Of a stretch of 28,427 nt of DNA, positions 1 to 28,427 are shown piece by piece. How positions within the stretch are numbered: position 1 is the first letter of the stretch; each line of letters opens with the position of its first letter. The stretch is from a virus, in the IMG/VR virus record IMGVR_UViG_3300020463_002005, positions 1 through 28,427 of that record; one strand, written 5' to 3'. A program made the translations under genes and the position numbers. A model generated the notes under the pieces. It ran no database searches. It saw nothing but the letters and a program-made list of their open reading frames with translations, and was not told the origin of the DNA.

Positions 1-869
1 GCCGGTATATAGTTGTGTTGTGGTCCAGTCGGACTAGCTATTTTACCACCTATGCCGTCTGCGGTTACTCCTATAATAACAGTCTTTCCTTCAAACGATC
101 TATAATCATCTGAAGCCGCACTTATAGTTTCAAATTGTTTATTCCATCTTAACCATATTTGTGCATTAGGATCTGTTCTTATAATTGGGTAACCAGGAAC
201 TCGTACTGCTTCTATTCCACCGCCAGCTTCCTTAACTTGGTAACTAGGGTTTCCTGTTGCTACACGAATAACTTCAATTGCTAAAGCGGGATACGTATCT
301 TCGCCGACACGCATTAGGAGTGGTACTCTTCTTACTACACCATCGATTTCAGGATTCGTGTTCAACACGCCTACACCGTCAGCATTATCTCCTAACAATT
401 GGATTGGTCCTAACATACCTGGCCATTCAAACATATATGGCACAGGATCACCAATTTTCGCAATGCCTCTTGGGACCGCATTACGATTGGCTTGGGTACT
501 ACCTGTTTGTGCTATCACAACACCGTTACCCGCAAGTGCTTCAGCTAATTCAATATCACCACCTAGTCTATCTGTCTCTGACATAATAACAGGAATTACG
601 ATGATACCAGCACCTGCTTCGCGAAGTTTCCAGATTATATCTGCAAGTATATCACGCTTCCAAGGCCACTGCCCGTACTTTTCAATGGCGGCTTCGTCGA
701 TAGTGACTATGCCAACGTCTTGGGATAATGTTGCCTTATCAGTTTGTTGAAGTAAATCGAATTGCTTAAGGCGAGCAGTTTGCACTAAGGTACTATCCCC
801 GTAATGCACTCCTATCATGATAAAAGCCGTAATAAAGACCACGGCCCAATGTGTGATATACTTCGTCAT
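1..869 (-). CDS. CHASE2-domain membrane protein, 3' end outside window
   Basis: The frame is open from ATG at 869 to the left edge (289 codons), so the C-terminus is missing. Residues about 8-22 form a hydrophobic N-terminal membrane segment. The rest matches the extracytoplasmic CHASE2 sensor domain: VGIVTIDEAAIEKYGQWPW and KRDILADIIWKLREAGAGII near the start, SETDR in the middle, and DGVVRRVPLLM later. CHASE2 domains usually sit N-terminal to adenylate cyclase, kinase or phosphatase domains. Whether an effector domain follows cannot be seen. It is the last visible gene of the curli-like operon, 12 bases after the second curlin-repeat gene. Its FecR-domain neighbour fits, since FecR and CHASE2 genes often adjoin in bacteria (from memory). 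The domain call is firm; the role in a phage is unknown. Confidence 0.8.
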   Translation of the reverse strand, partial: MTKYITHWAVVFITAFIMIGVHYGDSTLVQTARLKQFDLLQQTDKATLSQDVGIVTIDEAAIEKYGQWPWKRDILADIIWKLREAGAGIIVIPVIMSETDRLGGDIELAEALAGNGVVIAQTGSTQANRNAVPRGIAKIGDPVPYMFEWPGMLGPIQLLGDNADGVGVLNTNPEIDGVVRRVPLLMRVGEDTYPALAIEVIRVATGNPSYQVKEAGGGIEAVRVPGYPIIRTDPNAQIWLRWNKQFETISAASDDYRSFEGKTVIIGVTADGIGGKIASPTGPQHNYIP

Positions 870-881
870 ACTGTATTTATC

Positions 882-1913
882 TTAATTTTGGGTGATGGTT
901 AGTCCGCAACCATTTGCATTGGTGCAAGAGCCTGTGATGTTGTAGGTTTTATTTGAATTTGCTGTTTGATCTAAATCTAATGTGTATCCGCCACCTGAAT
1001 TTGTTAAGTCAATATTTGTTGTATGCGATCCGTAACGTTGGAATACATTTACGTCATGTCCGTCATCTAAAACTATATCAGCAAATTGTACATTACTATT
1101 ACCTCTTTGTAATACTTCAACGTCGTTATTGTCGCCAGTAATTTCTACAAATCCTTTATGATCACCTGAACCACGCTGTGTATGTTTTACATCATTGTTA
1201 TCACCTGTAACGTAATTTGCAATATGCTGTCCGCCATTGCCGTTATCATCTGTTTGATAACTTGCTAGGTTGTTGCTGTTTCCAGACACAACCCAATATA
1301 CATCATTATCGCCTGTTTCGTTAGCATCAATTGTTCCGTCTTCGTGTTTACCTTGCCAGGCCTTTATATTATTACTAGTACCATTGACTGTTACTGTACT
1401 AATATTATTGCTTTGCTCATGTATTTGTATATCTATACTATTAGTACTACCGTTTTGAACTTCTGTATATACTGCATTACTATCACCACTGTCAATAGTT
1501 ACGCTTATTTGGTTATTAATATCACCTCCGTTACCAATTTCAGTGTGAGTAACATTACTATCTCCTTCAATAGAAACAGACATGTTATTATTGTTACCGT
1601 GGTTGTCCATTGCACTTACATTTGAGTTACCATCCTGTGTAAGTGTCATTACTTGATTGCCACCGTGAGTCCAAAATCCTGCTCTGTTGTTATTACCTTG
1701 TTGTGTGACTGTAAAAGTTTTATTGTTACCACTTACAGATGCAATACCACTAGTCGTGTTTAGACTTCGGATACTATTATCTTGGCCGTCTTGGGTTATA
1801 GAGCCGGTGAAGGAATCACCTACTTGGTTAATGTAAATATCATTAGCAAAACTAGTTATTGGTTTGAATAATAGTAATACTATTGTTGCCTTCGCTACCC
1901 AATCTATAATCAT
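882..1913 (-). CDS. Curlin-repeat (CsgA/CsgB-like) secreted protein, 343 aa
   Basis: I start at ATG 1913, which has GGGAG ten bases upstream and gives a clean signal peptide ending SFA before mature NDIYINQVGD. An upstream ATG at 1961 would add 16 non-signal residues. The mature protein is Asn/Gly/Asp/Ser/Thr-rich with repeated units ending in G-D/N-x-N-x-V, such as TQDGNSNV, GDNNDVKHTQRG and GDNNDVEVLQRG. This is the Q-G-N pattern of curlin repeats, which stack as beta-strand-turn-strand units in amyloid curli fibres. The mature start nearly copies that of the other curlin-like protein at 3016-3768, so they are probably duplicates. The gene overlaps the end of the FecR-domain gene by 62 bases. 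CsgG and CsgF in the same operon would export and anchor it. There are two Cys near the C-terminus. Confidence 0.8.
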   Translation of the reverse strand: MIIDWVAKATIVLLLFKPITSFANDIYINQVGDSFTGSITQDGQDNSIRSLNTTSGIASVSGNNKTFTVTQQGNNNRAGFWTHGGNQVMTLTQDGNSNVSAMDNHGNNNNMSVSIEGDSNVTHTEIGNGGDINNQISVTIDSGDSNAVYTEVQNGSTNSIDIQIHEQSNNISTVTVNGTSNNIKAWQGKHEDGTIDANETGDNDVYWVVSGNSNNLASYQTDDNGNGGQHIANYVTGDNNDVKHTQRGSGDHKGFVEITGDNNDVEVLQRGNSNVQFADIVLDDGHDVNVFQRYGSHTTNIDLTNSGGGYTLDLDQTANSNKTYNITGSCTNANGCGLTITQN

Positions 1914-3006
1914 ATAGAAAGAACTCCCCCTGTTGTACGTCCAAAGTATAATCATACCCATTATTTAATTTCAATCTTATAAATCCACCTTGTTCAAAGT
2001 CTTCACGTTGCCATATCCAATGCGGTTCAATAAGATCTAATCTAATCTGTGTTTCAGGATCAAACCCTACTTGAGGCACATTGCTTAGTAACCTTTTATT
2101 CTGTCTAGCAAGTTCGTCTTGAAATAATGCCGCTAGTGCTTGATTCATTTTGTCTAGCATGTCATGTAGCATGTCAGCTAACATAAAGTCTGTTTCGTCT
2201 AGAGCTGTTTTCCAAATACCTTCTATACTATCTTTCAAAGCATCTCCGTCTAGTCCATCAAATTGTAAAAAATCAATCCCTAAAAAGTCTGCTAGTTTTC
2301 TACGCTCTGCCATTTCTTGTTTATTATATTCTTCAATTGGATCAGACTTACGTAAAATTAATAAGTTATTAATCTGATCTTCATCTAAATCTAATAGTAC
2401 TGGTGGTGTTGGTTTACGCATACCGTGTACTGTTGCTGTTGCTTGGAACGCTTGGTTAAGAACAACAAAGCCTGCATCTGTTTGTACTTCTATCTCTCCT
2501 ACATAACACATACCTGCTGTATCACAACTAGGAAGTAGAGTAATCATACTTCCTCCCATTTCATCTACAACCATAATGAAATCTGTACCACGAACACCGA
2601 TTGTAGCACTAGGAGTTCTTATCTTTACATTTTGTTTATATTTCTTTGCAATCTGTCCGCTTGCGTACCTGACTGTTCCTAATGACGCTTTGATTGATAA
2701 TGACCCTACATCATTAGCAGGGTCATATACAAATTCGTCAATAACTAATCTTGATTGCTCTGTAAGTTCGACTCTTGTTTCATCAACAAAGTCTATACGC
2801 ATAGTACCATTTGCTGTCACAGCCTCGTCCATGCTTAACACACCAACTCCAGCTTCGCCGTCAATTACAATATCGCCTTCTCTTTCAAGTACACCTGATC
2901 CTTTAATCTGTCCTATCTCACCTACATTGCTGTGGGCAGGTCTAGCTATAAAAGCTAAAACTATCAAACCTAGGATCAGAAACCATGTATACCTATTAGG
3001 CGCCAT
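1852..3006 (-). CDS. FecR-domain secreted protein, 384 aa
   Basis: ATG 3006 is preferred over ATG 3012 because AAGGA then sits six bases upstream. A signal peptide ends near ARPAHS. Residues about 40-160 form a FecR domain: a GxGVLEREGD-type strand, then RIDFVDETRVELTEQSRLVI and VKIRTPSATIGVRGTDF, the typical sequence in which the imposed signal is a repetitive beta structure. The remainder (about 200-384) is helical and acidic in the middle and not recognised. Classical FecR proteins transduce a periplasmic signal to a sigma factor. Stand-alone secreted FecR domains of this kind often occur with CHASE2 or surface-structure genes. No sigma factor gene is in the window. It lies between the two curlin-repeat genes and overlaps the downstream one by 62 bases. 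Confidence 0.78.
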   Translation of the reverse strand: MAPNRYTWFLILGLIVLAFIARPAHSNVGEIGQIKGSGVLEREGDIVIDGEAGVGVLSMDEAVTANGTMRIDFVDETRVELTEQSRLVIDEFVYDPANDVGSLSIKASLGTVRYASGQIAKKYKQNVKIRTPSATIGVRGTDFIMVVDEMGGSMITLLPSCDTAGMCYVGEIEVQTDAGFVVLNQAFQATATVHGMRKPTPPVLLDLDEDQINNLLILRKSDPIEEYNKQEMAERRKLADFLGIDFLQFDGLDGDALKDSIEGIWKTALDETDFMLADMLHDMLDKMNQALAALFQDELARQNKRLLSNVPQVGFDPETQIRLDLIEPHWIWQREDFEQGGFIRLKLNNGYDYTLDVQQGEFFLYDYRLGSEGNNSITIIQTNN

Positions 3007-3015
3007 CGTCATTCC

Positions 3016-3768
3016 TTAGTCGCTCTGTGTTATATCAACGTCTTGATCGTCACCAGCAAAGTCAGCGTCTATCATATTGTCGTTGACTCCACTTTGTGTA
3101 ACTGTGTAACTACTTGCACCACCTGTAGCGTCTATTTTGACTGTGTGTCCGTTTGCATCACCGTCGCCAGCGATGTTAATGTCAACTACGTTTCCTGAGC
3201 CACTTGAAGATAAGTTGTTTCCACTAGCCGCACCGCCACTTGCTGAGCTTGAAGCGTTATTTACAGTTACCGCAACTAATGCACTTTCACCGTCAACGTT
3301 TGAATTAATTACGTTTCCGTCTCCAGTGATAGTGAATCCAATTGTAGATCCATCTGCATCAGCTGTGTCGCCAATGTCAAATGTAAATGCGTTTGAATCA
3401 CCAGTTGCTGTAATATTTAAAGTTATGTTTTCACAATTTGTTCCACTTGTGCTATCACAACTTAAATCAACTGTGTTTGAATCTCCAGTAAATGCCCATG
3501 TACCAGTGTAAGTGTTACCTTGAATATCTGCTATTATCGTGTTCGCAGAGCCAGTTTGTGTTATAGCAAATGTCATGTCATCACCATCTAGATTTACATC
3601 TGTGCTTGATGTACCGATAACGTTATTTGCCCCGTCTTGTGTTATATCTAAGTCTAGAGTGTCACCTACTTGCTCGATGTAAATGTCGTTAGCCAAAGCA
3701 GGAGTAACAGTAAAGATAGATAGTAGTACTAAAGCTGTTAAGCTATTTGTTATGTACTTTCTTGTCAT
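3016..3768 (-). CDS. Curlin-repeat (CsgA/CsgB-like) secreted protein, 250 aa
   Basis: A signal peptide (MTRKYITNSLTALVLLSIF to PALA) precedes mature NDIYIEQVGD. The body is low-complexity, rich in Asp, Asn, Gly, Ser and Thr, with spaced units such as TQDGANNVIG, TQTGSANTI, TGDSNAFTF, TGDGNVI and TQSGVNDNMID. These are degenerate curlin repeats, expected to form an amyloid-like beta-solenoid fibre subunit. Basic and aromatic residues are scarce. The protein is larger than E. coli CsgA (151 aa). The ATG lies 26 bases inside the end of csgG, which suggests coupled translation. Export would go through the CsgG pore encoded just upstream. Whether it is the main fibre subunit or the nucleator cannot be judged from sequence. 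Confidence 0.78.
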   Translation of the reverse strand: MTRKYITNSLTALVLLSIFTVTPALANDIYIEQVGDTLDLDITQDGANNVIGTSSTDVNLDGDDMTFAITQTGSANTIIADIQGNTYTGTWAFTGDSNTVDLSCDSTSGTNCENITLNITATGDSNAFTFDIGDTADADGSTIGFTITGDGNVINSNVDGESALVAVTVNNASSSASGGAASGNNLSSSGSGNVVDINIAGDGDANGHTVKIDATGGASSYTVTQSGVNDNMIDADFAGDDQDVDITQSD

Positions 3769-4729
3769 TGTTGTCCCTCATTGTTTTTGTTTTATTTTCT
3801 TCAGCTTCTATAGGCCAACATAAATCTTTTGCGTTACAGTACAGTCTACTCTCAGGCCACTTTTCCAATGCATCTTTCATTGGAACTGGTCTTTGTTTAG
3901 GCACCTCGCCTTTATATTTGCTGTCCTCTTTAAACTTCCAAAGTCCTTCCTTTTCACCTTCGTATACCAGTTGAACTACACCTGCTTCAATAGCCGCCCT
4001 TACAGCATAATTTACTGGTTCGTTAACAGAATAACCTGTCTCCGATTCTAACAATTTAGTTCCTAAATCAAGGAACTTAAAAACGTCTGCTCCAGACCTT
4101 GAACTTGCAATAGTTTTTTCCGTTGCAATACTCAATAACACCTTTCCAGTGCTAACTGATACAATTCTCATCACTACTGTGACTGTATCAACTCTGTACT
4201 CTGTCTGAGCACCTATGCCTAAATATCTACTCCCTACTCCTCCAACAGCTACGTTGCTGTCGTAACCAATAATGCCGCCTTCTAATATTAGTCCTGCAAA
4301 CACCATTGGTTTCAATGCTCTTGGACCGTTCGGTAAGTTTTTCTCGTATACTTCTCTAGTGTTACGGATCAACTGTCTTTCTTTAATCAAGTTATCCATA
4401 CCTATACGTTCAACAACTTCGAACCATGTTTTGTTACCTATCTCTTGCAGGGCTTTTATAACCCAAACTTCTGAACCTTGTGTCACTGCACTCGATAGAT
4501 TAGCAATATTATCTGCAGGTTTACGTTGTCCAGTTTTATCTGTAAAACTATAAACTGCTACAGTTATTTTTTTGCCATCTAACTCGGGTACTGCATACAT
4601 CCTATCCGCTAATGGAGCCGGCTGTACCCTAGGTGGTCCAGCGTTTTCCTTTATGTCCAGCGACTTTTGCATTGTTCCACTGCATCCAGTTAGTAACAAT
4701 ATGCCTATAATAATAAAAAATTTGTTCAA
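3743..4729 (-). CDS. csgG: CsgG-like curli export pore lipoprotein, 328 aa
   Basis: CsgG is the outer-membrane nonameric pore that secretes curlin subunits. The lipobox LLTGC puts the acylated Cys at residue 16. CsgG family blocks follow: ITVAVYSFTDKTGQRKP, SEVWVIKALQEIGNKTWFEV, ERIGMDNLIKERQLIR, FAGLILEGGIIGYDSN, GIGAQTEYRVDTVTV, and the C-terminal EPVNYAVRAAIEAGVVQLV. The protein is about 50 residues longer than E. coli CsgG (277 aa). The excess is a charged C-terminal tail with two Cys (LYCNAKDLCWPIE). The start codon is TTG at 4729, overlapping the TGA of csgF (TTGA), so the two are translationally coupled. No csgE is seen. The family call is very firm. Confidence 0.93.
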   Translation of the reverse strand: MNKFFIIIGILLLTGCSGTMQKSLDIKENAGPPRVQPAPLADRMYAVPELDGKKITVAVYSFTDKTGQRKPADNIANLSSAVTQGSEVWVIKALQEIGNKTWFEVVERIGMDNLIKERQLIRNTREVYEKNLPNGPRALKPMVFAGLILEGGIIGYDSNVAVGGVGSRYLGIGAQTEYRVDTVTVVMRIVSVSTGKVLLSIATEKTIASSRSGADVFKFLDLGTKLLESETGYSVNEPVNYAVRAAIEAGVVQLVYEGEKEGLWKFKEDSKYKGEVPKQRPVPMKDALEKWPESRLYCNAKDLCWPIEAEENKTKTMRDNNDKKVHNK

Positions 4730-5193
4730 AAGTTAAAATTCCCTGATCCTGGTATTTCAATAGTTGTAGTGCTTCCATCTGCATCAATAACAGTTAGCGT
4801 AATCGCTCCTGTTGTTGCGTCTTTGACCCACGATATTTGTGAGCCTTCTATTTCCGCTGTTCCACTGTTTGCACAGCTATTGCCGCAATCAGCAAACATA
4901 CTATCTACCATTTGTTTTGATAGTGTTGCGTAAATTCTTGACTCAACGTTCTTAACAAATTTGTTCAGGGTAGTGTTTTCTAACTCTCGTTCTAATCTTC
5001 TTGCCTCTGCCTTTGCCTCGTCTTCTCTATCCTTCTTTCTATTGTGTTCTAGTTGCTCAACACTTAAAACATGTGATGAGTAACCATTACCATTGAAAGC
5101 AGGACTTTTAAAACTCCAGGTAAGTTCGGCGGCCGCTGGCTTGCTGATTAATAACAATATAATAACGCCTACATATAAAAAACTTTTGTACAT
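4726..5193 (-). CDS. csgF: CsgF-like curli assembly factor, 155 aa
   Basis: CsgF is a secreted accessory protein that binds the CsgG pore and helps nucleate fibres at the surface. A signal peptide ends at AAA (about residue 22). The mature start ELTWSFKSPAFNGNG matches the CsgF N-terminus, which inserts into the CsgG channel (E. coli: a TMTFQFRNPNFGGNP-like sequence). Residues about 50-80 form a charged helix (REDEAKAEARRLERELEN) that E. coli CsgF lacks. The C-terminus, with SQISWVKDATTGAITLTV and TTTIEIPGSGNF, matches the CsgF beta domain. Two Cys (DCGNSC) could form a disulfide. The ATG has AGGAG eight bases upstream. This is the first gene of the curli-like operon, read from the control region at 5244-5294. 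Confidence 0.85.
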   Translation of the reverse strand: MYKSFLYVGVIILLLISKPAAAELTWSFKSPAFNGNGYSSHVLSVEQLEHNRKKDREDEAKAEARRLERELENTTLNKFVKNVESRIYATLSKQMVDSMFADCGNSCANSGTAEIEGSQISWVKDATTGAITLTVIDADGSTTTIEIPGSGNFNF

Positions 5194-5252
5194 TTGTCAG
5201 ACTCCTACTTATGATATTTATCAGATCTTCGAAACCGTTGCCTCCCTCACGC

Positions 5253-5345
5253 TTTACACAACTATTTATATATAGGTGTAAATAATTTTACACCAACTTA
5301 ATAATAGGTTTCAATACGAAAGTATAGAAATTATTTTTGTGTAAA
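5253..5345. promoter_or_regulatory. Putative operator set: TTTACAC/GTGTAAA repeats
   Basis: A perfect inverted repeat GGTGTAAA-TAAT-TTTACACC spans 5275-5294. Further half-sites are TTTACACA at 5253-5260 and TGTGTAAA at 5338-5345, two bases before the ATG of the plus-strand HTH gene. The sites sit between the divergent curli-like operon and the HTH gene and bracket the late promoter at 5263-5270. This suggests operators for a dimeric DNA-binding protein, plausibly the product of the adjacent HTH gene. The palindrome could also form an RNA hairpin, but its AT-rich stem and lack of a T-run argue against a terminator. Confidence 0.5.
5263..5270 (-). promoter_or_regulatory. T4-type late promoter for the curli-like operon
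   Basis: The minus strand reads TATAAATA, the exact T4 late consensus recognised by phage-modified RNA polymerase (gp55/gp33 type). It lies 70 bases upstream of csgF and is flanked by GTGTAAA/TTTACAC half-sites. A second, weaker GATAAATA lies at 5214-5221, about 21 bases from the ATG. Confidence 0.6.
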
Positions 5346-5346
5346 T

Positions 5347-5583
5347 ATGTATATGATAGATCGAACAACAGAACAAGATGCTCTATGGGACGCATTAGAT
5401 GATGCATTTCCTATAAATGAAATTAATAATACAAATTTAATGGATGAAGTTGCTGATTTAGAACGTAATCGTATTAGTAATGCTTTAAGTGTATATGGCG
5501 GAAATCAAACTAAGGCGGCTAGATCTTTGAAATTAGGTAGGGTCACTTTTATTGCTAAAGCAAAGAAATACGAGTTAGTTTAG
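5347..5583 (+). CDS. Small Fis/NtrC-type (HTH_8) DNA-binding protein, 78 aa
   Basis: This is the only gene on the plus strand. Residues about 38-76 match the C-terminal Fis-like helix-turn-helix of NtrC-family activators: LERNRISNALSVYGGNQTKA followed by ARSLKLGRVTFIAKAKKY. In NtrC proteins this region reads roughly LExxLIxxALxxxxGNxxxAAxxLGIxRxTL. The N-terminal 37 residues are acidic and contain no receiver or AAA+ domain, so it cannot act like a full sigma54 activator. It may be a Fis-like dimer. No Shine-Dalgarno is visible; ATGs at 5347 and 5353 are both possible. It diverges from the curli-like operon across a repeat-rich region and overlaps the gene at 5580 tail to tail by 4 bases. Control of the curli-like operon or of itself is my inference. 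Confidence 0.75.
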   Translation: MYMIDRTTEQDALWDALDDAFPINEINNTNLMDEVADLERNRISNALSVYGGNQTKAARSLKLGRVTFIAKAKKYELV

Positions 5584-5798
5584 TGATCATAAACATTAGG
5601 GCCGTCCTTCATTTTTACAGGCTTACAATAAGCAGTAACTCTGTGTTCTTTAGGTACTAGACTACTGTACGAATAGTTTCCGTACTGTCTAGGAATACGT
5701 TTAGCATAATACTGACACACATCTATACTCCTAAAATACATAGGACTTGGTTGTTGTACATCTGCTATTAATACTACTAACATAAAGGCGTGTATCAA
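5580..5798 (-). CDS. Unknown secreted small protein, 72 aa
   Basis: I do not recognise this protein. It starts with MIHAFMLVVLIADVQQ, a short hydrophobic stretch that could be a signal peptide or anchor. A Cys/Tyr-rich body follows, with YFRSIDVCQYYAKRIP and VTAYCKPVK. The two Cys may pair outside the cytoplasm. The same pattern, a short hydrophobic start followed by C-x-Y residues, occurs in the 70-residue protein at 17656. Its ATG overlaps the end of the upstream gene in a 4-base ATGA junction, so it is the third gene of a small operon (6575 to 5580). It is real by packing, but its function is unknown. Confidence 0.6.
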   Translation of the reverse strand: MIHAFMLVVLIADVQQPSPMYFRSIDVCQYYAKRIPRQYGNYSYSSLVPKEHRVTAYCKPVKMKDGPNVYDH

Positions 5799-6091
5799 AC
5801 AAGTCTCCTATCAATACTTGGGCGTCTAATTACTGGCTTCTTCTTTGGCTCTTCTATTACAGGTGGTTCTGGTTCTTTAGGTTTCTTTGCTTCTGCTCTA
5901 ATTTTAATTACTTCTCTTTGTTCAAGTTGTGACTTAAACATATCTCTTACTGCTTGAGCATTATCAGTGTATAGTAAGAATTGCTGTATACCTGACCAAC
6001 TGTTACCTATAAAAAGTATACGTCCATCTTTATAAAGTATGCCTTTGTTGTCTTGATTTACATACTTAAAATTTTCGTATTCGTATAACAA
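5795..6091 (-). CDS. Unknown protein with proline/lysine-rich tail, 98 aa
   Basis: The function is not recognised. Residues 1-55 look globular (YENFKYVNQDNKGILYKDGR, then SWSGIQQFLLY). The C-terminal 35 residues are low-complexity, rich in Pro, Glu, Lys and Arg (AEAKKPKEPEPPVIEEPKKK), probably an unstructured linker or interaction tail. There are no membrane segments. It sits between two small genes, one base after the upstream stop and overlapping the downstream start by four bases, so the three are probably co-transcribed and possibly act together. Confidence 0.6.
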   Translation of the reverse strand: MLYEYENFKYVNQDNKGILYKDGRILFIGNSWSGIQQFLLYTDNAQAVRDMFKSQLEQREVIKIRAEAKKPKEPEPPVIEEPKKKPVIRRPSIDRRLV

Positions 6092-6092
6092 T

Positions 6093-6575
6093 TTAGATCA
6101 TTCCTTTTGCCTTTGCTATAAAATAAAACATGCCGAATAGTAAAACAATACCTGCTGAACTTAGTGCTACAATGGCTATTCCGTTTATAAATGCTTGCTT
6201 TGCTTCTGCTTGTCTATATACTTCTTTTTCACGCTTTGCTCTAATTTTACGTTGCATGTCTTTTAGCTCGTCCCAAGTACCAAACCCAAAACGCATATTA
6301 AGCATAGTTTGGAGTTCTTTCTCCATTTCCATTATTTTCTTTTCATGTATTAAAAGATTAAGAGCTTCTTCTTCTACAGAGCCAGCCGCTAGTAGTTTTT
6401 TAAATATAGGTGGTTTCTTTTGTAATTGTTGACCTTTACGGAAATCTGATACACTGGTATACCATTTGCCCATTTGGCCCATGACGTTTTCGAATTCTTG
6501 CCCAGCATGTACGAATTTTTTTACTGTATTAAATGCTGTGGTTGCCGCCGCGACAGCGGTAAAGGGATCTATCAT
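6093..6575 (-). CDS. Conserved phage-type membrane-anchored protein, 160 aa
   Basis: The N-terminus (MIDPFTAVAAATTAFNTVKK) is Ala/Thr-rich and resembles small conserved proteins of T4-like marine phages (from memory; not a firm match). Residues about 70-125 form a charged helical region with coiled-coil character (EKKIMEMEKELQTML, MQRKIRAKREKEVYRQAEAK). Residues about 133-155 are one strong membrane helix (IAIVALSSAGIVLLFGMFYF). AAGGAG lies 11 bases upstream of the ATG. An alternative ATG seven bases nearer the Shine-Dalgarno opens a different frame and is not favoured. It is the first gene of a three-gene unit whose promoter region is described at 6611-6638. Function unknown. Confidence 0.65.
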   Translation of the reverse strand: MIDPFTAVAAATTAFNTVKKFVHAGQEFENVMGQMGKWYTSVSDFRKGQQLQKKPPIFKKLLAAGSVEEEALNLLIHEKKIMEMEKELQTMLNMRFGFGTWDELKDMQRKIRAKREKEVYRQAEAKQAFINGIAIVALSSAGIVLLFGMFYFIAKAKGMI

Positions 6576-6610
6576 TAAACATAAAACTCCTTAAACTTTG
6601 GAGTAAGGCG

Positions 6611-6638
6611 CCCTCACGCTCTACTGTAAGTATTTACA
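6611..6638 (-). promoter_or_regulatory. Late-promoter-like site with GCGTGAGGG downstream element
   Basis: The minus strand reads TGTAAATA (6631-6638), one base off the T4 late consensus, then after 11 bases GCGTGAGGG (6611-6619). The same nonamer follows the curli late promoter after 10 bases (5244-5252). It lies about 35 bases upstream of the ATG at 6575. Confidence 0.4.
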
Positions 6639-6662
6639 AGTTTGTGGTGTGGGATAATACGA

Positions 6663-7349
6663 CTAGTTAATTTTAGGAAAAAGCATGTCAGTGCAGAACT
6701 TATCAACGTCAGCTTCGTTAAGTCCTAAACTTTTCATTACTCGTGGAGTGTGCGGATTTTGTTGCTGGTTATGACAGTAATAGTTTTGGCTTGCAATAGT
6801 TAAATCTCTATCACCTTCGCCTGTGTATTGGCCAATGGAATCAAAGTACGTTTCAAGGTTGTCTAGCGCCAGTTGAATAATAACAGTTGCTTCTTGTTCC
6901 TTTACATTGCTTGCCGCAATCATACTTGGAGTAAAGATGTTAGTTGCCCACTCGGGTAACTCACGCTTTTTTTCTGGCACAAAGTCTTGTACTGCACTCT
7001 GATACCACTGAACCATAGGATGATCTTCTCCGCCTGAACTAGCAGAAAAATCATGGAAAGCACCAGTCATTTTGGACTTTCCTGCAATAACGTCAAATCC
7101 GTAAATAGGTCCGTTATTGTTAAGTTGTGGAAAAACACATACATGCATCATCCACAAACCTTTGGAATCTCTTGCGTCAACTACATCAATATGAGCTCTA
7201 CGAACATGTTCATTTTCCCATACTCTGTTAATCCAACCCCCGTCGGACTGATTAAAATGTTCCATTCCTGGTTCATTTATTTCAGTGCCGCGGGCATCGA
7301 ATAATTGAATGATATCTTTTTGACAGTCGACGAGTTGATCCCAGATCAC
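6663..7349 (-). CDS. pcyX: Ferredoxin-dependent bilin reductase, PcyX-like, 228 aa
   Basis: Family members reduce biliverdin IXalpha with electrons from ferredoxin to give phycobilins. Family blocks are MMHVCVFPQLNNNGPIYGFD, AGKSKMTGAFHDFS, and the C-terminal NYYCHNQQQNPHTPRVMKSL with FCTDMLFPKI. His69 and Asp86 have the same 17-residue spacing as the catalytic His88/Asp105 pair of PcyA. At the offset of PcyA Glu76, which is needed for 18-vinyl reduction, there is Val57 flanked by Asp55 and Asp58. That fits PcyX, a phage PcyA relative reported to make phycoerythrobilin. The product (PEB or another bilin) cannot be settled from sequence. The start is GTG at 7349 with AAGGAG six bases upstream, 20 bases after the heme oxygenase stop, so the two form a bicistron. 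Confidence 0.85.
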   Translation of the reverse strand: MIWDQLVDCQKDIIQLFDARGTEINEPGMEHFNQSDGGWINRVWENEHVRRAHIDVVDARDSKGLWMMHVCVFPQLNNNGPIYGFDVIAGKSKMTGAFHDFSASSGGEDHPMVQWYQSAVQDFVPEKKRELPEWATNIFTPSMIAASNVKEQEATVIIQLALDNLETYFDSIGQYTGEGDRDLTIASQNYYCHNQQQNPHTPRVMKSLGLNEADVDKFCTDMLFPKIN

Positions 7350-7369
7350 TTTACTCTCCTTACTTTACT

Positions 7370-7957
7370 TTAGTAGGTAAGTGCGTTTAGTTCTTCGAAA
7401 ATCTTAGTTGAGAATTCAAAAGCCTTATTTGCTTCGTCAGCCATACTATCTTTAGTACGCTTACGAATTAAGTTTTTCATTTCATCTACAGAATGTGACA
7501 TATCAGCAAACTGATACATTTTACCTGATCCAGGAACTTTGTTCTTGATCATTTGTCCGCCACTTAGATCGCCCATGTGTCTTACATAAACGTGTGCAAA
7601 TAACTTGTCTTTATCATGCTGACAGTTTTTAACAATGTGACTTCTGTATGCTTCTGCTGAAGGTACAACTTGTGGTGGATTTTCTTCTGTTCCACCTAGT
7701 TCTGTGTAATCAGCCCAAATATCATCAGCCTGTGTTAACCCATCTAATGGTAGGTCATCATCTGGCATGCTTAGATCTTCTGGACCGAAACAACCCATGC
7801 TTAGTGCAACATCTTCTAGGATGTCATATACTAACCACAGGTTGTATAAGTATGTTTTGTATTTTACTTCGCTCATGTTTCCAGACATCATTTCTTGTGC
7901 GAATTCTTGACGTTCTGCGTTCTGATGAGCGGCTTGTGTTAGTGATGCTAAACTCAT
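7370..7957 (-). CDS. hemO: Heme oxygenase, biliverdin-forming, 195 aa
   Basis: It opens heme to biliverdin IXalpha, CO and Fe2+ using O2 and reduced ferredoxin. The heme-ligand His is His11 in LTQAAHQNAER. The distal helix, which packs over heme and binds O2, is at residues 127-137 (HMGDLSGGQMI). Both are diagnostic for the HO1/HemO family, and the length is normal for a bacterial or phage enzyme (about 190-240). AAGGAG lies seven bases before the ATG. A perfect late promoter sits 44 bases upstream, just after the clpS stop. With the bilin reductase 20 bases downstream it forms a heme to biliverdin to phycobilin cassette. Iron release from heme is another possible benefit. The symbol could equally be ho1. 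Confidence 0.93.
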   Translation of the reverse strand: MSLASLTQAAHQNAERQEFAQEMMSGNMSEVKYKTYLYNLWLVYDILEDVALSMGCFGPEDLSMPDDDLPLDGLTQADDIWADYTELGGTEENPPQVVPSAEAYRSHIVKNCQHDKDKLFAHVYVRHMGDLSGGQMIKNKVPGSGKMYQFADMSHSVDEMKNLIRKRTKDSMADEANKAFEFSTKIFEELNALTY

Positions 7958-8000
7958 TTAATTACTCCTTGTGTAATAGTTATCATTCAATTTACTAGTG

Positions 8001-8008
8001 TATTTATA
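8001..8008 (-). promoter_or_regulatory. T4-type late promoter for hemO-pcyX
   Basis: The minus strand reads TATAAATA, an exact match to the T4 late consensus, directly abutting the clpS TAG stop and 44 bases upstream of the heme oxygenase ATG. It predicts late expression of the bilin pair, separate from clpS. Confidence 0.6.
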
Positions 8009-8320
8009 CTATTCTTTTTCAATTGCCACCTGTAATGGATAGCCGTGTTCCCTTGAAATTTTAGTACATTCTACGGCTTTTTGTTCAGCAATTTCGTATG
8101 TGTATAGTCCAACAACTGCTGAGCCGTTCTCATGTATTTTCATGGTTAGTTCTTTTGCAGTCTGTTGCGAATGTCTAAAGATATCTACTAGTAAGTCAAC
8201 AACAAAATCCATAGGAGTTTCGTTGTCGTTAGCAAAGATTACTTTGTATTTGCCCGGATCTTGGACAACTTCTTTAATCTTTTCTTTTACATTAATTTCT
8301 GTTTCTAGTTCTACGCTCAT
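8009..8320 (-). CDS. clpS: ClpS adaptor, 103 aa
   Basis: ClpS delivers N-degron substrates to ClpAP (ClpA/ClpC) and modulates the protease. After a 25-residue N-terminal extension, the core shows family motifs in order: YKVIFANDNETPMDFVVDLL, the MKIHENG segment, AVVGLYTYEIAEQKAVE, and EHGYPLQVAIE. Pocket residues that hold the N-terminal amino acid (Asn and Asp of NDxxTPM, the Met, and the His of MKIH) are all retained, so substrate binding is likely intact. AAGGA lies eight bases before the ATG, with a GC-rich hairpin further upstream (8339-8360). It lies between hsp20 and the hemO late promoter. Phage ClpS would presumably redirect the host protease. Confidence 0.92.
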   Translation of the reverse strand: MSVELETEINVKEKIKEVVQDPGKYKVIFANDNETPMDFVVDLLVDIFRHSQQTAKELTMKIHENGSAVVGLYTYEIAEQKAVECTKISREHGYPLQVAIEKE

Positions 8321-8338
8321 ATCATCTTTCCTTGTTTC

Positions 8339-8360
8339 GGGGGAGGTATTGCACTCCCCC
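8339..8360 (-). other. Intercistronic GC-rich hairpin before clpS
   Basis: GGGGGAG (8354-8360 on the minus strand) pairs with CTCCCCC (8339-8345) around an 8-base loop. It sits between the hsp20 stop and the clpS Shine-Dalgarno. No T-run follows, so it looks like an mRNA-stabilising or processing element, not an intrinsic terminator. Confidence 0.5.
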
Positions 8361-8368
8361 TAGACTGT

Positions 8369-8827
8369 TTACTTGCTTTCGCCGTCAATAGTAAGACCTT
8401 CGTTGATCTTAATTGTTTTAGGCTTTAACGCCTCTGGCAATTCACGTACTAAGTGAATATTAAGCATACCTAGTTCAAGGTTTGCCTCTTTCACATTCAC
8501 ATGATCTGCAAGTGTAAACTCCCTACGGAATGAACGTCCGCCAATACCTTTGTGTAGGTAATTGACATCTTCATCTCCTTTAGGGGCAGTTCCTTCAATC
8601 TTTAATGTATCACCATCTTTAGTAATATTAAGATTGTCCATACCAAAGCCAGCAACTGCGACTGAGATCATATACTCGTCATCGTTGATTTGTGCTATGT
8701 TGTATGGTGGATAACCATTTCCGTTAGGGCTATTTGCAAAACCTCTTTCAAGTTCATTAAATAGTCTATCAAAGCCAATTGTTGCTCTGTGGAAGTGTGG
8801 TAGGTCTAGAGTTGTTAGTCTTGTCAT
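8369..8827 (-). CDS. hsp20: Small heat-shock protein (Hsp20/IbpA-like), 152 aa
   Basis: An ATP-independent holdase chaperone. The alpha-crystallin domain occupies about residues 40-135: NIAQINDDEYMISVAVAGFG, the turn GDTLKIEGTAP, GIGGRSFRREFTLADHVNV, and ELGMLNIHLVRELPE. The last is the GxLxI/V motif near the domain end. The C-terminal ALKPKTIKIN matches the IbpA-type tail carrying the I-x-I motif for oligomerisation. The N-terminal DLPHFHRATIGFDRLFNELE also resembles IbpA. AAGGAG lies close before the ATG. Hsp20 genes are common in T4-like marine phages. The gene precedes clpS in the same direction, giving a chaperone-adaptor pair. Confidence 0.93.
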   Translation of the reverse strand: MTRLTTLDLPHFHRATIGFDRLFNELERGFANSPNGNGYPPYNIAQINDDEYMISVAVAGFGMDNLNITKDGDTLKIEGTAPKGDEDVNYLHKGIGGRSFRREFTLADHVNVKEANLELGMLNIHLVRELPEALKPKTIKINEGLTIDGESK

Positions 8828-8849
8828 TGTTTTCTCCTTATATTAAGCA

Positions 8850-8921
8850 AGATTAATTGTACAGTCCCTTATGGGCACTGCATGTACATTGAGCTCTTCT
8901 CTTTGTACACATTTATTTATC
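8850..8921 (-). promoter_or_regulatory. hsp20 leader: GATAAATA late promoter and hairpin
   Basis: GATAAATA on the minus strand (8914-8921) overlaps the guaC stop codon. The leader then holds an imperfect hairpin (TGTACATGCAGTGCCC, loop ATAA, GGGACTGTACA) before the AAGGAG Shine-Dalgarno. The hairpin does not mask the Shine-Dalgarno, so I do not call it an RNA thermometer. Confidence 0.4.
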
Positions 8922-10052
8922 ATCTGACGCATAAACACCGTTAAATTGTTGGGTACAACGTACAAATGTGGTGCATCGCATAAGGTGCTTTAGCCTTAAT
9001 GCGCCTGCATATGTGCAAGTACTACGCAATCCGCCTAGTAAATCCTGCACTGTAGCCGCTACATCGCCCCTATAAGGAACAAGTACTTCGCGGCCTTCTG
9101 ATGAACGATAGTCTTTTAGTCCACCAAAATGCTTTTCGTTTGCGGCATTACTACTCATACCGTAGAATTGCACAAACTTCTTTTCTTCTATAACTGATAC
9201 ATGATCTCCGTTATCATGTACGTCTACTTCATCAGTCTTAAAATACTTTGGAATTATCTCACCGCCGCCTTGATCATGCCCAGCAAGCATACCACCAAGC
9301 ATAACAAAATCTGCTCCACCTGCAAAGGCCTTAGCGACATCACCAGGGCAAGTACACCCACCGTCAGCAATAACGTGACCGCCAAGTCCGTGGGCGGCGT
9401 CTGCACATTCGATGACTGCCGATAGTTGCGGATATCCAACACCAGTTTGAATCCTAGTAGTGCAAACAGACCCGGGACCAATGCCCACTTTAACAATATC
9501 AGCTCCACTTAAAATTAACTCCTCTGTCATTTCGCCAGTAACTACATTCCCTGCAATAATAACAACGTGGGGATACTGACTTCTAAATTCTTTTACAAAC
9601 TGTGCAAATCGTTCTGAGTAACCATTTGCTACATCAATACAAACATACTTTAGTTTGCTACCTGTTTGTTCATATACATCTCTAAACTTTGCATGATCTC
9701 TATCTGTAATGCCAATGCTCATAGCAACAAATTCTGTCCTTGCTGGATCATGCGATCTATCATCTTGATCAAAGTAACCTACAAGTTCGTTAACACTATA
9801 AGTTTTAACTAAACAAGTAAAGATACCTCCAGTAGCAAGTACATCAGCCATTTCAAATGTACCAACACCATCCATGTTACTTGCCATAATAGGCACACCA
9901 CGATAATGTCTATAATCTGTAGTTTCGCCTTTGTAATTACGAAACGTAAATCCTCGTTCTAGATCTACTTCTTTACGACTGCCTAGTGTACTACGTTTCG
10001 GACGGATAAGAACGTCCTTGTAGTCTAATTTAATATCTTCTTCAATTCGCAT
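8913..10052 (-). CDS. guaC: GMP reductase, 379 aa
   Basis: It converts GMP to IMP with NADPH, moving guanine nucleotides toward the adenine branch. It follows E. coli GuaC closely: [20 protein letters not shown] at the N-terminus, [33 protein letters not shown], and [14 protein letters not shown] with catalytic Cys197 in the IMPDH/GMPR loop. Then come [29 protein letters not shown] and FYGMSS. It has no CBS domains, which separates it from IMP dehydrogenase. ATG 10052 is chosen because it matches GuaC and has GGAG nine bases upstream, although the frame is open to 10082. It is about 30 residues longer than E. coli GuaC, partly from an insertion near [14 protein letters not shown]. It overlaps the 2OG oxygenase gene by 11 bases. 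Confidence 0.92.
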
Positions 10053-10626
10053 TTGGCTTTGCTCCGTAATTAAAAGAAACACTAATTCTATTTTCGTCAG
10101 TTAGATTAGGCTGTACACTATGTTTTAGCCAACCTGGAAATATATAAAGTGCATTTGTCATTGCTTTGTACGTTGTTGCCGTACTTGTAAAGTAATTAGG
10201 CTTCTCCATAGGTGGAAGGAAGTATTCAGCATTGTCACCTCGTTCAAAAAAGATGTTGCCCTGTTCTGGTGTAGCCTTTACATAATATACTCCGCTTAGT
10301 ATACTGCCTGCATGATTATGTAAATGATTATATGATCCTGGAGTGTTTACGTTAATCCAAATGTTTTGAATTGCTAATTCAGGAATATCTGCTTGTACGG
10401 CACAACCATTAACTTGGTCTGTAATCGCACCAACTAGTTTATCAAACTCTTCGTTATCACCTTGCCTAATAGGTCCGCTTTGCCAACCTATGTAGTTTGA
10501 TACTTGTACGCCCTCATCAAGTTGTTTACGGTCATTAGCGAATGTTTCGATGTGTGCATTGTTTACACCATCCATCATGCCAGACCATATCACTGAAGGG
10601 AACCACTGTTCGGCAGTAAGTGCCAT
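10042..10626 (-). CDS. 2-oxoglutarate/Fe(II) oxygenase, 194 aa
   Basis: This is a putative 2OG-Fe(II) dioxygenase of the compact type common in T4-like marine phages (2OG-FeII_Oxy_5 type). The N-terminal WFPSVIW is typical. Metal-ligand region one is HLHNH (101-105), followed by [20 protein letters not shown]. The distal His is His169 in [12 protein letters not shown], and the 2OG-binding Arg is Arg180 in ENRISVSFN. All catalytic positions appear intact. The substrate is unknown: hydroxylation of a protein, nucleotide or small molecule is possible. AGAGGT precedes the ATG. It lies one base after rpsU and overlaps guaC, forming rpsU-2OG-guaC. Confidence 0.85.
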
Positions 10627-10627
10627 T

Positions 10628-10909
10628 TTAGTAACCTCTATCTACTTTTTGCTTTTCTTGTAATTTTAACCAACGTTTACGTCCAGCCGCTTTTGCTTTT
10701 TTACGTTTAGCACTAGGCTTTTCGTAGTGTTGTCTTTCTTTGTATTCTTGTAGAATACCTTCTTCTTGAACTTTCTTTTTGAAAATTCTAAGAGCCTTCA
10801 TAACATCGCCGTTACGTACTTCTACATAAAGACCTCTCTTAGATGGATCTTTTTGTTCAAAGTTACGTCTTGGCTTAAATGAGCCTCTTCTATTATTGTT
10901 GTACGCCAA
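10628..10909 (-). CDS. rpsU: Ribosomal protein bS21, 93 aa
   Basis: bS21 sits on the 30S platform near the anti-Shine-Dalgarno and promotes initiation. Core blocks are GLYVEVRNGDVMKALRIFKK, KVQEEGILQEYKERQHYEKP and SAKRKKAKAAGRKRW. The protein is very basic. It is longer than the roughly 70-residue bacterial form because of a 25-residue Arg/Asn-rich N-terminus and a C-terminal tail. The start is TTG at 10909 with AAGGAG nine bases upstream; an upstream in-frame stop excludes an earlier ATG. It overlaps the end of the upstream gene by 17 bases and has its own near-consensus promoter inside that gene (10968-10997). S21 is known from SAR11 phages and may bias host ribosomes toward phage mRNAs. 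Confidence 0.92.
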   Translation of the reverse strand: MAYNNNRRGSFKPRRNFEQKDPSKRGLYVEVRNGDVMKALRIFKKKVQEEGILQEYKERQHYEKPSAKRKKAKAAGRKRWLKLQEKQKVDRGY

Positions 10910-11285
10910 AATATTTTACTCCTTCTATAAATTGTTTTAGTTCGTATATTCTATTATTGTTAATTACATTATACACTGATTCAGGGGTGTTTGTCAAGTA
11001 AAAAGTTTTACCAAAACCTAATAGATGTCCAATAATCCAAGGGCTAACCTTAGTATTATCTATATCCAAAATAATATAATCTACTGTTTCTGCTACTTCC
11101 AAAAGCCAACGTATGTCACTTTCTAAATTTTCATACAAATACAGGTTTACATTACTTTCAAATTTTTGAGCATAATGGTTAAAGTTTTCTTTTACATTAT
11201 CGCTAGGATTTACTAGCAATAGACTAGGATCGTCATTGAATAGTTTATCAGGAGACGTGATTAAATTTAATATTGGTTCAGACAT
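10893..11285 (-). CDS. Unknown conserved phage-type protein, 130 aa
   Basis: No family is recognised. It reads as a soluble alpha/beta protein: SEPILNLITSPDKLFNDDPS at the start, TVDYIILDIDNTKVSPWIIG in the middle, then FYLTNTPESVYNVINNN. The IILDIDN strand resembles a Rossmann-like or receiver-like core strand, but no catalytic motif is complete. I start at ATG 11285; the frame also allows TTG 11288. No clear Shine-Dalgarno is visible, and the start lies 5 bases after the stop of the large membrane protein gene, so it may be translated by reinitiation. Its 3' part holds the rpsU promoter and overlaps rpsU by 17 bases. Confidence 0.6.
   Translation of the reverse strand: MSEPILNLITSPDKLFNDDPSLLLVNPSDNVKENFNHYAQKFESNVNLYLYENLESDIRWLLEVAETVDYIILDIDNTKVSPWIIGHLLGFGKTFYLTNTPESVYNVINNNRIYELKQFIEGVKYFGVQQ
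10968..10997 (-). promoter_or_regulatory. sigma70-type promoter for rpsU, inside upstream gene
   Basis: The minus strand has TTGACA (10992-10997), an 18-base spacer and TATAAT (10968-10973), both perfect hexamers. It lies within the last quarter of the gene at 10893-11285, about 60 bases before the rpsU TTG. Early or host-polymerase expression is predicted. Confidence 0.75.
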
Positions 11286-11290
11286 CAATA

Positions 11291-13360
11291 TTACTTATTT
11301 TTGCTGTCTTGTAATTTGTTCCAAACTGAACTTTCACTTTGTTCTGCATTTTGCACATAACCTTCTTGTTCAGGTGCCCAAGGTAGTACGTGTATTCTAC
11401 CTGACACAAATGCTTGTTTCCAATCCTTTATACTTTGATCTGGATTGTCTTCTTTCCATTGACGTTTTGCTTTGTTCCATTCTGCGTCTTTTTCATACTT
11501 GGCAACAAGGTTAGCTCTTTCTTTAATCTCAGTTGATTTAAGATTATCTTCGCCAAACATTATTCCTTGTTCTTTAGCAACTTCAGCCTCAGCCGCTTCT
11601 ACCCATTTATTCCATTGTTCAACGTCAGTTGGTTCTTCTTTTAATTCTTCCGATGATTCTTGTTCTTTTTTTTTAGGTTCGTCTTCTAACTTTTCTAAAA
11701 TTTCTTTGTCTTCTTCCATAACCTCTTCGGCAACTTTGACTGCATCCTCTTCTGCTTCTTTGTCTAAAGTTTCTTGATCTACATCTTCGAATTTCATTTC
11801 TTCTTCTGGCTCAGGTTTATCCTCCGGTTCCGGAGCATCATCCTTTGGGCTTTCGCTATTCCTCGCAATCTTATTACCACGAGCAGTTTCGTAGTCTTTC
11901 CATTCTTTGTCTTTGTTTCTTCCTCTTACAAAGTCGAAAGTATACTGTGATGCAATTAGCAACAATACTGCTAGAGGATCAAAAACAAATATAATAATCA
12001 TTATAACCCAACGAACTGCTTCTTCAAGCATTGTGTTGTCTGCTGTCTCGCCGTATACAAATTCTGCAATATACTTGATAGGTCCTACCTCAGCTTCTAG
12101 CATACGGTATTCACCTTCTAACTTATATTTCTTTTCAGTTAGTACATCTATTTCTGCTTCAGAAACTTTAATTTTTAATAATTGCTCATCTACAGCCGCA
12201 TCTATTTCATCTGCTTTATCTGTTTGTGCAAGTTGAGAACGTAGTCTTTCAATAAGTGCTTGGCTGTTTTTAACTTGTGCTTCTGCACTTTCTCGCAATC
12301 TTTGTATTTCATCTCTTGCAGTTTGTATTACAGGAGATTCTGTTTGACGTACTTCGTCAATTTTACCTAGCATTACTAGTTCACGTTCTTTCAATGCGGG
12401 TATTTGAACTGTTCTAATATCTTTAACAACTTCTGCTAATCTTACACGTTCTTTATCTACAGTAGATGTTGCATCTACACGTAGTTGCGAAATCTCAGTT
12501 TGAATCTGTGTAATTCTATCACGTTGTGCTTGTACCCATTTAGCAAGTGCCTTACGAGTATTGCCACCAAATAATCCATCACTAGTAACACCAATAATAG
12601 CCTGTCCTGCTCTTACTTGGCCATCTTCGCTACTGTTTAATTGATTAGTTACACGGATAATTTCTTCTTCAATTGCTTTAATGTTTTCTAATAATGGTGT
12701 AACACTTTTGTTGTCAACATCTAAATTTTCAATCTTAGCTTCGTACTCTTTAGCACTAGTTTCTAAACGTAGGATCTCAGCGGTAATACTTGCTAACTGA
12801 TCTTCATAAGGTTTAGTTCTATTTGCATCTGTGCCTCTTGCATCTTCAATAATTTTATTCTGTTGATCAATAGCAGGTTTGATACGTTCAAATGCTTTGT
12901 CAATACGTTCTTGTTCTTTATCAATTTGAGATTGTATGTTTGCATCAGCACCTGTGCCACTAGATTCTAATTTCTTAATCTTTTCATCTGCACGAGTAAC
13001 AACTGCATTAAGTCTGCTTATCTCACTTTCAATCTGTTGTACTTGTGCAACACTTTCTTCACTTGCACTTGTTTGTTCGATGTGTGCTTTAGATAAGAAA
13101 CCGAAGATACCCATGCTTGTAATAAACATGAGTACAATTACTGCTGTCGCGAGATAATACTTTAACCACCATTTGGCTTGACTCCAATACTTGTGCAACC
13201 AAACTGCGGTAACAAGTTTACCTACTTCTAGTACACCACCCATAATCATAATGGGTATTGCCGCGGCCGCGAAAATTGCAACCAAACCTGCGATACTATA
13301 ATATATCGCTACAGCCGAAATTGATAGAGCTGTAATTAAAACTAATATTCCTAATGCCAT
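11291..13360 (-). CDS. Large membrane protein with long coiled coil, 689 aa
   Basis: Residues about 1-90 hold three membrane segments (5-20, 23-42, 70-88). Residues about 95-440 are predicted coiled coil with regular heptads. This stretch is interrupted near 255-280 by AIIGVTSDGLFGGNTRKALA, which resembles the core of a peptidoglycan-binding domain (DGxFGxxTxxAL). Another membrane helix is at 448-470 (IMIIIFVFDPLAVLLLIASQ). Residues 500-610 are very acidic and low in complexity. The layout (N-terminal membrane part, periplasmic or cytoplasmic coil, C-terminal membrane helix) recalls DUF4407-like proteins, though I am not sure of the family. A late promoter overlaps the upstream stop (13386-13393). 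A role in envelope remodelling, superinfection exclusion or lysis is inference only. Confidence 0.7.
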   Translation of the reverse strand: MALGILVLITALSISAVAIYYSIAGLVAIFAAAAIPIMIMGGVLEVGKLVTAVWLHKYWSQAKWWLKYYLATAVIVLMFITSMGIFGFLSKAHIEQTSASEESVAQVQQIESEISRLNAVVTRADEKIKKLESSGTGADANIQSQIDKEQERIDKAFERIKPAIDQQNKIIEDARGTDANRTKPYEDQLASITAEILRLETSAKEYEAKIENLDVDNKSVTPLLENIKAIEEEIIRVTNQLNSSEDGQVRAGQAIIGVTSDGLFGGNTRKALAKWVQAQRDRITQIQTEISQLRVDATSTVDKERVRLAEVVKDIRTVQIPALKERELVMLGKIDEVRQTESPVIQTARDEIQRLRESAEAQVKNSQALIERLRSQLAQTDKADEIDAAVDEQLLKIKVSEAEIDVLTEKKYKLEGEYRMLEAEVGPIKYIAEFVYGETADNTMLEEAVRWVIMIIIFVFDPLAVLLLIASQYTFDFVRGRNKDKEWKDYETARGNKIARNSESPKDDAPEPEDKPEPEEEMKFEDVDQETLDKEAEEDAVKVAEEVMEEDKEILEKLEDEPKKKEQESSEELKEEPTDVEQWNKWVEAAEAEVAKEQGIMFGEDNLKSTEIKERANLVAKYEKDAEWNKAKRQWKEDNPDQSIKDWKQAFVSGRIHVLPWAPEQEGYVQNAEQSESSVWNKLQDSKNK

Positions 13361-13385
13361 TTATTATTCCTGTTCTACAATGTAA

Positions 13386-13393
13386 TATTTATC
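13386..13393 (-). promoter_or_regulatory. T4-type late promoter for the 689-aa gene
   Basis: The minus strand reads GATAAATA, overlapping the TAA stop of the upstream lipoprotein gene. It is 26 bases before the ATG at 13360, leaving a short leader with an AGGA Shine-Dalgarno. Confidence 0.5.
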
Positions 13394-13826
13394 GGATAAA
13401 ACGCCAGGAATTATCTACTGCATTAATACATGCGGTCTCTTTGAAGTCTCTATGTTTACCATTATAAAAGATTTGACTTTGAATTACCCTACAATAACCA
13501 CTACCTTGTGGGTATGTCATTGCAATTCGTACGGCTCCTTGTGCACCTGTATTACCGTTATACCAACGGGTAGTTTCTCCGTTCTGTAGATTATTTAAAG
13601 CAAAGAATACTGCTTGTTCCTGTTGTTGTTGGTCGTAGGGCTCCATGCGATTCATAGTCCACGACATATAATTTATTAAAGCACCTACACTTGTGTCTAC
13701 TGGTCTGTAATCTGCTTTAGTACTTGCATACGAACTTTCGCTAGTATGCAATAATGTGTTTTGTGCTGAGCAAGCCGATAATAATCCAATACTAATTGTA
13801 AGGATGATGAACGATTTCCCAACTGC
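13389..13826 (-). CDS. Lipoprotein with 17-kDa-antigen-like C-terminus, 145 aa
   Basis: The start is placed at ATG 13826, giving MAVGKSFIILTISIGLLSAC with lipobox LSAC. The frame stays open to 13922, but the extra residues are not signal-like. The C-terminal GSGYCRVIQSQIFYNGKHRD and ACINAVDNSWRFI match the pattern YCRxYxxxxxxxGxxxxxxxxxCxxxDGSWxI of Rickettsia-type 17-kDa surface antigen C-terminal domains. The downstream two-thirds of the neighbouring gene at 13792 shares the same pattern, so the two are probably paralogues. It overlaps that gene by 35 bases. It probably resides in the periplasm-facing outer or inner membrane leaflet. Role unknown; surface or exclusion protein is possible. 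Confidence 0.7.
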   Translation of the reverse strand, partial: AVGKSFIILTISIGLLSACSAQNTLLHTSESSYASTKADYRPVDTSVGALINYMSWTMNRMEPYDQQQQEQAVFFALNNLQNGETTRWYNGNTGAQGAVRIAMTYPQGSGYCRVIQSQIFYNGKHRDFKETACINAVDNSWRFIR

Positions 13827-14127
13827 CATCAAGTTTCTTACATACGAAGCCACGTTGTCTAACAGGTTTACCATTGAGGATAATTTCATAATAATGCTCC
13901 CTACAAGTCTTAGCCATACCACTGTATGCTAGAAAGTGTTTGTTTTCAGGATTGTCAGTACACTTTACATCAACCCTACTGTTTGCTTTGTTGCCGTCCT
14001 TTAGTGTATATTGACTATCGGTATGACAATACTGCGGTTGAAATTGTGCCATGACAGGCTTTTGGTTGTGTGAGGAGCAGGCCGATATTGCCAGAACTGC
14101 TCCTAACATTACAACGGTTTTAACCAT
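13792..14127 (-). CDS. Lipoprotein, 17-kDa-antigen-like, 111 aa
   Basis: ATG 14127 is chosen because it yields MVKTVVMLGAVLAISAC, a compact lipoprotein signal with lipobox ISAC, and overlaps the upstream stop in ATGGTTAA. The C-terminal AKTCREHYYEIILNGKPVRQ with VCKKLDGSWEIVH is a good match to the 17-kDa antigen C-terminal motif (CRxYxxxxxxxGxxxxxxGxxCxxxDGSWxI). Four Cys in the mature part may pair. It is the second of three lipoprotein genes in a row with overlapping ends, indicating one translational unit. Function in the phage is unknown. Confidence 0.72.
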   Translation of the reverse strand: MVKTVVMLGAVLAISACSSHNQKPVMAQFQPQYCHTDSQYTLKDGNKANSRVDVKCTDNPENKHFLAYSGMAKTCREHYYEIILNGKPVRQRGFVCKKLDGSWEIVHHPYN

Positions 14128-14635
14128 TGTTGAGTTGTGCGGTCTTAACATTTTTAGCCTCCTGGACTAGAGCGTCAAAGATCTCTTTATCCATTTTGAG
14201 TTTTACAAAGGTAAACATTTTACCTTGGTATTTAAATGTTCCTGTTTCTTTAGCAATATGCTCACGAATAGTTGTGCTATTCACAACATAGCTAATCTTA
14301 GTCCTAGTTTGCCTACTCTCATTTCCGTTCTGATCTTTGAACTCAAGAATAGTTTCACTGTTCACTTCACTGTTGATACGTTTTGCAAAGTTATTCATTG
14401 CAATCGCATACATTTGCTCTTCAGCGGCCTGTTGGAAGATTGACTCACCTGCACCGCAAGCATACGCCATATCTTTTTTCCACCAAAACCAACCTTCAGC
14501 ACCTGCTTCTACACAGTTTGCATACCACTTAGGTTGTGCATAAGTGTCACGTTCTGCAATAGTAGTCATACTTGAACATGCACCTAGAGTGCCAAGTAGT
14601 CCTAGTACTGCAATTGATTTGAGAATGCCTTTCAT
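14120..14635 (-). CDS. LPP20-like lipoprotein, 171 aa
   Basis: The signal MKGILKSIAVLGLLGTLGAC ends in lipobox LGAC with Cys20. The mature part has PKWYANC, then AYACGAGESIFQQAAEEQMY with AIAMNNFAKRINSEV. This resembles the LPP20/LpoB-like fold, in which a W...YACGxxxxxxxxxAxxxAxxxA segment precedes a mixed alpha/beta domain. The second half (TRTKISYVVNSTTI, KMFTFVKLKMDKEIF) completes that fold. GGAGG lies six bases before the ATG. It follows the 52-residue protein by 15 bases and overlaps the next lipoprotein by 8, so the unit starts at the promoter at 14852-14880. Role unknown, probably envelope. Confidence 0.7.
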   Translation of the reverse strand: MKGILKSIAVLGLLGTLGACSSMTTIAERDTYAQPKWYANCVEAGAEGWFWWKKDMAYACGAGESIFQQAAEEQMYAIAMNNFAKRINSEVNSETILEFKDQNGNESRQTRTKISYVVNSTTIREHIAKETGTFKYQGKMFTFVKLKMDKEIFDALVQEAKNVKTAQLNNG

Positions 14636-14650
14636 TTTTGCCTCCTAGCC

Positions 14651-14809
14651 TTAGTTAACGAAAGAAACAACTTTGTTGAACAATTCTGTTACTTGTTCAG
14701 CATTAGTTGCCAGTTGAATTTTAGCATCAGCCCACGACTGTGTCTGATACTCTACAATCTTGTCCTTCTCTTGAACAAGAAACTCTTTCACTGTATTAAT
14801 CGTTTCCAT
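14651..14809 (-). CDS. Small helical protein, 52 aa
   Basis: A short frame with an excellent Shine-Dalgarno (AAGGAGG seven bases before ATG 14809). The product begins METINTVKEFLVQEKDKIVE and ends ATNAEQVTELFNKVVSFVN. It looks like one or two amphipathic helices with no signal or membrane segment. The VTELFNKVV end is faintly phasin-like, but this is too short to name. It is the first gene after the promoter at 14852-14880 and precedes three lipoprotein genes by 15 bases. Function unknown. Confidence 0.65.
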   Translation of the reverse strand: METINTVKEFLVQEKDKIVEYQTQSWADAKIQLATNAEQVTELFNKVVSFVN

Positions 14810-14851
14810 AAAATTGCCTCCTTAAAAGCCTTAATGGTTAATGTTACATAT

Positions 14852-14890
14852 AATATAACATAGGTAATTGAAAAGGTCAACCTATTTTGG
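14852..14890 (-). promoter_or_regulatory. Promoter, copy A of the CCAAAATAGGTTGAC block
   Basis: The minus strand reads CCAAAATAGGTTGACC (14875-14890, -35 TTGACC at 14875-14880), a 17-base spacer and TATATT (14852-14857), with TG one base upstream of the -10 (extended -10). It drives the 52-residue protein and lipoproteins. Similar blocks occur at 16033-16071 and 16447-16462. Confidence 0.75.
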
Positions 14891-14907
14891 CTAACCTTTT
14901 TTACCAA

Positions 14908-15480
14908 TTAATGCCAACGATAAAAGATGTGTGTTGAAATGCTACCGACTAATTGAATTTGCTTTGCCCATTTAGGTGAAACATAGTCAGCATGATAATG
15001 TGTAGCACCTTCTGTGATACCTCGCATCTTGTCAGTATGTACAATTTTATATGCAATAATTTGTGCCATACGCCAAGCATCGCTGTCTCGAATAGTATCG
15101 GCTTTACCGTCACAGTACCAACTGAATTGGCAACGATGTTTGATCGGATAATAGATACGTTCTTTTGGTGCTAGGTCTTTGTGTTGTCTAGTCTTCCAAC
15201 TTTCTTTAATTGGACCTTCTTTGACAACTTCGCAGATTGTATTAGGATAACGAGTATCCTTAACTCTGTTAAGAACTACATCAGCAACCGCATATTGTCC
15301 TGCTAGTGGTTCTGATTTAGCTTCAAAGTAAATGTTTTGTGCCAAACAATATAGTTCTGGCTGGTTGTATTCTGTGTACAATTCGTCGATCGCTGGATCT
15401 TGAAATGTACTGGCTTGTGATTGAGCAAAAGCGGTCGATAAACTCATAACGGCTATTACCCAGTATATTATAGATTTCAT
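14908..15480 (-). CDS. SleB-type cell wall hydrolase, exported, 190 aa
   Basis: A Hydrolase_2 (SleB/CwlJ-like) peptidoglycan hydrolase, probably an N-acetylglucosamine-releasing or transglycosylase-type enzyme. Motifs are YCLAQNIYFEAKSEPLAGQY (with likely catalytic Glu53), AVADVVLNRVKDTRYPNTIC, CQFSWYCDG, then GATHYHADYVSPKWA and a final HIFY. All match the family pattern. ATG 15480 is chosen: it has GAGGAA four bases upstream and gives a signal peptide ending about residue 19 (TAFA). An ATG at 15492 is also possible. The enzyme could be the endolysin, exported by the host Sec system, or a wall-remodelling enzyme. A terminator at 15516-15541 precedes the gene, and the promoter feeding it is not obvious. 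Confidence 0.88.
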   Translation of the reverse strand: MKSIIYWVIAVMSLSTAFAQSQASTFQDPAIDELYTEYNQPELYCLAQNIYFEAKSEPLAGQYAVADVVLNRVKDTRYPNTICEVVKEGPIKESWKTRQHKDLAPKERIYYPIKHRCQFSWYCDGKADTIRDSDAWRMAQIIAYKIVHTDKMRGITEGATHYHADYVSPKWAKQIQLVGSISTHIFYRWH

Positions 15481-15515
15481 TAAGTTCCTCATGTTATTAT
15501 TTAAAGTTGATCGGT

Positions 15516-15541
15516 AAAAACTAAACTACACAGTTTAGTTT
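15516..15541 (-). terminator. AT-rich intrinsic terminator after the 152-aa gene
   Basis: AAACTAAACT pairs perfectly with AGTTTAGTTT over a GTGT loop (arms 15532-15541 and 15518-15527) and runs into two more T residues on the minus strand. The arm overlaps the stop of the gene at 15535. A ten-pair stem of low GC makes it a moderate terminator. Confidence 0.6.
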
Positions 15542-15993
15542 CTCCTCATTTGTGCTATTTCTGTTGCTTGTTTCGAACCTGTCTTATCGTCATCATCAGC
15601 AAACACAGGTACAAGATTTGACTTGTGCATCATTGCAATACCTACAAGTTTACGTTCACCTGTATATTGCATTGGCTCTTTCTTCGTTGCAGGAGTAAAA
15701 CTTTCCTTAGAAGCAAGACTTGGTACATGTTGTGTCTCACGTATATTAGCACCTGAAAAATGCCAAGGTGTTGTAACTGCTGAAGGCTTTGCCTTTGGCT
15801 TATAGTTACCACTTACATAATCTACATACTCATCGAAAGTCATAAGATTATTATGACAACCTAGTTGTTTCATATGTTTGTTGTGTTCTTTGTGTTGTTT
15901 TTGTAAACGTTCTAATTTGCTGGCAGTCATTTTAGATACCTTACGTTTTTTTGTATTGAGCGTGGTCATGCCACGTACTAAACTCATTGTCAT
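15535..15993 (-). CDS. Conserved phage-type basic protein, 152 aa
   Basis: This is similar in pattern to a conserved T4-like marine phage protein of unknown role (from memory). It has a basic helical N-terminus (TASKLERLQKQHKEHNKHMK), then MTFDEYVDYVSGNYKPK, a Pro-rich linker, and the C-terminal TGERKLVGIAMMHKSNLVPV that is usually best conserved. The start is uncertain: ATG 15993 lacks a clear Shine-Dalgarno, while an internal ATG 21 codons in (15930) has TAAGGT seven bases upstream. There is no membrane segment or signal. It is driven by the promoter at 16033-16061 and ends in the terminator at 15516-15541, so it forms a unit of its own. Confidence 0.65.
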   Translation of the reverse strand: MTMSLVRGMTTLNTKKRKVSKMTASKLERLQKQHKEHNKHMKQLGCHNNLMTFDEYVDYVSGNYKPKAKPSAVTTPWHFSGANIRETQHVPSLASKESFTPATKKEPMQYTGERKLVGIAMMHKSNLVPVFADDDDKTGSKQATEIAQMRRN

Positions 15994-15997
15994 TTTC

Positions 15998-16053
15998 TGC
16001 GCCTACCTGTTGCCTATTAACATTATATGTATAATATACACTCAGTAGGCGCA
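15998..16053. repeat. Inverted repeat TGCGCCTAC...GTAGGCGCA around a promoter
   Basis: Perfect 9-base arms at 15998-16006 and 16045-16053 are 38 bases apart. One arm lies in the spacer of the promoter at 16033-16061, the other just before ATG 15993. They could be paired operators. Only one arm would be in the RNA, so an RNA hairpin is unlikely. Confidence 0.5.
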
Positions 16054-16071
16054 AAAGTCAACCTATTTTGG
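16033..16071 (-). promoter_or_regulatory. Promoter, copy B of the CCAAAATAGGTTGAC block
   Basis: CCAAAATAGGTTGACT (16056-16071), with -35 TTGACT at 16056-16061, a 17-base spacer and TATATT at 16033-16038, all on the minus strand. It lies just after the stop of the HTH gene and drives the gene at 15535-15993. Confidence 0.75.
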
Positions 16072-16079
16072 TAACCTAA

Positions 16080-16340
16080 TTAGGCAGTTACTCTTCTTCT
16101 TGAGATTGTGTACTCAAGAGTTGGTCTACCTTGGTAACCAGTTTCTGCTGTTTTAGTTTTTACATTAAAACCTGCATCTCTGATTTCAGAAATTCTAGCA
16201 CCTGGACTAGCAATATCTAATTTGTCTTTTAAACCTTCTAATGTGAAAGTTTTACCTGTACCCCAGTAGTTAGCTAGGATTTGTTGGTTCTGTGATCCGA
16301 CTCTAAAGTATTTAGATCCAGTTGTATTTGATTTTACCAT
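16080..16340 (-). CDS. Small winged-HTH-like protein, 86 aa
   Basis: ATG 16340 has AAGGAG seven bases upstream. An in-frame ATG at 16415 would run through a terminator hairpin and is less likely. Residues about 18-75 look like a winged helix-turn-helix (HTH_39-like): QILANYWGTGKTFTLEGLKD and KLDIASPGARISEIRDAGFN, then a basic wing with TKTAETGYQGRPTLEYTIS. The recognition helix would be SPGARISEIRDAG. The protein is basic and short, fitting a phage transcription regulator. It forms its own unit: promoter block C and a terminator-like hairpin upstream, promoter B immediately downstream. Function inferred from fold only. Confidence 0.7.
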   Translation of the reverse strand: MVKSNTTGSKYFRVGSQNQQILANYWGTGKTFTLEGLKDKLDIASPGARISEIRDAGFNVKTKTAETGYQGRPTLEYTISRRRVTA

Positions 16341-16358
16341 ATTGGTCTCCTTTGTATT

Positions 16359-16382
16359 AAAAAAAGAGCCCAAAAGAGCTCT
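16359..16382 (-). terminator. Intrinsic terminator or attenuator before the HTH gene
   Basis: AGAGCTC pairs with GGGCTCT (one G-U pair, only valid in the minus-strand RNA) over a TTTT loop and is followed by at least six T. It sits 19 bases before the HTH start codon and downstream of promoter block C. It would end thermonuclease transcripts or attenuate the HTH leader. Confidence 0.65.
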
Positions 16383-16446
16383 CTTCATTGTTTCTAGTTT
16401 ATCTAATTTAAACATAATACATACATACTACATTCTTTTAAACAAA

Positions 16447-16462
16447 AGTCAACCTATTTTGG
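16447..16462 (-). promoter_or_regulatory. Copy C of the CCAAAATAGGTTGAC block (-35 region)
   Basis: The minus strand reads CCAAAATAGGTTGACT, identical to copy B over 16 bases, just past the thermonuclease stop. The expected -10 at 17 bases is poor; TATGTA at 19 bases or TATTAT further down are alternatives. It would start the HTH gene transcript. Confidence 0.5.
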
Positions 16463-16466
16463 TAAA

Positions 16467-16931
16467 TTATTTCATTTTTTCAACTGCTTCGTCGTATTCT
16501 TGGCGTGAAACAACACCTTCACGTAGTAATTTCTCGCGATTTGCTAGGTGTTTCATCTCAATTTCGTCTTTAGATCCACCAAAATATGCTACAGCATGTC
16601 CCTCTTCAATAAGTATATCAGTGGCTCGCTTATCGTCGACGATGAAGTCTCCAAGGATTCTTCCGAATTTTCCTTTTTTGTCTTCTCCGCTTCTGTCAAT
16701 TTCTGTTTTGAGATGTTGTGTTGATCCAATTGGTAACAATTCTTTGAGTCTGTCTTTTGATGCGAGTCCAAAGGTCTTTTCCACTTTGTCTCTTGTTCTT
16801 GATTCTGGAGTATCAATACCCATCATACGGACACGTTCCTTGTGCATCCAGATACCAAATCCTAAGTCAATATCAATATCAACAGTATCTCCATCTACTA
16901 CTCTTAATACTTTACATTTATACTCGTACAT
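16467..16931 (-). CDS. Thermonuclease (staphylococcal nuclease-like), 154 aa
   Basis: A Ca2+-dependent endo/exonuclease of DNA and RNA. The SNase fold opens with VLRVVDGDTVDIDIDLGF. The active-site residues sit exactly where staphylococcal nuclease has them: Arg35, Asp40 and Glu43 in RVRMMGIDTPES. The second catalytic Arg is Arg91 in GKFGRILGDF. The C-terminal helices end with LLREGVVSRQEYDEAVEKMK, a short SHOCT-like tail. There is no signal peptide, so it acts in the host cytoplasm, plausibly in degradation of host DNA or phage recombination. It follows the small membrane gene directly; GGGGG lies before the ATG. Its transcript probably ends at 16359-16382. Confidence 0.92.
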   Translation of the reverse strand: MYEYKCKVLRVVDGDTVDIDIDLGFGIWMHKERVRMMGIDTPESRTRDKVEKTFGLASKDRLKELLPIGSTQHLKTEIDRSGEDKKGKFGRILGDFIVDDKRATDILIEEGHAVAYFGGSKDEIEMKHLANREKLLREGVVSRQEYDEAVEKMK

Positions 16932-17129
16932 TTATCTACCCCCTATATAACCAGCTATGATGCCGATCATTCCTGTTAAGCTCATTTTCATGAGCGTGAT
17001 TACGCTTTCGTCAACTGGTCTGTTTTCTTGTAGGGCAACATAATAATCTCCGATTATAATTACTCCTAGAAGTGTCAGCACACCTATAACTAGTGCGACT
17101 ACTATTAAGTCTTTTAAGTTTTTTATCAT
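16932..17129 (-). CDS. Small two-helix membrane protein, 65 aa (holin candidate)
   Basis: ATG 17129 overlaps the upstream TGA in an ATGA junction; the longer frame to 17270 lies inside the neighbour and is rejected. The protein has two membrane helices: LIVVALVIGVLTLLGVIII (about 7-25) and SLTGMIGIIAGYIGG (about 49-64). Between them is a charged loop with ENRPVDESVITLMK. The small size and two helices would suit a phage holin or antiholin, and a SleB-type hydrolase lies 1.4 kb downstream. This role is inference; small conserved membrane proteins of other function look the same. Confidence 0.65.
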   Translation of the reverse strand: MIKNLKDLIVVALVIGVLTLLGVIIIGDYYVALQENRPVDESVITLMKMSLTGMIGIIAGYIGGR

Positions 17130-17452
17130 GTGTCTTGCCCCCATTCTTCCATTATAAATTCTCCGAACGCTTGTCCAAAGAGCCACATCAATACAAGGAT
17201 TACTCCTACTATACAAATTGTTAGTGTCCAAATCCAAATTTGCACTAACGGGTGTTTGCCCGTTGTCCAATGTATTAATCTTTTTATTTTGTTCTTCAAC
17301 CCGTCTAACATAAACTTACCTACAATCCAACGTAACAATCTCATTACAATTAGTATAGGTGAGCTTAATACATCAAACAGTATTAAGAACAAGTCTACAG
17401 CAAGGTCCACAATGTGGTCTATATTCAACCATTTGCGGAATCGTTGCCACAT
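17126..17452 (-). CDS. Membrane protein, 108 aa
   Basis: No family is recognised. It has a hydrophobic N-terminal region (VDLAVDLFLILFDVLSSPIL, about 16-35), a basic middle (LKNKIKRLIHWTTGK), and a strong C-terminal helix (IWTLTICIVGVILVLMWLFG, about 74-93). The start MWQRFRKWLNI is amphipathic and basic. The ATG shares TAATG with the upstream stop (1-base overlap), and its TGA overlaps the next ATG, so it belongs to a tight run of small membrane proteins (17652 to 16932). Together these might form a lysis or membrane-modification module; this is a guess from packing. Confidence 0.62.
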   Translation of the reverse strand: MWQRFRKWLNIDHIVDLAVDLFLILFDVLSSPILIVMRLLRWIVGKFMLDGLKNKIKRLIHWTTGKHPLVQIWIWTLTICIVGVILVLMWLFGQAFGEFIMEEWGQDT

Positions 17453-17652
17453 TAGTCACTCGATCCGACCATTTCAAATAGTGCTGGACCAAATGTACTT
17501 CCTGCCCAACCTAATGCTACAATAGTTACTACTCCTAGTACTAACCATTTCATCTTAAAATCGTCCACTACCATTTTAAGTCCTAATAGTTCGTTACCTA
17601 ATATACGAACACTTACTTCTAGTTTACCTTGATCATCAGGTTCTTTAGCCAT
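17452..17652 (-). CDS. Single-span membrane protein, 66 aa
   Basis: The function is not recognised. A polar N-terminal half (AKEPDDQGKLEVSVRILGNE) with an amphipathic helix precedes one membrane helix (WLVLGVVTIVALGWAGSTFG, about 36-55) and a short tail ending SSD. AGGAG lies six bases before the ATG, and the Shine-Dalgarno overlaps the stop of the preceding gene. It is the first of three consecutive membrane genes. Confidence 0.62.
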   Translation of the reverse strand: MAKEPDDQGKLEVSVRILGNELLGLKMVVDDFKMKWLVLGVVTIVALGWAGSTFGPALFEMVGSSD

Positions 17653-17655
17653 TTA

Positions 17656-17868
17656 TTACTCCTGGATTTCGCTACTTTCGGGCATACAGTCTAATTGTAT
17701 ACGATAGAACTCATTAGTCAAATTATGTGACCATGCTGATCTATCAATAAGTTCTTCACATTGGTGTTGTGGCATTGGAGTATTAAATGCATATTGATTT
17801 CCAATATACAACCATTCTCCCATTGCAGTTTTACCCCACATACTTAATACTAAGACGAACATTTCCAT
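17656..17868 (-). CDS. Unknown small secreted or anchored protein, 70 aa
   Basis: The start MEMFVLVLSMWGKTA is mildly hydrophobic. The body reads EWLYIGNQYAFNTPMPQHQC, then EELIDRSAWSHNLTNEFYRI with QLDCMPESSE. The layout (short hydrophobic start, xQCEE, a later DCMP) is like phage small proteins with two Cys, comparable to the 72-residue protein at 5580. GGGAG lies six bases before the ATG. It follows the small basic protein by two bases and precedes the membrane trio by three. Function unknown. Confidence 0.6.
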   Translation of the reverse strand: MEMFVLVLSMWGKTAMGEWLYIGNQYAFNTPMPQHQCEELIDRSAWSHNLTNEFYRIQLDCMPESSEIQE

Positions 17869-17870
17869 TG

Positions 17871-18014
17871 TTATCTCCCTTGCCCTTTATACTTTTTGTA
17901 AGAACGTTTCTTGTGTTTGTTCATTGAACTAAACTTTGTTCTACTGTGATTATTTCCTATACTTGTTTTTTTTGGTTGTGTTTCATGTGCTTCAAAAGTT
18001 TTATGTAACTTCAT
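17871..18014 (-). CDS. Small very basic protein, 47 aa
   Basis: A short frame with a strong Shine-Dalgarno (AAGGAGG three bases before ATG 18014). The product starts MKLHKTFEAHETQPKKTS and ends in the highly basic SMNKHKKRSYKKYKGQGR. The basic tail suggests nucleic-acid or ribosome binding. I recall short phage proteins with a similar NKxKRRSYKKYRGQG ending in cyanophages, but cannot verify it. It is the first gene downstream of the tmRNA terminator. An AATAAATA (18036-18043), a weak late-promoter match, lies 22 bases before the ATG and may drive it and the following membrane genes. Confidence 0.7.
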   Translation of the reverse strand: MKLHKTFEAHETQPKKTSIGNNHSRTKFSSMNKHKKRSYKKYKGQGR

Positions 18015-18054
18015 AACCCTCCTTGGTTATATAGGTATTTATTAAAAAAAGCCA

Positions 18055-18077
18055 TAAAAAAAGACCCTTAGGGTCTT
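18055..18077 (-). terminator. Intrinsic terminator of the tmRNA gene
   Basis: AAGACCC pairs with GGGTCTT over a TAA loop (18061-18077), and the minus strand continues into a run of T. A textbook rho-independent terminator right after the tmRNA coding piece. Confidence 0.85.
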
Positions 18078-18409
18078 AAAGTGCGACTTTTCTGTTGCTA
18101 GGTAAGTCGCCAACCCCGAGTGATTACGCCGCTAGGGCAAAATCCTCATTGACAGCGAAGTCATTAAGTGCACCGAAGTTCACGAAAGTAAATTCGCCGT
18201 TGTTTACAGTTGCTTTTGCATTTGTAAAGTTTCTTCGCGTTAACCGAGCTTAGATCCGGATAACTCCACAACATCTATTAACTACCAGTCGATCCTATTT
18301 CAGGCCCATCATAAGCACACTAGATAGTGTGTGCTTAATGTGTTTATGGTGGACCTGCCCGGTACCGCCCCGGGGTCCTGCATAGCGTTTGAATTGCTTC
18401 AACGTTATG
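18078..18409 (-). ncRNA. ssrA: tmRNA, circularly permuted two-piece type
   Basis: The acceptor piece comes first. It starts with a hairpin capped by a GCAA tetraloop (from 18409), then a T-arm (CCCGG, 7-base loop, CCGGG), then CAGGTCC and encoded ACCA ending at 18347. A 39-base intervening segment (18308-18346) with a 9-pair stem follows. The coding piece begins GGGCCTG at 18307. GGGCCTG pairs with CAGGTCC over seven pairs with G3-U70, the alanyl-tRNA synthetase identity element. GGATCGACTGG is the usual tmRNA D-region. The tag frame runs to TAA at 18124-18126 and ends NEDFALAA, the typical ClpXP/ClpAP degron ending. The resume codon is probably GTA (18207) or GCA (18213), giving about 27-29 codons. 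A helix at 18083-18110 closes the 3' end. Permuted tmRNAs are known from alphaproteobacteria and marine picocyanobacteria. Confidence 0.92.
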
Positions 18410-18415
18410 TTTATA

Positions 18416-18444
18416 TTTATACACTCTTTTTATATAGATGTCAA
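18416..18444 (-). promoter_or_regulatory. Consensus sigma70 promoter of the tmRNA gene
   Basis: TTGACA (18439-18444), a 17-base spacer and TATAAA (18416-18421) on the minus strand. The expected start, about 7 bases on, coincides with the first base of the acceptor-piece hairpin (18409). It overlaps the 3' end of the DUF3307 gene. Confidence 0.85.
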
Positions 18445-18801
18445 GATAAGAACGTAAGAAAGATAACAAGTATAGTGTAAAGTTTGATCTATTGCCTGTG
18501 TAATCCAATATGCTTTTTGGTCTGTTGTCCATTTGTATCTTTTTATTATTCTTGTTTTAACATAATCAATAATAAAATGGAGTACGTAATCTAACAATGC
18601 TATTGAGATTGACATTAGAAAATTATTAGTTATTAATGCTATTACAACAAAGGTAAGTCCTGCATGATCGCCTGCATGGATATATCCCTTAAGGCTCTTA
18701 AGGTCGCTTTTATCTCCTGGAGTTTTTCTTAAAGATTGTATTGCCAAGTCGGCAATGGCGTGTTTAACAAGTAGTCCATATAGAATTATCAAACCTTCCA
18801 T
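18430..18801 (-). CDS. DUF3307-family membrane protein, 123 aa
   Basis: The DUF3307 pattern is visible: LLVKHAIADLAIQ at the N-terminus, GYIHAGDHAGLTFVVIALIT, LLDYVLHFIIDYVKTRI, and YWITQAIDQTLHYTCYLS near the end. Conserved His and Asp residues (HAGDHAG, HFIIDY, DQTLHY) lie at membrane-helix edges, which hints at metal or substrate binding. Four hydrophobic segments span about residues 4-18, 48-62, 64-80 and 103-121. Members occur in bacteria and phages with no assigned activity. AAGGA lies 11 bases before the ATG. It follows the cold-shock gene by 15 bases, and its end carries the tmRNA promoter. Confidence 0.78.
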   Translation of the reverse strand: MEGLIILYGLLVKHAIADLAIQSLRKTPGDKSDLKSLKGYIHAGDHAGLTFVVIALITNNFLMSISIALLDYVLHFIIDYVKTRIIKRYKWTTDQKAYWITQAIDQTLHYTCYLSYVLILTSI

Positions 18802-18816
18802 ACTTTGGACTTTCCT

Positions 18817-19035
18817 TTACTGTTCTGGTGTGTGGATGACTGCTATGTCAACTGCAACGGGTTTACCGTTATGGTCGTCTAGTTCGTAGTCAATGACCAT
18901 GCCTTCAACTACCTTCTTTACGCCTGCTTTGCGAAACTCTGAAATGTGTACGAACAAGTCTGCTTGTCCTTCGTCACGTGATATAAATCCGTAACCTTTT
19001 ACGTGATTGTACCATTTTAATTTGCCCTGCTTCAT
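18817..19035 (-). CDS. cspA: Cold-shock-domain protein, 72 aa
   Basis: A single cold-shock domain, an RNA/ssDNA chaperone. Both RNA-binding motifs are intact: RNP1 as KGYGFIS (residues 13-19) and RNP2 as DLFVHIS. The fold opens with MKQGKLKWYNHVKGYGF and ends with VDIAVIH. The length is standard. AGGG lies upstream of ATG 19035. A 12-pair hairpin (19056-19089) in the leader separates it from the Hc1-like gene. It may act in antitermination or translation of structured phage mRNAs. The symbol denotes family only. Confidence 0.92.
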   Translation of the reverse strand: MKQGKLKWYNHVKGYGFISRDEGQADLFVHISEFRKAGVKKVVEGMVIDYELDDHNGKPVAVDIAVIHTPEQ

Positions 19036-19055
19036 GTGTTGCCCTTCATTAAGTA

Positions 19056-19089
19056 TACAGGGCGTAAAAAATAACTCTTACGCCCTGTA
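19056..19089 (-). other. Strong intercistronic hairpin before the cold-shock gene
   Basis: TACAGGGCGTAA (19056-19067) pairs perfectly with TTACGCCCTGTA (19078-19089) over a 10-base loop. It lies between the Hc1-like stop and the cold-shock Shine-Dalgarno. No T-run follows on the minus strand, so it is a processing, stability or leader element, not a clear terminator. Confidence 0.6.
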
Positions 19090-19096
19090 GTATTTA

Positions 19097-19273
19097 TTAC
19101 ATATTATTTTTTTTATCTTGGATTTCAGCTCGCTTTGCCTTTGCAAGTTTACCCATTTCACCTAGAGCTTTTCTTGCTCTAGCCGCGGCCGCTTTAGTAC
19201 CGCCTTCAAATTTTTCGTTCTCTGCAAGGTACGCTTCGTACTGTGCAACGATTTGTTCGTGAATTGATGACAT
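19097..19273 (-). CDS. Hc1-like small basic DNA-binding protein, 58 aa
   Basis: A short frame with AAGGAG about eight bases before ATG 19273. The product reads SSIHEQIVAQYEAYLAENEK, then FEGGTKAAAARARKALGEMG, then KLAKAKRAEIQDKK. The helical part with KxxAAxRARKAL and KLxKxxRxEI matches the histone H1-like Hc1 type found in chlamydiae and, as similar short forms, in marine phages and bacteria. It would bind DNA (or RNA) nonspecifically and might help compact or protect the phage or host chromosome. It lies in the nrd operon downstream of the 96-residue protein. Similarity is judged by eye. Confidence 0.72.
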   Translation of the reverse strand: MSSIHEQIVAQYEAYLAENEKFEGGTKAAAARARKALGEMGKLAKAKRAEIQDKKNNM

Positions 19274-19290
19274 CTTTATCTCCTTCTTTG

Positions 19291-19581
19291 TTAGTTAATC
19301 TTTATGCCGGTTGTTGATTCAATGTATTGGTCCGCCATTCCTTTTTCAGTCTTAGCAATAAAAACGACAGTTTGTAGATTAATATCTAGTTCACTATCTC
19401 GACCTACCGTAAAAGTAAATGGCACCATGCCAATTCCTTCTTTAGTTCCTGTAAGAGCCATTGGCTTCTTAACTTTCATTGAATCTTTTTCTTTTTTGAT
19501 TAAGCGACAAATAACTTCTTCACCTGCAACAGTTTTAAAACTAATTGTATCGCCTTCTTTATAACTTGTTTCTAATAACAT
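19291..19581 (-). CDS. Unknown small beta-rich protein, 96 aa
   Basis: I do not recognise a named family. The sequence alternates strands typical of a small beta-barrel: DTISFKTVAGEEVICRLIKK, DSMKVKKPMAL, MVPFTFTVGRD and NLQTVVFIAKTEKGMADQYI. The GEEVICRLI/DSMKVKKPMAL pair resembles the Sm-like strand pattern of LSm/Hfq proteins, and phages carry short proteins of this kind. That is a guess without a search. AGGA lies near the ATG. It follows glutaredoxin by one base, which places it in the nrd operon, but no redox Cys is present other than one Cys in the first strand pair. Confidence 0.6.
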   Translation of the reverse strand: MLLETSYKEGDTISFKTVAGEEVICRLIKKEKDSMKVKKPMALTGTKEGIGMVPFTFTVGRDSELDINLQTVVFIAKTEKGMADQYIESTTGIKIN

Positions 19582-19582
19582 A

Positions 19583-19864
19583 TTATCCTAAGCTCTCCCC
19601 TGTTCCATTCCATCCTGTTGAATCAATATAAGAAAGTAGTTGTTCGTACCCTCCTATATGTTGATCACCTATAAAAACTTGTGGAGCAGTTCTTGGTGCT
19701 GGCAATCCTTTTTCTTCAAAGAGTGCCATTAGTTCGCTTGGCTGAATGTCAGTGCCAAGTGTAAATGTTTTGTATTCGATTTGCATTTTATCAAATACAG
19801 CCTTTGCCTTCACGCATGAAGGACAATGTGGTTTGCTATAGATTACTACTTCTTGCAGTGTCAT
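19583..19864 (-). CDS. grx: Glutaredoxin, 93 aa
   Basis: A small thiol-disulfide carrier that probably re-reduces the ribonucleotide reductase encoded beside it. The CxxC site is Cys14-Pro-Ser-Cys17 in VVIYSKPHCPSC. The cis-Pro loop is TAPQVFIGD, and the GSH-binding GG is in HIGGYEQLL. The start is ATG 19864, which shares ATGA with the nrdB stop. A longer in-frame ATG at 19990 would put 42 residues inside nrdB and is rejected. The length is normal for glutaredoxin. The CPSC active site differs from the classical CPYC. Confidence 0.93.
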   Translation of the reverse strand: MTLQEVVIYSKPHCPSCVKAKAVFDKMQIEYKTFTLGTDIQPSELMALFEEKGLPAPRTAPQVFIGDQHIGGYEQLLSYIDSTGWNGTGESLG

Positions 19865-20964
19865 AGACTGAATCCTTTCAGTGATTCCTTGTCTACATCT
19901 TGTTTGATTCCGCCAATGATGTATGACTCTACTTCTGTTTCTTGTGGAGCCACTTGTAGTCCTGACGAACTTAACCAATGTTGTGTCCAAGGTAATGGGT
20001 TAGTATTAATAGGTCTATCAAACAATGTTTTATATCCAAGTGCTTTAAGTCTTTTGTTTGCAATCCATTCTACATAGTGATGCAATAGTTCTTCATTCAA
20101 ACCAATTATAGCACCATCTTTAAATAGATAGTTTGCCCAAGCCTTTTCTTCGTTAACACACTCTTGCCACATAGCTAAAACTTCTTCTTCACACTCTTTG
20201 GCAACACTTTGCATTTCAGGATCATCATTACCTTTCAACCAATGCTTCAATACATGTGTTGATAAGTTAAGATGAGTCGCTTCGTCACGTGCAATTAAAC
20301 TTATAATTTTTGCTGAACCTTCCATTACTTTAGATTCTGCAAATGCAAATGTACATGCAAAGGAAACATAAAAACGTAGTCCTTCTAATATATTTACATT
20401 CATCATAGCAAGGAACATCTTCTTTTTGACATCACGTAACGAACCTTCGCCTTTATGGAACCAAAGATCAGCCGCTTCAGTAAATGCATCATAGTTCTTT
20501 GTTACTGCTGTTGCTCTTTTTAAAATTTCTTTATCGTCTAAGATAGTATCAAATACTTCACTTGGATCTGGATACACATTTTTCATTATGTGTGTATAAC
20601 TTCTACTATGAATTGTTTCAAAGAAGTCCCAAGTAACAATACATCCTTCTAGTTCTGGTAAAGACACATACGGCAGAAAAGCTAAACTAGGACCACGTCC
20701 TTGTACACTATCTAAAAGTGTTTGGTATTTTAGATTACTTGTAAAGATATGTTTTTGCTCAGGTCTAAACAATTGATAGTCTGCTCTATCTTTTTGTAAA
20801 GAAACTTCTTCAGCTCTCCAAAAATAACCTAACATAGTTTGGTTAAGTTTATCAAACTCTGGAAATTTGAATACATCATATCTCTGTGTGTTCTGGTCTG
20901 GTCCAAAGAACATGGTGCTCTTTGTAAAGTCTACTTTTTCTTGATTAAATACTGTCTTAGCCAT
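19861..20964 (-). CDS. nrdB: Class I ribonucleotide reductase beta subunit, 367 aa
   Basis: It holds the di-iron/tyrosyl radical cofactor used by NrdA. All expected residues are seen: Asp85 (TLLDSVQGR), Glu116 and His119 with radical Tyr123 (FFETIHSRSYTHI), Glu194 (EGLRFYVSF), and Glu228 and His231 (ARDEATHL). This is a class Ia pattern closely matching E. coli NrdB. The C-terminus, with EVESYIIGGIKQDV and a final GFSL, has the form of the peptide that docks on NrdA. Its own extended -10 promoter lies just upstream (20994-21022), so it can be expressed apart from nrdA. The ATG is preceded by AGAGGA. Confidence 0.97.
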   Translation of the reverse strand: MAKTVFNQEKVDFTKSTMFFGPDQNTQRYDVFKFPEFDKLNQTMLGYFWRAEEVSLQKDRADYQLFRPEQKHIFTSNLKYQTLLDSVQGRGPSLAFLPYVSLPELEGCIVTWDFFETIHSRSYTHIMKNVYPDPSEVFDTILDDKEILKRATAVTKNYDAFTEAADLWFHKGEGSLRDVKKKMFLAMMNVNILEGLRFYVSFACTFAFAESKVMEGSAKIISLIARDEATHLNLSTHVLKHWLKGNDDPEMQSVAKECEEEVLAMWQECVNEEKAWANYLFKDGAIIGLNEELLHHYVEWIANKRLKALGYKTLFDRPINTNPLPWTQHWLSSSGLQVAPQETEVESYIIGGIKQDVDKESLKGFSL

Positions 20965-20993
20965 TTGTTTTTATTTCCTCTATATCTGTATGT

Positions 20994-21022
20994 AGTATAA
21001 CATTGTTTAGGTGCAAAGTCAA
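20994..21022 (-). promoter_or_regulatory. Promoter for nrdB-grx, just after the nrdA stop
   Basis: AAAGGTTGACT with -35 TTGACT (21017-21022), a 17-base spacer and TATACT (20994-20999) preceded by TGT (extended -10), minus strand. It shares GGTTGAC with blocks A-C but lacks their CCAAAATA. Confidence 0.75.
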
Positions 21023-21025
21023 CCT

Positions 21026-23335
21026 TTAAATTGCACATGCTTCGCAATGTTCCTCATATTCCTCATCTGTACCTGCGAACTCTTCTCTATTTACAGGCTG
21101 TTTTACTTCTTCTACCACATCACCATCTGTTTTATAATCGTATGTGTTTTGATAGTACGAAGTTTTCCATCCGTACTTATACGTATTCAGTAAATCTTTC
21201 ATCATAATACTCATAGGCACTTCATTATTTTCAAAGTGTGTAGGATTATAACTCCAGTTACCACTAATAGCTTGATCAAAGAACTTCTGCATCATTGCTA
21301 CTATATTAATATAACCTTCATTGCTAGGCATATCCCATAACAAAGTATAATACTGTTTTAATGTGTTATACTGCGGAACAACCTGCTTAAGAGGCCCTTT
21401 CTTGGACTTTTTAACGGACAAGTATCCTCTAGGAGGCTCAATGCCATTTGTTGCGTTCGACACAACGGAACTGCTCTCCGAAGGCATTTGTGCGGACAAT
21501 GTGCTGTGCCTAAGACCGTGTTGCTGTATGTCCTTGCGTAAAGAATCCCAATCATAATGTAATTTAAAGTCTCCTAATTCGTCGATATCTTTTTTATATG
21601 TGTCTATAGGAAGTATACCGTCACTATATTTGGTATGTTCAAAGTACGTACATGGACCACGCTCTTGTGCTAGTTTATTACTTGCTTTCAACAAATAGTA
21701 TTGAAAGGCTTCTGATAGATCATGTACTTTCTTCCAAGCTCTTTTATGACTATATGATAGTTGATGTCTAGCTAGATAATGAGCAAGCCCAATATAACCT
21801 ATACCTAAACTGCGTCTTGCCTTTGTGCTAATCTCCGCCGCTTGAATAGGATATCTTTGATAGTCAATAATTTCTTCTAATGCTCTTACTGCTAGTTCGC
21901 ATAATTCTTCTAAGTCATCAAGTTCTTTAAGGGTTCCTACATTAATAGCACTCAGGATACATAATGCAATCTCACCTTCTTGGTCGTCTATATGATTAAG
22001 TGGTTTAGTAGGTAATGTAATCTCTTGACATAAGTTACTCATATATACTTTATCTTTAAATGAACTGTGTGTATTACAATGATCTACGTTCATAATATAG
22101 ATACGTCCTGTTTCAGCACGTTCTTTAATTAATGCACTAAACAGTTCCATAGCGGGAATAGAACGTTTTTTTATTGAAGTTGCTCTTTCATATTTTTCGT
22201 ATAGCTCTTGGAATTCTGCAGGGTCGCCAAAGTATGCTTCATATAATCCTGGCACATCATGTGGCGAGAAAAGACTTATATTGCCGCTGGTTAACAATCT
22301 TTCATACATAGTTTTATTAAGCTGAATAGAATAATCTAACTTACGTACACGATTGTCTTCTGTTCCTTTGTTGTTCTTTAGTACAAGGATGTCTTCAATC
22401 TCTTGATGCCAAAAAGGAAAATGTGTTGTAGCACTTCCGCCACGTACACCATTTTGTGTACAACATCTTACAGTTGCTTCGAATTTTTTAAGGAACGGAA
22501 CCACACCTGTGTGTGCTACTTCTCCTCCCCTGATTTTTGAGTTGACTCCTCTGATACGTCCTGTGTTAATACCGATACCAGCTCTTTGAGCTGTGTATCT
22601 ACCGATGGACATGTCCGACGCAAAGATCGAATCAAGTGTGTCGTCACTGTCAACGAGAACACAAGAGGCAAACTGCCTAACTGGAGTACGCACTCCGGCC
22701 ATGACTGGCGTTGGGATATTGATTTTAAATAGTGAAGTCGAGTCATAGTATCTCCTTACATAATGTAACCTATCTTCTTTTGGATAGTTGGCAAAGAGTG
22801 TTGCCGCAATCATCATATACATATGTTGTGGAGTTTCAAATAACTCTCCGCTTGATCTATCTTGGACAAGATACTTGTCCACAACCTGACGCAGACCTGC
22901 GTAAGTAAAGTTCTCATCACGCTTGTGATGGATGTATGAATCTAGTTTTGCAAACTCATCGTCAGTGTAACTATCTAGTATTGCACTATCATATACACCA
23001 CGATCAATATTTTTCTTAATCATTTCTTTTAAAGTAATCTTTTCGAAGCCACCATAAACATCTTTGTATACACCATACAATAATAAACGTGCCGCGGCAT
23101 ATTGATAGTTAGGTTGTTCTAATGTAATTAGATCATTTGCCGATCTAACTAATAAATCTTGTATTTCTCTTGATTTCATGCCTTCTGCAAATTGAATACC
23201 TGCATTCATTTGGATTAAACTACTGCTTACTCCTGCTAGGCCTTCACATGCGAAGTTTACTACTTTGTGGATTTTTTGTATATCTAATGGAACCAGTGTT
23301 CCATCTCGCTTTAAAATATTAAGGTTTGCTTTCAT
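21026..23335 (-). CDS. nrdA: Class I ribonucleotide reductase alpha subunit, 769 aa
   Basis: It reduces ribonucleoside diphosphates to deoxy forms for phage DNA synthesis. The N-terminal ATP cone is present (LNILKRDGTLVPLDIQKIHK, residues 5-24), so allosteric control of overall activity may be kept. The redox pair is Cys225 (QFASCVLVD) and Cys459 (IALCILSA). The thiyl radical site is Asn434-x-Cys436-x-Glu438 in SNLCQEITLPTKP. The C-terminal CEACAI carries the tail Cys pair re-reduced by glutaredoxin. The length (769) matches E. coli NrdA (761), with no intein or intron. The region before the ATG is short, with a weak Shine-Dalgarno. It heads the nrdA-nrdB-grx run. Confidence 0.97.
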   Translation of the reverse strand: MKANLNILKRDGTLVPLDIQKIHKVVNFACEGLAGVSSSLIQMNAGIQFAEGMKSREIQDLLVRSANDLITLEQPNYQYAAARLLLYGVYKDVYGGFEKITLKEMIKKNIDRGVYDSAILDSYTDDEFAKLDSYIHHKRDENFTYAGLRQVVDKYLVQDRSSGELFETPQHMYMMIAATLFANYPKEDRLHYVRRYYDSTSLFKINIPTPVMAGVRTPVRQFASCVLVDSDDTLDSIFASDMSIGRYTAQRAGIGINTGRIRGVNSKIRGGEVAHTGVVPFLKKFEATVRCCTQNGVRGGSATTHFPFWHQEIEDILVLKNNKGTEDNRVRKLDYSIQLNKTMYERLLTSGNISLFSPHDVPGLYEAYFGDPAEFQELYEKYERATSIKKRSIPAMELFSALIKERAETGRIYIMNVDHCNTHSSFKDKVYMSNLCQEITLPTKPLNHIDDQEGEIALCILSAINVGTLKELDDLEELCELAVRALEEIIDYQRYPIQAAEISTKARRSLGIGYIGLAHYLARHQLSYSHKRAWKKVHDLSEAFQYYLLKASNKLAQERGPCTYFEHTKYSDGILPIDTYKKDIDELGDFKLHYDWDSLRKDIQQHGLRHSTLSAQMPSESSSVVSNATNGIEPPRGYLSVKKSKKGPLKQVVPQYNTLKQYYTLLWDMPSNEGYINIVAMMQKFFDQAISGNWSYNPTHFENNEVPMSIMMKDLLNTYKYGWKTSYYQNTYDYKTDGDVVEEVKQPVNREEFAGTDEEYEEHCEACAI

Positions 23336-23365
23336 CTTACTTCACTTTCTTTAATTAAAAAATAT

Positions 23366-23791
23366 TTAGTGTAGCGGAGGCAAGTGTACCACCTTTTGTG
23401 ATACAATGCTTTGCGGTATTGAGTTGCTTGATGATACTTCTTCGTTATATCCTAAAACAATACTTCCGTCCAAATACACTAGGTACATGTTTACGTCTTT
23501 TTCTATGTCCTTACTGATATGTATCTCCACCTTTGCATCACTAAAACGATCTGTTAACTGTAACGTATAGGCGCATAATAGTGCAATTTCATACTCAGTA
23601 AATGACTTGTTCTCAATCAAGTGCCACGGAAGTGTTACGCTCTCAGGATCCCATGGATTCTGTTTGCGACTGCTCCTTGGTAGTCTTTTAATAAAATCAT
23701 TTAGTACCCGAAAAGGTTCATAAGCTGACTCTAAGTCTTCTCTTAATTCTTTCCAGACTCGTACTTTGTCTTCAAATTTTAATTCATGCAT
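23366..23791 (-). CDS. Unknown soluble protein, 141 aa
   Basis: No family is recognised. It begins MHELKFEDKVRVWKELREDL, followed by a helical region (FRVLNDFIKRLPRSSRKQNP), then SVTLPWHLIENKSFTEYEIA and VYLDGSIVLGYNEEV. It has no signal or membrane segments. The ATG shares one base with the tail fibre stop (TAATG), so it is probably translationally coupled to the fibre. It might be a fibre chaperone or assembly factor, as such genes often follow fibre genes in T4-like phages, but nothing in the sequence proves it. The 30-base gap to nrdA is AT-rich. Confidence 0.6.
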   Translation of the reverse strand: MHELKFEDKVRVWKELREDLESAYEPFRVLNDFIKRLPRSSRKQNPWDPESVTLPWHLIENKSFTEYEIALLCAYTLQLTDRFSDAKVEIHISKDIEKDVNMYLVYLDGSIVLGYNEEVSSSNSIPQSIVSQKVVHLPPLH

Positions 23792-25407
23792 TAACTTCGA
23801 ACTTTGATTTTGTAGTTAAACTCACCTTGATCATTTGTAGTAGAGTTTAACATAGAAACTATGATCGTGTCAACCCCTAAATTACCATCTGTGTTAACAG
23901 TTGCGGCAGTAAAGGTTAAGGAATTTTCGTAGTTGCTATCACCCTGATACGAGAAGTCATCTACAAAACTTAACGCATTGGTTGCAACATCAAGCATAAA
24001 AGACATAGTTCCTGTCCTTCTTGCGTTAACAATATTACTTGAATATTGGTATTCAATGTCGTAAGTTCGACTGTAGTCACCTGGGAGTCTAAAGAAGTAA
24101 GTGGACGAGGATGCCTCTTGGACTTCTAGACTATTAAGGCCGCCAAGTGTAGCGTTTACTTTGCCTTTTATTTCAGATACGTATTTGTATGTTGAAATAT
24201 ATGTTTGGTTGTATCCTAAGTCAGCCGTTCTAGCAAAATAGTCTTCAACACTATTATTACCTGGCCTATTAAAATCAATAACACTATATTGTGCATTACC
24301 TTCGTTACCTCCAACATTACCTACACTCTCAAAAGTATTGTGTGAACTTGTGTTGTTTGTACCTTGTGTAATAACAATAGCTTCTTTGTCAATGCTAATA
24401 AACTGTGAATAACTTATAGAATTTTTACAAGGTGCTGTTACTTGACCTTGAGCTCCTAAGGCTGTGCCTTCTCCAAACATTACACCATGTCCTAAGTTTT
24501 CAAAATGACTGCAATGCCAATGATTGCCATAAATGTCATCATCACTAGCAATACCAACACCTAACCCACTAAAGTGAATGTGATCGAACTTGTTCTTCTG
24601 TGTGCATACTAATGAACTTAATGATTCTAATTCCATTCCTGCGTTGGCTGTATTAATTGCTGTTCCTGTTGTCCATGGTCCTACAATTTTAATTTCTTTA
24701 AAGTTACTCATCTTACAACTTTGTAATTTAATTGCAGGATCGGCTGTAGATACAGTTGTAACAGTAAATCCTTCTAAATGGATATTACTTGCTTGGTTTA
24801 ATGTTGTACTTGAACTATCGTTAGCATAGTTACCTGGTGTGCTTGAACTGTTTACTGTTTGGAATACAGGAGCATTACTGGTCATTGAAAATTTAGTTTT
24901 GTCAACACCGTCACCATAAATTGTTGTATAAGGTGGAATATAAATTGTAGCTGAAACTTTGTAAAGTCCTGCAGGAATATATAATCTTACACGACTTTGC
25001 TCTGTGCCTTTAGTTGAACTGTTAATATACAGTTGATCAATAGCTCTTTGTATTGCTACAGTTTCGTCTGTTGCTCCGTCACCTGTAGCACCAAAAGATT
25101 TAATATTTACAATCTCGTCTAGTCTACTTTGTAATGTTCTTTTTATAGGAGCAGTTGCACTAGAACCAGTCTGTACACTAACACCATTTAAATATGTATA
25201 TGAATTTGCAAGTGAAAATAAATCATCATGCTCTGTAATAATTTTTGTGTTACCTACTGCTGGTGAACCTTCTGCAACACTGCCGTTACCAATATATAAT
25301 GCACGATTGTCAACTGCCCAACCAAATTCACCTCCAGCTAATTGTGGAATACCGTTTGTGCCCTTACCACGTCTAACTTGGATTCTTGAAATTTGTACGA
25401 CTGCCAT
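23791..25407 (-). CDS. Tail fibre/tailspike with pectate-lyase-like beta helix, 538 aa
   Basis: Residues 1-55 (VVQISRIQVRRGKGTNGIPQ, then GGEFGWAVDNRALYIGNG) match the N-terminal domain of phage major tropism determinants, which attaches fibre proteins to the virion. Residues about 100-330 match the pectate lyase superfamily fold of tail spikes: NIKSFGATGDGATDETVAIQ, then YIPAGLYKVSATIYIPPYTT and IYGDGVDKTKF. The beta helix is rich in Asn, Ser and Thr. The C-terminal ~130 residues form beta structure ending YKIKVRS. Binding or cleaving a host surface glycan is the likely role. A late promoter (25428-25435) and AAGGAG precede the ATG, as expected for a virion protein. Confidence 0.82.
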   Translation of the reverse strand: MAVVQISRIQVRRGKGTNGIPQLAGGEFGWAVDNRALYIGNGSVAEGSPAVGNTKIITEHDDLFSLANSYTYLNGVSVQTGSSATAPIKRTLQSRLDEIVNIKSFGATGDGATDETVAIQRAIDQLYINSSTKGTEQSRVRLYIPAGLYKVSATIYIPPYTTIYGDGVDKTKFSMTSNAPVFQTVNSSSTPGNYANDSSSTTLNQASNIHLEGFTVTTVSTADPAIKLQSCKMSNFKEIKIVGPWTTGTAINTANAGMELESLSSLVCTQKNKFDHIHFSGLGVGIASDDDIYGNHWHCSHFENLGHGVMFGEGTALGAQGQVTAPCKNSISYSQFISIDKEAIVITQGTNNTSSHNTFESVGNVGGNEGNAQYSVIDFNRPGNNSVEDYFARTADLGYNQTYISTYKYVSEIKGKVNATLGGLNSLEVQEASSSTYFFRLPGDYSRTYDIEYQYSSNIVNARRTGTMSFMLDVATNALSFVDDFSYQGDSNYENSLTFTAATVNTDGNLGVDTIIVSMLNSTTNDQGEFNYKIKVRS

Positions 25408-25427
25408 TATATGCTCCTTATTTTATA

Positions 25428-25435
25428 TATTTATC
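25428..25435 (-). promoter_or_regulatory. T4-type late promoter for the tail fibre
   Basis: The minus strand reads GATAAATA. It overlaps the TAA stop of the nuclease gene and lies 21 bases before the fibre ATG. As a virion-protein promoter it supports the late-promoter assignment elsewhere. Confidence 0.6.
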
Positions 25436-26117
25436 CATGTTTGTCGTAATACTGATATACTCTATCCCACCATTTTTGTTCCCATTTATCAAATTCGTCT
25501 GGCCATAAGTCAAACTGTTGATATTGTAGGTCTCTTGAACACATAAACACATGTCCTTCACGTATATTAGTGCCAAATACTTCGTTGTGAGCGAGAGCAT
25601 AGGCTGTGAGCTGTAAGTAATAGTCCTCTACCCATTCTGCTTTTTTAGGCTTGTTTGTTTGCTTAAAGTCCATAATAGCTGGATTATTATCGTATGTACC
25701 TACAAGGTCAGTAGTGCCTGCATATATTTTAGGATGATATAAGTTTACTTCACAACCCCATATCTCTGTTACATGACTTTCTAGTACATTCTCTCTAATT
25801 TGACTAGCCATCTTGTGTGCTTGTTGAGCATACGGATTAGAACCAGGTGTAGGCCAATTAGGATATTCTGCTATATAATCTTCTAAATATTTGTGCATAC
25901 GTGTACCAACACTGGCCGCTTCAGTAACAATTTCTTGTGCTTTTTGTTCGCCTACTCGCTTACGCCAAGCAATTAAATGGGTCTTATCTTTCGTTTTATC
26001 AAGGATCGTTGTAACACTTGCGACAGCATTACCATCGGGACAAGCATACAAACGCTTGCCATCTACTTGCTTTCGCTTAATTTCTTTGTAATCGTACTTC
26101 TCTGTAATCAAACTCAT
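25431..26117 (-). CDS. PD-(D/E)XK (RecB-like) exonuclease, 228 aa
   Basis: Motifs of the RecB/Cas4/MGME1-type nuclease fold are in order: His75 in GTRMHKYLEDY, Glu123, Asp137 in AGTTDLVG, Asp150-x-Lys152 in AIMDFKQTNKP, and Gln169 with Tyr173 in LQLTAYALAHNE. These form the metal site and the QxxxY motif. Similar stand-alone exonucleases are common in T4-like marine phages and are thought to act in DNA processing or host DNA breakdown. AGGAG lies before ATG 26117, and the gene follows the metalloprotease by 8 bases. There is no Cys cluster, so it is not an Fe-S Cas4. Confidence 0.88.
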   Translation of the reverse strand: MSLITEKYDYKEIKRKQVDGKRLYACPDGNAVASVTTILDKTKDKTHLIAWRKRVGEQKAQEIVTEAASVGTRMHKYLEDYIAEYPNWPTPGSNPYAQQAHKMASQIRENVLESHVTEIWGCEVNLYHPKIYAGTTDLVGTYDNNPAIMDFKQTNKPKKAEWVEDYYLQLTAYALAHNEVFGTNIREGHVFMCSRDLQYQQFDLWPDEFDKWEQKWWDRVYQYYDKHG

Positions 26118-26125
26118 TCTATCTC

Positions 26126-26653
26126 CTAGTGTGTGTTACCAAACGGTCCATAATGTCTGTCACACATTGTAACAAATACCACAAACAATGGGTCGTTCTT
26201 CTGTTCAGGATCTATGCCCTGTTGGTCTATCCATTTGTCTTGTAATTCGAAAGCGTCTATTTCTAATGCTTGTTTACATTCAGCACGTTCGTATTCTCCA
26301 TCGTAATATTGTACAAAGTGTACCAATTCATGTAGCAAGACTACTTCAAAGAAATGATCTTCAACCATATATTCTGTAACCTTATTAGATACTACAATTA
26401 GATTTTGATCATGATCATAGTAACCTGCTATGTTACAATCATCGTGTGATTCTGCATCAGGATATATTGTTTCACATACTGTTTGTGGGTCTTGACGTAT
26501 TACTTGCGGATAAGGATCTCCGTAATATTCGAATCTACTATTATCAACTATCCATTGCACCATAGACTCTACTGTATGGTTGCCATGTGTTGCATTTACA
26601 GGATGACAAAATCCTAATGGTAACAATAATGTTATTAAAAAAATTCTATACAT
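26126..26653 (-). CDS. Secreted zinc metalloprotease-like protein, 175 aa
   Basis: ATG 26653 is chosen (GGAAG at proper spacing; 8-base overlap with the hemC stop); ATG 26659 adds two residues. A signal peptide (MYRIFLITLLLPLGFCHPVN, cleaved near NA-TH) precedes the catalytic segment FFEVVLLHELVHFVQYYDGE. His108-Glu109-x-x-His112 would bind zinc, and a Glu in ERAECKQALEIDAF can be the third ligand, as in gluzincins. Cys60 and Cys73 may pair. The short length and export point to periplasmic action. Substrate unknown. It lies between hemC and the nuclease gene and may be co-transcribed with the hem genes. Confidence 0.75.
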   Translation of the reverse strand: MYRIFLITLLLPLGFCHPVNATHGNHTVESMVQWIVDNSRFEYYGDPYPQVIRQDPQTVCETIYPDAESHDDCNIAGYYDHDQNLIVVSNKVTEYMVEDHFFEVVLLHELVHFVQYYDGEYERAECKQALEIDAFELQDKWIDQQGIDPEQKNDPLFVVFVTMCDRHYGPFGNTH

Positions 26654-27398
26654 GTTCATCTTCCGTATAATAAACTGCTTCTAGCTTTATAGGATTACTG
26701 CCTGTTGCATGACCTGCAACTCTAGTATGACAATCTCCTGCTATGCCTTTGAGTAATGCTCTTTCTAATTTTGCTTGAGCATATGTTAATTTGTGGTTTA
26801 CTTTACTTACAATATCATTTGTTTTTGTATCGCCTTTGCGAGTCTGTAAAGCAATTATACCTTGTCCAACTGCTGGAACAATAGGTAATCTTGTGTATTC
26901 TCTTTTAATACCTAATGCATCTAATCCTGCTTCAGCTAGGACAATAGCATCATATTCTCCTGCATCTAATTTTGCAAGCCTAGTATCTATGTTACCTCTT
27001 ATAGGTTTTATTTGCACATGATGGTTTTCATATAGTTGTTCTAATTGTGCTTTACGTCTAGGACTACTTGTGCCAATAATAAAATTCTCTGATACTTTTC
27101 CTATTAGGACATCATAAGGCCTTGCACGTTCTAACACTGCACAAATATGTAAGTCTGGGTGTTCAATATCGCCGGGCATATCTTTCAAACTATGTACTGC
27201 AACATCTACAATACCTTCTGCTAATGCATATTCAATAGCATTGCAAAATACACCTTTGCCTCCAATCTCATGTATAGGAGTGTCAGGATGTAAGTCTCCA
27301 TCAGTTTTTATTATTTCTATTTCTCCTACACCTAATGCATCGATTGCTTTTTGAGCATATGCTAAGGCTAACTTACTACCACGAACACCTATTTTCAT
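26646..27398 (-). CDS. hemC: Porphobilinogen deaminase (hydroxymethylbilane synthase), 250 aa
   Basis: It joins four porphobilinogens into hydroxymethylbilane, the linear precursor of heme. Motifs are MKIGVRGSKLALAYAQK, GGKGVFCNAIEYAL, DVAVHSLKDMP with catalytic Asp73, GTSSPRRKAQL with Arg114/Arg115, RGNIDTRLAKLDAGEYDAIV, and AGDCHTRVAG with Cys223. That Cys is the dipyrromethane-cofactor attachment (Cys242 in E. coli). All key residues are kept. The protein is about 60 residues shorter than E. coli HemC (313). The loss is in the C-terminal domain 3, which is cut to a short strand set ending TEDEHV. Activity is plausible but not assured. It follows hemF by one base. Confidence 0.93.
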   Translation of the reverse strand: MKIGVRGSKLALAYAQKAIDALGVGEIEIIKTDGDLHPDTPIHEIGGKGVFCNAIEYALAEGIVDVAVHSLKDMPGDIEHPDLHICAVLERARPYDVLIGKVSENFIIGTSSPRRKAQLEQLYENHHVQIKPIRGNIDTRLAKLDAGEYDAIVLAEAGLDALGIKREYTRLPIVPAVGQGIIALQTRKGDTKTNDIVSKVNHKLTYAQAKLERALLKGIAGDCHTRVAGHATGSNPIKLEAVYYTEDEHV

Positions 27399-27399
27399 T

Positions 27400-28191
27400 T
27401 TAATTCCATTTTACTAAAGGTGGCAATGACATTAATATAGCATCCATATTGCCTCCTGTTTTAAATCCAAACTTAGTTCCTCTATCGTACATTAGATTAA
27501 ATTCTACGTACCTTCCTCTTTTTACTAATTGGGCTTCTTTATCTTCATTAGTATAGTCTAAGTCCATTGTTGCATATACTGTAGACTCTAATAAATCTAT
27601 AAACTTTGTGCCAACATGCTTTACAAAATCAAAACTCATATCCTTAGGATTATGATACTCAAAAAACAATCCTCCTACACCTCTTGTTTCTTTTCTATGT
27701 GGCAAATAAAAGTATTCATCGCATGCCTTACTAAACTTAGGATAATATGTTTTATCATATTTGTCACACATCTTTTTTAGCTCTGCGTGATAAGACTCTT
27801 TATCAAAAGGCAAGCAAGGAGTAAAATCCATACCTCCGCCAAACCATTCTATTCCTGTTTTTAAATATCTTGTGTTAAAATGCATAGCAGGAACTTTAGG
27901 ATTGCAAGGGTGTAATACAACACTTATTCCTGTTGCTTGATAGTTTGCATTATCCTCTGTTCCTGGAATTTCTTTTGCAAATTTAGGATCAAACTCTCCA
28001 GTTACTTTACTAAAATTTACTGTGCCCTTTTCAAATACATTACCGTATATTGTTCTATGTGATTGTTCCCAACCTTCTCTTGTCGGAGAAGTATGCTCTG
28101 TCATTGGGCCGTCTAAGTTTTCAATTGTATTGCAGATTTCAGACTGTAACTCTTTAAACCATTCACTAGATGTATCGAATAAACTTTTCAT
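27400..28191 (-). CDS. hemF: Oxygen-dependent coproporphyrinogen III oxidase, 263 aa
   Basis: It turns coproporphyrinogen III into protoporphyrinogen IX with O2. Strong family blocks are KGTVNFSKVTGEF, TGISVVLHPCNPKVPAMHFN with conserved His104, WFGGGMDFTPC, YPKFSKACDEYFYLPHRKET, RGVGGLFFEY, and KRGRYVEFNLMYDRGTKFGF then GGNMDAILMSLPPLVKW. ATG 28191 shares ATGA with the upstream stop; the longer frame to 28251 is rejected. It ends right after PPLVKW, lacking the usual C-terminal tail of roughly 25-30 residues, so it is shorter than E. coli HemF (299). With hemC it forms a phage heme-synthesis pair. The intermediate steps (hemD, hemE) are not in the window. Confidence 0.93.
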   Translation of the reverse strand: MKSLFDTSSEWFKELQSEICNTIENLDGPMTEHTSPTREGWEQSHRTIYGNVFEKGTVNFSKVTGEFDPKFAKEIPGTEDNANYQATGISVVLHPCNPKVPAMHFNTRYLKTGIEWFGGGMDFTPCLPFDKESYHAELKKMCDKYDKTYYPKFSKACDEYFYLPHRKETRGVGGLFFEYHNPKDMSFDFVKHVGTKFIDLLESTVYATMDLDYTNEDKEAQLVKRGRYVEFNLMYDRGTKFGFKTGGNMDAILMSLPPLVKWN

Positions 28192-28427
28192 CCAACCATC
28201 CAATTGTAAACTGCTCGCATAGCAAGTAACATATACATCAACTCCATACATGCTCTTGGAATGTCTTTATCTTTTATCGCAAAGTAGATCCACATAGAAC
28301 AACTTATACAAGCCATTCCCCAACCTATTGCTTGTGTATCTGTGTTAGCGTCTGATAATATATAAGCGGCTAGTATGGCTATCATAAAACCTAACCATCT
28401 GCCTTTATCTAATTTTTGATAGAATCT
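28188..28427 (-). CDS. Small membrane protein, 5' end outside window
   Basis: The frame is open from the right edge (residues RFYQKLDKGRWLGF precede the first internal ATG at 28385), so the gene probably starts outside the window. It has two or three membrane segments: LGFMIAILAAYILSD, IGWGMACISCSMWIYFAI, and a C-terminal ACMELMYMLLAMRAVYNWM. The KDKDIPRACMELMYMLLAMR stretch is typical of phage small membrane proteins that I have seen without function. It overlaps hemF in an ATGA junction, so it is coupled with the hem genes. Function unknown. Confidence 0.6.
   Translation of the reverse strand, partial: RFYQKLDKGRWLGFMIAILAAYILSDANTDTQAIGWGMACISCSMWIYFAIKDKDIPRACMELMYMLLAMRAVYNWMVG

Follow-up and report, generated by a model that had tools for sequence, protein, structure and literature searches.

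The stretch of DNA analyzed here (the window), a 28,427-base IMG/VR virus record, carries on its minus strand a circularly permuted, two-piece tmRNA gene of the alphaproteobacterial type, which is probably a working phage gene, predicted to be transcribed early and late, processed into two pieces, served by the host AlaRS and SmpB, and to encode a 31-residue degradation tag. The comparison with Rfam profiles revealed a match of minus-strand positions 18461-18080 to the full model (1-355) of alpha_tmRNA (RF01849; 97 bits against a cut-off of 50, E 1.5e-25), along with a match at 18408-18124 to tmRNA_permuted (RF04321; 84.5 bits against a cut-off of 47, E 4.5e-15). In line with membership of the latter family, the acceptor piece precedes the coding piece within one predicted transcript, with an intervening segment between them. 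A preliminary description had proposed a permuted two-piece tmRNA at this locus and named a covariance-model search as its check; both the alpha and the permuted families supported the proposal, and the acceptor piece, intervening loop, coding piece, G3-U70, CCA and -ALAA tag were each located as described (Table 1). The positions given there were correct, and the strand, which had been left unstated, is now assigned as minus.

Table 1. Features of the tmRNA locus and associated genes in the window
Feature	Positions	Strand	Basis or details
DUF3307 membrane-protein gene, directly upstream of tmRNA	18430..18801	-	PF11750, phrog_2470, relatives, synteny
Promoter	18414..18444	-	TTGACA 18444-18439, 17-base spacer, TATAAA 18421-18416 within TATAAATA 18421-18414
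Acceptor piece	18347..18409	-	RF04321 start 18408, fold
First helix (acceptor piece)	18409-18381	-	
T arm (acceptor piece)	18373-18359	-	
Acceptor 3' strand and encoded CCA (acceptor piece)	18357-18347	-	
Intervening segment, presumably removed by processing	18308..18346	-	bounded by CCA and acceptor 5' strand
Hairpin in intervening segment	18337-18312	-	
Coding piece	18080..18307	-	RF01849 alignment reaching 18080, fold; also holds pre-tag segment and tag frame
Acceptor 5' strand GGGCCTG and D-loop (coding piece)	18307-18288	-	
Tag reading frame, 31 codons and TAA	18124..18219	-	AKATVNNGEFTFVNFGALNDFAVNEDFALAA; resume codon GCA aligned to alpha_tmRNA
3' stem (coding piece)	18109-18084	-	
Intrinsic terminator	18056..18077	-	AAGACCCTAAGGGTCTT then T run; hairpin 18077-18061; terminator scan
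Phage ClpS-type protease adaptor gene, 10 kb from tmRNA	8009..8320	-	PF02617, E 1.6e-27

The predicted fold agrees with this assignment, as positions 18409-18060 exhibit a folding energy of -118.1 kcal/mol (z -5.97 against dinucleotide shuffles) and 18357-18351 pair fully with 18307-18301 in an acceptor stem bearing G3.U70 and an encoded ACCA, the D-loop reading GAAATAGGATCGAC. The G3-U70 pair was kept in all 42 distinct phage acceptor/T-arm combinations, and the acceptor and T stems vary among phages by compensatory change. The window tmRNA nevertheless scores below the host genes with RF01849 (97 bits, where SAR11 reaches about 210-247). A BLASTN comparison of the locus with a phage collection that may lack close kin produced no matches, divergence being high, and ARAGORN did not report the tmRNA in the window, a false negative which indicates that the usual phage annotation could overlook this gene. 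In the precursor, the CCA and its flanking bases are able to lengthen the acceptor stem, a pairing that shows compensatory changes in phages and is weaker in hosts; a phage-specific helix lengthening this stem through the intervening segment is not claimed, as hosts have part of it. The intervening segments of Melnitz (L267, about 2080-2230) and of two further contigs (L026 and L090) extend to ~140 bases and contain a short ATG-started open frame, so that the discarded piece might be translated in these phages.

Two-piece tmRNAs of phages have a prior record. A 2022 count comprised 53 forms, 50 of them from marine or aquatic samples (PMC9004378), and a 2025 tmRNA database includes 79 phage sequences (PMC11915505). 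By scanning IMG/VR with one motif we obtained at least 120 matches, which suggests that such phage genes are common, and we found annotated permuted tmRNAs in Melnitz and Mosig and an unannotated one in HTVC008M (L396/KC465899.1, 145161-145370, plus strand, 90.6 bits, close to the gene of the late promoter transcription factor). With reports of such genes dating from 2022, the locus is less novel than the preliminary description implied: a permuted phage tmRNA is in itself already known, and that description did not notice the long tag, the exchange of cassettes or the early/late promoter.

The phage-borne nature of the locus was borne out by the phage-like genes of the contig, which most likely belongs to a T4-like marine phage of the pelagimyophage/Melnitz kind. 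Its ribonucleotide reductase is near those of Synechococcus phages and Pelagibacter phage Mosig, and its CsgG has its best matches in HTVC008M and Melnitz. The window further encodes an endolysin, a tail-fibre-like protein, a cold-shock protein, S21, a ferredoxin oxidoreductase family protein, a 2OG-Fe(II) oxygenase, heme oxygenase, ClpS, Hsp20, IMP dehydrogenase, porphobilinogen deaminase and coproporphyrinogen oxidase. The last two are adjacent (26646-28251, minus) and, together with the heme oxygenase and ferredoxin oxidoreductase family genes (6663-7957, minus), make up a set for making and opening heme. A 78-residue ORF (5347-5583, plus) without a PHROG match has a C-terminus resembling, by eye, a Fis-type helix-turn-helix. 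Around the tmRNA, the order NrdB-Grx-Csp-DUF3307-tmRNA is syntenic in the window's clade, and parts of this order recur in a wider set.

The preliminary description had also placed a near-perfect sigma70 promoter at the first helix and an own terminator behind the gene, and both are present. The TTGACA-N17-TATAAA at 18444-18416 on the minus strand is the sole exact instance in the window; its -35 end overlaps the DUF3307 gene at the gene's 3' end, and the first helix begins 7 bases beyond the -10, at 18409. The terminator scan found a hairpin followed by a T run. What had been overlooked is that the -10 TATAAA, behind its sigma70 -35 box, continues as the T4-type late motif TATAAATA. The late promoter of T4-like cyanophages is NATAAATA, and early promoters that overlap late ones have been described for these phages (PMC2984593). 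Counted as loci from pattern scans, which are not phylogenetically independent samples, TATAAATA lies upstream of the tmRNA in 58 of 100 phage loci vs 0 of 48 host loci. Among 97 distinct phage upstream regions, all 52 TTGA[CT]N/TATAAA promoters go on with TA and thus form TATAAATA, and a second group of phage promoters, with TTTAC[AT]/TATAAT, has no late motif at its -10. In HTVC008M and Mosig, NATAAATA is located 13-38 bases ahead of several structural genes, the TATAAATA counts in the tested stretches of these genomes favor the main coding strand by 10 to 0 and 8 to 0, and Mosig contains a putative late sigma gene. The window has three TATAAATA copies, all on the coding strand, a total not above chance. 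One copy upstream of the heme oxygenase gene (8001-8008, minus) and one upstream of the ORF preceding a CsgG-like gene (5263-5270, minus) fit late promoters. From these elements we infer that the tmRNA is transcribed both early and late in infection, and the conservation of the early/late promoter suggests that the phage needs its tmRNA through the whole infection.

The expectation that the tmRNA would inform on the host did not hold when the comparison with SAR11 ssrA was run, since it yielded a separate phage branch and no host identification. In trees of 156 and 59 sequences, the phage tmRNAs group together, apart from the sampled SAR11 and other alphaproteobacterial copies (FastTree support of 0.998 in the first tree and SH-aLRT of 97 in the second, from which four host-like exceptions were omitted). 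Both trees are unrooted and drawn with midpoint roots, so that phages and SAR11 as one side are neither shown nor rejected; a SAR11 origin of the phage tmRNA is not claimed, because an unrooted tree cannot place the phages on the SAR11 stem. The tmRNA of Melnitz, a phage of a gammaproteobacterial host (PMC9004378), falls inside the phage group. This position, in combination with the separation of phage from host copies, indicates that the window's tmRNA gene does not identify the host of the contig, and an alpha-type tmRNA on a viral contig should, with due caution, not be taken as a guide to one. The tree also bears on the reading that the gene was captured from a host and is kept by drift or recent transduction, without a role in infection. 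Mobile elements are commonly sited at tmRNA genes, and four contigs (L039, L069, L053 and L099) hold host-like copies in the first tree; the window copy, however, lies in the phage group apart from the sampled hosts and occupies a conserved phage locus, and its stems are maintained by compensatory change, which makes such a capture very improbable.

SmpB was not found in 23 phage records, including the whole genomes of Melnitz, HTVC008M and Mosig, and the SAR11 control (G001) has it. Its absence from the window means little, because the window is a 28 kb fragment, and the reported occurrence of tmRNA and SmpB genes in huge phages (PMC7162821) implies that SmpB absence is not a rule for all phages. 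Given that no SmpB was present in the phages searched, use of the host protein is proposed: most likely, the phage tmRNA relies on host SmpB in rescuing ribosomes, both early and late in infection, and marks the products with a degradation tag specific to the phage. Early on, host RNA polymerase would transcribe the tmRNA from the sigma70 -35/-10 pair, and the phage late-transcription machinery would later do so from TATAAATA. The precursor would be cleaved into acceptor and coding pieces, host AlaRS would charge the tmRNA via G3.U70, and host SmpB would bring it to stalled ribosomes, where translation would resume at GCA 18219 and add the 31-residue ALAA-ended tag, directing the product to host proteases. 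We infer this series, from transcription, processing and charging to host SmpB use, tagging and degradation, from sequence, and the rescue of ribosomes on cut mRNAs and a redirected tagging are roles compatible with the data. The lack of a phage SmpB would also suit a tmRNA acting mainly as a competitor, which would tie up host SmpB or AlaRS with its tRNA-like portion and dampen trans-translation in the host, the tag being of little weight; mycobacteriophage DS6A is reported to have a tRNA-like form that lacks a tag (PMC4131195), and tmRNA inhibition by a similar molecule has been reported as well (PMC11915505). Here, however, every tagging part is retained, ALAA closes the tag and the extended peptide appears to be under constraint as such, and we thus regard competition as the main role as quite unlikely.

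The window tag comprises 31 codons ending in ALAA, a length unremarked in the preliminary description. Host tags span 9-13 codons in 48 distinct genes (20 SAR11 and 28 other alphaproteobacteria), these being the best-scoring host loci, a selection that may favor ordinary forms, and the SAR11 matches to RF01849 listed extend over about 290-305 bases vs 382 in the window, which leaves little space for a long tag insert there. The long-tag family includes 23 phage loci with 15 distinct sequences of 29-31 residues, all of which share FV[DN]F[SG]...ED[FY]ALAA. Across these 15 sequences, pN/pS was 0.53 in the tag frame vs 1.22 and 1.23 out of frame, a moderate value drawn from few and related sequences, and in the 31-residue subset it fell to 0.35, with at least 1.12 in the other frames; only 2 of 300 column shuffles, a control that ignores phylogeny, reached a pN/pS as low as the tag's. 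RNAalifold detected no conserved RNA helix across the insert, the sole structure being a 4-bp hairpin at the 3' end of the tag, and RNA structure was therefore dropped as the reason for insert conservation. The frame-limited constraint and the lack of an insert-wide helix suggest that the conserved element is the peptide: the long tag appears constrained as a peptide rather than as an RNA helix.

The likeliest purpose we can suggest for this peptide is an additional contact with a protease or an adaptor, made by the conserved FV[DN]F...NED[FY] block and fitted to infected cells. The insert could instead confer another fate on rescued chains, such as phage-protein binding or stability, and not extend a degron. 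The block is conserved and moves between RNA backbones as a cassette, and the window tag starts with AKAT, so that the ANDN start kept in most sampled alphaproteobacterial tags was lost while the insert stayed. The C-terminal ALAA, the classic ClpX contact, is nonetheless invariant within the long-tag family, and we consider another fate unlikely. Concerning possible readers of a degradation tag, SspB was not found in eight SAR11 genomes or in the phages, and two other alphaproteobacteria have it. The phage ClpS, whose gene also occurs in nine other tmRNA-bearing phage records, is a possible partner in protein turnover with the tmRNA. The notion that it is supplied to hosts lacking one was dropped: although ClpS was missing from the first five SAR11 genomes, a broader sample showed it in 21 of 60. 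A jumbo-sized viral contig (L363, 342,607 bases) likewise combines a permuted tmRNA of the window's kind with a ClpS gene.

Beyond the main family, a second long-tag family (ANENFAPEAFTSLDMSMDSELLAA and kin) is unlike the first in sequence, and four contigs (L071, L031, L019 and L042) hold other unusual long tags, e.g., ANDNVAQPKFMKKRNTFARKVGFTKGMALAA, which is basic in nature. Comparing the halves of the tmRNAs separately revealed two mosaics. L350 and L051 share an FTSLDMSMD tag and 3' halves that are 89% alike, and the 5' half of L350 is closest to L036 (80%); L112, of the same tag type, resembles L350 by 57% in the 5' half and 75% in the 3' half, where L036 reaches only 31%. The 5' half of L013 is 79% like L110 and L036 and only 61-66% like the window, L354 and L143, to which its 3' half, with the same tag type, is closest (73-75% vs 64-66% for L110 and L036). 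These patterns indicate that tag cassettes and 3' halves were recombined between different 5' backbones, and an assembly error is unlikely because the two mosaics are separate and one is present in four contigs. NrdB, glutaredoxin, small ORFs and often Csp are located upstream of the tmRNA in equal order on both backbones, so that the locus looks like one old locus whose parts were swapped. L036 contains, on the plus strand, two permuted tmRNAs (8151-8446 and 9078-9439, at a distance of about 930 bases and flanking two tRNA genes) with the tags ANDNFASEDYALAA and ANENFALAA, a pair that would supply a substrate for recombination. A tentative and somewhat doubtful extension is that marine T4-like phages evolved exchangeable tmRNA tag cassettes, the long FV[DN]F...NED[FY]ALAA and FTSLDMSMD...LLAA tags being phage-made targeting signals whose products meet a fate unlike that of the short host tag. 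If phages do tune the trans-translation tag, it would be a readable trait of viral steering of protein turnover in abundant ocean bacteria, and the isolates Mosig, HTVC008M and Melnitz make an experimental test possible.

Among known systems, Melnitz (MZ577097), a phage of OM43 (Methylophilales; PMC9004378), is also a T4-like marine myophage with curli genes and an alpha-type permuted tmRNA in the same tree group. Its tag, ANDNYVPVDYALAA, has 14 codons vs 31 in the window, and its tmRNA, beside a glutamine riboswitch (RF01739), adjoins the late coactivator gene, whereas that of the window lies downstream of NrdB/DUF3307. The SAR11 myophages Mosig EXVC030M and HTVC008M also carry a permuted tmRNA, and Mosig resembles the window in having heme oxygenase, a phycocyanobilin:ferredoxin oxidoreductase and S21. 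In both phages, however, the tmRNA is near a late-transcription accessory gene and the long cassette is absent, the HTVC008M tag ANFNEYALAA comprising 10 codons vs 31. The ssrA of SAR11 and other alphaproteobacteria (RF01849) resembles the window's gene in gene order, two-piece form, acceptor and D-loop motifs and a short hydrophobic AA end, but differs in its 9-13-codon tags (48 sequences), its lack of a TATAAATA promoter and its separate tree branch. The overlapping promoters of RB49 and cyanomyoviruses (PMC2984593) likewise combine sigma70-type elements with the NATAAATA late motif at one gene; in the window, by contrast, the two promoters, their use predicted from sequence, share a single -10 and stand before the tmRNA.
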